Part shown: piece after piece, positions 1 through 64,000 of the stretch
Position numbering within the stretch: position 1 is the stretch's first letter
Layout of the letters: each line of letters begins with the position of its first letter
From: Myroides odoratimimus
GTDB taxonomy: Bacteria > Bacteroidota > Bacteroidia > Flavobacteriales > Flavobacteriaceae
DNA: 64,000 nucleotides
Reading direction: 5' to 3'
Assembly (NCBI RefSeq): GCF_001485415.1
Contig: NZ_BCMQ01000002.1
Span: forward strand, 124,001-188,000
Made by a program: the position numbers and the translations under genes
Notes under the pieces: model-generated
What the model saw: only the letters and a program-made list of their open reading frames with translations
Database searches by the model: none
What the model was told of the DNA's origin: nothing

Positions 1-393
1 AGAACCTATTAAGGCAGTATCTTTCTTCTCTCTAAAAATATCTGTTGCTTCTATAACAGCCCTAGATACACTGTCATTTCCATAAAGAATACCTACCTCA
101 TTCTGCTCTAAATACGCATCTGTAATACCTGCATTCTTCAGTGCTTCCACTGTAGCTACATAAGCATACTCTGTCTCTTCTCCAATAGAAATACGCTGTC
201 TCCTACTCAATTCATTCTTAAGATCTGGACGAGGCACCATACCTGTATAGGCAGATCTAAATCCCTTATTATGACGCTCCTGATCATAAATAATACCTGA
301 CTTACCTGTATACAATGATTGCTTTACTTCATCTAAGTTTAATCCTAGACAAGAGTAAATTCCCATACCTGTAATTACTACTCTATTATCCAT
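1..393 (-). CDS. beta-ketoacyl-ACP synthase, N-terminal part (runs off window)
   Basis: I translated this from the minus strand. It starts MDNRVVITGMGIYSCLG and contains GVGILYGNDS-like ketosynthase residues (here EVGILYGNDSVSR), the usual N-terminal half of a FabB/FabF-type 3-oxoacyl-ACP synthase. The 131 codons seen end at the window edge before the catalytic Cys and His residues, so activity cannot be judged. The start codon lies 3 bases after the stop of the ketoreductase upstream in the same operon, implying translational coupling. By context it extends the polyene chain of a flexirubin or aryl-polyene pigment (inference). Confidence 0.88.
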   Translation of the reverse strand, partial: MDNRVVITGMGIYSCLGLNLDEVKQSLYTGKSGIIYDQERHNKGFRSAYTGMVPRPDLKNELSRRQRISIGEETEYAYVATVEALKNAGITDAYLEQNEVGILYGNDSVSRAVIEATDIFREKKDTALIGS

Positions 394-396
394 ATA

Positions 397-1128
397 CTAA
401 GAATATATACCTCCATTAATATTAATCACTTCTCCTGTGATATAACCTGCCTTATCAGAAGCTAAAAAACCTACTAAATCAGCTACTTCCTCTGCTTTTC
501 CGAAGCGATTAGCAGGAATCATCTTCACTAATTCCTTTTGATCTAATTCAGCAGTCATATCAGACTCTATAAACCCAGGTGCCACAGCATTCACAGTTAT
601 ATTTCTCTTTGCTACCTCTTGTGCTAATGCTTTAGTAGCTCCTATCACACCAGCCTTAGCAGCAGAGTAGTTTGTCTGTCCTGCTGTACCTTTTACACCT
701 GATACAGATACAATATTAATTACACGGCCATATCTATTGCGCAACATCTTTTGCATAAAGAATTGCGTTACATTATAGAATCCATTTAAACTTGTTTGCA
801 GTACTTTATTCCAATCTTCTAAAGGCATCCACATAAATAGACCATCACTAGTAATCCCCGCATTATTAACAATAACTTCTATTACAGCTGCAGGATTAGC
901 CTCTACCCATTGTGTTAATACACTAACTACATTCTCATGATTACTAACATCAAACTTAATAATCTCTCCTGTTGATCCTAATTTATTTACTTCAGCTAAG
1001 GTCTCTAATGCCTTTTCTTCATTAGACTGATAATTAATTAATATATGATACTTTTTATCTGCTGCTAGACGCAAACATATTGCTCTACCTATTCCTCTTG
1101 ATCCACCTGTAACTATAGCAGTTTTCAT
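397..1128 (-). CDS. 3-oxoacyl-ACP reductase (FabG-like SDR)
   Basis: A 243-residue short-chain dehydrogenase. The NADP-binding TGGSRGIG motif is at residues 7-14, NNAG at 88-91, a catalytic Asn near 115, Ser near 141-143 and YSAAK with Tyr154 and Lys158. The C-terminal GEVININGG is typical of FabG. It would reduce the beta-keto group after each condensation. It sits between a WG-repeat gene (14-base gap) and a ketosynthase (3-base gap) on the same strand, so I assign it to pigment polyene synthesis rather than to the housekeeping fatty acid pathway. That assignment is inference from context; the enzyme family is certain. Confidence 0.9.
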   Translation of the reverse strand: MKTAIVTGGSRGIGRAICLRLAADKKYHILINYQSNEEKALETLAEVNKLGSTGEIIKFDVSNHENVVSVLTQWVEANPAAVIEVIVNNAGITSDGLFMWMPLEDWNKVLQTSLNGFYNVTQFFMQKMLRNRYGRVINIVSVSGVKGTAGQTNYSAAKAGVIGATKALAQEVAKRNITVNAVAPGFIESDMTAELDQKELVKMIPANRFGKAEEVADLVGFLASDKAGYITGEVININGGIYS

Positions 1129-1142
1129 ACTTTTAATAACTT

Positions 1143-2252
1143 TTATTTACTAAATAATTCTAAGTTGTCATACCATTTATTGCCTAACAACTCTCCTTGG
1201 GTATTGATATAGCCCCATTTACCCTTATATTTTACACGAGCTAGTCCATTAATAAATCCACTACCTCTCTTTCGATAAACATAGTTTCTAGCATTTATCT
1301 CATATTTAAAAGGGATTAACTCTTTACCCTCTTTATCTATAAAGCCCCACTTTTTATTGTAGCGAGCAGCAGCTAATCCTTCTGTTCCAAAAGCTAATAC
1401 ATAATCATACTTAAATGGTATTACTACCTCATTTTTAGTATTAACATAGCCCCATTCACCATTTACTCTAGCAGAGATTAATCCTTCAGATAATTCCCCC
1501 ATGTTTTCATACATAAATGGGATAACCTCATGTCCGAGACTATTTATCATACCTACTAACTTTTCTTTTTTAGCAATGATATAATCCATATTCTCTATCG
1601 AAATAATCTTAGTTACTTCAGGTAATTCTATCTTCTGTTCATTGTTCCACAAATAAAATATCTCATTTTCTTTTACCCAAGTTATCCCATTGTGATATTC
1701 ACCAACAGCATCATACATACACGATACTATAATATTACCTTTTGCATCGATTATACCCCATTTACCTTGAGATAATGCTTTAAAATATTCATCATTTAAA
1801 TACATTATTTTCTCATAAGTAGGCGGTACTATGACTACTCCTTCCTGATTAATTAACCCTACTTTTTCTCCTGGTTTATAAAACGCTACTCCACCTTTAA
1901 AGTTATAAGTCTTTCCTAACGTTTTAAATGGTTGATTCTTCTTATCGATATAAAACCAATCTTTGTCATTCAACACCATCGCTATTCCATAATTAAAGTC
2001 TTTTACCTTATCATAAGAAGGCGATATAACCCATTCCCCTTTTTCATTAATAAACCCCCATTTATTTTTTTCAAAAACAGCAGCAAGTCCTTCATTAAAG
2101 CTTCTAGCTTCTTTAAACCTTGGTGGGATAACATGTACTCCCTTTTCATTAAGAAAACCTATCTTCCCCTTCTCCTTAAACAAGGCTAATCCTTGACTAA
2201 AACTACATATAGTAAGTAGTGATATACAGCATGTCAAAATAAACCTATTCAT
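1143..2252 (-). CDS. secreted WG-repeat protein inside the pigment operon
   Basis: 369 residues with an N-terminal signal peptide (about 1-19, ending FSQG) and then about nine degenerate WG units of the form WGFINEKGEWVISPSYDKV. Clear units include WGFINEKG, WGIIDAKG, WGYVNTKN, WGFIDKEG and WGYINTQG. WG repeats are structural, possibly beta-propeller or binding modules, and have no assigned reaction. The gene lies 9 bases after the ammonia-lyase and 14 before the ketoreductase, so it is very likely cotranscribed with pigment genes. A role in pigment export or display at the envelope is speculation. A second WG protein is at 58896-59960. Confidence 0.85.
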   Translation of the reverse strand: MNRFILTCCISLLTICSFSQGLALFKEKGKIGFLNEKGVHVIPPRFKEARSFNEGLAAVFEKNKWGFINEKGEWVISPSYDKVKDFNYGIAMVLNDKDWFYIDKKNQPFKTLGKTYNFKGGVAFYKPGEKVGLINQEGVVIVPPTYEKIMYLNDEYFKALSQGKWGIIDAKGNIIVSCMYDAVGEYHNGITWVKENEIFYLWNNEQKIELPEVTKIISIENMDYIIAKKEKLVGMINSLGHEVIPFMYENMGELSEGLISARVNGEWGYVNTKNEVVIPFKYDYVLAFGTEGLAAARYNKKWGFIDKEGKELIPFKYEINARNYVYRKRGSGFINGLARVKYKGKWGYINTQGELLGNKWYDNLELFSK

Positions 2253-2261
2253 AGACAGATA

Positions 2262-3779
2262 TTATTGTTTTAAATAATCTTTCACTTTTTGTAGATATGG
2301 ATACATTACTACATCCTCAGCAAATGTTGGGATGATGTTACGTACTTCTTTATACCACTCTTGTGTTGGTAAAGATAAGTTATCTTTACAATTCAATGCA
2401 TCTATTGCTTGAGCCAAAGTAATCATTTGAATAGATAATACTTCGAAGCTATTTTCTATCACCTTATCACATAATACAGCTGCATTAGTCCCCATACTTA
2501 CGATATCCTGATTATCATTATTATTAGGAATACTGTGTACATACATAGAGGTAGATAATGTCTGACACTCTGCTGTAGTAGAAGTAGCAGTAAACTGTAC
2601 TCCCTGCATCCCGAAGTTAAACCCAAGTTTACCCAGGTTTACGAATGGTGGTAACAGCTCATTAATCTTAGCATTCAAAAGATAGTTAAGTTGTCTCTCT
2701 GATAACATTGTCAATCTCGTCATCACTAACTTTAGTTTATCCATCTCTAACGAGACATAATCTCCGTGGAAGTTTCCTCCGTGATATACTTGTTTAGTCT
2801 CCATATCTACGATAGGATTATCATTAGCAGAGTTTATCTCGTTCTCTAATACTTTTTTTACCTCTTGTATGGTATCATACACAGGACCTAAGATCTGTGG
2901 TACACATCGGATAGAGTAGTACTCTTGTACTTTATCCTTGAAGATACTTTCTTGATTCTCTCCAGTATATAAATGTTCGGCTCTTTTTCGCGCCATTTTA
3001 CTACTCACTAATGTATCTCGCATTGCCTTTGCGATATACTGTTGACCTTTGTGCTTTTTAGCTTGGTTAAGTTCTACAGAATAGTGGTCATCATACGCAC
3101 TTACAAGCTCATTAATAGCACAAGACATCTTAATAGACCAATCTAATAATCTATTTGCATTTTGCCAATTCAGAATACCTATACCAGTCATAACAGAAGT
3201 ACCATTCATAAGTGATATCCCTTCTCTAATGCGTATCTCTATTGGTTGTAGTCCTTCTAGTTCAAAGACTTCTTTTGTATCTCTTCTCTCTCCTTTATAG
3301 AATACTTCCCCTTCTCCAATTAATACTAATGCTAAATGCGCCAACTGTACCAAATCTCCACTAGCACCTACGCTACCATGAGCGAAAATCAATGGTGTAA
3401 TATGACGATCTAATAACTCCTTCATCAAGGTAATAACAGTCAGGTTAACTCCTGAATATCCTAATGACAATGTATTCAAACGAGCTAATATAGCCGCTCT
3501 AACTTGTGCTACTGATAATGGTGTTCCGATACCTGAAGCATGACTTCTTATTAAATTATACTGTAGCTGAATACATTCCTCCTCTTGTATTCTATATTGA
3601 GCCATAGGGCCAAAACCAGTATTCACGCCATAGATTACTTTATTCTTTGAATAATCAAGTAAAAACGAGAAACTATTCTCTACACGTGTTACTAACTCTT
3701 TAGATAAAACTATTTCATTTTTATCATTTAGTATAGTTATAAAATTTTCTAAGGTTAAGAAGTCTTTTAAGATATTCAT
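2262..3779 (-). CDS. aromatic amino acid / histidine ammonia-lyase family, probable tyrosine ammonia-lyase
   Basis: 505 residues, full length for the HAL/PAL/TAL family. The MIO cofactor triad Ala139-Ser140-Gly141 is in GSVGASGDLVQLAHLAL, the catalytic Tyr50 is in YGVNTGFG, and later conserved blocks (NDNPIVD, STTAECQ) are present. The substrate-selectivity pair is Ser79-His80, which does not by itself separate histidine from tyrosine lyases. As I recall, related enzymes in flexirubin clusters such as that of Flavobacterium johnsoniae deaminate tyrosine to 4-coumarate, the aryl starter of the pigment. First gene of a four-gene minus-strand operon with a promoter at 3861-3889. Confidence 0.88.
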   Translation of the reverse strand: MNILKDFLTLENFITILNDKNEIVLSKELVTRVENSFSFLLDYSKNKVIYGVNTGFGPMAQYRIQEEECIQLQYNLIRSHASGIGTPLSVAQVRAAILARLNTLSLGYSGVNLTVITLMKELLDRHITPLIFAHGSVGASGDLVQLAHLALVLIGEGEVFYKGERRDTKEVFELEGLQPIEIRIREGISLMNGTSVMTGIGILNWQNANRLLDWSIKMSCAINELVSAYDDHYSVELNQAKKHKGQQYIAKAMRDTLVSSKMARKRAEHLYTGENQESIFKDKVQEYYSIRCVPQILGPVYDTIQEVKKVLENEINSANDNPIVDMETKQVYHGGNFHGDYVSLEMDKLKLVMTRLTMLSERQLNYLLNAKINELLPPFVNLGKLGFNFGMQGVQFTATSTTAECQTLSTSMYVHSIPNNNDNQDIVSMGTNAAVLCDKVIENSFEVLSIQMITLAQAIDALNCKDNLSLPTQEWYKEVRNIIPTFAEDVVMYPYLQKVKDYLKQ

Positions 3780-3811
3780 TATAAGTCTATTAATATTTTT
3801 TAATTAAATGC

Positions 3812-3842
3812 TTTCAAGAATTGAATATTGTCAATAACTTTG
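3812..3842 (+). promoter_or_regulatory. Bacteroidota-type promoter for the halogenase-like gene
   Basis: -7 element TAACTTTG at 3835-3842 matches TAnnTTTG. The -33 position, 19 bases upstream, reads TTTC, one base off TTTG. The predicted start is about 48 bases before the ATG at 3896. It overlaps the promoter of the divergent ammonia-lyase operon. Confidence 0.5.
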
Positions 3843-3860
3843 ATAGTCATAATTTTAAGG

Positions 3861-3889
3861 CAAATTTAATACTATTAACAAAATAACAA
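3861..3889 (-). promoter_or_regulatory. Bacteroidota-type promoter for the pigment operon
   Basis: Read on the minus strand: TTG, an 18-base spacer, then TAAATTTG, a full match to the TAnnTTTG -7 element. It lies about 80 bases before the ammonia-lyase start, and its -7 lies only 18 bases from that of the divergent gene, so the two units could be co-regulated or interfere. Confidence 0.6.
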
Positions 3890-3895
3890 TATAAA

Positions 3896-5146
3896 ATGTT
3901 AATTGAAAATGTAGATGTTCTAGTTATCGGTGCTGGACCATCTGGTAGTGTAGCTGCAAGTTACCTTCACAAGATGGGTATTAGTGTGAAAGTAGTAGAG
4001 AAAACTAAGTTTCCTCGAATAGTTGTAGGAGAGAGCCTTATCCCCAGAGTGATGGATCACTTCGCAGAAGCAGATCTATTCCCTTCTCTAGACAGTATGG
4101 GGTTCCAAAAAAAACCTGGTGCTCGTTTTATACGTGGTAAGGAGATTTGTATTTTTGACTTTAGCGATAAGTTTTCAGAAGGATGGGACTGGACTTGGCA
4201 AATCCCTCGTGCTGATTTTGACTTGGCTATTGCTAACGAAATGATTAAAAAAGGGGTTGATCTTGAATTCGAATCTGAAGTAACCCATATAGAATTTAAA
4301 GGCACAGACTCTATCACTACAGTGATTGACAAAAACAAACAAGAAAAACAAATACATGCCAAATTCTTAATTGATGCTAGTGGTTATGGTCGTGTATTAC
4401 CACGTTTACTCAAGTTAGATGCGGCTTCGAAACTGAGCCCACATTCTGCAATATTTAGCCATATCAGAGATGTGAGGAGACCGGAAGGAGTAGAGGGTAC
4501 ACAAATCTCTTTTGACATTCTAGAAACAAAAGTGTGGCTATGGGTAATTCCATTCTCAAATGGTAATACTAGTGTAGGTATCGTAGGCCCTACAGACTTC
4601 ATAGAATCATTATCGAATAACAATTCGACTAAAGAAGCACTAGAAAAAGCAATCACATTATCTGATTTCTATATAAAACGCTTTGGTGATTTACCATTCG
4701 AATTCGATCCAATTAAATTAGCCAACTATTCTATCAGTGTACAAAAAATGTTTGATGATGGCTATGTATTGACTGGTAATAGTACAGAATTCTTAGATCC
4801 TGTATTCTCTTCAGGAGTGTGTTTTGCAACAGAATCTGGTATGTTAGCAGCCAAACTAGCTATAAGACAAATCAAAGGAGAAAAAGTAGATTGGCAAGCT
4901 GAATATAGCGACCACATGAATAAAGGTATAGATGTATTCACAACCTATATTCAAGAATGGTATACGGGTAATCTACAAGAACTATTCTTCCACCAACCCG
5001 AAAATCCAGATGTAAAAAGGAAGATATGCTCTGTACTAGCAGGGTATGTATGGGATGATCAAAACCCTTTCGTTAAGAAACACAACAGTGTAATACGCAA
5101 TATGGCACACCTTATCAAAATGGAAAAGGAAAGCAAAAACGTTTAA
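3896..5146 (+). CDS. flavin-dependent halogenase / monooxygenase-like protein of the pigment locus
   Basis: 416 residues with FAD-binding GAGPSG at 12-17 and GES at 45-47. It carries the WxWxIP signature of flavin-dependent halogenases (Trp99, Trp101, Ile103, Pro104) and a Lys at 72-73 in GFQKKPGARF, near where phenol halogenases keep their catalytic Lys. The later GDP-like segment reads VLTGNSTEFLDPVFSSGV, the flavin-binding DPxxSSG region. It lies divergent to the pigment operon. Halogenation or hydroxylation of the aryl ring of a flexirubin fits, and chlorinated flexirubins are known. An alternative is a plain FAD monooxygenase or reductase; halogenase activity is not proven by the motif. 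Confidence 0.75.
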   Translation: MLIENVDVLVIGAGPSGSVAASYLHKMGISVKVVEKTKFPRIVVGESLIPRVMDHFAEADLFPSLDSMGFQKKPGARFIRGKEICIFDFSDKFSEGWDWTWQIPRADFDLAIANEMIKKGVDLEFESEVTHIEFKGTDSITTVIDKNKQEKQIHAKFLIDASGYGRVLPRLLKLDAASKLSPHSAIFSHIRDVRRPEGVEGTQISFDILETKVWLWVIPFSNGNTSVGIVGPTDFIESLSNNNSTKEALEKAITLSDFYIKRFGDLPFEFDPIKLANYSISVQKMFDDGYVLTGNSTEFLDPVFSSGVCFATESGMLAAKLAIRQIKGEKVDWQAEYSDHMNKGIDVFTTYIQEWYTGNLQELFFHQPENPDVKRKICSVLAGYVWDDQNPFVKKHNSVIRNMAHLIKMEKESKNV

Positions 5147-5160
5147 AATAATAGATAAAA

Positions 5161-5194
5161 AATAGCCGCTCTGTACAGAGTGGCTATTTTTTTG
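5161..5194 (+). terminator. intrinsic terminator after the halogenase-like gene
   Basis: AATAGCC and GGCTATT arms (5161-5167, 5182-5188) enclose the palindrome CTCTGTACAGAG, followed by a run of T. It starts 14 bases after the stop codon. Confidence 0.85.
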
Positions 5195-5238
5195 TGCCTA
5201 TATATAGGTACACTAGAATCATTATTATAATCATATTT

Positions 5239-5305
5239 GATCAAAATGCCCTCTAATGGAGTGAATAGCGCTAATTGGTCAAAATGACTCTAAATGAAGT
5301 ATATA
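5239..5305. repeat. imperfect direct repeat, two copies 38 bases apart
   Basis: Copies start GATCAAAATG at 5239 and GGTCAAAATG at 5277 and stay similar for about 27 bases. Function unknown; they lie to the left of the putative origin. Confidence 0.45.
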
Positions 5306-5358
5306 AATAGTTATAACTAACTAAAACATAATAATATACACATTATCTTTTTTATTTT

Positions 5359-5440
5359 GTTCGGATAGTGTTCGGTAGTACCCAGTATTTACTTGGGATA
5401 GGAGGTGTTTTACCGAATCGTACTAAATCTCTACCCGAAC
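5359..5440 (+). repeat. copy A of an 82-nt dispersed structured repeat
   Basis: The element begins GTTCGG, repeats GTTCGGTA at 5370-5377 and ends CCGAAC. GTTCGGTA can pair with TACCGAAT at 5411-5418 and the outer GTTCGG with CCGAAC at 5435-5440, giving nested stems. A second copy in the opposite orientation is at 29285-29366; a hand alignment shows about 15 differences in 82 positions, with long identical blocks around TTTACTTGGGATA and near CGTACTAAATCTCTACCC. It could be a small nonautonomous mobile element or an RNA gene. Confidence 0.7.
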
Positions 5441-6010
5441 AATCTACTAACTAAATACACTACATTTTCATCTACTAGAATTTAAAAAATCAAGAATATT
5501 CTTAATCCTAAATAGGCAAAATAATACCTTATTTTAAGGTCAAAAAAATGCGTTTTTTACTCTCAAAAAACACATCAAAAACTAGATCAAAATACAGTAC
5601 CGAAATCTCTAAAAAAAGAGCAAAAAATACAGCTATAAAAGCTTGCTTAAAACTCAAAATAGAGAGCATATTTCAATAAAAAAATTATCTATTCGATAAA
5701 GAAATAAGAGGTAAAAACAATACAAAAATCTTAAAAAGACACTTCATTCTACCCCCCGTCATGGCTAAAAAAACTCCTGTCCATACCTCAAAAATGAGTA
5801 CGTAATCTCTCCAATCTTACCCCAAATTCCACTAACCAACTAACCCAAATAATAACCTCGGGACACTTAATTTTGAACTCAAAAATACAATCGAAACTCT
5901 GTTTACATCCTCAATTAGGGGTATAAAAGGTGCTAAAACTCAGATAGTAACTAAGTTTACTATATTTCCTAATGTATTATAATACAGCGATTTATCTTCA
6001 TACACCCCAT

Positions 6011-6462
6011 TGTTAATAAGAAACAGTATAACACTGATATTAAACAAAGTAAGAACTAACAATTTGTGTTGATAACTGTAAAAAGTTTGAAAAAAGTATT
6101 TTTTGTTTATTTCAAAAAAATTACAATACAGCTCATGCACACATATTTGCAAATTTATTTTCTAAAACATATTGTGTGGATATTAAGATCAAAAGTATAG
6201 GTTGTGAACAGTTTTACACACCCTCATTTATCTAAAAATAACTGTTGATAACGAAAAAGTCTCTTGTTAATAACCAATCTAAACTATTTGTTTTAAATGA
6301 TTTGGGAATTAACAACCTGTTGATAAGTATTAATAATTGATTTTATAGAATTTATAGAGAAAAGTTATTGTACATATTAACAGACAATACTATACTATTA
6401 GTTTATTTTAAAATTTTAAAAAATCTATTTCTATATATTATAGTTGTTAATAACGTTGATAA
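6011..6462 (+). other. oriC: putative chromosomal replication origin (oriC) with DnaA-box cluster
   Basis: Eight 9-mers close to the DnaA box TGTGGATAA (reverse complement TTATCCACA) lie in the same orientation: TGTTGATAA at 6067, 6243 and 6318; TGTTAATAA at 6011, 6265 and 6445; CGTTGATAA at 6454; and TGTGGATAT at 6175. An AT-only-like stretch at 6327-6444, with runs such as TATATATTATAG, separates the sixth box from the last two and could be the unwinding element. The plus strand changes from A/C-rich on the left to G/T-rich on the right across this segment, parS sites follow, and mnmG is adjacent, as near many bacterial origins. dnaA itself is not in the window. Confidence 0.72.
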
Positions 6463-6663
6463 GTGTTTTTGTTTTTCATATTTGGTGTTATGTATTGTTG
6501 AGTGTGAAATATTGAAATTATAAGGCGTTGTTTTTTAAAGGAGACTTTAGAAGGATGACGGTTAAAATTTTCGAAGCCTCTGAGGTTTGCTTATAAATTT
6601 TTGATAGGGTAGTAGGTCGCTATATGAAAAATATAGACGGTTGGTTTTTTTGAAAAGTAGAAA

Positions 6664-6679
6664 TGTTCCACGAGGAACA
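6664..6679. promoter_or_regulatory. parS: parS-like ParB-binding site 1
   Basis: TGTTCCACGAGGAACA differs at one central base from the palindrome TGTTnCACGTGnAACA. It is the exact reverse complement of the site at 7084-7099. Confidence 0.65.
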
Positions 6680-7083
6680 TTCCGAAACATCGCCTTGTAT
6701 TTTGCGTATATTTTCTGACAGTGGAAGTGAGGTAAAATATCTAAATTATGAGAGGTTGTTTTTAGTAAAATTTGGCTCTGATTTTTTAGTGTTTTTTGTA
6801 TCGTTTTTAAGACTGTTTCTTGCCTATTTTTTTGCTGTGATTTTTAGGTTCGATTAGAGGGATTATTTTAGAATTTTATTTCTCTATTTTTTATTAGCAG
6901 GATCATATTTTTTGACTGAGAAATTTAAGAGGTAGGTTGTTTTCATATTGTTTAAAATCTCTGGTGATGTAATCCGATTTATTGATCCAGGTGATATTTA
7001 TATTTTTCTTTAAAAGAGAAAATCTTAGTCTTTTTTGATTTTGTGTTTTTTTCTCCTTGAGTCTTTATTGATGAAATGCTAAT

Positions 7084-7099
7084 TGTTCCTCGTGGAACA
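7084..7099. promoter_or_regulatory. parS: parS-like ParB-binding site 2
   Basis: TGTTCCTCGTGGAACA, an inverted copy of the site at 6664-6679, with one central mismatch to the parS consensus. It lies in noncoding DNA. Confidence 0.65.
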
Positions 7100-7759
7100 T
7101 TTTTGAAGGTTTTTATATTTTTCTTTTTTCATTGGATTGATTTTAGACTTTACTCATTTTTTCTCATTGGTTGAGAAAAATTTGTCAAGTAGTATTTTTT
7201 TGTTTTTGCTAGTTAATAAAAATGCTTCTAGATTTTGATATTTGAGCTTGAGATTATTTTTCTTCAAAATATGAGTTTGTGGGGAGTATATTTTTTAAGA
7301 GAATTAAATTTCGTTGTTTTTGGTACATTTTTTCAACGCGCTGAGAATCGCGTATATTTTTTTTTCTGACGATTGGTACGTTTTATCGAAAATATGGAAA
7401 GGAGAGATTTTGAGCTTTTTTATTATTTTAGTTTCCTCATTGTTCTTCTTTTTTATTTTGACCTTGGATAAAAAAAGTGAAGCGTTGAGATTGTCATATT
7501 TTGTTTTTTGTTTCAAGTGAAAAAAAATAGAGTAGTGGTAGTGTGTTGTTTTTGTATCACTAGATATTTTTTCTAATTGTTATAGATCTAAGTAGGTGTT
7601 TCGTTTTCTATTTGCGTAACTTTGGAACTTGATAAGTCTGTATATTTTATACAGATCTTTTTTTACAAGAAAACAACGCTGTATAATTTCGATATATTAT
7701 TTTATTGAAGTGTTAGTATTAAATATCAAAAGCTAAGCGGGTTGTTTTAGAATGGAGAA

Positions 7760-7862
7760 GGCTTTTTAAGTCTATTTTTAGGCATTAAAGCCTAAAGGAT
7801 TAACTATCTGTGTTTTTAGTTTGTAAAATTGATATTTTAAGGGCTTTTTAAGTCTATTTTTT
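7760..7862 (+). repeat. 21-nt direct repeat upstream of ybeY with a small hairpin between
   Basis: A word beginning GGCTTTTTAAGTCTA occurs at 7760-7780 and again at 7842-7862. Between the copies, TTTAGGC and GCCTAAA (7777-7797) form a short stem. The second copy ends just before the ybeY -7 element, so the repeats may be operator-like. Confidence 0.5.
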
Positions 7863-7873
7863 ATTTTTCCGTG

Positions 7874-7881
7874 TACCTTTG
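7874..7881 (+). promoter_or_regulatory. -7 element of the ybeY-mnmG promoter
   Basis: TACCTTTG matches TAnnTTTG and lies 29 bases before the ybeY ATG. No clear TTTG is seen at the -33 position. Confidence 0.55.
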
Positions 7882-7910
7882 CAACAATTATTTTTTAATA
7901 GAGAAAAAGA

Positions 7911-8330
7911 ATGATATTTTTTAACTATGAAACTGATTTTCAATTAGTTGATGAGACTAAATACGAAGATTGGATTGAAGAGATAGTGACTTCAGAAGGA
8001 TTGATCCCTGGGGATATCAGTTATATATTTTGTGACGATGCTTACTTACATGAGATTAATGTTAAGTATTTAGATCATGATACTTTGACAGATATTATCA
8101 GTTTTGATTATTGTGAAGGAAAGATTGTCTCAGGTGACATCTTTTTATCTATAGAGAGAGTACGTGATAATGCTAAGGACTTTAATGTTGATTTTGACGT
8201 TGAGTTACTAAGAGTTATGTCTCATGGTGTCTTACATTATTGTGGTTATAAGGATAAATCTCCTGAGGATGAACGCTTAATGCGTAGTAAAGAAGAAGAG
8301 AAAATGACTATGTTCCACGTGGAACAATAG
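7911..8330 (+). CDS. ybeY: rRNA maturation endoribonuclease YbeY
   Basis: 139 residues, normal for the family. The zinc-site motif reads HGVLHYCGYKD near residues 104-114: two His as expected, and an Asp where Proteobacteria have the third His; I remember this as usual in Bacteroidota. Other family blocks are present (INVKYLDHDTLTDIISF). YbeY processes 16S rRNA 3' ends and takes part in ribosome quality control in the cytosol. Its last codons (FHVEQ) are encoded by a perfect parS-like palindrome. mnmG follows after 42 bases, so the two are probably cotranscribed. Confidence 0.92.
   Translation: MIFFNYETDFQLVDETKYEDWIEEIVTSEGLIPGDISYIFCDDAYLHEINVKYLDHDTLTDIISFDYCEGKIVSGDIFLSIERVRDNAKDFNVDFDVELLRVMSHGVLHYCGYKDKSPEDERLMRSKEEEKMTMFHVEQ
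8311..8326. promoter_or_regulatory. parS: parS-like ParB-binding site 3, inside ybeY
   Basis: TGTTCCACGTGGAACA, a perfect 16-base palindrome matching TGTTnCACGTGnAACA. It overlaps the last five sense codons of ybeY. Confidence 0.82.
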
Positions 8331-8356
8331 TGTTTTTTCAAGTATTTTAATTTAAA

Positions 8357-8372
8357 TGTTTCACGTGGAACA
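8357..8372. promoter_or_regulatory. parS: parS-like ParB-binding site 4, touching the mnmG start codon
   Basis: TGTTTCACGTGGAACA matches the consensus at every fixed position and ends at the base before the mnmG ATG, occupying the ribosome-binding position. Confidence 0.82.
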
Positions 8373-10250
8373 ATGAGTATATTCGCTGATAAATATGATG
8401 TAATAGTAGTAGGTGGTGGGCACGCTGGTTCAGAAGCTGCTGCTGCTGCTGCAAATATGGGTTCTAAAACTTTATTGATTACAATGAGTTTGCAGAACAT
8501 CGCTCAGATGTCTTGTAATCCTGCAATGGGAGGTATCGCAAAAGGGCAAATCGTAAGAGAGATAGATGCATTAGGAGGTTACTCTGGTATTGTATCTGAT
8601 AAGACTGCGATCCAGTTTAAGATGCTTAATAAGTCTAAAGGACCTGCTATGTGGTCTCCTCGAGTGCAGTCTGACCGTATGCGTTTCTCTGAGACTTGGA
8701 GGCTTATGTTAGAGGGAACACCTAACCTTGATTTTTATCAAGATATGGTGAAATCTTTGATTATTAAGAATCATAAGATTGAAGGTGTAGTAACTAATCT
8801 TGGGTTAGAAATAAAGGCTAAGACTGTTATCTTAACTAATGGTACCTTCTTAAATGGGCTTATCCACATCGGAGAAAAACAGTTCGGTGGTGGTAGAGCT
8901 GGAGAGGGGGCTGCTTATGGAATAACAGAAGACCTAGTGAAAGCTGGTTTTACTTCTGGCAGAATGAAAACAGGTACACCTCCTAGGGTAGATGGTCGAT
9001 CATTAGACTATAGTAAGATGGAAGTACAAGGTGGAGATATTAACCCTTCTAAGTTTTCTTACCTAGATGTGACACAACCATTAGTTCAACAAAGAGACTG
9101 TTTTATGACGTATACTTCTCCTGAAGTACACGATTTATTAAGAGAAGGATTTGATCGTTCTCCGATGTTTACAGGTAGAATTAAGAGTATAGGACCACGT
9201 TATTGTCCATCTATAGAAGATAAGATTAACCGTTTTGCTGATAAAGATAGACACCAAATATTCGTAGAACCTGAGGGGTGGAATACTTGTGAGATCTATG
9301 TAAATGGATTCTCTACTTCACTACCAGAAGACGTACAGTTTAAAGCTCTTCGTTCGGTAGCTGGGTTTGAGAATGCTAAGATATTTAGACCTGGGTATGC
9401 TATCGAGTACGATTATTTTCCACCTACGCAGTTAAAGCATACGCTTGAAACTAAGCTTGTAGAAGGACTATATTTCGCTGGGCAAATCAATGGTACTACA
9501 GGTTATGAAGAGGCAGCTGCACAAGGGCTAATGGCTGGTATGAATGCTGCTTTAAAAGTAAGAGAAGAAGGAGAATTAATCCTTAGAAGAGATGAAGCAT
9601 ATATAGGTGTATTGATAGATGATTTGATCACGAAGGGGACAGAAGAGCCTTATAGAATGTTTACATCTCGTGCGGAATACCGTACTTTATTACGTCAAGA
9701 TAATGCTGATTTTAGATTAACACCGAAGTCTTATGAACTAGGCTTAGCGTCTGAAGAACGTATGAGAAGAATGGAACATAAGCAGACTGAAGCAGAAAAC
9801 TTCGTTCAATTCTTTAAAGAAACAAGTGTGAAAACAGAGGAGGCTAATCCTATTTTAGAAGAGAAAGGATCGTCTCTAATGAGTCAACCTGATAAGATGT
9901 TTAAGGTATTCTCTCGTCCACAAATCGAGTTAGAAGATATCCTTAAATTCGAAAAGGTAAAAACTTATATAGACGAGCATGATCTAGATCAGGAGATCAT
10001 AGAGCAAGCTGAAATCCAAGTGAAATACTCAGGGTATATAGAGAAAGAAAAGAACAATGCTGATAAACTTAATAGGTTAGAGGATGTAAGAATCCCTGCT
10101 AATTTCGATTATGATAAGATAGTATCTCTATCGTTTGAGTCACGTGAGAAGCTTAAAAATATTAAGCCTATTACGATATCTCAAGCTTCTCGTATCAGTG
10201 GTGTAACGCCTACAGATATCTCTATCTTGTTAATCCATATGGGTAGATAA
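8373..10250 (+). CDS. mnmG: tRNA uridine-5-carboxymethylaminomethyl modification enzyme MnmG
   Basis: 625 residues, the length of MnmG/GidA. The FAD site is [12 protein letters not shown] near residues 12-23. Family blocks [30 protein letters not shown] and [14 protein letters not shown] are intact. With MnmE it installs the carboxymethylaminomethyl group on U34 of several tRNAs, using FAD and a folate donor. No mnmE is in the window. mnmG near oriC and parS sites is a conserved bacterial arrangement. The start is fixed by the 4th parS-like site directly before it; no Shine-Dalgarno-like sequence is seen. It ends in a parS-containing terminator. Confidence 0.97.
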
Positions 10251-10279
10251 GCAGGTTTAGCAGGCTTGAAAAAATATAG

Positions 10280-10320
10280 AAGGCTGGTATGTTCCACGTG
10301 GAACATACCAGCCTTTTTTT
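10280..10320 (+). terminator. mnmG terminator built around a parS-like site
   Basis: AAGGCTGGTATGTTCCAC at 10280-10297 and GTGGAACATACCAGCCTT at 10298-10315 form a perfect 36-base palindrome, followed by T residues. The centre is the parS-like palindrome at 10290-10305. Confidence 0.85.
10290..10305. promoter_or_regulatory. parS: parS-like ParB-binding site 5, in the mnmG terminator
   Basis: TGTTCCACGTGGAACA, identical to site 3 at 8311-8326, at the core of the terminator palindrome. Confidence 0.8.
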
Positions 10321-11108
10321 ATGGATGGAACTGTATAGAATAATATAGAAGTAGTGTAGTAGGTACATATATTAGAGCATAGAGTAGGTAGACGTATAGT
10401 GTATCATATGTAAAGTTCAGAGTACTTATTTTGGCGTTATTATTAGCGGTTAAGGATATGGTATCCTCTCTATAGTTATTGTGTTTTGTATTGTAAAGGA
10501 TAGTCTAATACTCTTGAATTTTTACTTTATAAGAGGTATTGAGTAGATAGTATTTGATGCTTTAGTTTTTACTTTCTTTTAAAGGAGAGGATGAGTTTAT
10601 ACCTTAATACTATATTAGAAAGTACTCTTATCTATATGCTTATTTACTTTCATAGTGATTATATAATTTTACTACACAGTACTAATTTGAGTAGATAAAA
10701 GAAAGTAGAATATTCGTAAGAGTTTATATTTATGTATAGTTATCTGGGTTGTCTTCTATCATTTTTTATTTAGAGAATAGGGGATAATATTATGTAATGA
10801 GTTAGTACTTTATGGGGGTATTATGATTGGCTATTTTAAAGAAGAAAAATGAAGTTTAATGAAAGGAAGGAACGAAGCTTTCTAGTTATCTACTTTATAT
10901 TTTTAGTTAGAGTAATTGTTTAGGTTATCTATTTTAGTTTAGTACTTTTTGTTTTTTAAGTGAATTTTTAAGGGTTGTTATTCGACGTTAAATAATAACT
11001 TTAAGTAACATTTTTAGACTTAGGTTTTCTCTCTTTTTATTTTAAAATTCCCCTTAACTAAGTCATTATTTTTTTGTGGTTTTAGAATCATACCCGATAT
11101 ATGTTGTT
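10321..11108. other. noncoding gap, nothing recognised
   Basis: About 790 bases of purine- and T-rich DNA with many stop codons in all frames. I see no open frame of note, no tRNA-like fold and no further parS-like site. It may be origin-proximal spacer. Confidence 0.6.
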
Positions 11109-11116
11109 TATATTTG
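11109..11116 (+). promoter_or_regulatory. -7 element of the methyltransferase gene
   Basis: TATATTTG matches TAnnTTTG and lies 22 bases before the ATG at 11139. It falls inside the longer open frame that begins at 11076, which argues for the downstream start. Confidence 0.5.
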
Positions 11117-11138
11117 TGTGGCTTTTAAAACTTCATTG

Positions 11139-11987
11139 ATGGAAATTAATGCAACTATTAAATATATAGAAGTAGAAGATCATTCTGTTTCTAAAGAGAA
11201 ATTTGAACTTTATTTAGATGAGAAGTTTCAGTTATTAAAAACTGAACCAGTTCCTGATTTGGATAAATTAGATAGTTATTATGAAAGCCCTGAATACATT
11301 TCTCATACAGATAGTAAAAAGACTTTCTTCGATAAAGTATATCAAACGATCAAATCAAAAGCTATACAGAATAAGTACAAAATACTTGAAGATATTAAAA
11401 GTGATCAAGGTGTACTTTTAGACATAGGATGTGGAACAGGGGAGTTTCTATTAGAAGGGAAAAGTAGAGGTTGGTCTGTTTTGGGCTTTGAACCAAATAA
11501 TGGAGCTCGACAATTAAGCTTAAATAAAGGAATCACCTTAGTAGATTCTCTAGATGATATAGAAGATCATTCTGTAGATGTTATTACGATGTGGCATGTG
11601 TTAGAACATATACCTGATTTAGATAAACAGATAATGATGCTTCAACGTATATTAAAAAAAGAAGGAACACTGATTGTCGCTGTACCTAATTATAATTCTT
11701 ACGACGCTAAGTATTATGGTGAATATTGGGCAGCTTATGATGTACCTCGTCACCTTTGGCATTTTTCTCAAAAGTCAATTCCATTACTTTTTAATCTTTA
11801 CCAATTTGAATTAGTAGAAACATATCCAATGTTGTTCGATAGTTTTTATGTTTCACTTTTATCTGAACAATATAAAACAGGAAAGAAGAATTGGTTTAAA
11901 GCTTTTCGTGTTGGATTAAAATCAAATATTGAAGCAAGAGCAAATTTAGAGTACTCTTCACTGATTTATTACTTAAAAAAGAACTAA
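11139..11987 (+). CDS. class I SAM-dependent methyltransferase
   Basis: 282 residues from the chosen ATG; an in-frame start at 11076 would add 21 residues but lies upstream of a good -7 element. SAM-binding motif I is LLDIGCGTGEF near residues 94-103, motif II region VITMWHVLEHIPD follows, and VAVPNYNSYDAKYYGEYWAAYDVPRHLWHF resembles methyltransferases acting on polysaccharide or quinone-like substrates (Methyltransf_23-type). The N-terminal 90 residues are not recognised. The substrate is unknown, and the gene stands alone between noncoding stretches. Confidence 0.85.
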   Translation: MEINATIKYIEVEDHSVSKEKFELYLDEKFQLLKTEPVPDLDKLDSYYESPEYISHTDSKKTFFDKVYQTIKSKAIQNKYKILEDIKSDQGVLLDIGCGTGEFLLEGKSRGWSVLGFEPNNGARQLSLNKGITLVDSLDDIEDHSVDVITMWHVLEHIPDLDKQIMMLQRILKKEGTLIVAVPNYNSYDAKYYGEYWAAYDVPRHLWHFSQKSIPLLFNLYQFELVETYPMLFDSFYVSLLSEQYKTGKKNWFKAFRVGLKSNIEARANLEYSSLIYYLKKN

Positions 11988-12255
11988 GCTACTTTTTAGT
12001 AGGATAAGATGTTTTTTTAGCTCTTTAGAAGTACTATTTCTTATTTTAAAGCGATTTAAGCGAGTTTCTACTTAGTAGTGATGTCTTTGTATTCCTTTTT
12101 TGAGATAATAGTTATTTTAGTGGTTTAAAAAAGGTGTTATGTATTAGGTTTATCTATATAGTTGAATGTATTTGATAGATTTTTATTATATCTTAATTAT
12201 TTTTATTTAACTGTAAAAAGTTTATTACATTTACAACAGGTTTAAAAAAGCGAAA

Positions 12256-12846
12256 ATGAAAAAAACTATTTTAATGCTAGGTATAGCTGGATTATTATTT
12301 TCATGTAATAATAATGCAACTCCTGCTACTGAATTCAAAACTGCTTATGTAGATTCTGCTAAGTTGATGAAGGAGTATGAAGAGATGAAGGATATGGAAT
12401 CAAAATATAAGATCCAATCTGAAGAAAAAGGAAAAAGCTTAGAAGCTGAAGTTGCTAAGTTCCAACAAGAGGTTCAAAACTTCCAAGCTAATGCTCGTCA
12501 AAAAGGACAAGCATGGGCTGAGCAAACTGCTGCTAACCTTCAAAGAAAAGAGCAAGAATTACAGTTTAAACAACAAACTTTAATGCAAGCTTTACAAAAA
12601 GAGAGCGGTGAGGAAATGGAAGCTGTAGTGAAAAAAGTAAAAGAACATATCGCTGAGTATGCTAAAAAGAATAACTTAGACTATGTATTCAATACTGAGG
12701 ATGCATCTACTGTTATCTATAGTAAAGACGGTAATGATGTTACTGAAATCATGATCAAAGAATTAAATGCTAAATATAAAGGTAGTGCTACTCCTGCTAA
12801 ATTAGAGGAAACAAAACCTGCAGAAAGCAAAGAAGATAAAAAGTAA
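12256..12846 (+). CDS. OmpH/Skp-family periplasmic chaperone lipoprotein
   Basis: 196 residues with a lipobox LLFSC (Cys17). Then come an AYVDSAKLMKEYEEM block, a long coiled coil of charged and Gln-rich helices (about 45-125), and the C-terminal NNLDYVFNTEDASTVIYSKDGNDVT block typical of OmpH/Skp. Such proteins hold unfolded outer membrane proteins in the periplasm; being lipidated is common in this phylum. The C-terminal tail is Lys/Glu-rich. It is monocistronic, ending in a terminator at 12870-12896. A possible -7 element (TACATTTA, last base off) is at 12226-12233. Confidence 0.85.
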   Translation: MKKTILMLGIAGLLFSCNNNATPATEFKTAYVDSAKLMKEYEEMKDMESKYKIQSEEKGKSLEAEVAKFQQEVQNFQANARQKGQAWAEQTAANLQRKEQELQFKQQTLMQALQKESGEEMEAVVKKVKEHIAEYAKKNNLDYVFNTEDASTVIYSKDGNDVTEIMIKELNAKYKGSATPAKLEETKPAESKEDKK

Positions 12847-12869
12847 TATCTTTGAATTACTTTAGAGAA

Positions 12870-12896
12870 AGCCCTTGTTTTAACAGGGGCTTTTTT
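12870..12896 (+). terminator. intrinsic terminator after the OmpH-like gene
   Basis: AGCCCTTG and CAGGGGCT arms with a 6-base loop, then six T. Confidence 0.85.
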
Positions 12897-12939
12897 CGTT
12901 TAGTACAGTTTTATTATCGTATTTTGTAAAAAAAAAGGA

Positions 12940-15219
12940 ATGACTAATTTTTCAGAAGAAGCAGAATACGTTTTAAAGTTTATCAATGAGACGAATAGAT
13001 CTCTTTTTTTGACAGGAAAGGCTGGTACTGGTAAAACTACCTTGTTAAAAGAAATTATTAATACTACACATAAGAATGCAGTAATAGTAGCTCCTACTGG
13101 GATAGCGGCTTTGAACGCAGGTGGAGTGACTATACATTCTTTTTTTCATTTGCCTTTTGCTGCTTTTGTTCCTGATACTAAGAATCCTCCTATTTTTACT
13201 GATACAATCAAGTTTGAAAATCGCGTATCGCTAAGGCGTCATATGCTGATGAGTAATGCTCGTAGAGCGTTGTTCTTAAACATGGATTTGTTGATTATAG
13301 ACGAGGTCAGTATGTTGCGTGCAGATGTACTAGATGCGATGAACTTTATGTTACAGACTGTGCGTAAAAGTCAACAACCTTTTGGTGGAGTACAGGTTCT
13401 TTTTATAGGAGATTTATTACAGTTGCCACCCGTAGTCAAGAACCAAGAATGGGATGTGTTGAAGCGCTATTATGACGGGGTATATTTCTTCCATTCAGAA
13501 GTTGTTAGACAGTATCCTCCCTTGTATATCGAGTTAGAGAAAGTGTATAGACAGTCGGATCAAGTGTTTATTAACTTGCTAAATAATCTTCGCAATAATC
13601 GTGTATCTAGAGAGGATCTGGCACTCTTAAATCAGTATACCAACCCTAACTTTAATATAAAAGATAATCCTGGTTATATCACTCTAAGTACACATAATGC
13701 TAAGGCGGACAAGATTAATGAAGACGCACTTAGAGGATTGTTTACGAAGGAGTTTAGTTTTATGCCTGAAGTCGTGGGAGATTTTCCTGAAAAGATATAT
13801 CCTATCGAGGCTAAAATGACGCTTAAAGAAGGTGCTCAGGTTATTTTTATTAAGAATGATATCTCTCCTGAGAAGCGATTCTACAACGGTAAAATGGGAA
13901 TGGTGAAGACCTTGACTAAGCATGAGATATTCATAGAGTTTGAAAATAAAGAAGTCATTGAAGTAGAACGATACGAGTGGCAGAATATAAAATATACGGT
14001 TGACCCTAATACTAAGGAAATCGTAGAAGAGGTCTTAGGTACCTTTAGTCATTATCCGCTTAAGCTAGCATGGGCTATTACAGTGCATAAGAGTCAAGGG
14101 CTTACCTTTGATAAAGCTGTTTTAGACGTATCTAAGGTGTTTTTACCTGGGCAGGCTTATGTTGCCTTATCTAGACTTCGTTCGTTAGAAGGATTAGTTT
14201 TATTATCACCTATACAGATGAACGGCTTAGTCAATGATGAGGATGTAATGAGCTATGCAGAGAATAAGGCTGGTGCAGAAGAATTAAATCTGCAATTAAA
14301 GATAGAGACAAAGAACTTTCTTCGAAACTATCTGATACAGACCTATTCTTGGTTTAACCTTAGTACACAATGGCATACGCACCTTTATAGTTATAATGCC
14401 GAGGCGGAGAGAAGTAAGAAAAGTGCATTTATGGGCTGGGCTCAGCGTATGACAAATCACTTAGATGAAATGGTTGTTCACTCAGAGAAATTTGTCAATC
14501 AGTTAAGAGCGTTGTTTGAAGAAGAACCTTTCAGATTTGAGTTTACTAAAGAACGTGTACTTAAAGCGTATGATTACTTTTTCCCTCGTTTAGATCATAT
14601 GGTTTTTGAGTTATTGTTCACTATAGCACAGGTAAAAACTGCGAAGAAATCAAAGGCGTTCTATGAAGAATTAGTACCGTTAGAAGAGTCGTTATTGAAG
14701 ACGGTTATTCAGATGAAGAAGGCTTCTATTATGTTGAAGTTAATAGAAGAGGATAAGAAGATATGTAAGGAGAATCTGCGCTCACTAGAGATCAGCGAGT
14801 ATAAGATTAACCATTTAGTCAATATCGCTAATCTGATAAGAAGTACTAAACTAGGAGTAGAAGAGGAGGAAGATATAGAAGTGTATTCTTCTAGTCCGAA
14901 GACGAAGTCGAAAGAGAAAAAGAAGTCTACGTTTGTCATTACCCTAGAGATGTGGAAAGAGAAGATGAGTATAGAAGATATTGCATTAACTAGAAAACTG
15001 ACTACGACTACGATTTATTCTCATATCGGTAAGTTGATTATGGATGGGCATATTACCTTAGAGGAAGTATTGCCAAAAGAACGTATAGAGGAGTTAACCG
15101 CTTTATTTGAAAAGAGTAAGGGAATGACATTATCTGAGATTAAAGTGAATGCAGAAGAGGACTTCTCATGGGAAGAATTAAAGTTGTATCAACGTGCAAT
15201 GGCTCAGAAAGAGGAGTAA
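12940..15219 (+). CDS. PIF1/RecD-like superfamily 1 helicase with C-terminal helix-turn-helix
   Basis: 759 residues. Walker A GKAGTGKT at 26-33, Walker B IIDEVSML near 119-126, a GDLLQLPPV motif near 154-162, and the motif WAITVHKSQGLTFDKAVLDV near 380-400, diagnostic of PIF1/RecD-type helicases. The middle is helical. Residues about 675-725 (EKMSIEDIALTRKLTTTTIYSHIGKLIMDG) form a RecQ-C-like HTH_40 domain. The role is likely DNA unwinding in replication or repair in the cytosol; the substrate is not known. The start MTNFSEEAEYVLKFI is supported by the position of the Walker motif. No operon partners are evident. Confidence 0.88.
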   Translation: MTNFSEEAEYVLKFINETNRSLFLTGKAGTGKTTLLKEIINTTHKNAVIVAPTGIAALNAGGVTIHSFFHLPFAAFVPDTKNPPIFTDTIKFENRVSLRRHMLMSNARRALFLNMDLLIIDEVSMLRADVLDAMNFMLQTVRKSQQPFGGVQVLFIGDLLQLPPVVKNQEWDVLKRYYDGVYFFHSEVVRQYPPLYIELEKVYRQSDQVFINLLNNLRNNRVSREDLALLNQYTNPNFNIKDNPGYITLSTHNAKADKINEDALRGLFTKEFSFMPEVVGDFPEKIYPIEAKMTLKEGAQVIFIKNDISPEKRFYNGKMGMVKTLTKHEIFIEFENKEVIEVERYEWQNIKYTVDPNTKEIVEEVLGTFSHYPLKLAWAITVHKSQGLTFDKAVLDVSKVFLPGQAYVALSRLRSLEGLVLLSPIQMNGLVNDEDVMSYAENKAGAEELNLQLKIETKNFLRNYLIQTYSWFNLSTQWHTHLYSYNAEAERSKKSAFMGWAQRMTNHLDEMVVHSEKFVNQLRALFEEEPFRFEFTKERVLKAYDYFFPRLDHMVFELLFTIAQVKTAKKSKAFYEELVPLEESLLKTVIQMKKASIMLKLIEEDKKICKENLRSLEISEYKINHLVNIANLIRSTKLGVEEEEDIEVYSSSPKTKSKEKKKSTFVITLEMWKEKMSIEDIALTRKLTTTTIYSHIGKLIMDGHITLEEVLPKERIEELTALFEKSKGMTLSEIKVNAEEDFSWEELKLYQRAMAQKEE

Positions 15220-15301
15220 GGTATATACTGAAGTAAACATACTGTCATTAGAGAATGAATCAAGTGTGGGGCTTATTTGCTTTTGCTTTGCTAGGGGAGT
15301 G

Positions 15302-15383
15302 CTTGCAGTATTCTAGCACATTCCTTCGACAAAACACCTGTTTTGCCTAGGATTCTCCAAGGAAAGTCCTAGGAATCTGCAAG
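15302..15383. repeat. nested inverted repeats in the intergenic region
   Basis: CTTGCAG (15302-15308) pairs with CTGCAAG (15377-15383), and CCTAGGA (15346-15352) pairs with TCCTAGG (15367-15373). A small AAAAC/GTTTT hairpin lies at 15331-15344. This could be the folded remnant of a mobile repeat or a small RNA; there is no coding potential. Confidence 0.5.
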
Positions 15384-15426
15384 AAAGTGCAAGCTAAAGC
15401 TATACTCTTCTAAATAGAAACAATAA

Positions 15427-15461
15427 AAAAACGGTCGTATTCATCGAATGCGACCGTTTTT
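15427..15461. terminator. bidirectional terminator between helicase and holB
   Basis: AAAAACGGTCGTATTC and GAATGCGACCGTTTTT arms (16 pairs, one wobble) with a 3-base loop. T runs lie on both strands, serving the minus-strand holB ending at 15463. Confidence 0.85.
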
Positions 15462-15462
15462 A

Positions 15463-16611
15463 TTACTTCTTATGTATTAACCGTGTTAGCTTTATAGATA
15501 GATCTGTGAAGATCATTTTAGCATTACCATTTCGTTCTATATGGTAGATAGCATCACCTAGCTCTTGGTATATTTCATTTATATTTTCTCCGTTGACAAA
15601 GGGAGCAAAGTTTTCTAGTTTAAACTTATCTACTGTCGTTTTATAATACACTAGTTCTGGAGTTTGATAGTTTAACAGCAGAGCCTGTCTGAATAGTTCT
15701 ATACAGAACTCTATAAACTGTTTTTGCTGTTCACGCCCTAAAGCAGCTAGTTCCTCACTCCATTCTATTAATTCTTGAATTACTGCAGCATTTCCCTTGG
15801 CTCTAAAGGCTGCTCGTACCCATTGTACAAACCATTTCTCATAAGGTAAGGCATTCGCTTTATTATGCAGTAAGCTCAGTGCTTTATTATAACTTCCTTG
15901 CGATTGATTAGCGATCATGATGGCTTCCTGTGGATCACATTGCTCACGTTGTATTAAAGCTTCTTGTATTTCGATAGCGTTAAGCGGAGGAAACTTTAGT
16001 ACTTGACATCTCGAGAGGATAGTCTGTAGAATATTCTTCTCGTTCTCTGCGATTAGGATAAACACTGTTTTAGCAGGTGGTTCTTCTAATAGCTTTAGTA
16101 GTTTATTAGAAGCCTCAGTATTTAGCTTATCTGCCATCCAAATGATCATAATCTTATAACCACCTTCAAAGGATTTTAAGGCAAGTTTCTTCAGTACTTC
16201 ACTCGCTTCATCTACTCCTATTTGTCCTTGTTTATTCTGAATATCAATGTGGGTGTACCAATCGAAAAGGTTTCCGTATTTATTTGTTTTTAAAAAACTA
16301 CGCCATTGTTCTGCGAATAGATCACTAGTAGCATTCCTTTTTACAGCTTCTGTCGTAGCTACAGGATACACAAAGTGTAAGTCTGGGTGAGCAAGATTGT
16401 TGAATTTGATATTACAGGCATCATTTCCTCCTGTGTTTTCATTACCCGTATTTTTGCATAGTAAATACTGTGCGTAGGCGATAGCCATAGGTAAAGTACC
16501 TGTACCTTCTCCACCAATAAATAACTGTGCATGAGGTACACGACCTGATGCAGCTGACTGTATCAAATGATTCTTTAAAAAGGATTGCCCTATAATATCT
16601 GAAAATTGCAT
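15463..16611 (-). CDS. holB: DNA polymerase III delta-prime subunit
   Basis: 382 residues of the clamp-loader AAA+ fold. The family blocks IGQSFLKNHLIQSAASGRVPHAQLFIGGEGTGT at the N-terminus, ADKLNTEASNKLLKLLEEPP and ILSRCQ (the SRC motif) are present. The P-loop GGEGTGTLPMA (33-43) lacks the Lys of a working Walker A, fitting delta-prime, which does not hydrolyse ATP. It is part of the clamp loader that places the beta clamp at primed DNA. Transcribed alone, toward the terminator at 15427-15461. Confidence 0.9.
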   Translation of the reverse strand: MQFSDIIGQSFLKNHLIQSAASGRVPHAQLFIGGEGTGTLPMAIAYAQYLLCKNTGNENTGGNDACNIKFNNLAHPDLHFVYPVATTEAVKRNATSDLFAEQWRSFLKTNKYGNLFDWYTHIDIQNKQGQIGVDEASEVLKKLALKSFEGGYKIMIIWMADKLNTEASNKLLKLLEEPPAKTVFILIAENEKNILQTILSRCQVLKFPPLNAIEIQEALIQREQCDPQEAIMIANQSQGSYNKALSLLHNKANALPYEKWFVQWVRAAFRAKGNAAVIQELIEWSEELAALGREQQKQFIEFCIELFRQALLLNYQTPELVYYKTTVDKFKLENFAPFVNGENINEIYQELGDAIYHIERNGNAKMIFTDLSIKLTRLIHKK

Positions 16612-17091
16612 AAGGCAAAGATAAATTAATTATCAAGTGTTTAAAATAATCAGATTCATAATTGTACAACTATTTTATTTCTGTTTAGAGAATATTTACC
16701 TTCACAAAATAAGGTTTGTTCTATAACAATGTATTGTAATGATACAGCTTATTATGGGGTACTAAATCTATGAAGTGATGATTAAGTCAATGTGTTTTGC
16801 GTTTAGTTTTGTGTTAGGAGTATCTATTTTGTTTGTTATTTAGAGTTTTTTAGACAAGTTCTAGTCTATAACTGTTCTAAAATTAAAAATAGTTTAAATA
16901 TTTATTTGCCCTTATTATTTTGTATTTCTGTCTGTAAATACTATAATATTGAATAATAAATATATGTAAAGTGTAATATATTTATTAATAACTCTGTTTA
17001 TTGGTGTATTTATAAAAGACTAATGAGTGTAATATGTTAAAATTTTCGTTTAACAATATAATAATCAGGTAGTCTGATATCGAAAAAGATT
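16612..17091. other. divergent intergenic region between holB and pgk
   Basis: About 480 bases of AT-rich DNA. The only structure I can point to is an inverted repeat TGTTAAA/TTTAACA at 17035-17055, 37 bases upstream of the pgk -7 element, which could be an operator. No coding region is seen. Confidence 0.5.
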
Positions 17092-17099
17092 TATATTTG
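17092..17099 (+). promoter_or_regulatory. -7 element of pgk
   Basis: TATATTTG fits TAnnTTTG and is 34 bases before the ATG. The -33 element is not clear. Confidence 0.55.
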
Positions 17100-17133
17100 T
17101 GTAACTTATCGTAAAATATATAAAAAAGTAAAG

Positions 17134-18324
17134 ATGAAATCTATTGATAGTTTTGATTTTAAAGATCAAAAGGTGTTGGTTAGAGTTGACTTTAATGTTC
17201 CCCTAGATGAGAATTTTAATGTTACAGATACAAATAGAATAGAGGCTGCAAAACCTACTATTGAAAAAATAGTAAAAGAGGGTGGTGTAGCTATCTTAAT
17301 GTCTCACTTAGGAAGACCTAAGGGAGAGCGCAATGACAAGTATTCACTACGTCATATCGTTGCAAAAACAGAAGAGATTTTAGGACATAAAGTTACTTTT
17401 GTGAACGACTGTGTAGGAAGTACAGTTAAGGAAGCTATCGCAGCTAGTAAAGCTGGAGATATCATCTTATTAGAGAATCTACGTTTCTACGCAGAGGAAG
17501 AAAAAGGTGATGAAGGGTTCTCAAAACAATTAGCTGAGTTAGCTGATTTTTATGTGAATGATGCTTTTGGTACTGCACATAGAGCACATGCTTCTACTAC
17601 TATCGTAGCGAAGTACTTTGCTGATAAAAAATGCTTTGGTTATTTATTAGCTAAAGAGATAGAGAGTTTAAATAAGGTATTGAATAGTACTGATAAGCCT
17701 GTTACAGCTGTATTAGGTGGTTCTAAAGTATCTTCTAAAATTACGATTATCGAGAATATCTTAGATAAGATAGATCACATGATTATCGGTGGAGGGATGA
17801 CTTTTACGTTTATTAAAGCTCTAGGTGGTAAGATCGGTAATTCTATCTGCGAAGATGATAAGCTAGATTTAGCTTTAGATATTTTGAAAAAAGCGAAAGA
17901 GAAGAATGTACAAGTACACTTACCTGTGGATATTTTGGCTGCTGATGCATTCGCTGCTGATGCGAATGTACAAGTGGTAGCTGCTAATGAAATTCCTGAA
18001 GGATGGCAAGGTTTAGATGTAGGTCCTAAGACATTAGAGAGCTTAAAACCTGTGGTAGCTGAGTCAAAAATCATCTTGTGGAATGGTCCTTTAGGAGTAT
18101 TCGAGATGGAGAAATTCGCGAATGGTACGATCGAGTTAGGTAACTTCATTGCTGAAGCTACTAAAAATGGTACTTTTTCATTAGTAGGAGGTGGAGACTC
18201 TGTAGCTGCTGTAAAACAGTTCGGTCTAGCGCCTAAGATGAGTTATGTTTCTACTGGAGGTGGAGCAATGTTGGAAATGTTGGAAGGTCAAGTATTACCA
18301 GGAATTAAAGCAATACAAGAATAA
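17134..18324 (+). CDS. pgk: phosphoglycerate kinase
   Basis: 396 residues, normal length. N-terminal [20 protein letters not shown] (substrate-binding Arg), [37 protein letters not shown] and the C-terminal GGGDSVAAV nucleotide-binding block are all present. It transfers phosphate from 1,3-bisphosphoglycerate to ADP in glycolysis, in the cytosol. Own promoter (17092-17099) and terminator (18332-18364). The mltD-like gene starts 55 bases downstream. Confidence 0.98.
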
Positions 18325-18331
18325 TAGTAGG

Positions 18332-18364
18332 TCCCTATGTTTATATACCAAGCATAGGGATTTT
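18332..18364 (+). terminator. pgk terminator
   Basis: TCCCTATG and CATAGGGA arms with a 13-base loop, followed by TTTTAT. Confidence 0.7.
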
Positions 18365-18379
18365 ATAATACATAGCGCG

Positions 18380-19888
18380 ATGAATTACAAAGTATTAACT
18401 TTATTAGCATGCGGTCTTTTTTCGTACTCAGTCATGGGACAGAATGAGCCTAGTACGCTTACAGAAGTAGCAAAGAAAGAAATGAGCCCAGAGGTGTATC
18501 TGGACTCTATTAAAAAGACATTCGTTAACCATGCTAGTAGTGCCTCTATAGAGAAGCGCTGGTTGAATGAGTTATTGAACCAAGATTTATTTAATGAGCT
18601 AGAGAACGAGTTAGCTGATGCAAACTTTGACGAAGGAGATGTTCGTTTTGATGAATTACCTACTGAGCTTTTAAAAGAACGTTTAAAAAGATTAAATGAG
18701 AAAACACCTTTTAATGTTGAATACAATGAAACATTAGAGCGAGTGATTAAATCATTTTTAAAGAATAGAAAACGTTCTTTTGAGAGGTTATTAGGCTTAT
18801 CAGAATACTATTTCCCGATGTTTGAGGAGCAATTAGCAAAACAAAATGTTCCTTTAGAGGTTAAGTATTTATCTATAGTAGAATCTGCACTTAATCCTGT
18901 AGCTCGTTCTAGAGTGGGAGCTACTGGTCTATGGCAATTCATGTATCCTACAGGTAAACAATATAATCTAGAAGTTACTTCTTATATAGACGATCGTATA
19001 GATCCATTAAAGTCATCTGAGGCAGCTGCTAAGTTTTTGTCAGACTTGTATGGTATGTTTGGTGATTGGGATTTAGTATTAGCATCATATAACGCTGGAC
19101 CAGGTAACGTGAGTAAAGCGATTCGTCGTTCTAATGGATATACGAATTACTGGAATATTAGACCAAATCTTCCACGTGAAACACAAAACTATTTGCCTGC
19201 ATTCTACGCTACTATGTATATTTTTGAATATGCAAAAGAGCATGGTATCACGTCTAAAAATGCACCTATAAAGGTAGTGGAGACTGATACAATAGCGATT
19301 AAGAAAACAATGTCTTTTGACCAAATCGCTAATTTATTAGATGTCTCTAAAGAAGAAATAGAGTTCTTAAACCCAACTTATAAGTTACAAGTGATTCCTT
19401 ATGATAGTGGTAAGTTGAACTTCTTAAGACTACCTATAAAGAAAATAGGTTTAATGGCCTCTAATGAAGAAAAGATGTATGCTTATGTAGATTTTTTAGA
19501 TTCTAAAAAGGAACAACCAAACTATGCTGTAGTTGCAGAATCTATAGTAGAAAGTAGCTCTGTTAATCCGCGTTATCACACGATACGCAAGGGTGAGAGT
19601 GTAGGTACTATTGCTAATAAATACGGTATTTCGGTTGCACAATTAAAGAAATTAAATAATCTAAAAGGAAATCTAATCTACCCTGGTAAGAAATTAGTAG
19701 TAGGTAAAAAAGCGGTGGCTCAAGCGTCAGGTGGTACTAAGAATAATTTCTATACTGTGCAGAGAGGAGATTCTTTATCCTCTATAAGTAAGAAGTTTGC
19801 TGGAGTGACTGTGTCTAAATTAAAGTCCTTAAATAATATGAAGGACTCAGATGACATTCGTCCAGGTATGAAGTTAAGACTTAATTAG
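18380..19888 (+). CDS. mltD: membrane-bound lytic murein transglycosylase (MltD-like) with two LysM domains
   Basis: 502 residues from the ATG at 18380, which gives a clean signal peptide (NYKVLTLLACGLFSYSVMGQ). A longer frame beginning inside pgk is rejected. The SLT domain has the catalytic Glu168 in VESALNPVARSRVGATGLWQF and SYNAGPGNV further on. Two LysM repeats follow at about 402-445 (YHTIRKGESVGTIANKYGI) and 456-502 (YTVQRGDSLSSISKKFAG). It cleaves peptidoglycan glycan strands in the periplasm. The DUF4837 lipoprotein follows after 12 bases, so the two form an operon. Confidence 0.92.
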   Translation: MNYKVLTLLACGLFSYSVMGQNEPSTLTEVAKKEMSPEVYLDSIKKTFVNHASSASIEKRWLNELLNQDLFNELENELADANFDEGDVRFDELPTELLKERLKRLNEKTPFNVEYNETLERVIKSFLKNRKRSFERLLGLSEYYFPMFEEQLAKQNVPLEVKYLSIVESALNPVARSRVGATGLWQFMYPTGKQYNLEVTSYIDDRIDPLKSSEAAAKFLSDLYGMFGDWDLVLASYNAGPGNVSKAIRRSNGYTNYWNIRPNLPRETQNYLPAFYATMYIFEYAKEHGITSKNAPIKVVETDTIAIKKTMSFDQIANLLDVSKEEIEFLNPTYKLQVIPYDSGKLNFLRLPIKKIGLMASNEEKMYAYVDFLDSKKEQPNYAVVAESIVESSSVNPRYHTIRKGESVGTIANKYGISVAQLKKLNNLKGNLIYPGKKLVVGKKAVAQASGGTKNNFYTVQRGDSLSSISKKFAGVTVSKLKSLNNMKDSDDIRPGMKLRLN

Positions 19889-19900
19889 AAGAAGATAAGA

Positions 19901-20896
19901 GTGAGGTATATTGGTTATGTATTGTTAGTATTGTTTGCACTCGTTGGGTGTAGAGACAGGTCTGCTAAGAATAGATCTAATAATCCTATGGATGAACCTC
20001 ACCAGATACTTATAGTCATTAATGATAGACTATGGTATGGTAGTGTAGGGGATAGTATAAGAGAACATCTGGCTGTACCTATAGAAGGAATTACACCACC
20101 AGAGTCTACTTTTTCTTTAGAACAGATCTCACCTAATCTATTTTCTTCACGTACGAAGAATAGAAGAAATATAATCGTCTTTTCGGATAACTATAGTAAC
20201 AATAGTTTTCTGTTTGAGAAAGATAAGTATACTGCTGGTCAGATGTACTTTACAGTAAGTGGAGATTCTAGAAAGGGACTAATAAGCGAGTTTAAGAAGA
20301 ATTCAGACTCGATTGTGAGTTCTATTTTGCGCTCTGAGTTTGATGTCGTTGCAAAGCGTATTCTTGAAGGGAAGATAGTTGATATTGATTATTTTCAAGA
20401 CAAGTTTCAAGTAAGCCTTAATTTGCCTACTACGTATAAGTTGGTTGGAAGTAATTACCACTTTGTATGGTTTAAAAAGAATATTGCTTCAGGTAATAGT
20501 AATATTCTGATTTACGATGTACCAATAGATAGAATTGAGAATACAGATGATACTATTCTAAATAACTTATTAGCAGTGAAGGATTCAGTGAATGGTAAGT
20601 ACATACATTCTATAGAAGATAATTCGTATCTAAGGCTCAATGAAGGGTTTATTCCTAATAATAAAGAGTTTGTAAGACAAGGAAGAAAGGTCTATGAGTT
20701 CACTGGAGATTGGGACATGCATAATAGCTTTATGAGTGGTCCTTATATGAGTTATGTGTTCCGTGATGAATCAGCTAGTAGGTATCTGTTTATAGAAGGG
20801 TTAGTATATAATCCAGCTATGGGTAAGAGAGGTATCTTAATGGAAGTAGAATCAATCGTCAACTCATTAAAGTTTAATGAGAGCGAAACAAATTAA
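19901..20896 (+). CDS. DUF4837 family lipoprotein
   Basis: 331 residues beginning at a GTG codon (RYIGYVLLVLFALVGC), with a lipobox ALVGC. The family is known only by its domain, DUF4837, found in Bacteroidota. Segments such as QILIVINDRLWYGSVGDSIREHL and GRKVYEFTGDWDMHNSFMSGPYMSYV fit my memory of it. It is in the envelope; function unknown. The 12-base gap after the transglycosylase gene suggests a cell-wall-related role (inference). Shared terminator at 20906-20934. Confidence 0.8.
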   Translation: MRYIGYVLLVLFALVGCRDRSAKNRSNNPMDEPHQILIVINDRLWYGSVGDSIREHLAVPIEGITPPESTFSLEQISPNLFSSRTKNRRNIIVFSDNYSNNSFLFEKDKYTAGQMYFTVSGDSRKGLISEFKKNSDSIVSSILRSEFDVVAKRILEGKIVDIDYFQDKFQVSLNLPTTYKLVGSNYHFVWFKKNIASGNSNILIYDVPIDRIENTDDTILNNLLAVKDSVNGKYIHSIEDNSYLRLNEGFIPNNKEFVRQGRKVYEFTGDWDMHNSFMSGPYMSYVFRDESASRYLFIEGLVYNPAMGKRGILMEVESIVNSLKFNESETN

Positions 20897-20905
20897 ATAG
20901 AAGTA

Positions 20906-20934
20906 AAAAGGCGTTCATCACTGAACGCCTTTTT
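20906..20934. terminator. bidirectional terminator between the DUF4837 gene and kup
   Basis: AAAAAGGCGTTCA and TGAACGCCTTTTT arms, 3-base loop, with A and T runs on either side. Confidence 0.88.
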
Positions 20935-20939
20935 ATGTT

Positions 20940-22922
20940 TTAATACCTTCTGTGTAGAGGTAATTCTTCTATAGGATTTATCACCATTGGGAATCGCTCT
21001 ACGGTTACAGCACTACTGTCAAGCCCAAAGGCCTTTTCTTCTGACAAGGCTAACTTTTTAAGCCATTCATATAGTGTAAGTATGATTGTTTCATGAGCAG
21101 GTAGCTCATTATCATAAGACAGTTCTTTCTCTATCAATACATATTCAAAGTCTGTATAGATATTGTTTTTTTGTAAAGAGGTGTATTTACTGATTACATC
21201 TACTTCTCCTGTTTCTGTTAACTCTTTGAGTACTTGTTTCATGAGTACACTGATCTTTTGGTCATTTCTAAAACCTAGATAAAAGTCAACACGGATAATA
21301 TTATCAGCACCTATCTTCTGTATTTTGTATTCTAAGTTATAAGGTTGATCACTTACATTGACATGTATAAACCAATAGTTATCTGCTCTTTTAGGTCTAC
21401 GTTGTGTGATAGAATACAATGCTTTATATTCTATTTTAGAGCATGTATTGGAGTTGGTTAGATAGATTAGATTAGAAGCAAATTTAGGAATGCTTGTATC
21501 TCCACTGATATCTAGAAGAATGTCTTTATACTGTTCTATATTGACAAACTCAGTATAGTTCTTTCTTATCTTCTTCGCTAGGTAGTTTATAATCATCGTA
21601 CCTGCTAGTAAAGACGCTATGATAACAGTAACATAACCACCATGAGTGAACTTCTGAACGTTAGCAATAAAGAATGAGACTTCTAAACTTAGGTATATTA
21701 ATTCGACTAATACGATTACAACAATATGTACACGTTTTAGGTACATATAATAACCTAGTAAGATTGTAGTCATAATCATACATAAGGTAATCGCTAGTCC
21801 ATATGCAGCTTCCATATTACCCGACTCTTCGAAGTGCAAGACTACGAATACACAGCCTAAGAATAGTAACCAGTTGATAGAAGGAATATATAGTTGACCT
21901 TTTACATTGGTTGGGAATTTTACTTTTACTTTTGGCCATAAGTTAAGTCTTATCGCTTCATTGATTAGTGTAAAGGATCCGCTTATTAGGGCTTGTGATG
22001 CGATTACAGCCGCTATTGTTGCAATGGCTATACCAAATGGTAAGAACCACTCAGGCATAACTAAAAAGAAAGGGTTTGCGGGGTTTTGATTATCTGGTGA
22101 TAGTTGTAGTAGTGTTTGGTTAGAAAAGTTGATTAAATAAGCTCCTTGTCCAAAATAACACAACACTAGCATCGCTTTTACAAATGCCCAAGTGATGCGT
22201 ATATTTTTTATCCCACAATGTCCTAGATCGCTATAAAGTGCTTCTGCACCTGTAGTACATAGAAAGACAAATCCCAATACAAAATATCCTTCTGAGTGTA
22301 TAGAAAGTAAATGAACTGCATAATAAGGATTTAAAGCCTTTAGTACTGTAAGGTTATCCATTAAGTGAAATAGACCAATTATCCCTATCATTAAGAACCA
22401 CAAAGTCATCATAGGGCCAAAGAATTTGCCAATAGCCTTGGTACCAAATTGTTGGATGACAAAGAGAATAAAGATAATCCCTATCACTATCGGAATAGTC
22501 TGTAGGTTTGGTTCATATATTCTAAGTCCTTCTATAGCTGATGATATTGAGATAGGAGGGGTGATAATACCATCGGCTAATAGTGCACTACCTCCAATAA
22601 TAGCAGGAATGATTAACCAACGTTTCTTCAACCTCTTGACTAAAGTATAGAGTGAGAATATACCTCCTTCACCATTATTATCTGCCTTTAGGGTTAGAAA
22701 AACATACTTAATGGTCGTCTGTAAGGTTAAGGTCCAAAAAACGCATGAAATAGCTCCTAAGACAATATCCTCTCGGATAATCTCTTTTCCTATGATGGCT
22801 TTCATTACATAAAGTGGGGATGTACCAATGTCTCCATAGATAATACCTAAGGTCACCAGTAGTGTTCCTAAGGTTATTTTATTCAATTGAGAACTGTGGC
22901 CATGTGATGACTGTGCTTGCAT
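20940..22922 (-). CDS. kup: KUP/HAK/KT-type low-affinity potassium transporter
   Basis: 660 residues. The N-terminal LGIIYGDIGTSPLYVMKAI signature, about twelve hydrophobic helices up to residue 450, and a cytosolic C-terminal domain are as in Kup/TrkD. GGIFSLYTLVKR and ALYSDLGHCG are further family blocks. It imports potassium with protons across the inner membrane. The gene stands alone; a GTAAC/GTTAC inverted repeat lies in its short upstream region but I see no known riboswitch. Confidence 0.95.
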   Translation of the reverse strand: MQAQSSHGHSSQLNKITLGTLLVTLGIIYGDIGTSPLYVMKAIIGKEIIREDIVLGAISCVFWTLTLQTTIKYVFLTLKADNNGEGGIFSLYTLVKRLKKRWLIIPAIIGGSALLADGIITPPISISSAIEGLRIYEPNLQTIPIVIGIIFILFVIQQFGTKAIGKFFGPMMTLWFLMIGIIGLFHLMDNLTVLKALNPYYAVHLLSIHSEGYFVLGFVFLCTTGAEALYSDLGHCGIKNIRITWAFVKAMLVLCYFGQGAYLINFSNQTLLQLSPDNQNPANPFFLVMPEWFLPFGIAIATIAAVIASQALISGSFTLINEAIRLNLWPKVKVKFPTNVKGQLYIPSINWLLFLGCVFVVLHFEESGNMEAAYGLAITLCMIMTTILLGYYMYLKRVHIVVIVLVELIYLSLEVSFFIANVQKFTHGGYVTVIIASLLAGTMIINYLAKKIRKNYTEFVNIEQYKDILLDISGDTSIPKFASNLIYLTNSNTCSKIEYKALYSITQRRPKRADNYWFIHVNVSDQPYNLEYKIQKIGADNIIRVDFYLGFRNDQKISVLMKQVLKELTETGEVDVISKYTSLQKNNIYTDFEYVLIEKELSYDNELPAHETIILTLYEWLKKLALSEEKAFGLDSSAVTVERFPMVINPIEELPLHRRY

Positions 22923-23020
22923 AAAAGTGTCGGATTTAAACTTGTAATTTGTAACGATATGGTTACTAATAAGCTAATAGTCAGAATAGGAATATATACC
23001 ACTCCATGGCTAGTCTTAGT

Positions 23021-23890
23021 TTAGTAAAGATATTTTGCTTTTAATAAAGCGATATCCACTTCTAATATTTCTGTTAGGTACTGTTCTACAGAATTATAAT
23101 ATTCTTCTATAGTATTCAATGCTTTTGCTAAGAATTGTTCTTGTACTGTGAATAGGGTTAGAAGTGTTTCGGCTTGTTGTGTTTCTAGATTAAATTGTTG
23201 TTGTATCTGTTGTATATCGAGATTGACATATTGATTAGTCAATAGGTAATCTTCTATCACTGTATGTTGATTCACGCCTAGAGCAGATAGGAGTAGAGCA
23301 GCAGCGAAGCCTGTTCTATCTTTACCTGCAGTACAGTTAAACATTAGTGGAGCCTCAGAACATTCTACCTCTCTAAAGAAAGCTTTGTATTGACTTTGGT
23401 TGTGGAGTACCAGTTGTTCATTGATATCCACTAAGAGTTTAGTAGCTAGGTTTATATCTCCCTTTTGTACGATCTGCATGACCTGATTCTTACTAAGATT
23501 ACCAGGAGTGATCGGTAGAAGTACTTCATTAGTTACTGTTTTTGGTAACAGTGTTTTCTGCTCTTCACTTTCTTCTTCACTTCTAAAGTCTACTATTGTA
23601 GTCAGCGGAAGTGAGCTAAGGTAGTTTAAATCTACGTCAGTTAGGTTACTCAATTGTCCTGAGCGGAATAAGCACCCCCATTTGACTGTTTTGTTGTCCT
23701 CTGTTTGATATCCGCCTAGATCTCTGAAGTTAGACTGACCTTCTAAAGGTAGTTGGCGCAATCTGTTATTAGCTACTTCAAGAGCTTGGTGTGTAGTATT
23801 AAGGTCTAGAGTGCTTTTGTTAGGGGTAGAGATGTGTTCTACATCACTATCTGTTTCAATTAAACAATTTCCTTTTTCTAAATTTTGCAT
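23021..23890 (-). CDS. tyrosine/serine protein phosphatase family (Y_phosphatase3-like)
   Basis: 289 residues. The N-terminal block LEGQSNFRDLGGYQTEDNKTVKWGCLFRSGQLSNLT is the typical entry to this family, and the P-loop is NCTAGKDRTG (Cys and Arg of CxxxxxR present; the usual His before Cys is Asn). It most likely removes phosphate from proteins or small phospho-compounds. It has no signal peptide, so it is probably cytosolic. The first 45 residues are low in conservation and the true start could lie further in. No operon context is evident; 250 noncoding bases separate it from rnpA. Confidence 0.85.
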   Translation of the reverse strand: MQNLEKGNCLIETDSDVEHISTPNKSTLDLNTTHQALEVANNRLRQLPLEGQSNFRDLGGYQTEDNKTVKWGCLFRSGQLSNLTDVDLNYLSSLPLTTIVDFRSEEESEEQKTLLPKTVTNEVLLPITPGNLSKNQVMQIVQKGDINLATKLLVDINEQLVLHNQSQYKAFFREVECSEAPLMFNCTAGKDRTGFAAALLLSALGVNQHTVIEDYLLTNQYVNLDIQQIQQQFNLETQQAETLLTLFTVQEQFLAKALNTIEEYYNSVEQYLTEILEVDIALLKAKYLY

Positions 23891-24141
23891 AGAGCTATCA
23901 CTATTTTAAAGCCTGAACAAACTCAGGTATATTTATAACAATGCTTTTCTGAACTCTTACATGTAAGTAGCATTAGATGCTAGATATTGTAAAAATGATC
24001 AACTCAATCAAGAATAAATAATACCTTTAAACAATAAAAAGATACTTATTTATTAGTATTTAATGATTAATAATCAGAAAACTATTAAGTTAAGTGTATT
24101 TTTAATATAGTGCAAATATAAGGGGTAAAAAAGACAAACTA

Positions 24142-24543
24142 TTAAGAGTTGTCTTCTTTTTTTTCTGTTGTAGCGTCTATGAATTTCTCGAAAAGCTTAA
24201 TCATCTTCTCGTTTACATCTTTGAATGTTAATCTATCTTTAGATTGATAGAATAGCATCATTGCATAAGGCTTATCTATATTTTCTAGTAGTAAGTGTTT
24301 ATTCTGCCTATATGCTTCGCGTAATAATCTTTTAAAATAGTTTCTATCTACCGCCTTTTTAAAATGGCGTTTAGATACAGACACTCCTACTTTTAGAGGG
24401 AGGTCTTCTTGATTAGCTATCTGTACGTATACCATTCTCAAAGGGTATTTACTCACAGTTTTGCCTGTTGTAAATAACTCTTCGATTACAGCCTTGCTTT
24501 TTAGCTTTTCCTTTTTAGGATAATTGTATTTTTTTTGTTCCAT
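24142..24543 (-). CDS. rnpA: ribonuclease P protein component
   Basis: 133 residues, basic. PKKEKLKSKAVIEELF at the start and RNYFKRLLREAYRQNK, the RNR motif that contacts RNase P RNA, near 68-84. It is the protein cofactor of tRNA 5'-end processing. rpmH is not next to it here, unlike the common rpmH-rnpA pair. A match to the -7 element is only 8 bases before the ATG, so the mRNA may be nearly leaderless. Confidence 0.93.
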   Translation of the reverse strand: MEQKKYNYPKKEKLKSKAVIEELFTTGKTVSKYPLRMVYVQIANQEDLPLKVGVSVSKRHFKKAVDRNYFKRLLREAYRQNKHLLLENIDKPYAMMLFYQSKDRLTFKDVNEKMIKLFEKFIDATTEKKEDNS

Positions 24544-24551
24544 ATAGCCTG

Positions 24552-24559
24552 CAAAGGTA
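24552..24559 (-). promoter_or_regulatory. -7 element of rnpA
   Basis: TACCTTTG on the minus strand, ending 8 bases before the ATG. Transcription would start within a few bases of the start codon. Confidence 0.45.
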
Positions 24560-24587
24560 GCAAAGGAATATGAAATATTTATAAATA

Positions 24588-24613
24588 AAATAGGCCGCTA
24601 CTGCGGCCTATTT
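24588..24613 (-). terminator. terminator of the M1 peptidase gene
   Basis: AAATAGGCCGC and GCGGCCTATTT arms with a 4-base loop, directly after the stop codon and followed by T-rich sequence on the minus strand. Confidence 0.8.
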
Positions 24614-26509
24614 CTATTTTGTATAAATACTATTTTCTTGATTTACATCAGCCATAAACTGGCTTGGGTCGATTACTATTTTCTTAATAGCACCTTTTGG
24701 TTTATTGATTGTGAACTTATATTCTGGTTGAGCCCATCCCCATCCATCTAACACTGTTCTTTCGTATTGTACGTACTGGTTAGGTTTGATCCAGTGCATT
24801 GAAGTATAAGGAATGTAGAATGTTTCTATAGAACCATCTTCGTATTCTACTAAGATATCTAGAGGCATACCCATTCTTCCCATTCTACCTAAAGTAACTA
24901 AAGTTTGGTTTTTCTGTACCTCTTCTACGAATAGGATAGAGTAGTCTATCGTGTTGTTCGTCTGTGTCCAGTCGATTAAATATTGGTCTAATACAGCACC
25001 AGATACTTTCTCAGCTACACGCTTGAAGTCATTAGGAGTAGGGTGAGTGAACTTGTATTCATTATAGTACGTTCTCAGTGTAGTCATCATATTATCCCAC
25101 CCGATTAAGTAAGCTAATTGAGTTAAGAAGATAGACCCTCTGCTGTATGCAGAAGTAGAATAAGCTCTATTGGTCAAGTAATGATCTGCATGTGTGCTTA
25201 ATGGCTCTTGCATTCCCTTAGACACTAAGCTATAGTAGCTCTTATAAGTAGATCCGAACGGGTTCACATCTTCTTGTTGGTCTTTAGGTAAGATCTTTAG
25301 CATCGCTAGGTCAGAGATAAATGAAGTAAACCCTTCATCCATCCATTCGTGTTTCGTCTCATTAGTAGCTAAAGCATGTTGGAACCAACTGTGCGCTAAC
25401 TCATGAGCTGTCACTCCTGCTAAGCTTGGGAATGATCTCTCGCCTGTGATTAGGGTACACATAGAGTATTCCATACCTCCATCACCACCTTGTATTACAG
25501 AGTATTGGTTATAAGGATAAGGACCTACATTCTCATTGAAGAATTTCATTAACTCTGCTGTTACAGGCTGTAGTTTTTTCCAGTTATCTATAATAGCAGG
25601 ATTGTTTTTATATAAGAAGTGAAGTTTCACTCCATCAGGTCCATCATACGTATCGTGTATGAAGTTAGGGTCTGCTCCCCATGTAAAGTCTAGTACATTC
25701 TCAGCTTTAAAGTGCCATGTAAGCTCTTTACCTTTTTTGATAGAATTATCATCGATACCAGCATCTTGGTATCCATATCCTACCTCATTATTATTTACGA
25801 TATTACCTGTACCACCCAAGATATAGTTTTTATCTAACGTAATTTTTACGTCGAAGTCACCCCATACACTGTGGAACTCTCTACCTAGATACTGCTCAGC
25901 ATGCCATCCTTCGAAGTCATATTCAGCGATCTTAGGGAACCATTGAGACATAGACAGTGCTACACCCTCTTTAGAGTTTCTACCAGCTCTACGGATCATT
26001 ACAGGAGCTTGTCCATCGAAGTTCATTGTGAATACAGTAGATGACTTAGGAGCGATAGGTTTTTTTAGAGTCACCTCTAGTATAGTACCTACTTCTTTCG
26101 TCTCTAAAGCCTCACCATCTTGCATCATTTTAGATACCTTTAAGTATCCTATTTCGTTGTCTTTTAGCTTTGTGATTCTACTTTCAAATACTTTTCTACC
26201 TCTCACTGTTTTAGTATCTACCATACGAGAGTCAGGATCAGCGATATTTGATAATAGCGCATCCATATCACTATTGGGTTGGAATGCGTTGTAGTAAAGG
26301 TGGAAGTATACTGCTTTTAAAGTATCAGGTGAATTGTTTGTGTAAGTTAACTTTTGAGTACCTGTGTATTGGTACTTTTTCACGTCCATCTTCACGTCCA
26401 TTTTATAGTCAACATGTTGTTGCCAATAACCTGGATTAGGGTTGTTTTGAGCGATTGCGTCTATTAGGGCAATAGAGCAGATAGCTAGAGTTAGTAATAT
26501 TTTTTTCAT
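24614..26509 (-). CDS. M1 family metallopeptidase (aminopeptidase-like)
   Basis: 631 residues from the ATG at 26509, which opens a good signal peptide (MKKILLTLAICSIALIDA). The upstream in-frame start would put nine extra residues before it. The zinc motif HELAHSWFQ is followed 18 residues later by Glu (HEWMDEGFTSF), as in M1 peptidases. The exopeptidase motif is GGMEYS rather than GAMEN. It has an N-terminal beta domain and a C-terminal region with an EYEDGSIETFYIPY block. It probably trims peptides in the periplasm or outside the cell. Transcribed toward rnpA, with its own terminator. Confidence 0.9.
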   Translation of the reverse strand: MKKILLTLAICSIALIDAIAQNNPNPGYWQQHVDYKMDVKMDVKKYQYTGTQKLTYTNNSPDTLKAVYFHLYYNAFQPNSDMDALLSNIADPDSRMVDTKTVRGRKVFESRITKLKDNEIGYLKVSKMMQDGEALETKEVGTILEVTLKKPIAPKSSTVFTMNFDGQAPVMIRRAGRNSKEGVALSMSQWFPKIAEYDFEGWHAEQYLGREFHSVWGDFDVKITLDKNYILGGTGNIVNNNEVGYGYQDAGIDDNSIKKGKELTWHFKAENVLDFTWGADPNFIHDTYDGPDGVKLHFLYKNNPAIIDNWKKLQPVTAELMKFFNENVGPYPYNQYSVIQGGDGGMEYSMCTLITGERSFPSLAGVTAHELAHSWFQHALATNETKHEWMDEGFTSFISDLAMLKILPKDQQEDVNPFGSTYKSYYSLVSKGMQEPLSTHADHYLTNRAYSTSAYSRGSIFLTQLAYLIGWDNMMTTLRTYYNEYKFTHPTPNDFKRVAEKVSGAVLDQYLIDWTQTNNTIDYSILFVEEVQKNQTLVTLGRMGRMGMPLDILVEYEDGSIETFYIPYTSMHWIKPNQYVQYERTVLDGWGWAQPEYKFTINKPKGAIKKIVIDPSQFMADVNQENSIYTK

Positions 26510-26528
26510 AATGTGTTTGAAATCAAAA

Positions 26529-26557
26529 CTCCACATATATTATGCATAAATGTGGAG
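26529..26557 (-). terminator. terminator of the S8 protease gene
   Basis: CTCCACAT and ATGTGGAG arms around a 13-base AT-rich loop. On the minus strand it is followed by TTTTGATTT. Confidence 0.65.
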
Positions 26558-26590
26558 CTTTTTATATTAAGGGTTACTTAGTTACAAGTT

Positions 26591-28204
26591 TTATTTTTTA
26601 GCTTTTGATAATTTCTCAGCTAATAATAATGCATTGTACGCATTTACAAACTTACCAGAAGTAGAGATAGATTGGAAATTTCTGATTTCTTTTTTCTCAC
26701 CTACTACTACGTCGAAGTTTACTGCTACACCTGAGTCCATGATGATTTTCTTCACTTCTCCAGCTGTAAACTCTGGGTAATAAGCTCTCACTAATGCTGC
26801 AACACCTGCTACGTTAGGAGAAGCCATAGAAGTACCTTGTAAGTACTCATAACTATTCGTTGGTACAGTAGCATAAATTTTCACTCCAGGAGCGAATACG
26901 TCTACATCATAATCACCATAGTTAGAGAAACGAGCCACCATATTTTTACCAAACTCTGGGTTAAGAGCTCCTACTACTAAGAAGTTGTTAGAGATCTCTG
27001 GTCCCATCTTTACGTTATCGTTAGGGTAGCGCTCTACACCTCCAGGGATGTTTAAGTCCATAGCATCATTACCTGCAGCTACTACGATAAGTACGTCTTT
27101 CTCTTCTGCATATTTAATAGCGTCACGTACCCACTGACTGTTTTCTTCATAGTATTTACCGAAGCTTCCGTTGATTACTTTAGCACCGTTATCTACTGCA
27201 TATCTGATACCTAATGCGATATCTTTATCATACTCATCTCCATCAGGTACAGCTCTTACAGCCATGATCTCTGCTACGTCAGATGCTACACCGTCTCCAC
27301 CTAAGTTATTACCACGAGTCTGAGCGATAATACCAGCTACGTGAGTACCATGTTTAGCCTCTTCTCTTACAGGTCCGATCACGTTGTTATCACCATAGAT
27401 TCTATCATTGATATCTGTATGATCATCACCTACTATCTTTCTACCGTCGAACTCTAAGTTTAAGTGGTGTTTCGCTTTACTTTCTACACTGTTTTTGTAA
27501 GCTTCTAACCAAGACAACTCTCTTCCACCAGCTAAGATATTATACATAACATTTTTAGAGTGGATGATTTCTTCAGTCGCGTCTAATGGAATGCTGTTTA
27601 AGTCATCCATTGTGTAGTCCTTCTTATCTAGGTATTTTGCGATACGCTCATTTGCACGCAATAACATATCTACACGTAGTTTGCTCTCTTGGTTGCTTTT
27701 TACCTCTTCGTCGTATTCCTTCACAGCTCTTTTATACTGATCAGAACCATCATCACCTCTACGGATCACACGTACCATCTCTACATTTTCGTGTACAGAC
27801 TGTCCTAAGAAGTTCCACCCGTGGATGTCATCGATGTATCCATTATTATCATCATCGATACCATTACCCGCTATTTCATTAGGGTTTGTCCAAACTTGAG
27901 TCTTTAAATCATCGTGATCAATCTCAACACCTGAATCCACAACTCCTACAATTACTTTCTTAGGTAATTTCTTTCCTTTAAGAATTTCTTCATACGCTCT
28001 GTCAACAGACATTCCAGGAACAGTATCATTAATGATGTCTAAATGACTCCATCTGCGTAATTGTTCTTCTGTAAGTTTTGTTGTTCTCTTCGGTAGATTA
28101 TCTACACCCGAGATCGGTGTATTGGTAATCGTACTCGTTGTACCACAGCTAGTTAAAGCTAATGCTAAAGCAGCTGATAGGTATAAAGGTTTAATCAATC
28201 GCAT
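26591..28204 (-). CDS. subtilisin-like (S8) serine protease lipoprotein
   Basis: 537 residues. The lipobox is LTSC (Cys20). The catalytic triad is Asp90 (VGVVDSGVEIDH), His285 (KHGTHVAG) and Ser459 (GTSMASPNVAG). About 195 residues separate Asp from His, far more than in plain subtilisins; this insert begins with a DDDNNGYIDDIHGWNF block common in Bacteroidota S8 proteases and continues with a charged helical stretch. It is presumably anchored in the outer membrane or faces the periplasm. The same-strand M1 peptidase follows, but a terminator separates them. Confidence 0.92.
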   Translation of the reverse strand: MRLIKPLYLSAALALALTSCGTTSTITNTPISGVDNLPKRTTKLTEEQLRRWSHLDIINDTVPGMSVDRAYEEILKGKKLPKKVIVGVVDSGVEIDHDDLKTQVWTNPNEIAGNGIDDDNNGYIDDIHGWNFLGQSVHENVEMVRVIRRGDDGSDQYKRAVKEYDEEVKSNQESKLRVDMLLRANERIAKYLDKKDYTMDDLNSIPLDATEEIIHSKNVMYNILAGGRELSWLEAYKNSVESKAKHHLNLEFDGRKIVGDDHTDINDRIYGDNNVIGPVREEAKHGTHVAGIIAQTRGNNLGGDGVASDVAEIMAVRAVPDGDEYDKDIALGIRYAVDNGAKVINGSFGKYYEENSQWVRDAIKYAEEKDVLIVVAAGNDAMDLNIPGGVERYPNDNVKMGPEISNNFLVVGALNPEFGKNMVARFSNYGDYDVDVFAPGVKIYATVPTNSYEYLQGTSMASPNVAGVAALVRAYYPEFTAGEVKKIIMDSGVAVNFDVVVGEKKEIRNFQSISTSGKFVNAYNALLLAEKLSKAKK

Positions 28205-28280
28205 TATAGTTAAATTTAAATTATCAATGTTATTCGTGCTAAAAATATAAATAAGTTACATCTTGAAAGTGTACTTAACA

Positions 28281-29141
28281 CTAAATTAAGATTTCATTAG
28301 CTTTTAAATTCTCATTTAGTCTCACTCCTTTTTCAGTATGTTGCACAGTGATGATTTCATTATGAGCATCGTGTTCTAAGAACAAATACCAATTCTCATC
28401 AGCTGCCATCTTTAAGAATTTCTCTTTTTCGTCTAGTGTTAGCAGGGGTCTTGTATCGTATCCCATTACATAAGGAAGTGGGATATGTCCTACTGTAGGC
28501 AGTAGATCGGCTACATAAGCTATCTTTTTGCCTTTATAGTTCAGTATAGGGATCATTTGTTTCTCAGTATGTCCATCTGCGAAGAAGATATCAAAGCCTA
28601 ATTCGGAGTTGTGCAGTATGTTTCCTTGAGCCTTTGGGATGAAGTGAAGTGCACCGCTATCCTGTATAGGAAGGATGTTCTCTGATAAGAAAGAAGCCTT
28701 CTCTCTCGCATTCGGTTTAGTTGCCCATTCCCAGTGATTCTCATTCGTCCAGTACTTCGCGTTTTTAAAAGCGTTTACATATCCTGTCTTATCACTATTC
28801 CAGTTTACAGCACCTCCTACGTGATCGAAGTGTAAGTGTGTCAAAAATACATCTGTGATATCATCTCTGTGAAAGCCATGCTTAGCTAGAGACTTATCTA
28901 TGCTATGGTCACCCCATAGATTATAATAACCAAAGAATTTATCAGATTGTTTATTTCCCATACCCGTATCGATAAGGATCAGTCTGTTGCCCTCTTCGAT
29001 AAGGAGTAGTCTAGCCCCTAAGTCGATGAGGTTATTAGCATCAGCAGGGTTGGTTTTGTTCCAAATCACTTTGGGAACAACGCCAAACATAGCACCACCG
29101 TCTAGTTTAAAGTTGCCACTTTCTATAGCGTATAGTTTCAT
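28281..29141 (-). CDS. metallo-beta-lactamase fold hydrolase
   Basis: 286 residues without a signal peptide. The metal motif HLHFDH is at His102-His107 with further ligands expected in FADGHTEKQM and FLEHDAH. ILIDTGMGNK and AYVADLLPTVGHIPLPYVMGYDTRP resemble the AHL-lactonase / organophosphorus hydrolase-like branch. The substrate cannot be told from sequence. It stands alone, followed upstream by noncoding DNA carrying repeats. Confidence 0.88.
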   Translation of the reverse strand: MKLYAIESGNFKLDGGAMFGVVPKVIWNKTNPADANNLIDLGARLLLIEEGNRLILIDTGMGNKQSDKFFGYYNLWGDHSIDKSLAKHGFHRDDITDVFLTHLHFDHVGGAVNWNSDKTGYVNAFKNAKYWTNENHWEWATKPNAREKASFLSENILPIQDSGALHFIPKAQGNILHNSELGFDIFFADGHTEKQMIPILNYKGKKIAYVADLLPTVGHIPLPYVMGYDTRPLLTLDEKEKFLKMAADENWYLFLEHDAHNEIITVQHTEKGVRLNENLKANEILI

Positions 29142-29284
29142 AATTGTTTTAGTTTATTTGAGTTAGGTGCAAATTACTAAAATTATTTCTCCTAGTCTCT
29201 CTTTTTTGCAAAAGTCTGTCACTGACCTTGGTATAGCAGAGGATCTAATCGGTTATCTAAGGAAGTGATACTAGTATATAGATG

Positions 29285-29366
29285 CTTCGGGTAGAGATTT
29301 AGTACGGTTCGGTAAAAGGGTACTTATCCCAAGTAAACACTGCTTATTACCGAACAGCTTCCGAAC
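29285..29366 (-). repeat. copy B of the 82-nt dispersed structured repeat
   Basis: Reverse complement of the element at 5359-5440 with about 15 differences. The GTTCGGTA stem here pairs perfectly with TACCGAAC, while copy A has a G-U pair at the end, so the stem is kept. The 29142-29602 gap otherwise holds only REP-like palindromes. Confidence 0.7.
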
Positions 29367-29516
29367 AATTTTTGAATAAAACGATATAAAGTGCTTATTA
29401 ATAGTTGGTTATGCTTAAATGAAATGACCAAAGCAAGGCAATCTCTCCAATATTAACCAAAAAGGGCAAAAGAGGGCGATAGTTAATGAAGAATTTAGAA
29501 TTGTATTGTAATTAAA

Positions 29517-29586
29517 GTAGAGACGGATTATTATCCGTGTCCAGAAAGTAGCCATATCAATGTACACACTGATTATCATCCGTGTC
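29517..29586. repeat. REP-like palindromes on the 3' side of the RAYT gene
   Basis: A 25-mer with arms GTAGAGACGGAT and ATCCGTGTC at 29517-29541, and a decayed copy ending ATCCGTGTC at 29562-29586. They point opposite to the copies on the other side of the transposase. Confidence 0.75.
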
Positions 29587-29602
29587 AAACAAAATAACAA
29601 TA

Positions 29603-30127
29603 TCAAAACTCATTATAAAACCTGTCCTTATTCCAACGTGAAGGATTAGTATGAATATAATTAGCAATATTATTATATGCAGAAGCTGCTCTGATTATAT
29701 GGTCATGATATCCATCTTGCCAAAAGAACGCTATACCAAGACTTTTAGCATCTTTCTTTACTCCAACTTTAAACCCCTTTATTATATTTCCTAAACTTCC
29801 AGATACGCTTTTAAATTCCTTGTTATTATCAATTTTCTTAGTATTATAATTACCTCTATTAATATGCAAGATACCATGCACATGATTTGGCATTACAATA
29901 AATGCATCCAAAACAACAAATGGGTAATAATGAGGGATACTGAACCAACAATTTAAAACACATTTCCCTAAATCATTTAAGTACATCTTATCTTGAAATA
30001 TATACCCAAAATAATGTTTCATATCTCTTGTACAAATAGTAATAAAATATGTCCCATCATTTGTATAGTCCCACCATTTAGCTCTATTTGAAGACCTATT
30101 ATACACGCCTTTAAACTTCTTATTCAT
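29603..30127 (-). CDS. REP-associated tyrosine transposase (RAYT, Y1_Tnp family)
   Basis: 174 residues from the ATG at 30127; a TTG 27 bases upstream is less likely. The HUH metal motif is His82-Val-His84 in MPNHVHGIL. WQDGYHDHIIR holds Tyr140, the expected nucleophile, and YIHTNPSRW closes the domain, as in IS200-like TnpA relatives. RAYTs act on REP palindromes as single-stranded DNA. REP-like 25-mers lie on both sides in opposite orientation. There are no flanking target duplications or second transposase gene, so it looks like a resident single-copy RAYT rather than an active insertion sequence. Confidence 0.88.
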   Translation of the reverse strand: MNKKFKGVYNRSSNRAKWWDYTNDGTYFITICTRDMKHYFGYIFQDKMYLNDLGKCVLNCWFSIPHYYPFVVLDAFIVMPNHVHGILHINRGNYNTKKIDNNKEFKSVSGSLGNIIKGFKVGVKKDAKSLGIAFFWQDGYHDHIIRAASAYNNIANYIHTNPSRWNKDRFYNEF

Positions 30128-30257
30128 AATTTTTTTTATGATTAAACATAGCAAAAAGCAATCCTTACTGATATGTATATTAAATGTTTACAATTTATTA
30201 ATATTGATTTATATCTATCCTTTTCGTGTTTAATGTAGTTTTTTAAATTCTTTGGGT

Positions 30258-30437
30258 GACACGGATAATAATCCGTCTCTACTTTGATATTGATTGGGTT
30301 TGTTTGACTTGGATGATGATTTGTTTATTTGACTTGGATGATGATTTGTTTATTTGACACGGATGATAATCCGTCTCTACTTTATTGACGATACAATTAA
30401 CTGACCTACTTTTTGGACACGAATGATCTGTCTCTAC
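30258..30437. repeat. REP-like palindromes and decayed 25-mer array on the 5' side of the RAYT gene
   Basis: Intact 25-mers GACACGGAT...ATCCGTCTCTAC at 30258-30282 and 30356-30380, a shortened copy at 30416-30437, and two identical degenerate 25-mers starting GACTTGGATGATGAT at 30306-30330 and 30331-30355, in phase with the copy at 30356. Confidence 0.8.
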
Positions 30438-30822
30438 ATTGATTGGGGTTGTTTGATATGGGGGGAGGGGGACTTCTTCTTTTTAATGGATATTTAGAGA
30501 TAGAGATTTGTTATTTTTCGCTTTTATATTTTATTGATAAAGGATAACTTTGTCTTTTTGAAAAAATATTGCCTTGATTTGTTCAATACATTCTTTTAAA
30601 TGTCCTTGAATAGTATAATTAAAGGTACAATATTTGCAATAAAGTATTTTAGTAGAGCAAAATAATCGAATTAAGTGATTAGTTTTCAGTAGGTTTTTTA
30701 CTAAAGTAGTTAGGAAAGAATATCAAAAAAGGAGTTCTAACGATAGTTTTTATCGATATTAGTATTAAAACTTCTAATCGTTATAAATATGTTAGTTAGT
30801 ACAAGAAACCATTTTTTTATAA

Positions 30823-30830
30823 TACCTTTG
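30823..30830 (+). promoter_or_regulatory. -7 element of the sufA promoter
   Basis: TACCTTTG fits TAnnTTTG and is 38 bases before the ATG. The rest of the gap (30438-30822) shows no coding region or other feature I can name. Confidence 0.55.
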
Positions 30831-30868
30831 TAAATCAAATTTTAGAACTAATCTATTTTAAAAAAGGT

Positions 30869-31198
30869 ATGATAAAAGTTTCAGATATAGCGAGTAAACG
30901 CGTGGCCCTTTTGATGGAAGATGAAGGGTTTAACCATACTACAGATTATGTACGTGTAGGAGTGACTAGCGGAGGATGTTCCGGACTTTCGTATCAATTA
31001 AAATTTGATCACGAGATAGGAGAAGACGATAAGGTTTTCGAAGACAATGGTGTAAGAATCGCTGTGGATAAGAAAAGCTTTTTGTACCTAGTAGGAACGA
31101 CTTTAGAGTATTCTGGAGGATTGAACGGTAAAGGTTTTTATTTCAACAATCCAAATGCAAGTAGAACTTGCGGATGTGGAGAAAGCTTTTCATTATAA
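30869..31198 (+). CDS. sufA: iron-sulfur carrier, HesB/IscA/SufA family
   Basis: 109 residues. The three cluster-binding Cys are present: one in TSGGCSGLSYQL and two in SRTCGCGESFSL. A-type carriers pass Fe-S clusters from the SufBCD scaffold to apoproteins. It begins the sufABCD set; sufB starts 105 bases on, with a terminator-like hairpin in between. Confidence 0.93.
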   Translation: MIKVSDIASKRVALLMEDEGFNHTTDYVRVGVTSGGCSGLSYQLKFDHEIGEDDKVFEDNGVRIAVDKKSFLYLVGTTLEYSGGLNGKGFYFNNPNASRTCGCGESFSL

Positions 31199-31209
31199 GA
31201 CCTCAAGGT

Positions 31210-31243
31210 AGAAAGGCGGATGTACGTCTGTCTTTCTTTCCTT
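31210..31243 (+). terminator. terminator-like hairpin between sufA and sufB
   Basis: AGAAAGGCGGA and TCTGTCTTTCT arms pair over 11 positions with two wobble pairs and a 6-base loop, followed by a T-rich tail. It may partly stop transcription or adjust sufA and sufB levels. Confidence 0.5.
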
Positions 31244-31303
31244 TTGATAATTAGTTTAATAAAAGAAGCGTACGAGAAAGTAGTGGCTTTTAAGTATAAA
31301 TAT

Positions 31304-32752
31304 ATGAGTAAGTATACAGAAGAAGATTTAAAGAAAGAATTAGAAACCAAGGAGTATGAGTATGGATTCTATACAGATATAGAGTCAGAGACATTTCCTG
31401 TTGGGTTAAATGAAGATATTGTTAGAGCGATCTCTGCTAAGAAAGGTGAGCCTGAGTGGATGACTGATTGGAGATTAGAAGCATTCCGTATTTGGGAATC
31501 GATGGTGGAGCCAGAATGGGCTAATGTGAACTATACTAAACCTGATTTTCAAGCTATATCTTACTACTCTGCACCTAAGAAGAAGGATGAGTATAAGAGC
31601 TTAGATGAGGTGGATCCAGAACTGATAGAGACTTTTAATAAACTTGGTATTTCGCTTAACGAACAGAAGCGTCTTACTGGTGTAGCGATGGATATCGTGA
31701 TGGACTCTGTGTCTGTAGCGACTACATTTAAAGATACTCTAGCTGAGAAAGGTATTATATTCTGTTCTATCTCTGAGGCGATCAAGACTCACCCAGAGTT
31801 AGTGAAGAAATATTTAGGTACTGTGGTACCACAGACAGATAACTTCTATGCGGCGCTGAACTCTGCAGTATTCTCTGATGGTTCATTCTGTTATATTCCT
31901 AAGGGTGTTCGTTGTCCTATGGAGTTGTCTACATACTTCCGTATTAACCAAGCTGGTACAGGTCAGTTTGAGCGTACATTAGTGATCGCTGATGAGGGTA
32001 GTTATGTTTCTTACTTAGAGGGATGTACGGCACCATCACGTGACGAGAACCAATTACACGCTGCTGTAGTAGAGCTTATCGCTATGGATGATGCTGAGAT
32101 TAAGTATTCTACTGTTCAGAACTGGTTCCCTGGAGACAGTGAAGGAAAAGGTGGAGTATTTAACTTCGTGACTAAACGTGGTCTATGTGAGAAGAATGCT
32201 AAAATCTCGTGGACACAAGTAGAGACAGGATCTGCTGTGACATGGAAGTACCCATCATGTATATTAAAAGGGGATAACTCTATCGGAGAGTTTTACTCTA
32301 TCGCTGTGACGAATAATTTCCAACAAGCGGATACAGGTACTAAGATGATACACTTAGGTAAGAATACGAAGTCTACTATTATTTCGAAAGGTATATCTGC
32401 TGGTAAATCTCAAAATAGTTATAGAGGATTGGTTCATATGGGACCTAGAGCTGAGAATGCTCGTAACTTCTCTCAATGTGACTCTTTATTAATGGGTAAT
32501 GAGTGTGGTGCTCATACATTCCCTTATATCGAGGCTAAGAATACTACTGCTCAGATTGAGCATGAGGCAACAACTAGTAAGATTGGTGAAGACCAAATCT
32601 TCTATTGTAACCAACGTGGTATTCCTACAGAAAAAGCGATTGCACTTATCGTTAATGGATTCTCTAAAGATGTGTTGAATAAGTTGCCAATGGAGTTCGC
32701 TGTAGAAGCACAAAAATTATTAGAGATTTCTTTAGAAGGAAGTGTAGGTTAA
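31304..32752 (+). CDS. sufB: Fe-S cluster assembly scaffold SufB
   Basis: 482 residues from the ATG at 31304 ([13 protein letters not shown]); 28 further upstream in-frame residues overlap the hairpin and look non-native. The core blocks [38 protein letters not shown] and the C-terminal [20 protein letters not shown] are those of SufB. With SufC and SufD it forms the cytosolic scaffold on which clusters are built using sulfur from SufS-SufE. Confidence 0.95.
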
Positions 32753-32816
32753 TCTACGCCTAAACTAAAGAGTTCAAAAAATCAGATTACCTCAACAAAA
32801 TTAAATAAGACAATTT

Positions 32817-33569
32817 ATGTTACAGATAAAAAATTTACACGCAAGTGTTGAAGATAAAGAAATATTAAAAGGAATTAACTTAGAAGTAAAAGCTGGTGAA
32901 GTACACGCTATCATGGGACCTAACGGTGCTGGTAAGAGTACATTATCATCTGTGATCACTGGTAATGAAGCATTCGAAGTTACTGAAGGAGAGATTCTTT
33001 TAGAAGGAGAAGAGTTAGGAGAATTAGGACCAGAAGAAAGAGCTCATAAAGGGGTGTTCTTATCGTTCCAATATCCTGTAGAGATTCCTGGTGTTTCTGT
33101 AACTAACTTTATGAAAACAGCAATCAACGAATCACGTAAAGCACAAGGATTAGAAGAAATGCCTGCGAACGAGATGTTGAAAAAAATCAAGGAGAAAGCG
33201 GAGTTATTAGAGATCGATAGAAAGTTCTTATCTCGTTCTCTTAACGAAGGATTCTCTGGTGGTGAGAAAAAACGTAATGAGATCTTCCAGATGGCTATGT
33301 TAGAGCCTAAGTTAGCTATCCTAGATGAGACTGACTCAGGACTAGATATCGATGCTCTACGTATCGTAGCTAATGGAGTGAACAAACTAAAAAGTGAAGA
33401 TAACGCAGTAGTGTTAATTACGCACTACCAACGTTTATTAGACTATATCGTGCCAGATTTCGTACACGTATTATACGATGGTAAAATCGTTAAGACAGGA
33501 GGTAAAGAATTGGCATTGGAATTAGAAGAAAAAGGATACGATTGGATCAAAGCTTCTTTAGAGAAGTAA
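32817..33569 (+). CDS. sufC: Fe-S assembly ATPase SufC
   Basis: 250 residues. Walker [10 protein letters not shown] near 35-43, signature [14 protein letters not shown], Walker [17 protein letters not shown], as in the non-transport ABC ATPase SufC (the signature SGGEKKRNE is specific). It drives conformational change of the SufB-SufD pair. 64 bases after sufB, 53 before sufD. Confidence 0.97.
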
Positions 33570-33622
33570 GAATACTAGATTTCAAGAATCAATCATTTTA
33601 ATCTAATTGCAAAGAAAGAATT

Positions 33623-34942
33623 ATGGAGCTTAAAGATAAATTAATTACGTCTTTTGTGGCTTTTGAACAAGGTTTAAAAGGTGAACATGAAGGTTTACAC
33701 GATATTCGTTTAGAAGCATTAAAGACATTCGAAGATAAAGGATTTCCTACTAAGAAAGTAGAAGCGTGGAAGTACACTTCATTGAATTCAATTTTAAAGA
33801 ATGAATTTCGCGTATTACAGAAAGAGGAGACAGCGATAGAGTATAAAGATGTAAAGAAATACTTCTTAAGTGATTCTGACACGTATAAATTGGTGTTTAT
33901 CAATGGAGTGTTCAGTTCTCATTTATCATCTACTACTCATGATGGTTTAGACGTATGTTTAATGTCATCTGCACTGACTAAGCCTAAATATAAAATGGTG
34001 ATCGATGCCTTTTATAACAATACGGCTGATAAGACAGATAGTATGACGGCGTTAAACACAGCTTTTGCTACTGAGGGAGCATTTATTAATATTCCTAAGA
34101 GTAAAGTAGTGGCTAAGCCGATAGAGATTATATACTTCTCTACGGTAGCGGATAAAGCTCTGTTAGTACAACCTCGTAACTTAGTAGTAGTAGGAGAGAA
34201 TGCTCATGTACAGATCGTAGAAAGACATCAGAACTTGACTAACTCTACTGTACTTACTAATGCTGTAACTGAGATCGTAGCGCATAAACGTGCTATCGTA
34301 GATTTCTATAAGTTACAGAATGATAATGAAGAAGCTACACTAGTAGACAATACATATATTACTCAGAAGCAAGAGAGTAGAGTTTCTGTTCATACTTTCT
34401 CATTCGGAGGTAAGTTGATTAGAAATAACTTAAACTTCTATCAAGACGGAGAGCGCATTGATAGTACGTTAAAAGGTGTGACACTAATCAGTGATAAACA
34501 ACACGTGGATCACTACACATTAGTATCTCATAACCAACCTAACTGTGAGAGCCACCAGAACTACAAAGGTATCTATGATGGTAATTCTACAGGAGTATTT
34601 AATGGTAAGATCTATGTAGATAAAATAGCACAGAAAACAGATGGTTTCCAACAGAGTAATAATATCTTACTAAGTGAAAAAGCTAATATCTATGCTAAAC
34701 CACAGTTAGAAATCTTCGCTGATGATGTGAAGTGTTCGCATGGATGTACTATAGGGCAGCTTAATGAAGATGCGATGTTCTATATGCGTCAAAGAGGAAT
34801 TCCTAAGAAAGAAGCAAAAGCATTACTAATGTATGCTTTCACAGATGAAGTAATGGAGTCTGTAAAAGTACCTGAGTTAAAATCTAAGGTAGCAAAAGTA
34901 ATTGCTGGTAAATTAGGAGTATCTATGGGATTTGAAATTTAA
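33623..34942 (+). CDS. sufD: Fe-S assembly protein SufD
   Basis: 439 residues. N-terminal EAWKYTSL block and the beta-helix core with DHYTLVSHNQPNCESHQNYKGIYDG, FNGKIYVDKIAQKTDGFQQSNNILLSEKA and DDVKCSHGCTIGQL. These are the conserved SufD blocks, with the functional His and Cys region. It partners with SufB. It closes the sufABCD unit; a strong terminator follows. Confidence 0.95.
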   Translation: MELKDKLITSFVAFEQGLKGEHEGLHDIRLEALKTFEDKGFPTKKVEAWKYTSLNSILKNEFRVLQKEETAIEYKDVKKYFLSDSDTYKLVFINGVFSSHLSSTTHDGLDVCLMSSALTKPKYKMVIDAFYNNTADKTDSMTALNTAFATEGAFINIPKSKVVAKPIEIIYFSTVADKALLVQPRNLVVVGENAHVQIVERHQNLTNSTVLTNAVTEIVAHKRAIVDFYKLQNDNEEATLVDNTYITQKQESRVSVHTFSFGGKLIRNNLNFYQDGERIDSTLKGVTLISDKQHVDHYTLVSHNQPNCESHQNYKGIYDGNSTGVFNGKIYVDKIAQKTDGFQQSNNILLSEKANIYAKPQLEIFADDVKCSHGCTIGQLNEDAMFYMRQRGIPKKEAKALLMYAFTDEVMESVKVPELKSKVAKVIAGKLGVSMGFEI

Positions 34943-34971
34943 TTTCACGTTTTTTATACTTGGTCAAATAT

Positions 34972-35002
34972 AAAAGAGACTGCCTTAGGCAGTCTCTTTT
35001 TG
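34972..35002 (+). terminator. terminator of sufABCD
   Basis: AAAAGAGACTGCC and GGCAGTCTCTTTT arms with a 3-base loop, then more T. Confidence 0.9.
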
Positions 35003-35049
35003 CATTTATTAAATGCTATGGTCATATTGGTTAGGTATGATAATAAAAA

Positions 35050-35077
35050 CGACCTAGCTATTGGGGGAGCTAGGTCG
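35050..35077. other. isolated strong hairpin in a 700-base gap
   Basis: CGACCTAGCT (35050-35059) and AGCTAGGTCG (35068-35077), a perfect 10-pair stem with an 8-base G-rich loop ATTGGGGG. It is followed by purines, not T, on the plus strand. The gap 34943-35582 has no credible gene; the small frame at 35000-35215 overlaps a terminator. Confidence 0.5.
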
Positions 35078-35582
35078 CTTAAGAAAAAGAAAGTTTGTTG
35101 TTTTTGTTGTACAAAGTATATTTCATATATCGTGCCAAAAAATGTAACGTGCTGTGTTTTAGTGTTTGAGGGTATAAAGTGTTGTTTTTTTAACTATATT
35201 TTAAGAGATTACTAGTATTCGTATTTTTATACTGCAATTAAATGTCAGTATAGCTGAATTGCTATTGTGTATTGCTGCTAGTGAGTAAATAAGAAAAGGG
35301 TATTGCACAGAGCGTGTTTAGAGGTGTTAATATGCTGTTTTTCGACAATTACTTATATAGTTGCTTTTAGTAAGAGATATTGGCTTAAAAGGTACTATAT
35401 GATGCTGTGGTATGTGTCCCACTTTATGCGACCATAATAGGCTAGAAGTATGCATATACAATCATAAAAGTCAGTGTAGAGAATAAAGAAAGTATGAAGT
35501 GATAGTTTTGTCTACAGAATTATAGTTCATACGTTCTTTGACATACTGTATACTACGATGAGGTAGAAGAGTAGGGATATAA

Positions 35583-35617
35583 AAAGAGAGAACCCTCTGT
35601 GTGAAGATTCTCTCTTT
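35583..35617 (-). terminator. nrdA terminator
   Basis: AAAGAGAGAA and TTCTCTCTTT arms with a 15-base loop, followed by T on the minus strand. Confidence 0.75.
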
Positions 35618-35647
35618 ATAGATTATAAGATAATTTAGATTGAGTTC

Positions 35648-37342
35648 TTAAGATTCGCAACTGCTACAAGTCACTAGGTTAGTTACCATCTCTTTAGAGA
35701 CACTCTGACTACGCTGGTAGTACAATGTTTTAACTCCTAGTTTCCACGCTTCGATCATTAGGTTGTTTACTTCCTTGATCGGTAGAGCAGAAGGGATGTT
35801 TAGATTTAAGCTTTGTGCTTGGTCTACGTACTTCTGTCTTACAGCAGCTTGTTGTATGATTTCAAGTTGACTGATTTCTTTGAATGTCTTGAATACTGCT
35901 TTTTCTTCTTCAGTAAGACCTTCTATCTGCTGTACACTACCACCGTTAAGCATGATAGTTCTCCATGTTTCTTCGTTGTCTAGACCTTTTTCTTCTAGTA
36001 ACTTCGTTAAGTATTTATTCTTACGCATGAAGTTTCCTTTAGATAGTCCTGCTTTGTAATAGTTACTACTAAAAGGTTCTATACCTGGAGAAGTCTGTCC
36101 TAAGATAGCAGATGATGATGTAGTAGGAGCGATAGCCATAGTAGTCGTGTTACGTCTACCATATCCTTTCATGATTTCTGGTTCACCATAGATGCGTGCT
36201 AATTCTTGAGACGCTTTGTCCGCTTTAGCACTGATATTATCGAATATTTGATTCGTAAGCATTTTAGCTTGTAGTCCTTCGAATGGGATCATATTCTTCT
36301 GTAAGTATGAGTGCCATCCTAGTACTCCTAAACCTAATGCTCTATGGCGTTTAGCAAAACGATTAGCAGCAGCTAAATAGTAGTTTCCTTCTGTTTTTTC
36401 TATAAACTCTTGAAGTACTGCGTCTAAGAAGTAGATCGCTAGTTTAACAGCTTCTGTGTCTTTCCACTCGTCGTATAACTCTAGGTTCATAGAAGATAAA
36501 CAACAGATGAACGATTCGTCATCAGATGAAGGCAACATGATTTCAGAACAAAGGTTACTTGCGTTTACACGCATATTTAGGTCTTTGTACACTTGTGGTT
36601 TATGTCCATTCACGTTATCAGAGAAGAATAAGTATGGCATACCTTTTTGTTGACGACTCTCTAGTACTTTAGCCCATAACTGTCTCTTCTCTCTATCCCC
36701 GTCTATCATCTCTTGCATCCAGTAGTCTGGTATACATACTCCATAGAATAGGTTCTGAATAGGGTTACCGATGTTTTTTATATTTAAGAATTCTTCACAG
36801 TCAGGATGGTCTATGTCTAGGTATGCTGCAAAAGCACCTCTACGTACCCCTCCTTGTGATATGGTGTCCATCGCTGTATCGAACAACTTCATAAAGCTTA
36901 CAGCGCCGCTACTCTTACCATTATCTGTTACAGCACTTCCTCTCTCACGAAGCGCTCCAAAGTAACCTGATGTACCACCACCAATTTTGGTTTGCATAAT
37001 TACTTCACCAAGTTTGTGTGTGATTCCCTCTATACCATCTGGAATATGTACGTTAAAACAAGAAATAGGCAGACCTCTCTCTGTACCCATATTAGCCCAG
37101 ATAGGAGAGCTCAGACTCATCCATCCACGTTCTATCATCTCTTGGAATGATTCTTTTAATTCGGGTTTATACAGTCTTCTGGCAGCAGCTGATGCGATAC
37201 GGTCGATAGCACCTTCTACTGTTTCTCCTTTAAGCAAGTATCCTCTATTAAGGATTTGTTCACTTTCGGAGTTTTTCCACCAAAGTTTTTCTGTTAGGTT
37301 ATCGTTGTCTTCTGTCAATAATGGTAATGAGAAATTGTTCAT
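35648..37342 (-). CDS. nrdA: ribonucleoside-diphosphate reductase, large subunit (short form without ATP cone)
   Basis: 564 residues, about 200 shorter than E. coli NrdA, because the N-terminal ATP-cone is absent; the protein starts almost directly in the barrel. Active-site features are present: Cys in ISCFNVHIPD, NLCSE, the partner Cys in ICCLSSMNL, the Tyr-Tyr pair in KTLYYQRSQS and the C-terminal TCSSCES redox pair. It reduces ribonucleotides to deoxyribonucleotides with NrdB. nrdB is upstream, 39 bases away. Lack of an ATP cone in both subunits suggests no overall dATP shut-off by that domain. Confidence 0.95.
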   Translation of the reverse strand: MNNFSLPLLTEDNDNLTEKLWWKNSESEQILNRGYLLKGETVEGAIDRIASAAARRLYKPELKESFQEMIERGWMSLSSPIWANMGTERGLPISCFNVHIPDGIEGITHKLGEVIMQTKIGGGTSGYFGALRERGSAVTDNGKSSGAVSFMKLFDTAMDTISQGGVRRGAFAAYLDIDHPDCEEFLNIKNIGNPIQNLFYGVCIPDYWMQEMIDGDREKRQLWAKVLESRQQKGMPYLFFSDNVNGHKPQVYKDLNMRVNASNLCSEIMLPSSDDESFICCLSSMNLELYDEWKDTEAVKLAIYFLDAVLQEFIEKTEGNYYLAAANRFAKRHRALGLGVLGWHSYLQKNMIPFEGLQAKMLTNQIFDNISAKADKASQELARIYGEPEIMKGYGRRNTTTMAIAPTTSSSAILGQTSPGIEPFSSNYYKAGLSKGNFMRKNKYLTKLLEEKGLDNEETWRTIMLNGGSVQQIEGLTEEEKAVFKTFKEISQLEIIQQAAVRQKYVDQAQSLNLNIPSALPIKEVNNLMIEAWKLGVKTLYYQRSQSVSKEMVTNLVTCSSCES

Positions 37343-37381
37343 AGAATTCTTTTAGATTTTTTTGATAGTGAATTTTTTGGT

Positions 37382-38359
37382 TTAGAATAGGTCGTCTGCA
37401 GAGAAACTCTTATCGTGCTTAGTATAGTCAACAGGTCTCTTAGCGAAGAAATCATCTAAACTGTTTGCGAACACTTCTTCTTCGAACCAAGCCATTGGTT
37501 TGTATTGTTCGTGGGTGATATTAAATACCTTTTTAAGGCCGATCTTTTGCATACTTTCGTCTACTCTGAACTTCATGAAGTTTAATAGATCTGCTTTGTT
37601 TACCGTTTCTATTTCTCCTGTGCTGAATATCCAGTCTAGGATTCTGCTTTCAATCTCGATAGATTTATGGATTACTTCATTCACATGATTGATTAACTCA
37701 TCATCAAAGAAGTCTGGGAACTCGTCTCTAATCACATTAACGATATAAATACCTGCGTTAGCATGTACTTGCTCGTCTACTGATGTCCATGCAATGATGT
37801 TGCTCACATTCTTCATTAGTCCTTTAAAACGAGTAAAAGATAAGATGATGGCGAACTGGCTGAACAGAGATACGTTCTCAATCAATAAAGAGAATAAGAT
37901 AAGAGATACTACATACTTTTTGCGGTCAGTATAGTTACCAGAGTTCTCTAATACTTCTGATAAGTATTCAACTCTTTCTTTAATAACAGGTACAGTTAAT
38001 AAGTTCTCGAACTCGTCATTATATCCTAATACATCTAATAATCTAGAATATGCTTCTGAGTGTCTAAACTCACATTCTGCAAATGTACTTCCTAGTCCAT
38101 TAAATTCTGGTTTAGGGAAGTGTAAGTATAAGTTTCCCCAAAAGGTCTTAACCGCAACTTCTATCTGCGCAATAGCTAATAAACTGTGCTTGATAGCTAG
38201 TTGTTCTTCTTTCGTTAAGTGTGAGTGGAAATCTTGTGTATCAGCTGTGAAGTCAACTTCACTATGTACCCAAAATGATTTATTAATTGCATCTGTGAAT
38301 TGGTAAATTCCAGGATACTCAAACGGTTTGTAGTTTACTCTTTTATCAAAAATCGACAT
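37382..38359 (-). CDS. nrdB: ribonucleoside-diphosphate reductase, small (radical) subunit
   Basis: 325 residues. The motif ECEFRHSEAY gives the Fe ligands Glu and His and the radical Tyr in ExxHxxxY spacing; IEN and DEQVHAN supply further ligands. The C-terminal tail KSFSADDLF is the docking peptide for the large subunit. No ATP cone is fused to it, unlike some flavobacterial NrdB. First gene of nrdB-nrdA. A DnaA-box-like word and paired 8-mers lie upstream. Confidence 0.95.
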   Translation of the reverse strand: MSIFDKRVNYKPFEYPGIYQFTDAINKSFWVHSEVDFTADTQDFHSHLTKEEQLAIKHSLLAIAQIEVAVKTFWGNLYLHFPKPEFNGLGSTFAECEFRHSEAYSRLLDVLGYNDEFENLLTVPVIKERVEYLSEVLENSGNYTDRKKYVVSLILFSLLIENVSLFSQFAIILSFTRFKGLMKNVSNIIAWTSVDEQVHANAGIYIVNVIRDEFPDFFDDELINHVNEVIHKSIEIESRILDWIFSTGEIETVNKADLLNFMKFRVDESMQKIGLKKVFNITHEQYKPMAWFEEEVFANSLDDFFAKRPVDYTKHDKSFSADDLF

Positions 38360-38439
38360 AGCTTAATTTTATTAGATTATATAATTAGGATAACCTTCTT
38401 CTAGTTAAAACGTCAAGTGAGTGTACTTTTTAAAAGTGA

Positions 38440-38583
38440 TGAACACTTGTGAACACTGCGATAGCCTTGTGTGTAAGTAGATAAGATTGACGAAGTTATC
38501 TTAGCTAATTTACTGTTTACTAATAACTAAATCAATATAAAATGTTTGAAAATCATAATTAGTTATTAAACATCTGTTGATAA
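38440..38583 (-). promoter_or_regulatory. possible operator region of nrdB-nrdA
   Basis: TGAACACT occurs at 38440-38447 and 38450-38457, one helical turn apart, and a DnaA-box-like TGTTGATAA at 38575-38583. I found no good TAnnTTTG in the 436-base gap, so the promoter is not placed. Confidence 0.4.
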
Positions 38584-38760
38584 CTATTATTTGTTGAAAT
38601 GTTGTGATTGTCGATTTTATGGTGATATCATTTAAGAGTAGGTTTATTGTGATGATATTGTCTTAATGCCATTTTGTTATTCCTAGTTTTTACAGAATAG
38701 TCTTAAAAAATATGTAATTTTCTATTTCTGTTGAATAGAAGGGCACCTACTGAAAATAAA

Positions 38761-38788
38761 AAAAGTGGAAGGTATGCCTTCCACTTTT
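38761..38788 (-). terminator. terminator of the hemin operon
   Basis: AAAAGTGGAAGG and CCTTCCACTTTT arms with loop TATG, flanked by A runs that read as T on the minus strand. Confidence 0.88.
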
Positions 38789-38795
38789 TAGTATA

Positions 38796-39836
38796 TTAAG
38801 CTAGTTTAGCAACTAGTTCTCTCCATTGTTCTAATTCAGGTATTCCTGGTTTTCTCTTACCAAAGAACTGGACGATGATTTCGCCAATCTCGTTGAATAC
38901 TTCTACAGAAGTTACGATACCATCTTCTGTTGGTTTGCGCACTATCCATGTCTGTGCTATTTTATCCATATCTAGGTGCATATTGAAGTCTGGGTCTAGT
39001 ACATTGTACCAGTTCTGATGCCACATCGTTCTTTTTACTTCACCTGTGTGAATCTGGATATTACCTCTATTCCCTACAAAGACCATAATAGGTGTCTGAG
39101 CTTCTGAAGCACCTTCTAACAAGGTTACGATAGCATCTTTAGTAATCTGCTTAGCGTAGTACTCATCTGGAGCTAATCTTAATGCTTGGGTACGAGTTAG
39201 GTTGTATTTCTTTAATAGTGAAAAGAAGTTATGTGTATCTTTTAGTTCTTTCCACTCTGTTCTGAATCCTTCTACATCTATCTCTTCATCTAATCTTTCG
39301 TCTAGATTATGTAAGTAAGGTTCTGTTGTTTCTTCAGTTGATTGGTTCTCTGAAGTATATTTTTTTACTAACGCATGGAATGCTTCTTCGTTGCTCTGAG
39401 GTACTAAATAAATCTTGTGAATAGCTTCACCGTCTTTACCAAAGAACTGTAAACTCATTCTGTCTTTGTCTCCTGCTTTCTCTACTACTGCGAATACTTT
39501 CTTCCAGTGGCTTAAGAATATTCTTAGATCAATATCAGGATTAACGAATAAACCAGCGTGAGGGCTACTAAAATCAGGGTTAGCATACACACCTTTTCTC
39601 TCATGTACACATTCGTCATTACGTGTAAGTGCCATTACTTTTCCTAAAGTTTCTACTTCAGATAGTATGGCTTCAAATTCAGGTTTTAATCTTGTAACAG
39701 ATTCTCCTATTTGTGTAGCAAGCAGTTCCATTTCACTAGCGTTAAGTTCTTTGGCTGCATTGCGTATTCTAATATGTGGATTGGTCACCTTTAGAGCGTC
39801 CCAACGTTCTTTTAATGTTTGTGTGCTTGTACTCAT
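38796..39836 (-). CDS. hmuS: hemin-degrading factor / heme chaperone HmuS
   Basis: 346 residues made of two similar halves, each with a block of the form VMALTRNDECVHERKGVY / IMVFVGNRGNIQIHTGEV and a later LFVNPDIDLRIFLSHWKKVFAV / MHLDMDKIAQTWIVRKPTEDG, as in HemS/ChuS. It handles or degrades heme in the cytosol to release iron. Last gene of the hmuTUVS operon, 11 bases after hmuV. Confidence 0.92.
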   Translation of the reverse strand: MSTSTQTLKERWDALKVTNPHIRIRNAAKELNASEMELLATQIGESVTRLKPEFEAILSEVETLGKVMALTRNDECVHERKGVYANPDFSSPHAGLFVNPDIDLRIFLSHWKKVFAVVEKAGDKDRMSLQFFGKDGEAIHKIYLVPQSNEEAFHALVKKYTSENQSTEETTEPYLHNLDERLDEEIDVEGFRTEWKELKDTHNFFSLLKKYNLTRTQALRLAPDEYYAKQITKDAIVTLLEGASEAQTPIMVFVGNRGNIQIHTGEVKRTMWHQNWYNVLDPDFNMHLDMDKIAQTWIVRKPTEDGIVTSVEVFNEIGEIIVQFFGKRKPGIPELEQWRELVAKLA

Positions 39837-39847
39837 AATTATTGTTT

Positions 39848-40624
39848 TTAGATACCAAATATTATTAAAGGATTATTGCTAACAGGGTTTTTAGTTACTA
39901 CACATGGGAAGTTATATACCTCAGAGATGATCTCTTGAGTTAATACTTCTGCAGGTGTGTCATAGATTACTTTTTTCCCTTTTTGTAGCAAGAGTATTTT
40001 ATCAGCATACTGTGCTGCTAAATTTAGATCATGTATTACTACGATAGCTGTATTTCCTTTAGACGTAAATTCTTTAATGATATCCATGATACGATGCTGA
40101 TGTAGTACATCTAGATTGTTCAATGGTTCGTCTAAGAATAACAGCTTATTCTCAACATTATTGTTTAACTGTGATAATACTCTAGCTAAGTGGACACGTT
40201 GTTTCTCTCCACCAGACAGATGATTATACTCTCTGTGCTGTAGTGGACAGATGTCGATACAGTCCATACTCTGCTGTACTGCAGTCTTGTCTTCTTCTGT
40301 AGGGATGTGGTCAAAGTAAGGATATCTACCCATCATCACTACGTCTTCTACGTTTAAGGGGATATCTCCATTGTGATGTTGTGAAAACTTAGCTTTGTGC
40401 TTTGGTAGTTCTTTCGTACACCATTTAGGGTATTCACATGATTTCAATAAAACCTTGTTTCCTTTTTCGTGTAATTCGTCAGCAAGTATACTTAAGAATG
40501 TAGACTTACCAGCTCCATTAGGACCTAATATCGCAATAAACTCACCTTCTTTACATTCGAAATCTATATCGTTGATGATATAATTTCCTTTTGCTAAATA
40601 GTTTATTTTAAAAGCTTCAATCAT
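39848..40624 (-). CDS. hmuV: hemin ABC transporter ATP-binding protein
   Basis: 258 residues. Walker [10 protein letters not shown] near 35-43, signature LSGGEKQRVHLARVLSQ, Walker B LLFLDEPLNNLD, and the switch His in VVIHDLNLA. FecCD-type importer ATPase. Two bases separate it from the permease gene. Confidence 0.95.
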   Translation of the reverse strand: MIEAFKINYLAKGNYIINDIDFECKEGEFIAILGPNGAGKSTFLSILADELHEKGNKVLLKSCEYPKWCTKELPKHKAKFSQHHNGDIPLNVEDVVMMGRYPYFDHIPTEEDKTAVQQSMDCIDICPLQHREYNHLSGGEKQRVHLARVLSQLNNNVENKLLFLDEPLNNLDVLHQHRIMDIIKEFTSKGNTAIVVIHDLNLAAQYADKILLLQKGKKVIYDTPAEVLTQEIISEVYNFPCVVTKNPVSNNPLIIFGI

Positions 40625-40626
40625 AA

Positions 40627-41658
40627 TTAGAGTGATTTTTTAAACTTGATTAATATAGCAATAAATACTGGTGCTCCCATAATCGAAGTAAGAATACCTA
40701 TCGGAATCTCTGAAGGCGGCACTAGTGTTCTGCTTATTGTATCTGCAACTAATAATAATATACTACCACATAGTGTAGACAGGGGTAGGATAAAGTAATA
40801 GTTCGATTTAAAAACAAGTCTAAGTATATATGGAACTATTAATCCTACGAATCCTATAGTTCCAGTGAATGCTACTATGGTACCTACCATAAGGGCAGAT
40901 AATAGTACTATTTTTTTCTTTGTTTTCTCTACTGGTATTCCTAAGTGGGTAGCATCTCGTTCTCCTAGCATCATAGCATTTAAAGCTTTTCCCTTGTTGA
41001 TTAACAAGGTTATAGATACTAGTATTACTACTGCAAGGATACTAACTTTAGTCCAAGTCGCTCCTGCTAAGCTACCTAAGGTCCAGAATGTCAGGTTTCT
41101 TAACTCTTCGTCGCTTGATAGATAAGTAAGCAAGCCTGTCGCAGCACCTGTTAGGGAAGTAATAGCTACTCCTGATAATAGTAAGACACTGATATTCGTC
41201 TTACCTGCTGTGGTGGACATTTTATACACAAAAGTCATCGTGATGATGGCTCCTATAAAGCTCATGATACTCAGTAGTGAGTAGTGTACAGCTTCTGGGA
41301 TCAAGGATTTAATGTGAGATCCTAAAACAATAGTAACTGCTGCAAATAATACAGAGCCAGCTGTAATACCTATAAGGTCAGGTGAGGCAAGGGGATTCTT
41401 AAACATCCCTTGAAGTGTTGTTCCGGCAAGAGATAGTCCAGCGCCAGTTAAGATTGCCATTAGAACTCTGGGAAGTCGGACATCAAAAAATACATAATAG
41501 TCGCTTGGATTTACCTCTTGCTTAGTGAACAATATTTGGTATAAAGTCTGAAATGATCCAGACTCAAATTGATAAACTCCTATGAATATAGACGCAATGG
41601 CTATTACAATTAAGATAACAGATAATACTATTGCGTAAAAAGAGAGTTTGGTTTTCAT
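40627..41658 (-). CDS. hmuU: hemin ABC transporter permease (FecCD family)
   Basis: 343 residues with about ten membrane helices. The blocks FFDVRLPRVLMAILTGAGLSLAGTTLQGMFKNPLASPDLIGITAG and FVGLIVPYILR are hallmarks of FecCD/BtuC permeases. It forms the inner membrane channel for heme. Six bases after hmuT. Confidence 0.95.
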   Translation of the reverse strand: MKTKLSFYAIVLSVILIVIAIASIFIGVYQFESGSFQTLYQILFTKQEVNPSDYYVFFDVRLPRVLMAILTGAGLSLAGTTLQGMFKNPLASPDLIGITAGSVLFAAVTIVLGSHIKSLIPEAVHYSLLSIMSFIGAIITMTFVYKMSTTAGKTNISVLLLSGVAITSLTGAATGLLTYLSSDEELRNLTFWTLGSLAGATWTKVSILAVVILVSITLLINKGKALNAMMLGERDATHLGIPVEKTKKKIVLLSALMVGTIVAFTGTIGFVGLIVPYILRLVFKSNYYFILPLSTLCGSILLLVADTISRTLVPPSEIPIGILTSIMGAPVFIAILIKFKKSL

Positions 41659-41664
41659 TATAAT

Positions 41665-42522
41665 TTATTCAGATAGTAATTGATTTAATTCTTTCGCTGC
41701 TTGACCTACTCTTGGACCGAATCCACTTAATAATAAGCCATCCATTGCAATTACTTTTTTGTTTTTACCAGCATTCGTTTTGTTGATACCGTCGATTTTT
41801 AATACTCCATCGATACCTCCCATACTTTGTAATCCTGTTGTGAACATTAGGATATAGTCTGGGTTACTGTTTAGTAATGATTCTGGTGTAAGAGGTTTGA
41901 AATCTTCAAATTCTGTTACAGCATTTTGTCCTCCTGCTAGACCTACTATATTGTTTACTGGTGTTTTGTCTCCTGCTACAAGAAGTGTTGCAGCTCCACG
42001 AGCATAGATGAACAATACCTTAGGTTTGTTTTCAAATGAAGGAAGATCTTGTAAATCTTGATCTATTTTGTCTAGAAGTGGTTGGTAGTTTTCATTGTTT
42101 AATGATTTAGCTACTGTTTTTATTAATGTTTTTGTTCCTTCTAAAGAGAACTCTTGTTTAATAACTTCTAAGCGTATTTTTGTTTTTTCTAATTGACTTT
42201 TAAAGTCATCATTAAGGTCTTTTTCTGTAGCATATATAATCGTTGGTTTTAACGCCATAATGCTTTCGATAGATATTTTAGAAGTATGTCCTAGATCTTG
42301 AGCTGTTGTTTTAATGTTCTCAGGATAAGTACTAGTTACATCTACTGCTATTATATTTTCTTTTTCTCCAAGAGCAACAAGTGTTTCTGTAATTGCTCCA
42401 TTTAGAGAAATAATTCTTTCTTTTACTTGAGTCGTTTCAACTGGTGTAGACTCTTGTTCTTTTTTAGAATTACAGCTCATCATTGCTGTAACGATTAGGA
42501 ATAAAGCTGTTAGTTTTTTCAT
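41665..42522 (-). CDS. hmuT: hemin-binding periplasmic lipoprotein
   Basis: 285 residues. Lipobox MMSC (Cys17), then a helical-backbone binding-protein fold with RIISLNGAITETLVALGEKENIIAVDVTSTYP and a C-terminal LLSGFGPRVGQAAKELNQLL. In HmuT proteins a Tyr or His in such loops binds heme. First gene of the operon, with a near-perfect promoter at 42558-42588. Confidence 0.9.
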   Translation of the reverse strand: MKKLTALFLIVTAMMSCNSKKEQESTPVETTQVKERIISLNGAITETLVALGEKENIIAVDVTSTYPENIKTTAQDLGHTSKISIESIMALKPTIIYATEKDLNDDFKSQLEKTKIRLEVIKQEFSLEGTKTLIKTVAKSLNNENYQPLLDKIDQDLQDLPSFENKPKVLFIYARGAATLLVAGDKTPVNNIVGLAGGQNAVTEFEDFKPLTPESLLNSNPDYILMFTTGLQSMGGIDGVLKIDGINKTNAGKNKKVIAMDGLLLSGFGPRVGQAAKELNQLLSE

Positions 42523-42557
42523 TTGAGTTGTTTATTTGAAATAGTTCTAAATTATGG

Positions 42558-42588
42558 CAAAAATAGAATCTTTTTTACGCGTTACAAA
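42558..42588 (-). promoter_or_regulatory. promoter of hmuTUVS
   Basis: TTTG, 19-base spacer, TATTTTTG on the minus strand: an exact Bacteroidota consensus. It is 35 bases from the hmuT ATG. Confidence 0.75.
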
Positions 42589-42643
42589 ACATATTTAGAT
42601 TAATTTTAAATTAATATTTAGTAGGCTAAAGTATAGTTATCCT

Positions 42644-42651
42644 TATCTTTG
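42644..42651 (+). promoter_or_regulatory. -7 element of the sufS operon
   Basis: TATCTTTG fits TAnnTTTG, 47 bases before the sufS start. The -33 box is not clear. It is divergent to the hmu promoter. Confidence 0.5.
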
Positions 42652-42698
42652 CTTTTACATTTGCATACTAAAGAAGTATGACGAGTATTTTTAATTAA

Positions 42699-43925
42699 AT
42701 GAAAAGTAATATGTTAGATATAAAGGAGGTACGTAAGAATTTTCCAATTCTTACTCAATCAGTAAATGGCAAGCCTTTAGTTTATTTTGACAACGCAGCT
42801 ACTGCACAAAAGCCAAAAGTGGTAGAGGATGCAATTGTTAAATATTACGAAACTATCAATGCAAATATTCATAGAGGTGTGCATACACTAAGCCAATTGG
42901 CTACTGATGCGTATGAAGAAGCTCGTAAAAAAGTACAAGCTCATGTGAATGCTAAGCATGATTATGAAGTACTGTTTACTGCAGGGACTACGTTTGGAAT
43001 AAACTTGGTGGCAAGTGGTTTTGGTAGTTTACTTAAGGAAGGTGATGAGGTGCTTATTTCAGCTATGGAGCACCATTCTAATATTGTGCCATGGCAGTTC
43101 GCTTGTGAACGTTCAGGAGCTACATTGAAAGTTATTCCAATGAATCAGGATGGTGATTTAATTATGGAAGAATTTGACAAGCTATTAAACTCTAATACAA
43201 AAGTAGTAGCTGTAACCCATATTTCTAATGCGCTTGGTACTATCAACCCAATTAAGGAAATTATAGCTAAAGCTCATCAAGTGGGAGCTGCTGTATTAAT
43301 TGATGGTGCTCAAGCAACACCGCATATTAAACCTGATGTACAAGACCTTGATTGTGATTTCTATGTTTTTTCAGGACATAAGGTGTGTGGACCAACAGGT
43401 ACTGGAGTTCTTTATGGAAAAGAAGAATGGTTAAACAAACTACCACCTTATCAAGGAGGAGGAGAGATGATCAAGACTGTTACTTTTGAAAAGACTACGT
43501 ATGCATGTCTACCACATAAATTTGAAGCAGGTACGCCGAATATTGCTGGAGGGATTGTGTTAGGAGTTGCTTTAGATTATCTAAATGGAATAGGGTTTGA
43601 TAAAATAGCAGCCTATGAACATGAACTTTTAGAGTATGGAACAAAACGTTTATCTGAAATAGAAGGACTTAAAATATACGGAACTGCTAAAGAGAAGACC
43701 TCTGTGATTTCTTTTAATCTAGAAGGTATTCATCCTTATGATGTTGGAGTTATCGTTGATAAACTTGGTGTAGCTGTGCGTACAGGGCATCATTGTACAC
43801 AACCTATTATGGACTTTTTTGGCATTCCAGGTACGATTAGAGCTTCATTTGCTTTCTATAATACAAAAGAAGAGATCGATGTATTGGTAGAAGCAGTGAA
43901 GAAAGCACAAATGATGTTATCATAA
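42699..43925 (+). CDS. sufS: cysteine desulfurase SufS
   Basis: 408 residues; an alternative start 12 bases later (MLDIKEV) is possible. The PLP Lys lies in FYVFSGHKVCGPTGTGVLYG, and the catalytic Cys is in VRTGHHCTQPIM, as in group II desulfurases. It removes sulfur from cysteine and passes it to SufE. It heads sufS-sufE-DUF59-DUF2480, a set usually next to sufBCD but here 7.8 kb from sufD. Confidence 0.95.
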   Translation: MKSNMLDIKEVRKNFPILTQSVNGKPLVYFDNAATAQKPKVVEDAIVKYYETINANIHRGVHTLSQLATDAYEEARKKVQAHVNAKHDYEVLFTAGTTFGINLVASGFGSLLKEGDEVLISAMEHHSNIVPWQFACERSGATLKVIPMNQDGDLIMEEFDKLLNSNTKVVAVTHISNALGTINPIKEIIAKAHQVGAAVLIDGAQATPHIKPDVQDLDCDFYVFSGHKVCGPTGTGVLYGKEEWLNKLPPYQGGGEMIKTVTFEKTTYACLPHKFEAGTPNIAGGIVLGVALDYLNGIGFDKIAAYEHELLEYGTKRLSEIEGLKIYGTAKEKTSVISFNLEGIHPYDVGVIVDKLGVAVRTGHHCTQPIMDFFGIPGTIRASFAFYNTKEEIDVLVEAVKKAQMMLS

Positions 43926-43951
43926 TAAGTAAATAAAGAAAATATAACGAT

Positions 43952-44371
43952 ATGACAATTAAAGAAATTCAAGAAGAGATAATTGACGATTTTTCAATGT
44001 TCGACGATTGGATGCAACGTTATGAATATATTATAGAATTAGGGAAAACCCTTCCGTTAATCGATCCTCAGTATCAAGTAGAAGAGAACTTGATTAAAGG
44101 ATGTCAATCACAAGTGTGGTTGTATGCAGAATTACAAGATGGTAAGGTCGTTTTTACGGCAAATAGTGATGCTATTTTGACTAAAGGAATTATTGCTATT
44201 TTGATTCGAGTGTTTTCAGGACAGAGAACAGAAGATATTCTAAATGCAGATATGTCTTTTATTGACGAGATAGGTCTAAAAGAACATTTGTCTCCGACTA
44301 GAGCGAATGGATTAGTTTCAATGATCAAACAAATTAAAATGTATGCTTTAGCTTATCAAGCTAAACAATAA
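43952..44371 (+). CDS. sufE: sulfur acceptor SufE
   Basis: 139 residues. The acceptor Cys is in LIKGCQSQVWL. It accepts persulfide from SufS and raises its activity. 26 bases after sufS, 11 before the DUF59 gene. Confidence 0.95.
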   Translation: MTIKEIQEEIIDDFSMFDDWMQRYEYIIELGKTLPLIDPQYQVEENLIKGCQSQVWLYAELQDGKVVFTANSDAILTKGIIAILIRVFSGQRTEDILNADMSFIDEIGLKEHLSPTRANGLVSMIKQIKMYALAYQAKQ

Positions 44372-44382
44372 ATTTATAGAAT

Positions 44383-44703
44383 ATGGAAGAAGTAGATGTA
44401 CAACAATTAGGGGAGAATATAGTTAAGGTTCTTAAAACTATATATGACCCAGAGATTCCTGTAGATATATATGAGTTAGGATTGATTTATGATGTTTTTG
44501 TTAATGAAAATTACGACGTTAAGATTTTAATGACATTAACTTCACCTAACTGTCCTGTAGCAGAGACTTTACCAATGGAAGTAGAGGAGAAGGTAAGATC
44601 AATAGACAATGTAAAAAGTGTTGAGATTGAATTAACTTTTGAGCCATCTTGGACAAAAGATTTAATGAGTGAAGAGGCTAAATTAGAGTTAGGAATGCTT
44701 TAA
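44383..44703 (+). CDS. SufT-like / DUF59 (MIP18) iron-sulfur assembly protein
   Basis: 106 residues. The DUF59 block YDPEIPVDIYELGLIYDV and the Cys in LTSPNCPVAETLP are intact. These proteins help Fe-S cluster delivery. It is in the suf operon, with the next gene starting 2 bases after its stop. Confidence 0.9.
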   Translation: MEEVDVQQLGENIVKVLKTIYDPEIPVDIYELGLIYDVFVNENYDVKILMTLTSPNCPVAETLPMEVEEKVRSIDNVKSVEIELTFEPSWTKDLMSEEAKLELGML

Positions 44704-44705
44704 TT

Positions 44706-45221
44706 ATGGAGGGAGAAATTGTAAATAAGGTTGCTAATAGCGCTCTTAAAGTTTTTGACTTAGAAGAGTTGTATCCTACGAATCCTCGTATGGATATAGA
44801 TATAGCACAATGGTTATACGAAGGATTTGTTCTTAGAGAGAAAGAATTCAGAGCTTCATTAAAAGAAGTAGATTGGTCTATTTATGAGAATGCCTATGTA
44901 GGACTTTTCTGTTCTACAGACGCTATTCTTCCAGGATGGGCATATATGCTTTTGACCAGTCATCTTCAACCAGTTGCGAAACGTATATTTTTAGGTGATA
45001 GAGCACATTTGGAAAAATCTATTTATCAGGAATTATTATTTTCTTTAGATTATTCTCAATATGCAGATTTACCAGTAATTATTAAAGGTTGTTCAAAGAA
45101 AGAAATCCCAGAGGAGGCGTATGTTTTAGCAACACAATTAATGATGAATCATGCACGTTCAGTGATGTTTGGAGAAGCATGTTCTGCAGTACCTGTGTAT
45201 AAACGTACAATTAAAAAGTAG
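44706..45221 (+). CDS. DUF2480 family protein
   Basis: 171 residues, no signal peptide. The NPRMDIDIAQWLYEGFVLREKEFR block and VIIKGCSKKEIPEEAYVLATQLM fit DUF2480, a Bacteroidota family of unknown function found beside suf genes. Coupled closely to the DUF59 gene, so a role in Fe-S assembly is a fair guess. Two Cys (KGCSKK, GEACSAVP) could matter. Confidence 0.8.
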   Translation: MEGEIVNKVANSALKVFDLEELYPTNPRMDIDIAQWLYEGFVLREKEFRASLKEVDWSIYENAYVGLFCSTDAILPGWAYMLLTSHLQPVAKRIFLGDRAHLEKSIYQELLFSLDYSQYADLPVIIKGCSKKEIPEEAYVLATQLMMNHARSVMFGEACSAVPVYKRTIKK

Positions 45222-45228
45222 TTCATTC

Positions 45229-45260
45229 TTTGCTATTTTAACTTATTGTTATTATTTTTG
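45229..45260 (+). promoter_or_regulatory. promoter of the DUF3078 gene
   Basis: TTTG, 20-base spacer, TATTTTTG, full match. It ends 17 bases before the ATG. Confidence 0.65.
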
Positions 45261-45277
45261 ATTAAAATTTTAACAAT

Positions 45278-46132
45278 ATGAAGAGACTTTTATTAGGAGT
45301 GTGCGCTTTCTTAGCAGTGTATTCAGCTCAGGCTCAGGAAACTGAGGCTAATACAGCAACAGAAGCTGTTAGCCCATGGACAAGAACGGGTAATTTTACT
45401 TTTTTACTTAACCAATCTAGCTTCTCAAATTGGCAAGCAGGTGGAGATAATAACGTATCTGGAAGTTTTAAAGTGAATTACGATTTCAATTACAAACAAG
45501 GTGATTGGAACTGGGATAATAAAATAATTGCTAGTTATGGTCTTACTAAGTTAAAAGGGCAAGATCAGAAAAAAACGGATGATAGATTAGAGTTTAACTC
45601 TTTACTAGGTAAAAAAGCTCAAGGTAATTGGTTCTATTCTGCATTCTTGAATTTCAAGACTCAGATGGATCGAGGGATAGATAAAGATGGAGTATACAAC
45701 TCACACTTTATGTCTCCAGCTTACTTACAAGTAGGACCTGGTATGTTGTGGAAAAAGAGTGATAATTTGAAAGTGAATATAGCACCAGCTACTTCGCGTT
45801 TCATTTTTGTTCATGACCACTTTACAGAGTTTGGTGATGCTTTTGGTGTTGAAAAAGGTAAATCAATGAAATACCAACTGGGGATGTCTGTTAATGGATA
45901 CTACAAATTCGACATTATGGAGAATGTATCTGTTGAGAATATCTTAAACTTATATTCTAACTATCTGAAAAAACCAGAGAATGTGGTAATTGATTATCAG
46001 TTGAATGTAGTGATGAAGATTAATAAATATCTTTCTACAAACTTTACATTCCAAACAATCTATGATGACTTAGCTTATAAAGGCTTCCAAGTTAGAGAAA
46101 TGGTTGGAGTAGGAGTAAACTACAACTTCTAA
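45278..46132 (+). CDS. DUF3078 outer membrane beta-barrel protein
   Basis: 284 residues with a signal peptide (1-19, ending AQAQ). WTRTGNFTFLLNQSSFSNWQAGGDN is the DUF3078 start, and alternating hydrophobic strands run to a C-terminal VGVGVNYNF ending in Phe, as in outer membrane barrels. Function unknown. It has its own promoter, so it is probably separate from the suf operon. Confidence 0.85.
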   Translation: MKRLLLGVCAFLAVYSAQAQETEANTATEAVSPWTRTGNFTFLLNQSSFSNWQAGGDNNVSGSFKVNYDFNYKQGDWNWDNKIIASYGLTKLKGQDQKKTDDRLEFNSLLGKKAQGNWFYSAFLNFKTQMDRGIDKDGVYNSHFMSPAYLQVGPGMLWKKSDNLKVNIAPATSRFIFVHDHFTEFGDAFGVEKGKSMKYQLGMSVNGYYKFDIMENVSVENILNLYSNYLKKPENVVIDYQLNVVMKINKYLSTNFTFQTIYDDLAYKGFQVREMVGVGVNYNF

Positions 46133-46144
46133 GAGAATATATAT

Positions 46145-46178
46145 AAAGAAAAGGTTGGCATCTGCCAACCTTTTCTTT
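46145..46178. terminator. bidirectional terminator between the DUF3078 gene and asnA
   Basis: AAAGAAAAGGTTGGCA and TGCCAACCTTTTCTTT arms, 16 pairs. Confidence 0.88.
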
Positions 46179-46179
46179 A

Positions 46180-47184
46180 TTATAATAGGTTAATCCCTTT
46201 TAGTTCAGCTTCTTTTCTTACTTGTTCTGGCCAGATACTCGCTTGTACTTCTCCAATATGCTTTTTGCGTAATAAAAACATACAAATTCTCGACTGACCA
46301 AGACCTCCACCTATACAAAGAGGTAACTTGTCCTCAAGTAATAAGCTGTGATATAACAATGATTTTTTATCTAAAGCTCCTGCTAACTCTAATTGATGTT
46401 CTAAAGCTTCTTTGTCTACTCTAATTCCCATAGAAGATAGTTCTAATGATTTACCATGAACAGGGTTCCAAACTAGTAAATCTCCATTTAGTCCTTTATA
46501 ACCATCTTCTGTAGGAGTAGTCCAATCATCATAGTCAGCAGATCGGCTATCATGCGGAATGCCATTAGATAGCTTTCCTCCAATTCCTATAATAAAAATA
46601 GCTCCATATTCTTTCGCTATTGCATGTTCTCTTTCTTTTGGAGCAAGAGTAGGGTATAGTTGTAAAAGTTGCTCAGAATGGATAAAAGACAGTTTTTTAG
46701 GTAGGATAGGTTCTATTCCTAGTTCTTCATATATTCTGTGTTCTGTGTCTAGCAATGTTTGATAGATCGAACGTACTATATTTTTCAAATAACTTAATGT
46801 TCTATCTGCTTTTTCAATACGTAACTCCCAGTCCCATTGATCTACATAGATAGAGTGTATAGGACTACTATCTTCGTCAGGACGAAGAGCTTTCATATCT
46901 GTTAGAATTCCCTCATGAGCATCTAACTCTAGCTCTTGTAGTCTTATTCTTTTCCATTTTGCTAATGAGTGAACTACTACACCGCGATTGTTATTTAGAA
47001 ATTTTACAGGGAATGACACTGGACGCTCTATACCGTTTAAATCATCATTAATACCTGTGCCTTCATTTACGATCATAGGTGATGATATAGGGTATAGGTT
47101 AAGTGCGTCACATAGTCCTTTAGAGAATTGTTCTTTGACTAATGCAATGGATTTTTCTGTTTGTAAAATTTCTTTTTTGCTCAT
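46180..47184 (-). CDS. asnA: aspartate--ammonia ligase (asparagine synthetase A)
   Basis: 334 residues, near the E. coli 330. Conserved blocks: VNEGTGINDDLNGIERPVSF, VVVHSLAKWKRIRL, SIYVDQWDWE, KLSNGIPHDSRSADYDDW and CIGGGLGQSRICMFLL. It makes asparagine from aspartate, ammonia and ATP, with a class II aminoacyl-tRNA-synthetase-like fold. It stands alone. Upstream on its transcript lie an Asn-rich leader ORF (47268-47348) and an intrinsic terminator (47211-47242) that together look like an attenuator sensing charged tRNA-Asn. Confidence 0.97.
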   Translation of the reverse strand: MSKKEILQTEKSIALVKEQFSKGLCDALNLYPISSPMIVNEGTGINDDLNGIERPVSFPVKFLNNNRGVVVHSLAKWKRIRLQELELDAHEGILTDMKALRPDEDSSPIHSIYVDQWDWELRIEKADRTLSYLKNIVRSIYQTLLDTEHRIYEELGIEPILPKKLSFIHSEQLLQLYPTLAPKEREHAIAKEYGAIFIIGIGGKLSNGIPHDSRSADYDDWTTPTEDGYKGLNGDLLVWNPVHGKSLELSSMGIRVDKEALEHQLELAGALDKKSLLYHSLLLEDKLPLCIGGGLGQSRICMFLLRKKHIGEVQASIWPEQVRKEAELKGINLL

Positions 47185-47210
47185 GATTTTTTGTTTTTGA
47201 ATTTGTTTTA

Positions 47211-47242
47211 AAATAAAAAAGGCTCCTCAGAGAGGAGCCTTT
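47211..47242 (-). terminator. attenuator terminator in the asnA leader
   Basis: On the minus strand, AAAGGCTCCTC and GAGGAGCCTTT form an 11-pair stem with a 3-base loop, followed by TTTTTTATTT. It ends 26 bases before the asnA ATG and lies 25 bases after the leader stop. As it is upstream of the gene and far from hflX, it is best read as a premature terminator. Confidence 0.88.
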
Positions 47243-47267
47243 AAACGGATAATGAAATAATATATAA

Positions 47268-47348
47268 TTAACTTAAATCAATGCCAATAGGATTCCTCTT
47301 CGAGTCGTAGAAACGATTCAAATTATTATTAGAGAAATTATTGTTCAT
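47268..47348 (-). CDS. Asn-rich leader peptide of asnA
   Basis: A 26-codon frame, checked codon by codon, that opens MNNNFSNNNLN. Eight codons are Asn, seven of them within codons 2-11; the frame ends with TAA at 47268. The bases 47304-47294 (minus strand CTCGAAGAGGA, codons 15-19) can pair with TCCTCTCTGAG inside the terminator hairpin at 10 of 11 positions, with one wobble and one mismatch. A ribosome stalled at the early Asn codons would leave this segment free to block the terminator; one reaching the stop would cover it. This is the expected logic for asparagine biosynthesis. Its ribosome-binding site is weak and its promoter is not placed. Confidence 0.8.
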   Translation of the reverse strand: MNNNFSNNNLNRFYDSKRNPIGIDLS

Positions 47349-47446
47349 TGATAAATACATATAATCAGCTTTTTAGCAATACTGTAAAAATAGAAAAAAT
47401 ATTATTATCTAATCTTCTTTTACTAATTAATTTATAAACAAATATT

Positions 47447-48679
47447 TTATTCTTCTTCTGAAGATTCAATTAAATGGTCATAATCTGGGAATAAAAAGTT
47501 GTTGTAAGGGAAACGTGTAATGTGGATTTCACGTACTGCTTCGTAAACTTTCTTTCTAAACTCTTCAAAGTTTTCTTTGTTTGTTGCTGAGATAAAAATA
47601 GCATTGTTTTCACCTACTTTATTCATCCAAGTCTTCTTCCATTCTTCTATTGAATAGTGTTTAGAAGTGCGTTCTGTCATTAGATCGTCTTCTTCGATTC
47701 TCTCAGGTTGATAAGCATCTATTTTGTTAAATATCATAATAGTAGGCTTGTCATTACTCTTGATATCTTTAAGGATCTCATTTACAGATTCGATGTGATC
47801 TACGAAGTCATGATGAGAAATATCTACCACGTGTAATAATAGATCTGCTTCTCTTACTTCATCTAAGGTACTTTTAAATGACTCGACTAACTGAGTAGGT
47901 AGTTTACGAATAAACCCTACAGTATCTGACAATAAGAATGGCAAGTTACCAATTACGATTTTACGTACAGTAGTATCTAGCGTTGCAAACAACTTATTCT
48001 CTACGAATACTTCACTTTTACCTACAGCATTCATTAGTGTAGACTTACCCACGTTAGTATATCCTACTAAGGCTACTCGTACCATTGCTCCACGGTTTCC
48101 TCTTTGAGAAGCCATTTGCTTATCGATTACCTTTAATTTATCTCTTAAAAGGGTAATACGGTCACGTACGATACGTCTATCTGTTTCTATCTCTGTCTCT
48201 CCAGGACCTCTCATTCCGATACCTCCACGTTGTCTTTCTAAGTGCGTCCACATACCAGATAGTCTAGGTAATAAATACTGGAATTGTGCTAGCTCTACTT
48301 GAGTTCTTGCATACGAAGTTTGTGCTCTTTGCGCAAAGATGTCTAGGATTAGGTTAGTACGATCTAGTACTTTACAGTCTAGCTCCCTAGAAATATTCTT
48401 TTGTTGAGCAGGCGATAGTTCATCATCGAATATCACGGTATGAATATCGTTCTCTACAATATAATTATGAATTTCTTGCATCTTCCCAGTACCAACAAAG
48501 GTCTTAGGGTTCGGCTTGTCCATTTTCTGTGTAAAACGCTTATATACTTGTCCTCCTGCAGTAAATGTCAAAAACTCTAATTCGTCTAAATACTCATTTA
48601 GCTTTGATTCATCTTGATCTTGTGTAATGATTCCAACGATTACAGAACGTTCAAAATTTATTTCTTCTCTATCAATCAT
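47447..48679 (-). CDS. hflX: GTPase HflX
   Basis: 410 residues from the ATG at 48679. The upstream in-frame TTG is rejected because it is part of the -7 element. The N-terminal HflX domain has ARTQVELAQFQYLLPRLSGMWTHLERQRGGIGMRGPGETEIETDRR. The G domain has GYTNVGKST, DTVGFIRKLP and NKID. It binds the 50S ribosomal subunit and rescues or splits stalled ribosomes. Upstream neighbour of the asnA leader, separated by about 100 bases. Confidence 0.95.
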   Translation of the reverse strand: MIDREEINFERSVIVGIITQDQDESKLNEYLDELEFLTFTAGGQVYKRFTQKMDKPNPKTFVGTGKMQEIHNYIVENDIHTVIFDDELSPAQQKNISRELDCKVLDRTNLILDIFAQRAQTSYARTQVELAQFQYLLPRLSGMWTHLERQRGGIGMRGPGETEIETDRRIVRDRITLLRDKLKVIDKQMASQRGNRGAMVRVALVGYTNVGKSTLMNAVGKSEVFVENKLFATLDTTVRKIVIGNLPFLLSDTVGFIRKLPTQLVESFKSTLDEVREADLLLHVVDISHHDFVDHIESVNEILKDIKSNDKPTIMIFNKIDAYQPERIEEDDLMTERTSKHYSIEEWKKTWMNKVGENNAIFISATNKENFEEFRKKVYEAVREIHITRFPYNNFLFPDYDHLIESSEEE

Positions 48680-48697
48680 ATAAACTATATTATAGTG

Positions 48698-48705
48698 CAA
48701 AATTA
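48698..48705 (-). promoter_or_regulatory. -7 element of hflX
   Basis: TAATTTTG on the minus strand fits TAnnTTTG and ends 18 bases before the ATG. Confidence 0.55.
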
Positions 48706-48917
48706 CTAAAATTGTAAGACTAAATAAGTAGATACTTTAAAATACTGTCTTTTAATTTGTTATCACTACCCTTAAAACGTGGAATATTATGAAAACATTT
48801 ACTCTTTTTATGAAATCAAATAACTTTTACTCTTTGTTTTTCAGTATCTTGCTATAGATTGTTATGGTACATTTTTTGCCATTATAGAAGAAGTGATAAC
48901 ATTTTATACTTTTTGAA

Positions 48918-50285
48918 ATGAAAACAATACAATATATATTTTTAGTTATTTTTTCTCTTACTGAGGCTTTAAGTTTTGGTCAGAGAGCTGTCGTAACAGC
49001 TAATAACTATGACATTAGCGATAATCTAGACCTTCAGGCTGTAGCTTCTATATTTGGAGAGTCTAAGGATTTAGCTGACTTTGAATTTAGATTGAATGAC
49101 CCTAACTTGAGAATCAATAACCTCGATTTGAATAGAGATGGTTATGTAGATTATCTACGAGTTGTGGAATTAGTGGAAGGAAGAACACACCTTATTGTCA
49201 TTCAGGCAGTATTAGGCAAGGATCTTTTCCAAGATGTTGCAACTATTGAAGTAGAAAAAGATACTAGAGAAAATGTAGTATTAATGCAAGTAGTAGGGAA
49301 CTCTTATCTGTATGGACCTAACTATATTTATGAGCCTGTTTATTTAAGTAGACCTCCCATGTTTACTTTATTCTGGACGAATAATTATAGAGCTTATCAC
49401 TCATCGTGGGGTTGGGGATATTATCCTGACTATTACTACCATTATTCTCCTTATAGTACAGACAGATATATGAGTCATGTACACATTCAGATTAATCATT
49501 ATAATAATTATTATTATTCTAGTAATAGATATAGTACACGTGCACAAAGAATGTATTATGATGTAGCTCAGAACTCTTATGAAAGCCAGAATCCAAATCA
49601 ATCCTTTAGAACTAGATATGGAGAAGATAGTTTCTACAATAGAAAAGATCTAACAGATACAAGAGGTAGTTCTAACTCACGTAGTGAATACTCAGTGGAC
49701 AGTAACCAAAATCCAAATTATAGAAGATCTGCTTATACGGATAATAGTAGCACATCTAGTAATGGAAGTGGTAACTCTCGTTCTAGTTACAGCAGAGGAG
49801 GTAGTTCTACAGATACTAATGGTTCTGGTTCATATAGCAGAGGAGAGGCGATAGCGAATAGTGGAAGCAGCAACTCTCGTTCTAGCTACAGCAGAGGTAG
49901 TAGTTCTACAGATAATACTAGTTCAGGTTCTTATAATAGAGGAGAGGCGATATCGAATACAGGAAGTAGCAATTCTCGTTCTAGCTACAGTAGAGGTAAC
50001 TCTTCTAATAATACGAACTCATCGTCTAATAATTCATCTTATTCTAGATCTAGCTATAGTAGAGGAAGTTCATCTTATCCAAGTAACTCATCTTCAAGAT
50101 CTAGTTATAGTAGAGGCAGCTCTTCTTATCCGAGTAGTTCTAGTAACAGTAGCTACAGTCGCTCGTCTAGTAGCTCTTACCCTAGTAGTAGCTATAGCCG
50201 TTCATCTTCTGGAAGTAGCTCATCAGGCTACAGTAGAGGAGGAAGCAGTAGTTCATCATCGTCTAGATCTAGTTATAGTCGATAA
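48918..50285 (+). CDS. secreted Ser/Arg/Tyr-rich repeat protein with a calcium-loop-like motif
   Basis: 455 residues. Signal peptide about 1-21. A folded part to about residue 130 holds DLNRDGYVDYL at 70-80, which has the DxNxDGxxD spacing of EF-hand or dockerin calcium loops. A Tyr- and Trp-rich segment follows (130-210), then about 210 residues almost entirely Ser, Arg, Tyr, Gly, Asn, with the word SRSSYSRG repeated many times. I do not recognise a family for the whole. It is likely outside the cell or on the surface; the tail could be adhesive or phase-separating (speculation). Confidence 0.85.
   Translation: MKTIQYIFLVIFSLTEALSFGQRAVVTANNYDISDNLDLQAVASIFGESKDLADFEFRLNDPNLRINNLDLNRDGYVDYLRVVELVEGRTHLIVIQAVLGKDLFQDVATIEVEKDTRENVVLMQVVGNSYLYGPNYIYEPVYLSRPPMFTLFWTNNYRAYHSSWGWGYYPDYYYHYSPYSTDRYMSHVHIQINHYNNYYYSSNRYSTRAQRMYYDVAQNSYESQNPNQSFRTRYGEDSFYNRKDLTDTRGSSNSRSEYSVDSNQNPNYRRSAYTDNSSTSSNGSGNSRSSYSRGGSSTDTNGSGSYSRGEAIANSGSSNSRSSYSRGSSSTDNTSSGSYNRGEAISNTGSSNSRSSYSRGNSSNNTNSSSNNSSYSRSSYSRGSSSYPSNSSSRSSYSRGSSSYPSSSSNSSYSRSSSSSYPSSSYSRSSSGSSSSGYSRGGSSSSSSSRSSYSR
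49764..49997 (+). repeat. 99-nt minisatellite inside the Ser-rich gene
   Basis: Units beginning GGAAG(T/C) start at 49764, 49863 and 49962, exactly 99 bases (33 codons) apart; the third is cut short. The unit codes for GSxNSRSSYSRG and RGEAI(A/S)N words. Being in frame, copy number can vary without a frameshift. Confidence 0.85.
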
Positions 50286-50323
50286 TTAAAAGAGTAAATA
50301 AGCTAATTTTAGCAATAAATAAG

Positions 50324-50358
50324 AAAAGGCGAAGTATCATTACTTCGCCTTTTTTATA
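50324..50358. terminator. bidirectional terminator
   Basis: AAAAGGCGAAGTA and TACTTCGCCTTTT arms, loop TCAT, more T after. Between convergent genes. Confidence 0.9.
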
Positions 50359-50373
50359 TGCTTTAGAATTGTC

Positions 50374-51162
50374 TTATTTAAAGATGTCATTTAAGATTTT
50401 AGCTAATCTTAATCCCCCTTTTAGTAATTGACTTTCTACGTTGTCTTTGTGATCAAAGTGGTATCTGTAGCTTAGAGATTCTTCAGGCTCTACACTAGCG
50501 TATAGTTTATTAGCCATCGTATACGAATCATAAATCCAATCTTCTAATGTACCAGAAGTGATTTTTTGATTGTAGTTAGCACCGTGTACATCTAGTACGG
50601 TAGCATACTCTGTGTAGCTGTATTTATCGAAGTCAACTAGAGCAGAGTCCCATAGACTGTGTAAGTTAGTTGCTTTTCTAAACCATTCTATTTTTACTCT
50701 ATTTCCTCCTAGATCCTCTGGTCTACCGATGTGTAGTGGTTGATGAGCATCACCGATGATATGGATTAAAAAGTACAGATTCTCTTGTTTTTTAGCTAAC
50801 GGAAGATTCTTGTCTTTTAACTCTTCGATAAGGATAAGAGCTCTTTTGTATAAGTTCTCATCTGTAGAGTTAGCTAGTTCTTTATCGAATGCTTGTCTAT
50901 CTAGATCACCTGGCATATTGATATAGTGCCAGCTATCTGCGAACTTCCAAGAAGGATCCGACTTTAAGAAGTCTGGCCAGTTAGCCCAATACGCTAATTG
51001 TTGGTTACCAATGATTTCTTTTAATTGTTTTTTAGCTTTTTTGCTTAAGTTTCTTTCTGCTAATTCAGCTACTACTCTGTGACCAGTAGTACCCCAAGCA
51101 AATACATTAGCTGTCTGTAATGCAAAGAATGCAACTACAAATAGGGATAATAATTTCTTCAT
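50374..51162 (-). CDS. S1/P1 nuclease family secreted zinc nuclease
   Basis: 262 residues. The signal peptide ends at about residue 22 so that Trp23 (AWGTTGHRVVAE) becomes the N-terminus, which is a zinc ligand in this family. His in TGHR, Asp/His in SWHYINMPGD, HIIGDAHQPLH and NLHSLWD complete the three-zinc site. It degrades single-stranded nucleic acid outside the inner membrane. The thioesterase gene lies 4 bases upstream on the same strand. Confidence 0.93.
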   Translation of the reverse strand: MKKLLSLFVVAFFALQTANVFAWGTTGHRVVAELAERNLSKKAKKQLKEIIGNQQLAYWANWPDFLKSDPSWKFADSWHYINMPGDLDRQAFDKELANSTDENLYKRALILIEELKDKNLPLAKKQENLYFLIHIIGDAHQPLHIGRPEDLGGNRVKIEWFRKATNLHSLWDSALVDFDKYSYTEYATVLDVHGANYNQKITSGTLEDWIYDSYTMANKLYASVEPEESLSYRYHFDHKDNVESQLLKGGLRLAKILNDIFK

Positions 51163-51166
51163 AATA

Positions 51167-51679
51167 TTATTCGTTAAATAGAGCTATAAGTTCTGTAGCG
51201 TCACTCGGTTTCATCTTTCCTGCGATAACTAGACTTAACTGCTTACGTCTTAAGGCTCCGATGTATCTTTCTTTCTCTAAATCTGTTTCAGGGATTAGCT
51301 CAGGGATAGCTACAGGATGACCTGTATCATCTACAGCTACGAATGTATAGATAGCTTCATTTGCTTTTTTCTTTATTCCTGATTCTCTGTCTTCGATCCA
51401 TACATCTAAGTATACTTCCATAGACGAGTTAAATGAGCGTGATATTTTAGCCTCCACAGTTACTACACTTCCTAGAGGAATAGGTCTGTTAAAAGCGACG
51501 TGGTTCACTGATGCAGTAACGCATACTCTGCGCGAGTGTCTTCTAGCAGCGATACCAGCAGCTCTATCCATACGAGCTAATAATTCTCCACCGAACATAT
51601 TATTAAGTGGGTTAGTCTCTCCTGGTAGAACTAAGTCTGTCATTAAAGTAGCTGATTCAGATACTAATTTTGCTTCCAT
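51167..51679 (-). CDS. acyl-CoA thioesterase, hotdog fold
   Basis: 170 residues from the ATG at 51679 (MEAKLVSESATLM); ten upstream in-frame residues look spurious. TNPLNNMFGGELLARMDRAAGIAARRHS and VTASVNHVAFNRPIPLGSVVTVEAKI are typical of YciA/BACH-like acyl-CoA hydrolases, with the catalytic Asp in the MD pair. It hydrolyses acyl-CoA in the cytosol. Cotranscribed with the downstream nuclease gene by spacing, though the functions are unrelated. Confidence 0.9.
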   Translation of the reverse strand: MEAKLVSESATLMTDLVLPGETNPLNNMFGGELLARMDRAAGIAARRHSRRVCVTASVNHVAFNRPIPLGSVVTVEAKISRSFNSSMEVYLDVWIEDRESGIKKKANEAIYTFVAVDDTGHPVAIPELIPETDLEKERYIGALRRKQLSLVIAGKMKPSDATELIALFNE

Positions 51680-51759
51680 TGTTATTATTTTCGACAAATA
51701 TAGGCACATTAAATAAAAATCCCGAACCTTTTCAGATTCGGGATATATGTTTTAACTAT

Positions 51760-52701
51760 TTATTGTACTAAAATCCAAGCATCAATATTGATAGTATTAT
51801 GTATTTTTCTCATTTCTCGTTGAGCCTCTTGTTGGGTCGTATAGCTACCATAAGAGACAGGATACACTCCATACTTCGTACGAGATAGTGCTTTTGCGCC
51901 TTCATACCCTTTTTTCTGTAGTTTCTTAGCCTCGGATAGCGAAGTTTGTTCTGATCTAAAAGCACATGCGATAACGTGATAAGGGGTACTTACAGTCTCT
52001 TCTAAGACTACCTCTTCTTCTTTTACAGGAATAGAGATAGTAGTAGCAGTAGGCTCTATGATGAATGTAGCTTGTTGAATTTTATTCTCCACTCTACTTT
52101 GAACATTTTTACTTACAGTGTACGCTTCGTCATTTAAATACGCTTCATATCCTTTGTTTACAAAAACTCCAGCTGTACTTATAAATAAAGCTACTACAGC
52201 CGCATATTTAAAGAATGTGTACTTCTTATTCGTTTTAACAGTAGGCACAGTTACAGTTTCTGCAAGTGGGATGATAGGAGATCGCTCTATCGTCTTTGCT
52301 ATTACTGTAGATAGACCAAAAGAGGTCATTAAGTAATTACTATTAGAAGCAGGTTCGAATACTAGATTGCCTTCAGAATTAGTTTGGAACATACCCACAT
52401 TCAGTAATTCTAAACTACCGATATTGCGCAACTCTACTTCCCATCCTTTAATACTCTGATTGATTAAAAGAACAGCTTCATCATAAGAGATATTCTCTTC
52501 TACAGCGATATGATTAGCTAATAACCCATCGTTATGCTTAATATTCGCATTAAAAGAAAGACTCTTCTGAGGAGGGAAGAAACATTGTTTCTCCTCACTG
52601 TAGTATGATGACTTGATTTCTGTCAATAGAGCTCCAAAACCAGGAATGATTACACACTGGTATCGATAAAGCAAAGCTGATATGTATTTTTCGATCTTCA
52701 T
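51760..52701 (-). CDS. HU-like (CCDC81-type) and SPOR domain membrane protein
   Basis: 313 residues. Residues 1-135 resemble the prokaryotic CCDC81 HU-like domain pair (CVIIPGFGALLTEIKS, LLANHIAVEENISYDEAVLLI). One membrane helix lies near 165-182 (FFKYAAVVALFISTAGVFV), and a C-terminal SPOR domain near 240-313 (YHVIACAFRSEQTSLSEAKKL ... VSYGSYTTQQEA). SPOR domains bind denuded peptidoglycan at division sites. It is oriented with the HU-like part in the cytosol and SPOR in the periplasm. A division-linked role is likely. Confidence 0.85.
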   Translation of the reverse strand: MKIEKYISALLYRYQCVIIPGFGALLTEIKSSYYSEEKQCFFPPQKSLSFNANIKHNDGLLANHIAVEENISYDEAVLLINQSIKGWEVELRNIGSLELLNVGMFQTNSEGNLVFEPASNSNYLMTSFGLSTVIAKTIERSPIIPLAETVTVPTVKTNKKYTFFKYAAVVALFISTAGVFVNKGYEAYLNDEAYTVSKNVQSRVENKIQQATFIIEPTATTISIPVKEEEVVLEETVSTPYHVIACAFRSEQTSLSEAKKLQKKGYEGAKALSRTKYGVYPVSYGSYTTQQEAQREMRKIHNTINIDAWILVQ

Positions 52702-52898
52702 AAAGACAAAATTACATTAAACAATAACTAATCAAAAAAATATTCACTATTATTTTTAACCACTGATAACTTTTTTATATCTAGTAAGTTATATTACTAA
52801 AACAAATGAAAGAATATCGCGGGTTGACATGATGTTGGATAGGTTTTTGAGGCTGTGATGTGAAGATACAAATACTATAATTGATTACCAATTTATCT

Positions 52899-54008
52899 AT
52901 GGAAGAAGAAAGGTTATTTTATATGTTGGCATTACAATCTACTGTGGGCGTAGGGCCGATAACAGCTAAGCGATTATTAGATTACTTTGGTTCTCCTAAA
53001 GAAGTCTTTTTAGCAAAAGAGAAGGATGTAATTGCTGTACATCGCATTGGTAATATGCTATGGCGCAATCTTCAAGATAGCAATGTCTTAAAAAGAGCAG
53101 AACAAGAGTTAAGAAATATCCAAAGGTATCACCTGTCTTGTTTTGATTATACAGATAGTTGTTACCCTTCCTTGTTGAAAGAGTGTGAGGATAGTCCCTT
53201 ACTGTTGTTTAGTACAAGACCCAGTATCAGTTTAGACAATAGAAAGGTCATTAGCTTCATAGGTACTCGTAATCCAAGCAAAAGAGGTGTGGATATCTGT
53301 ATGGAATTAATAAGTGATCTGAAGCCGTATAATCCTATTATTGTGAGTGGTCTAGCCTACGGAGTAGATATTACTGCACATGTTGCTGCTTTAGACAATG
53401 GTTTAGATACTTATGCTGTTCTTGGACATGGGTTGAATAGAGTTTATCCAGATGCTCATACAGCTGTAGCTAGGCGTATTGAAGAACAGGGTGGAGCTTG
53501 TCTATCTGAGTTTTGGGTAAGTAGTAAGGTAGATAGAGAGAACTTTATTCAGCGCAACCGCATTGTAGCTGGGATGTCTCAAGCGACTATCGTTGTAGAA
53601 AGTGCTATTAAGGGGGGCTCTATGTCTACGGTGAATTTTGCTAATGATTATAACAGAGACGTATTTGCAGTTCCTGGGAGAGTTGGTGATATTATGAGTG
53701 CAGGTTGCAATCATCTGATTCAAAAGAATAAAGCTCAATTATTAACTTCTGCTAAGGAGATTGTAGAAACTTTAAACTGGGATGCTCAAGCTAAAGCGCC
53801 TAAAGTTATTCAACCCCAATTGTTTCTTGATCTCAATCCTGAAGAACAATTGATTGTAGATTTTTTGAGTAAACACGAACGTGAGTTACTAGATATTATA
53901 GCACTCAGTTGTTCCCTTCCGATTTATAAGGTAAGTAGTATCCTGCTTAATTTAGAAATGCTTGGTGTAGTAAGACCATTGCCAGGTAAGTATTTTGAAC
54001 TCCTATAG
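52899..54008 (+). CDS. dprA: DNA-processing protein DprA
   Basis: 369 residues from the ATG at 52899; a TTG six codons earlier is less likely. A helix-hairpin-helix part (VGPITAKRLLDYFGS), the Rossmann core with FIGTRNPSKRG, VSGLAYGVDITAH, NRVYPDAHT and FIQRNRIVAGMS, and a C-terminal winged helix (YKVSSILLNLEMLGVVRPLPGKYFEL). It loads RecA on incoming single-stranded DNA during transformation. Confidence 0.95.
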   Translation: MEEERLFYMLALQSTVGVGPITAKRLLDYFGSPKEVFLAKEKDVIAVHRIGNMLWRNLQDSNVLKRAEQELRNIQRYHLSCFDYTDSCYPSLLKECEDSPLLLFSTRPSISLDNRKVISFIGTRNPSKRGVDICMELISDLKPYNPIIVSGLAYGVDITAHVAALDNGLDTYAVLGHGLNRVYPDAHTAVARRIEEQGGACLSEFWVSSKVDRENFIQRNRIVAGMSQATIVVESAIKGGSMSTVNFANDYNRDVFAVPGRVGDIMSAGCNHLIQKNKAQLLTSAKEIVETLNWDAQAKAPKVIQPQLFLDLNPEEQLIVDFLSKHERELLDIIALSCSLPIYKVSSILLNLEMLGVVRPLPGKYFELL

Positions 54009-54021
54009 TGATGATAAATAA

Positions 54022-54049
54022 ATAAGCCTTACACTGAGGTAAGGCTTAT
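54022..54049. terminator. terminator between dprA and trpS
   Basis: ATAAGCCTTAC and GTAAGGCTTAT arms with a 6-base loop, between convergent genes. Confidence 0.8.
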
Positions 54050-54077
54050 AAGATATCTAAAGAAAGGTTATAGAAGA

Positions 54078-55058
54078 CTATTTAGCACTTCCGTAACCTA
54101 GTTTCTCTCTTACTTTATTTAAAGTTCCTGTAGCGATTACAGACGCTTTTTCTGCACCAATACCTAGTAGACGATCTACTTCTTCTAAGTTATTGATATA
54201 GTACTCGTATTTCTCACGAATATCTTTAAACTTCTCAACGATAAGTTCGAAAAGCTCTTGTTTTGCATGTCCATAACCATAGTTACCTCCTAAGTATTTA
54301 GCTCTCATCGCTTCTACTTGTTCTGGAGTAGCTAATAGTTTATAGATCGTGAATACATTACAAGTATCAGGATTCTTAGGATCTTCTAGAGGAGTACTAT
54401 CTGTCTCGATGCCCATTACTTCTTTTCTCAATACCTTATCTGTTTGGAATATATTGATGGTATTGTGTCTAGACTTAGACATTTTGTTTCCATCTGTACC
54501 AGGCACTACCATTACTTCCTCTTGTATTTTCACCTCTGGTAATACAAAAGTTTCTCCCATCTGATGATTGAAACGAGATGCTACATCACGTGTGATCTCT
54601 AAGTGTTGCATTTGGTCTTTTCCTACAGGTACGAATTCTGCATCGTATAGTAAGATATCCGCAGCCATCAGCATTGGGTAAGTAAATAACCCTGCATTAA
54701 CATCAGATAAAACATCTGCCTTATCTTTAAACGAATGAGCTAATGTTAGACGTTGGTATGGAAAGAAGCAACTTAAGTACCAAGTAAGCTCAGTTGTTTG
54801 CGGTACATCTGACTGGCGGTAAAAAGTTACATGATTAACGTCTACACCACAAGCAAGCCAAGTAGCCGCAACACTATAGGTATTTTCTTGTAAAGTTTTA
54901 GCGTCTTTAATTTGCGTTGCAGAGTGCAAGTTCGCAATAAAAATAAAAGACTCATTCTCTTTTTTGTTTGCCATTTCTACTGCTGGTAGAATAGCTCCTA
55001 AAAGATTCCCTAAGTGTGGAGTTCCTGTACTTTGAACTCCTGTTAGAATTTTAGCCAT
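54078..55058 (-). CDS. trpS: tryptophanyl-tRNA synthetase
   Basis: 326 residues. Class I signatures: TGTPHLGN at 12-19 (HIGH equivalent) and GNKMSKSRHN (KMSKS). Blocks VPVGKDQMQHLEITRDVA and HSFKDKADVLSDVNAGLFTYPMLMAADILLY are as expected. It charges tRNA-Trp in the cytosol. No leader peptide or terminator is seen upstream. Divergent from plsC. Confidence 0.96.
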   Translation of the reverse strand: MAKILTGVQSTGTPHLGNLLGAILPAVEMANKKENESFIFIANLHSATQIKDAKTLQENTYSVAATWLACGVDVNHVTFYRQSDVPQTTELTWYLSCFFPYQRLTLAHSFKDKADVLSDVNAGLFTYPMLMAADILLYDAEFVPVGKDQMQHLEITRDVASRFNHQMGETFVLPEVKIQEEVMVVPGTDGNKMSKSRHNTINIFQTDKVLRKEVMGIETDSTPLEDPKNPDTCNVFTIYKLLATPEQVEAMRAKYLGGNYGYGHAKQELFELIVEKFKDIREKYEYYINNLEEVDRLLGIGAEKASVIATGTLNKVREKLGYGSAK

Positions 55059-55083
55059 TGCGTGATATTAATTATTTAAAAAG

Positions 55084-55091
55084 CAAAGATA
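55084..55091 (-). promoter_or_regulatory. -7 element of trpS
   Basis: TATCTTTG on the minus strand, 25 bases before the ATG. Confidence 0.55.
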
Positions 55092-55156
55092 AGTGAATTG
55101 AAGTTTATTTGCCTTGTTTTTACTAGCTAATGTGGTTATATGGCGATAGAATTGTT

Positions 55157-55164
55157 TATTTTTG
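55157..55164 (+). promoter_or_regulatory. -7 element of the plsC-like gene
   Basis: TATTTTTG fits TAnnTTTG, 31 bases before the start. Confidence 0.5.
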
Positions 55165-55195
55165 AAGTTAGTAAAAGATAGAATTTGTAATACAA

Positions 55196-55957
55196 ATGAT
55201 GAAAAGTATAGGTGCGTTTTTCAGTTCACTTTGGCGACTGTGGTTTTATATCTGGATGGTAATTGTTATTTTACTATTATCTCCTTTTTTATTGATAACG
55301 ATTGGATCAGAGAAGACATATCCTCAGTTTTTTAAAGTAGCTCGTATCTGGGCTATTCTCGTATTCTACGGAATAGGGATGAGGTATAAGATAGAAGAGG
55401 AGACTCCGTTAGAGAAAGGGAAGAGCTATATGTTTATTGCTAATCATACTTCGATGTTAGACATTATGATGATGCTTATCCTTGTAAAGGACAATCCTTT
55501 TGTCTTTGTAGGTAAGAAAGAATTATCGAGTATTCCAGTGTTTGGGTTCTTTTATAAACGTGCTTGTATTCTAGTAGATAGAAAGGATGCAAGAAGTAAG
55601 AAGCAGGTATTCGACAGCGCACAAGAGCGTTTAAGTAGAGGGCTGAGCATCTGCATTTTTCCAGAAGGAGGCGTGACAGATGATAGAACGATCATACTAG
55701 ACAGCTTTAAGGATGGGGCTTTTCGGCTTGCTATAGATCATCAGATACCGATAGCTCCTTTAGCGTTTGGTAGGTTGAGACATTATTTCCCTTTTGTATG
55801 GGGGATAGGGCACCCAGGAGTGGTACCAGTCAAGATATTCCCTTGTATAGAAACGAAAGGGCTGACCTTAGAGAATAAAAAAGAAGTAAGAGATATGGCT
55901 TTTAATCTATTATATGATCCTGTGCTAGAATGGGAGAAGGAATATAAAGCGAAATAA
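55196..55957 (+). CDS. plsC: 1-acyl-sn-glycerol-3-phosphate acyltransferase
   Basis: 253 residues. One or two N-terminal membrane helices, then the acyltransferase motif NHTSMLD (HxxxxD), FVGKKELSSIPVFGFFYKRACILVDR and FPEGG. It adds the second acyl chain in phospholipid synthesis at the inner membrane. The start could be the first or second Met. Other lipid A or ornithine-lipid acyltransferases share this fold, so the substrate is inferred. Confidence 0.88.
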   Translation: MMKSIGAFFSSLWRLWFYIWMVIVILLLSPFLLITIGSEKTYPQFFKVARIWAILVFYGIGMRYKIEEETPLEKGKSYMFIANHTSMLDIMMMLILVKDNPFVFVGKKELSSIPVFGFFYKRACILVDRKDARSKKQVFDSAQERLSRGLSICIFPEGGVTDDRTIILDSFKDGAFRLAIDHQIPIAPLAFGRLRHYFPFVWGIGHPGVVPVKIFPCIETKGLTLENKKEVRDMAFNLLYDPVLEWEKEYKAK

Positions 55958-55960
55958 TGC

Positions 55961-55998
55961 AAAAAGCGGTGAGACAACGAAGATCTCACCGCTTTTTT
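55961..55998. terminator. bidirectional terminator
   Basis: AAAAAGCGGTGAGA and TCTCACCGCTTTTT arms with a 9-base loop, between convergent genes. Confidence 0.88.
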
Positions 55999-56020
55999 AG
56001 TTATAGTGTGGTTTATGGAT

Positions 56021-56902
56021 TCACAGTTGTATAATACCTGCTCCTGAAATTCTACCACTAGCATGAACGAAGTCATTCATAGATTGGTTTTGTTCAGTAG
56101 ACAGTTTACTGTAATTAATATCAAGTTTAGAACGGCTCATTGATAAATCAAATAGTTCTTTTTGAATCTCTTTTTGACGGCCTGCATCAGTTGAAGTTTT
56201 AAACTCTTCTACTAGTGCCATCTCTTGTTTATAAGAAGCAATCACATCTTCTTGCGGCACGTCTGGTAGCTTTAGTTCTAATGCATTAGGCTCTGTAATC
56301 GTACACGCTCCTCCCGCAACCATGTTCTGTTGGTGAAAACCTTTGCTCTCTGCAGGTAAATCTTCATCGTAGAAAGCTATGAACTCTGCTTTAGTAAAGA
56401 ATTTATTGTAGAAGTTACCTACAGCATTCTTATTATGCGTAATCTGTTCTTCAGGATATTCTTCACCTAAGAAGTAAGTACACCTATATAAGTTATTATC
56501 TATAAATAGAGCGTTAGTCGATTTGATATTATCTTCATAAAGTACATCATCAATAACAACTTCTCTCGCAGTAGAACCAAATTTGTCAAAGTTTCCTTCT
56601 GTAGCATATACCATAGAGAAGATATAGTGTGGTTCTAAAGTTGGGTTGATGATACCACCAGAGTTTTGTTTGAATACATTGAACTTGTTTTTTTGTCCAT
56701 TGTAGTCTAATTCGTGCACACCATTATCTAGTTTTAATACCTCAAAGGTATTTGGGGCTAGGGTATATTTTTGATTATCTAGTGATACTGTAATCTCTTT
56801 ATCAGTTGGGTTAGATAGATAAAAATCATGTCTTTTAAACGGATCGTCGCAGCTAATAAAGGTCATAATTGTTAGCAATAGTGCTAATAATCGTAATTTC
56901 AT
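56021..56902 (-). CDS. lipoprotein of unknown function
   Basis: 293 residues. Lipobox FISC (Cys18). Residues 30-75 look like a small beta domain (FYLSNPTDKEITVSLDNQKYTLAPNTFEVLKLDNGVHELDYNGQ). The rest is acidic and partly helical, with EMALVEEFKTSTDAGRQKEIQKELFDLS near 225-255. I do not recognise the family. It is in the envelope and stands alone. Confidence 0.8.
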   Translation of the reverse strand: MKLRLLALLLTIMTFISCDDPFKRHDFYLSNPTDKEITVSLDNQKYTLAPNTFEVLKLDNGVHELDYNGQKNKFNVFKQNSGGIINPTLEPHYIFSMVYATEGNFDKFGSTAREVVIDDVLYEDNIKSTNALFIDNNLYRCTYFLGEEYPEEQITHNKNAVGNFYNKFFTKAEFIAFYDEDLPAESKGFHQQNMVAGGACTITEPNALELKLPDVPQEDVIASYKQEMALVEEFKTSTDAGRQKEIQKELFDLSMSRSKLDINYSKLSTEQNQSMNDFVHASGRISGAGIIQL

Positions 56903-57051
56903 ATTATTGATTTGTGTTTTATTGAACTACAAAATTAAGTGATTCTCCTTTTAGTGCCTAGTGTTAATGGATTATTATATAAAAGGCGTTGGTATTGTTG
57001 AGATACTTTTTTTGTACTATTTAACGTTATTATGTATTGATTAATAGATGT

Positions 57052-57336
57052 ATGGCTTTAGATAGACAGCATAAGAAAATTGTGTTGAGAGGAATATTTA
57101 GTAGTTTACCTATGCTATTAGGCCTTTCTGTTTTGTTTATCATTGCAGAAGGTAAAGGAGTTTTTCTAATTCCTTGTAAAACTCTATGTTATTGGTTTTA
57201 TGTATATAGCAGTATTGACGTTATGATATGCTGCACTAGCAGGATTTATAGGTTGATATATAAAAAAATCCCTCACAATACTATTGTAAGGGATTCATAT
57301 TTAAGGATAGAAACAATTAAGCTTCTTTATTTTTGA
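57052..57336 (+). CDS. doubtful small membrane-like ORF
   Basis: 94 codons from ATG with two hydrophobic stretches ([15 protein letters not shown] and [15 protein letters not shown]) and several Arg/Lys. It runs through the recA terminator and 20 bases into the recA coding end on the other strand, which makes it unlikely to be a normal gene. I keep it only as a possibility; otherwise 56903-57260 is noncoding. Confidence 0.2.
57261..57295 (-). terminator. recA terminator
   Basis: AATCCCT/AGGGATT and ACAAT/ATTGT stacked stems with one mismatch. The minus strand continues TTTTTTTATA. Confidence 0.8.
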
Positions 57337-58321
57337 TTTCGTCCTTGATTAATTGTTCAAGTTCTTCCATTAGTTCAGGGTTGTCTTTAATCACTGATTT
57401 CACAGCATCACGACCTTGTCCTAATTTAGTATCACCGTAGCTAAACCAAGATCCGCTTTTCTTCACGATTTCATAGTCTACAGCCATATCCAGTACTTCA
57501 CCTACTTTAGAGATACCTTCACCATACATGATATCAAACTCAGCTGTACGGAAAGGAGGTGCTACTTTATTCTTCACGATTTTTACTTTCGTTCTGTTAC
57601 CGATCACATTCTCACCATCTTTAATCTGAGTAGACTTACGAATATCTAGACGTACAGAAGCGTAGAACTTCAATGCGTTACCTCCTGTAGTAGTCTCAGG
57701 GTTACCGAACATTACACCGATTTTATCACGCAACTGGTTAATGAAGAATACAGTACAGTTAGTCTTGCTAATAGTAGAAGTTAACTTTCTCAATGCTTGA
57801 GACATTAAACGAGCGTGTAATCCCATTTTAGAATCTCCCATCTCTCCTTCGATTTCACTCTTAGGAGTTAAGGCAGCAACAGAGTCAATTACTACTAAGT
57901 CAATAGCTCCAGAACGAATTAAGTTCTCAGCGATCTCTAATGCTTGCTCACCATTGTCTGGTTGAGATATAATTAAGTTGTCGATGTCTACACCTAGTTT
58001 TTGTGCATAGAAACGGTCAAAAGCATGCTCCGCATCAATGAATGCTGCGATACCACCTGCTTTTTGTGCTTCTGCGATAGCGTGTAAAGTTAAAGTCGTC
58101 TTACCTGATGATTCTGGACCGTATATCTCTATAATTCTTCCTCTAGGGAACCCTCCTACACCTAATGCAAGGTCAATACCTAGTGATCCTGAAGAAATAA
58201 CTTCTACCTCTTCTACAGCAGTATCTCCCAACTTCATTACTGTTCCTTTACCATAAGTTTTGTCTAACTTATCAAGTGTAAGTTGTAACGCTTTTAATTT
58301 TGCTTCTTTATCTGCACTCAT
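57317..58321 (-). CDS. recA: recombinase RecA
   Basis: 334 residues. Walker [11 protein letters not shown] near 69-78, Walker [11 protein letters not shown], and the DNA-binding loop region [36 protein letters not shown] are intact. It does strand exchange and homologous recombination and supports SOS. No SOS box can be named with confidence for this phylum. A promoter is proposed at 58351-58380. Confidence 0.98.
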
Positions 58322-58350
58322 TTTTTATAAAAATTAGATTCTTACTGATG

Positions 58351-58380
58351 TAAAAGTAATATAAATTAATTACAGTCCAA
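58351..58380 (-). promoter_or_regulatory. promoter of recA
   Basis: TTG, 19-base spacer, TACTTTTA (last base off the TAnnTTTG consensus) on the minus strand, 30 bases before the ATG. Confidence 0.5.
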
Positions 58381-58618
58381 GAGAGTAGTATCATTATGCT
58401 ATGAATTATAGCAGGTGAGCACGATCTCTTTGCTATGATATAATTTATAGCAATGTGTTGTTTTTAACCTCGTCCTTGTGATAGTATGATGTAGGAGAAA
58501 TAATCCTAAAAATAAGGGTTTGAATTTTAGGAGAATGTACCCTAAGATAAGGTTTAGACAATGGGTGATGAGATTTAGACGTTGTTTTAAGTGATAAGGG
58601 AATGATCAGTATTTGATA

Positions 58619-58691
58619 GGCTAGTGATAGGCTATTTTATGCACTTTTAAGCCGACCAAATGCCCATCACTAGCCGACCATAAGCCGACCA
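58619..58691. repeat. inverted repeat plus triple GCCGACCA direct repeat
   Basis: GGCTAGTGATAGGC at 58619-58632 pairs with GCCCATCACTAGCC at 58662-58675 with one mismatch. GCCGACCA occurs at 58651, 58673 and 58684. The gap 58322-58895 holds nothing else that I recognise. Confidence 0.6.
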
Positions 58692-58895
58692 CCTCAATTG
58701 TGATTGGAAAAATAAGACATGATGGCTTCGTTCTTTTAGGAGATAGTATGTGAGTTTAAGTGTGTGGTGTTGCATTTGTAGTAGGGCTTATTTATAGAAC
58801 GGTTTTGATTTTAGCGTATGGAGAAGTGATGGGGTCTATACTATTTTAGAATTATGTATTTTTAGCACTTAATTTTAGCGTTATTAGGATAATAT

Positions 58896-59960
58896 ATGTA
58901 TCAGGTAAAAAAGTGTTTTAAAGTATTGCTGTTCAATCTGGTAGTGTTGTTTTCATGCTCTAGTTGTGATGGTTTATTCGGAGATAGATTAGTAATAAGT
59001 AATGTAATAGAAGGTACAGAAGACGTTATATTGATTCCTTCTCAAGATAAGGATGGAAAGTGGGGATATGTAGATGAGGATAAGAATTGGGTGATAGAAC
59101 CTCAGTATGCCGACGCTTGGATGTTTAGTAGAGGTATGGCTGTAGCGAGTGTAAGTGATGGTGAGTATGGTATTATAAACACAGTAGGAGAGTGGATGGT
59201 AGAACCAAAGTATCTAATCATCACCACTCATGTAGATAGACGGGGGGCGAAATATTTTATGACACAAAAAGACCATAAGACTACGATATATGATGAGGGA
59301 GGCCATAAGATTACTTCTACTCTGGAGATGATTATCGAGTCTGATACTATTTTTGAGAATGACCGTTATCGATTAGTTGGTAGTAATAATCACTATGGGT
59401 TTATTAACCCAAAAGGAGAGTGGGTTATAGAGCCTCAGTATTCTTTTGGGACACAATTTTCTGAGGGATTAGCTAGTATGAGTCTAGACGATAACAGACG
59501 TGTTATTATCAATGATAAAGGAGATGTTCTCAAGCATTTCTCTGAAGAAATTGGTTATGTCGGAATCTTTAGAAATGGTTTAGCCCCTATACGTAATAGA
59601 GATGCTTATGGTTATGTAAATAAGACAGGAGAGGTAGTTATCGACTATAAATATGTAGATGCAAGTGATTTTAAAGATGGAATTGCTTTCGTACGAGAGG
59701 ATGATTCTAATACTTTTCATTGTATTAATACTTCGGGAGAGACGTTGTTCAGTAAGGAGTGTGACTTTATACTATCAGTAGGTCATGTACTAGTGTATAC
59801 CACTGTGATGGCAAAGACGGGAATCCTGAATAAAAAAGGTGATATCGTATTACCAATAGCCTACGATGTAATCTTCGAGATAGAACAAGAGCATTATGTA
59901 AAGGTGCGTCAAGATGATAAATACTTCTATATAGACTTACGTAATGGTAAGTGTTATTAA
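58896..59960 (+). CDS. WG-repeat lipoprotein
   Basis: 354 residues. Lipobox region LFSCSSC. Six or so WG units, the clearest WGYVDEDKNWVIEPQY, YGIINTVGEWMVEPKY, YGFINPKGEWVIEPQY, YGYVNKTGEVVIDYKY and TGILNKKGDIVLPIAY. It is similar in design to the protein at 1143-2252 but is lipidated and lies in a different context. Structural or binding role; no known reaction. Confidence 0.85.
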   Translation: MYQVKKCFKVLLFNLVVLFSCSSCDGLFGDRLVISNVIEGTEDVILIPSQDKDGKWGYVDEDKNWVIEPQYADAWMFSRGMAVASVSDGEYGIINTVGEWMVEPKYLIITTHVDRRGAKYFMTQKDHKTTIYDEGGHKITSTLEMIIESDTIFENDRYRLVGSNNHYGFINPKGEWVIEPQYSFGTQFSEGLASMSLDDNRRVIINDKGDVLKHFSEEIGYVGIFRNGLAPIRNRDAYGYVNKTGEVVIDYKYVDASDFKDGIAFVREDDSNTFHCINTSGETLFSKECDFILSVGHVLVYTTVMAKTGILNKKGDIVLPIAYDVIFEIEQEHYVKVRQDDKYFYIDLRNGKCY

Positions 59961-60027
59961 ATTATTTAAGGTTAGTTTTTTGTGTAGGAAGTAACTTATC
60001 CCGACTTTTGTAACAAATAGAAACACA

Positions 60028-60606
60028 ATGAAATTACCAATATTAGCATACGGAAATAAAACATTAAAGGTAGACTGTGATGCGATAGATAGCAGTTCTG
60101 AAGACCTAAATAAGCTGATCGATAATATGTGGGAGACTATGGAGAACGCTTATGGATGCGGGCTAGCAGCTCCTCAGATAGGAGAGACTAAACAGCTATT
60201 CGTAGTAGATAGTATCGTGATGTATGAGAATGCAGAAGAGGATGAGCGCAAAGCTAATTTCGCAGAGGGAGATACAGGGATGCGCGAGACATTTATCAAT
60301 GCACGTATTATCGGTAAATCTGACGAGACATGGGATGAGGTAGAAGGATGTCTAAGTATTCCTGATATTTTTAAGCGAGTTACGCGTCCATGGTCTATCA
60401 CGATAGAGTACCTAGATAGAGATTTTAAACCTCATACTAAGACGTTCCACGGTACTACAGCGCGTATTATACAACATGAGTATGATCATACGAGAGGGGT
60501 GTTATTTACAGATCGATTAAGCTCATTGACTAAAAAGTTGATAGGTACAAAGCTTAATAAAATTATGAATGGTAAGGTATTTACTGATTATAAAATGAAA
60601 CCATAA
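60028..60606 (+). CDS. def: peptide deformylase
   Basis: 192 residues. The three motifs are GCGLAAPQ at 43-50, EGCLSIP with the metal-binding Cys108, and QHEYDH with His150, Glu151 and His154. It removes the formyl group from nascent proteins. An insert of about 20 residues (YENAEEDERKANFAEGDTG) after the first strand is common in Bacteroidota forms. A GACTTTTG element about 20 bases upstream is a weak promoter match. Confidence 0.97.
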   Translation: MKLPILAYGNKTLKVDCDAIDSSSEDLNKLIDNMWETMENAYGCGLAAPQIGETKQLFVVDSIVMYENAEEDERKANFAEGDTGMRETFINARIIGKSDETWDEVEGCLSIPDIFKRVTRPWSITIEYLDRDFKPHTKTFHGTTARIIQHEYDHTRGVLFTDRLSSLTKKLIGTKLNKIMNGKVFTDYKMKP

Positions 60607-60613
60607 GGAATAC

Positions 60614-60640
60614 AAAAGTCGCTATAAAAGCGACTTTTTT
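60614..60640 (+). terminator. def terminator
   Basis: AAAAGTCGCT and AGCGACTTTT arms with a 5-base loop, then T. Confidence 0.88.
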
Positions 60641-60850
60641 GTTTTCGGTATATGGGGTTGGGATAGCGTGATTTAGAAGAAGTATATATCATGATGAATC
60701 TTTCTGAGTATGTGGACAGAATAGGTCTGTTCCATTTTTAACTAAAAAACGATTTTTATAAGAAAAGTTTATTTGTAATTAATTGTTTTACTTGTTGTTA
60801 TGAGCTTGGTTAAATTATTCTTAATTTTATTTTTTCACACTTCTCTATCC

Positions 60851-60858
60851 TACTTTTG
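60851..60858 (+). promoter_or_regulatory. -7 element before the tandem lipoproteins
   Basis: TACTTTTG fits TAnnTTTG, 29 bases before the first ATG. Confidence 0.55.
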
Positions 60859-60887
60859 ATCCAACAAAAACAAAGATTTATATCGCT

Positions 60888-61313
60888 ATGAAATTAACAA
60901 AAATGACTTTAGCTATTGCATTAGTAGCTATTACTTTCGCTTCTTGTAAACAACAAACTGAAGCTCCTGTAACTGAAGAAACAACAACTACTGAAGTAGT
61001 AGAAGAGACTACAGCGCCTGAGGCTGTGGACACTACAGTATTAGTTGCGTCTTGGACTCAACCAAACCCTATTAATGATAAAGAAGTACAAGGATTCGAA
61101 TTAAAAGAGGACGGAACAGCTACTTCTATTAATATGGCTACACTTAAAACAAATAAGTGGTGGGTAGAAGGAGATAAATTGTTCTTAGAACAAGAGAGTA
61201 TCGGTAATGGTACATCTAGTGTAGATACTGTGTCATACCAATTTGAGGTGGTTGATGGTAAAACATTAAACCTAGTGAATGGTGAGTCAAAAGAATCATT
61301 CACTAAAAAGTAA
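60888..61313 (+). CDS. small lipocalin-like lipoprotein, copy 1
   Basis: 141 residues. Lipobox FASC (Cys20), a Thr/Glu-rich linker (QQTEAPVTEETTTTEVVEETT), then a beta-rich domain of about 90 residues with SWTQPNPINDKEVQGFELKEDGTATSI, as in lipocalin-like domains. It is clearly related to the next gene, with 25 bases between them. Function unknown; envelope. Confidence 0.82.
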   Translation: MKLTKMTLAIALVAITFASCKQQTEAPVTEETTTTEVVEETTAPEAVDTTVLVASWTQPNPINDKEVQGFELKEDGTATSINMATLKTNKWWVEGDKLFLEQESIGNGTSSVDTVSYQFEVVDGKTLNLVNGESKESFTKK

Positions 61314-61338
61314 TCTAATTTAGATTTTTTAAGTACAA

Positions 61339-61755
61339 ATGAAACAAACAGTTCTTGCTTTAGCTTTTGTAGCTATCGCTTTCGCTTCTTGTAAACAACA
61401 GACAGAAGCTCCAGTAGTGGAAGAAACTACACCAACAGAAACAGTAGCTGAGTCTACTCCTGTCATTCTTGATATGAAACACTTGGTAGGTGCATGGACA
61501 CAGCCAAATGGAGCAGATGCAAGTCTACTACAAGGATTCGAACTAAAAGAGGACGGGACAATGTCTTCTATCAAGGACAAGGCTAACGAATTCACTAAAT
61601 GGAAGATGGTAGATAATACTGTTATCTTCGAAACAGCGATGGTAGGTACTGATTCTACTTCTGTGAAGTCTGCTACCTTTACGTATGAGATGACAGATCA
61701 GAATACATTAAAGCTTACTGCTAATGGTGTGACGGAAGTGTTCACTAAACAATAA
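61339..61755 (+). CDS. small lipocalin-like lipoprotein, copy 2
   Basis: 138 residues. Same plan as the preceding gene: lipobox FASC, CKQQTEAPV linker, then GAWTQPNGADASLLQGFELKEDGTMSSI and a C-terminal VTEVFTKQ. The shared words show a tandem duplication. No frameshift or loss of domain is seen, so both copies are probably functional. Confidence 0.82.
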   Translation: MKQTVLALAFVAIAFASCKQQTEAPVVEETTPTETVAESTPVILDMKHLVGAWTQPNGADASLLQGFELKEDGTMSSIKDKANEFTKWKMVDNTVIFETAMVGTDSTSVKSATFTYEMTDQNTLKLTANGVTEVFTKQ

Positions 61756-61780
61756 GAACTACTATTATTTATATAAACAG

Positions 61781-61815
61781 AAGCTACCTCAAAAGGGTAG
61801 CTTTCGTTATTTTTG
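61781..61815 (+). terminator. probable terminator after the tandem lipoproteins
   Basis: AAGCTACC and GGTAGCTT arms with a 7-base loop, followed by a broken T run. Confidence 0.55.
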
Positions 61816-61834
61816 TAAGTATAATATAAAGGTA

Positions 61835-62215
61835 ATGATGGAACATAAAGAACTTAATTTGTCAGTAGTAGAGCTAAAGTCGTTTATCCCGTGTAAGGAC
61901 TTTGAGGTGTCTAAAGCGTTCTATACTGCTATTGGATTTAAGATAGTATGGCAGAGTGAAGAACTGTGCTTGCTTGATTGTGGAACGGAGAAGTTCTTTT
62001 TACAGAATTTTTATAATCAAGAGGCTGCAGAGAATCTAATGTTTCATTTGCAAGTAGAGAATGCAGATGATTGGTACACACATCTGCAAAACCTAGATCT
62101 TCAGTCAAAATATGCTATCCGACTGACGGCTGTAGAAGACAGAGCGTGGATGATGAGAGACTTTTTATTAATAGATCCATCTGGAGTGCTGTGGCGTATA
62201 GCACATAATATCTAA
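61835..62215 (+). CDS. glyoxalase/bleomycin-resistance (VOC) family protein
   Basis: 126 residues with two beta-alpha-beta-beta-beta modules: SFIPCKDFEVSKAFYTAIGFKIVWQSEELCLLDCG and LMFHLQVENADDWYTHLQNL ... DPSGVLWRIAHNI. The substrate is unknown; this fold serves dioxygenases, glyoxalases and drug-binding proteins alike. The start is the first or second Met. Confidence 0.85.
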   Translation: MMEHKELNLSVVELKSFIPCKDFEVSKAFYTAIGFKIVWQSEELCLLDCGTEKFFLQNFYNQEAAENLMFHLQVENADDWYTHLQNLDLQSKYAIRLTAVEDRAWMMRDFLLIDPSGVLWRIAHNI

Positions 62216-62244
62216 TGCTGTCCAATGGACTTAGTATAATTATT

Positions 62245-62268
62245 AGCTACCTGTTGGGTGGCTTTTTC
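62245..62268 (+). terminator. terminator of the VOC gene
   Basis: AGCTACC and GGTGGCT arms (one wobble) with a 5-base loop and a T run. Confidence 0.65.
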
Positions 62269-62296
62269 TATTTTTACTAGTCAGAAAAAGATAGAT

Positions 62297-62743
62297 ATGA
62301 CGACAACAGACTTGAGTAAGCTACAATATTATATAGATGTGTTACCTGCTAGATTAGAGCAGTTTACAGAAGAAGAATTTTCTTATAAAGAAACAGAGGG
62401 TAAGTGGAGTAAAAAAGAGATACTAGGACATCTTATCGATAGTGCGACTAATAATCATCACCGTTTTGTTAGAGGTCAGTTTGAGGACAATCCTGTTGTT
62501 TCTTATGCACAGAATGAATGGGTAGAAGTGAGTGCTTATCAGCAAATGCAACAAGACACTGTGATTAGAACATGGAAGATGTATAATGCATTTCTCTTAG
62601 AGATAGTTTGTAATATTTCTGTTGAGGTTTTGAATACTAAAATGGCTAATGGTCATACGCTTGCCTTTTTAGTAGAAGATTATGTAAGTCATTTAGAACA
62701 CCATTTAGGTCAGATATTCGATGATTTTGATTTTAAGGCATAG
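62297..62743 (+). CDS. DinB-like family protein
   Basis: 148 residues from the ATG at 62297, since the longer frame overlaps the preceding terminator. A four-helix bundle with GKWSKKEILGHLIDSATNNHHRF and a C-terminal YVSHLEHHLGQIFDDF, whose His residues form the metal site of the DinB/YfiT superfamily. Enzymes of this group are thiol-dependent metal hydrolases or transferases; the exact reaction is unknown. Confidence 0.85.
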   Translation: MTTTDLSKLQYYIDVLPARLEQFTEEEFSYKETEGKWSKKEILGHLIDSATNNHHRFVRGQFEDNPVVSYAQNEWVEVSAYQQMQQDTVIRTWKMYNAFLLEIVCNISVEVLNTKMANGHTLAFLVEDYVSHLEHHLGQIFDDFDFKA

Positions 62744-62750
62744 GGATAAA

Positions 62751-62787
62751 CAAGAAGAGGTTGACCTATACAGTCAACCTCTTCTTG
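62751..62787. terminator. bidirectional terminator
   Basis: CAAGAAGAGGTTGAC and GTCAACCTCTTCTTG arms, 15 pairs with a 7-base loop, between convergent genes. Confidence 0.9.
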
Positions 62788-62806
62788 TTTAGATAATACA
62801 TGTGTA

Positions 62807-63136
62807 TTACTTAATAAAGCTAAGTGTCTTATCTGACCATTCACCGATAAGAGGTAATGGTTTTTTCTTTTCTCCTGCTGCATTAAGTATTCCCATAATC
62901 ATATATAAAAGAATAATTAAGTATAACACTAGTGCTATCATGCCTGCAATGATTGGGAATATACCTGCTATTACTCGTATAACAAGTGATAAAACGAAGC
63001 TTAAGATTAATACACCAAATGATTGTCTTAGGTGGTATTTTAGTAAATCATTTGCTTTTTCTTTTCCTACAAAGAATGCTACTAACCATCCAATTAATGT
63101 GATGTATGATACGATTGATAAAGTTTTATTGTCCAT
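62807..63136 (-). CDS. DUF4870 small membrane protein
   Basis: 109 residues with three hydrophobic helices (LSIVSYITLIGWLVAFF, FGVLILSFVLSLVIRVIAGIF, MIALVLYLIILLYMIMGIL) and a LLKYHLRQSFGV loop, the DUF4870/Tic20-like pattern. Inner membrane; function unknown. The following gap 63137-63427 shows no feature. Confidence 0.85.
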   Translation of the reverse strand: MDNKTLSIVSYITLIGWLVAFFVGKEKANDLLKYHLRQSFGVLILSFVLSLVIRVIAGIFPIIAGMIALVLYLIILLYMIMGILNAAGEKKKPLPLIGEWSDKTLSFIK

Positions 63137-63427
63137 TTTATGAGTTTTATTGGAAACAAATATCTGTATAATTGTCTCATATATTATTGTTTAGACTTGT
63201 CTATTTCGCAAAAATGGCTGTTTATGGGGATATTTAAGTAGTGTATTATCGCGTTCAATTCATAACAAAAGATAAATCTATAAGGTCAAGTATTCTTACA
63301 GAATACCTTTTGTAGAGGAGATGCTTAAAATAGAAGCTGAGGTTCTAAAAAAAGGATTGAATAATTTGATAGTTAACTATTTATGTAAATTTTATAAGGT
63401 TCAATTCTCATTTTTAAATCTAAATAC

Positions 63428-63435
63428 TATCTTTG
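63428..63435 (+). promoter_or_regulatory. -7 element of trhO
   Basis: TATCTTTG fits TAnnTTTG, 61 bases before the ATG. Confidence 0.5.
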
Positions 63436-63496
63436 CACCGAAATTCTTCCATTTAGGATTTCAAACATATATAATCTACACTTAAAAGTATATAGC

Positions 63497-64000
63497 ATGC
63501 AACTGTATAACACATTAAGCGCAGAGGAAAGAGCTGAACTTATCGAGCAAGCGGGAGAGAACCGTTTGACTTTATCTTTCTATGCGTACGCCAAAATAGA
63601 AAACCCACAACAATTTAGAGACGATTTATTCCTAGCTTGGGATGCATTAGACGCTTTAGGACGTATTTATGTAGCTCATGAGGGGATCAATGCTCAGATG
63701 TCTGTACCTGCATCTAAGTTTGATGCATTCAGAGAGACGTTAGAGCAGTATGACTTCATGAAAGGAATTCGTCTGAATGTAGCTGTAGAGCAAGATGACT
63801 TATCATTCTTAAAATTAACAGTAAAGGTTAGACACAAGATCGTAGCTGATGGTCTAAACGATGATACATTTGATGTTACGAATAAGGGAATTCACTTAAA
63901 GGCAAAAGAATTCAACGAATTATTAGAAGACCCTAACACGGTCGTAGTGGACTTTAGAAACCACTATGAGAGTGAAGTAGGGCACTTCGTAGGAGCGATC
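63497..64000 (+). CDS. trhO: tRNA uridine(34) hydroxylase TrhO (YceA), N-terminal part
   Basis: 168 codons up to the window end. FYAYAKIENPQQFRDDLFLAWDALDALGRIYVAHEGINAQMSVP is the N-terminal acylphosphatase-like block, and VVVDFRNHYESEVGHF begins the rhodanese domain, whose Cys is beyond the edge. It makes 5-hydroxyuridine at tRNA position 34 from prephenate-linked chemistry. Confidence 0.92.
   Translation, partial: MQLYNTLSAEERAELIEQAGENRLTLSFYAYAKIENPQQFRDDLFLAWDALDALGRIYVAHEGINAQMSVPASKFDAFRETLEQYDFMKGIRLNVAVEQDDLSFLKLTVKVRHKIVADGLNDDTFDVTNKGIHLKAKEFNELLEDPNTVVVDFRNHYESEVGHFVGAI

Follow-up and report, generated by a model that had tools for sequence, protein, structure and literature searches.

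The asnA locus and its leader ORF

The window, a stretch of 64,000 nucleotides from Myroides odoratimimus, carries asnA, which encodes the ammonia-dependent asparagine synthetase, downstream of hflX on the minus strand. The two genes are separated by a gap of 262 nt that contains a short, Asn-rich ORF and an intrinsic terminator (Table 1). An earlier note on this DNA had described the Asn-rich frame as 26 codons long, with eight Asn, starting at an inner ATG. The frame and its eight Asn are present upstream of asnA; its start is better placed at the outer ATG at 47360, and the resulting 30-codon form (MYLSMNNNFSNNNLN...) is the likelier one because L002 and L005, two loci of the same genus, start with MYQSLNNN there. 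With this start, eight of the 30 leader codons ahead of asnA specify the end product of the pathway.

The Asn-rich leader ORF exceeds chance expectation. Among 1,792 ORFs of 6-60 codons on both strands of the window, it was the sole one with at least five Asn per 12 residues (it has seven). When the 262-nt gap was shuffled 5,000 times, no shuffle yielded an ORF with seven Asn in 12 residues. The intrinsic terminator of 11 pairs reported to lie between the leader and asnA was likewise found, together with its T-run. A leader segment proposed to pair with this terminator, CTCGAAGAGGA (47304-47294), matched TCCTCTCTGAG at 10 of 11 positions by hand count, one of the pairs being G-U. Computation placed the strongest duplex with the terminator arm slightly downstream of that segment (47300-47288, -11.3 kcal/mol), and 11 of 300 dinucleotide shuffles gave one as good. 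The 161-nt leader RNA including the terminator folded 4.7 SD below dinucleotide shuffles.

Matches to sigma-70-type promoters occurred at shuffle level (10 found versus a mean of 9.9), and inspection by eye upstream of nine leaders gave no convincing Bacteroidota-type promoter. An Rfam scan of positions 45500-48500 returned 11 matches up to E 5, every one below its gathering score and no T-box among them.

Table 1. Genes and RNA elements at the asnA locus (positions in the window)
Feature	Position	Strand	Remarks
hflX	47447-48700	minus	Upstream neighbour, context and not part of the switch; TIGR03156, 435.8 bits
Leader ORF, MYLSMNNNFSNNNLNRFYDSKRNPIGIDLS	47360-47268	minus	30 codons from the outer ATG at 47360, the likelier start; stop codon 47270-47268
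Frame from the inner ATG, MNNNFSNNNLNRFYDSKRNPIGIDLS	47348-47268	minus	8 Asn
Asn cluster NNNFSNNNLN	47316-47345	minus	7 of the ORF's 8 Asn codons; proposed stall region; similar clusters in relatives
Region 1, Asn-codon strand	47331-47343	minus	Pairs with region 2 in a predicted protector hairpin; moderate column support across relatives
Region 2, antiterminator strand, AAGAGGAATCCTA	47288-47300	minus	Within the last third of the ORF; from duplex computation; matching place in 24/24 type-A elements
Region 3, terminator 5' arm and loop, AAGGCTCCTCTC	47230-47241	minus	Common to antiterminator and terminator
Intrinsic terminator hairpin	47242-47218	minus	11 pairs, then T-rich run 47217-47211; stem covaries in relatives
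asnA, aspartate--ammonia ligase	46180-47184	minus	TIGR00669, 415.6 bits (cut-off 292.8), E 1.5e-124

Asn-rich leaders upstream of asnA in relatives

We found asnA in 5 of 61 genomes of the genus and in 23 of 299 genomes of the family, and above the family score cut-off in 8 of 395 genomes of the order and 22 of 395 of the class, with overlap among the samples. Named records contributed 80 loci, the highest-ranking among at least 589. A total of 133 distinct asnA loci was left after removal of 24 partial, low-scoring matches (L112-L133, L156 and L157; 10 more such matches had no locus) and of one duplicate, L031 and L140 being the same contig and counted once. The set retains L155, which at 291.7 bits falls just below the cut-off of 292.8, and L021, L025 and L033, which have less than 300 nt of upstream sequence and were included nonetheless.

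A locus was scored as carrying a leader when a short ORF with at least five Asn in 12 residues lay within 450 nt upstream, a threshold that was chosen after the scores were known. By this measure 27 of the 133 distinct loci carried an Asn-rich short ORF; the earlier note had named the absence of such an ORF from relatives as refuting its reading, and this first check did not refute it. In the remaining 106, many of them titled Prevotellaceae or Bacteroidales, no short ORF within 450 nt had more than four Asn in 12 residues. Leaders preceded asnA at four of the five loci of the genus sample and at 8 of 23 loci of the family sample, the other 15 family loci having no Asn-rich leader. Named carriers were Hymenobacter (Cytophagales), Vaginella and an uncultured Mesonia (both Flavobacteriales), Solirubrum, a Bacteroidales MAG (L065) and an uncultured Bacteroidetes MAG (L107). 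Two further loci fell outside the count: L003, from the window's genus, has a degenerate leader with four Asn in the peptide and keeps the terminator and the layout, and L041 has an ORF with six Asn in 12 residues at -554 in a 700-nt scan, beyond the 450-nt limit.

A covariance model also matched a locus on which it had not been trained, L143 (45.1 bits, E 0.0006), where an Asn-rich leader was then confirmed. Searching 149 class genomes with the model gave two matches at E <= 1e-4, both of them ahead of asnA; weak matches may have been lost in this search because the filters were strict and 20 candidates were scored per genome. The weaker matches in the window's own genome had E values from 0.004 to 1, and many of them were plain gene-end terminators; others were the Trp, Ile/Val/Leu and Met leaders described further below.

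Other asparagine genes gave negative results on the same measure. For asnB, 30 loci were collected from 61 genomes of the genus, and 0 of the 28 that were correctly placed (L198 and L201 were excluded on this ground) had at least five Asn in 12 residues. The M. odoratimimus genome encodes an AsnRS (605.6 bits), and its asnS has no Asn-rich leader ORF.

Two module types, alone and in series

The leaders sort into two types. Type A (24 elements), to which the window's single module belongs, has Asn clusters followed by codons such as R.RKAI and commonly a AAGCCTTCC-like terminator thereafter. In type B (13 elements) the Asn codons are packed more densely, a proline run often comes next, and the terminator is commonly AGCCTGC-like. 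Type A was followed by type B at 11 of the 26 typed loci (L007, L010, L014, L016, L038, L065, L107, L108, L109, L150 and L151); 13 loci had type A only and two (L009 and L011) had type B only. The leader of L143 is untyped and is outside the 24 A and 13 B elements used in the pairing, covariation and folding tests below. Type-A terminators were located by script in 21 cases and by eye in three (L014, L016 and L150), as were by eye the type-B terminators of L014, L016 and L107.

The proline run of type B directly follows the Asn run in L007, L010, L065, L107, L109, L150 and L151 (e.g. SPPPGG, RPPPGK, TPPGGD), where it may form an RNA stem (CC..GG) or slow the ribosome a second time. At five other loci (L029, L030, L032, L036 and L037) a G+C-rich stretch resembling an inverted repeat was seen by eye between the type-A terminator and asnA; it contains no Asn-rich ORF and occupies the position that type B has in the tandem loci, and is possibly a relic or some other element.

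We regard it as slightly more probable than the reverse that Bacteroidota place structurally distinct Asn-reading attenuators, A and B, in series before asnA, that two terminators answering to one amino acid would make the response steeper and tighter, and that this serial design is general, the last point being read so because two Met-rich leaders precede metY in the window's own genome. The question that these modules pose is why two attenuators for the same signal should stand in series.

The leader and the terminator arm co-vary

The strand that pairs best with the 5' arm of the terminator begins just past the Asn cluster, at element position 49-66, in every one of the 24 type-A elements. 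Compared with dinucleotide shuffles, the duplex of regions 2 and 3 was in the best 5% for each of the 24 (mean z -3.5; worst case 15/300). Type-B duplexes were weaker (mean z -2.2), and 5 of 13 fell outside the best 5%: L007 (82/300), L010 (65/300), L109 (47/300), L065 (25/300) and L150 (20/300).

When the arms were permuted among loci, own-arm duplex energies summed to -361.2 in type A against -269.5 (SD 14.4) for permuted pairs, and to -167.5 against -126.6 (SD 8.6) in type B; for each type 0 of 20,000 permutations was as good, with kinship ignored. When the arms were reversed or complemented to control for composition, z lay between -1.34 and +0.49 (type A, -1.25 and -1.34).

In a MAFFT alignment whose antiterminator columns were taken from member sequences, the eight-pair antiterminator had 87.2% of its cells paired, with 15 two-sided changes at five pairs. 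None of 500 shuffles matched the percentage, the two-sided cells or the covariation score, kinship again being ignored; the number of pairs with two-sided changes was equalled by 74 of 500. Paired cells dropped to 38-68% in slid registers. In the terminator stem 92.4% of cells were paired, and 8 of its 10 pairs showed two-sided changes. A protector hairpin (1:2) was predicted in many single sequences, and its column pairing came to 58.2% and 42.4% for the outer helices and 78.5% and 66.7% for the inner ones.

Thus, leader and terminator arm co-vary in type A, and the compensating changes that the earlier note had proposed to look for in relatives are there. The terminator sits between the leader ORF and asnA in the window and in the 24 type-A elements, and the antiterminator uses the terminator 5' arm as well, as judged from the duplex, permutation and alignment tests. 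At the level of sequence and comparison, we consider the ORF, the predicted terminator, the alternative pairing with its covariation and the recurrence before asnA to be established.

Ribosome position and the proposed switch

In a fold model, the footprint and edge of the ribosome were assumed, and the nascent RNA beyond that edge was folded. With the ribosome on the Asn cluster, all 24 type-A elements were predicted to pair at least eight bases of the terminator arm upstream; on the isolated last Asn codon of L001, L030, L109 and L150, just two, three, six and seven arm bases were paired in the fold model. The stop-codon case could be evaluated for 23 of 24 A and 9 of 13 B elements. With the ribosome there, the model left no arm bases paired upstream in 18 of the 23 type-A elements and two to six in the other five, and four of the nine type-B elements retained two to eight paired bases. 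For the window's element, nine arm bases were predicted to pair on stalling and two at the stop. The type-B element BL038, stalled on its first Asn codon, had none. Without a ribosome, 15 of the 24 type-A elements, among them the window's, still had at least eight arm bases paired upstream; these folds favour the antiterminator, which leaves it in doubt whether termination is the default.

Taken together, the evidence makes the asnA leader very probably a transcription attenuator of the classical kind, worked by the ribosome and with asparagine as its signal. Transcription would start upstream of 47360, with the leader ORF translated behind the polymerase. When charged Asn-tRNA is ample, the ribosome would run past the Asn codons to the stop codon and cover or pass region 2, so that region 3 could pair with region 4 and transcription would stop ahead of asnA. 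When it is scarce, the ribosome would pause on the Asn cluster and leave region 2 free for the emerging region 3; pairing of the two would preclude the terminator, and asnA would be transcribed. We infer a promoter, a translated leader, ribosome stalling and an asparagine response. The comparison supports the attenuator interpretation of the earlier note. Its observation was right and fell short of what is there, a family of putative Asn-reading attenuators that comprises two modules, arranged in series at 11 of the 26 typed loci.

Alternatively, the RNA switch may be real but respond to something other than Asn-tRNA charging, such as the general rate of translation, a protein that binds the RNA or a small molecule, with the run of Asn codons serving only for slow decoding. 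The retention of the layout by L003 of the same genus with few Asn codons, and the 15 of 24 ribosome-free folds that already favour the antiterminator, would fit such a driver. However, the amino acid of the run is the product of the downstream gene at asnA, other leaders of the same genome also match their genes (Trp before trpB, Met before metY), and the lack of any Rfam family at gathering score counts against a driver other than Asn; we therefore consider this explanation improbable.

Still less can be said for the hairpin as the 3' terminator of hflX, with the Asn-rich frame an accident of A+T-rich intergenic DNA. Such DNA makes AAT repeats likely, and hflX lies upstream on the same strand, ending about 200 nt ahead of the hairpin. 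In tblastn searches with the window's HflX, however, hflX was upstream at just 4 of 28 leader loci (the 27 plus the degenerate L003; L001, L002, L003 and L005) and was not upstream at the other 24 within 0.9-3 kb of sequence, so that leader and terminator travel with asnA. The co-variation of the leader with the terminator arm speaks against an hflX terminator, and the rarity of the frame among window ORFs and gap shuffles against an accident, which makes this reading very hard to sustain. That the leader encodes a functional small protein, as the similar, R.RKAI-like peptide ends of many type-A elements might suggest, is just as improbable, because the similarity falls on region 2, which co-varies with the terminator at the level of bases, and type-A ORFs range in length from 15 to 36 residues.

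Relation to known leaders

The attenuation mechanism itself is known in kind. Enterobacterial trp, his and leu attenuators combine a short ORF with codons for the end product, a mutually exclusive antiterminator and terminator, and a biosynthetic gene downstream. The asnA leader resembles them in its codon-rich short ORF, its exclusive hairpins and its downstream gene; it differs in its proposed signal (Asn), its target (asnA), its carriers (Bacteroidota) and the placement of the antiterminator strand in the last third of the ORF. The T-box leaders of Firmicutes, some of which precede asnA, bind tRNA directly. They share with the proposed asnA switch tRNA charging as the signal and an asparagine synthetase gene as a possible target, whereas the asnA leader has a coding ORF and gave no T-box match up to E 5 in the Rfam scan.

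Among flavobacteria, the accessible text on F. psychrophilum offers clues to leader-peptide attenuation upstream of amino-acid biosynthesis operons (PMC9723704), a case like the present one in these respects. Its main text does not contain the word 'asparagine', and its passages on attenuation name no amino acid and no asn gene. Leader-like ORFs are mentioned for B. thetaiotaomicron in the accessible part of PMC7366714, and neither asnA nor asparagine appears in the main text of PMC4833913 or PMC2965389. The earlier note knew of no Asn leader peptide of this type described for asnA in Bacteroidota. In the open-access literature, supplements aside, we found no Asn-specific leader peptide; the statement of the note needs qualifying in that leader-peptide attenuation in a flavobacterium had been reported in general terms, as far as the accessible text goes (PMC9723704).

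Two attenuator short ORFs in one leader are described for Salmonella mgtCBR, where, according to the accessible text, mgtM and mgtP answer to ATP and proline (PMC3641672). The asnA tandem loci are similar to this described case in having two short ORFs with putative attenuation, and are unlike its two signals (PMC3641672) in that both tandem modules carry Asn codons; the window has one module. Within the open-access literature searched, supplements aside, a tandem layout for the same signal and Asn as the signal appear to be new. Leader-peptide attenuation would thereby be extended to asparagine, in a switch family of Bacteroidota that is backed by covariation.

Other leaders in the M. odoratimimus genome

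Two tandem Met-rich leaders, MNTVYTMMMTMMMWRNPRGLLFA and MIFNTNTMMMAMMMMNMMMFTTPYCLKSTS, were seen upstream of metY (TIGR01326, 631.5 bits) at G000:C1:323529-323862 (L161, L166 and L223), each ORF being followed by a terminator-like hairpin. Among 21 genus metY loci above the cut-off, two of which were not correctly placed, a short ORF rich in Met or in Met and Cys lay within 800 nt at 14, and seven of the loci had two, both counts being made without a chance control. Met and Met/Cys leaders raise the question of how a leader reads methionine when translation itself begins with this amino acid. Upstream of trpB (TIGR00263, 573.4 bits) lies a leader with WWW and a terminator (L160; G000:C10:48890-49036), and at a further locus an Ile/Val/Leu-rich leader, MKNLVNILVVLIIVIVVNTFARESLC, is followed by a terminator (L165; G000:C15:63253-63400). 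Given these Trp, Ile/Val/Leu and Met leaders, the asnA switch looks like one of a set.
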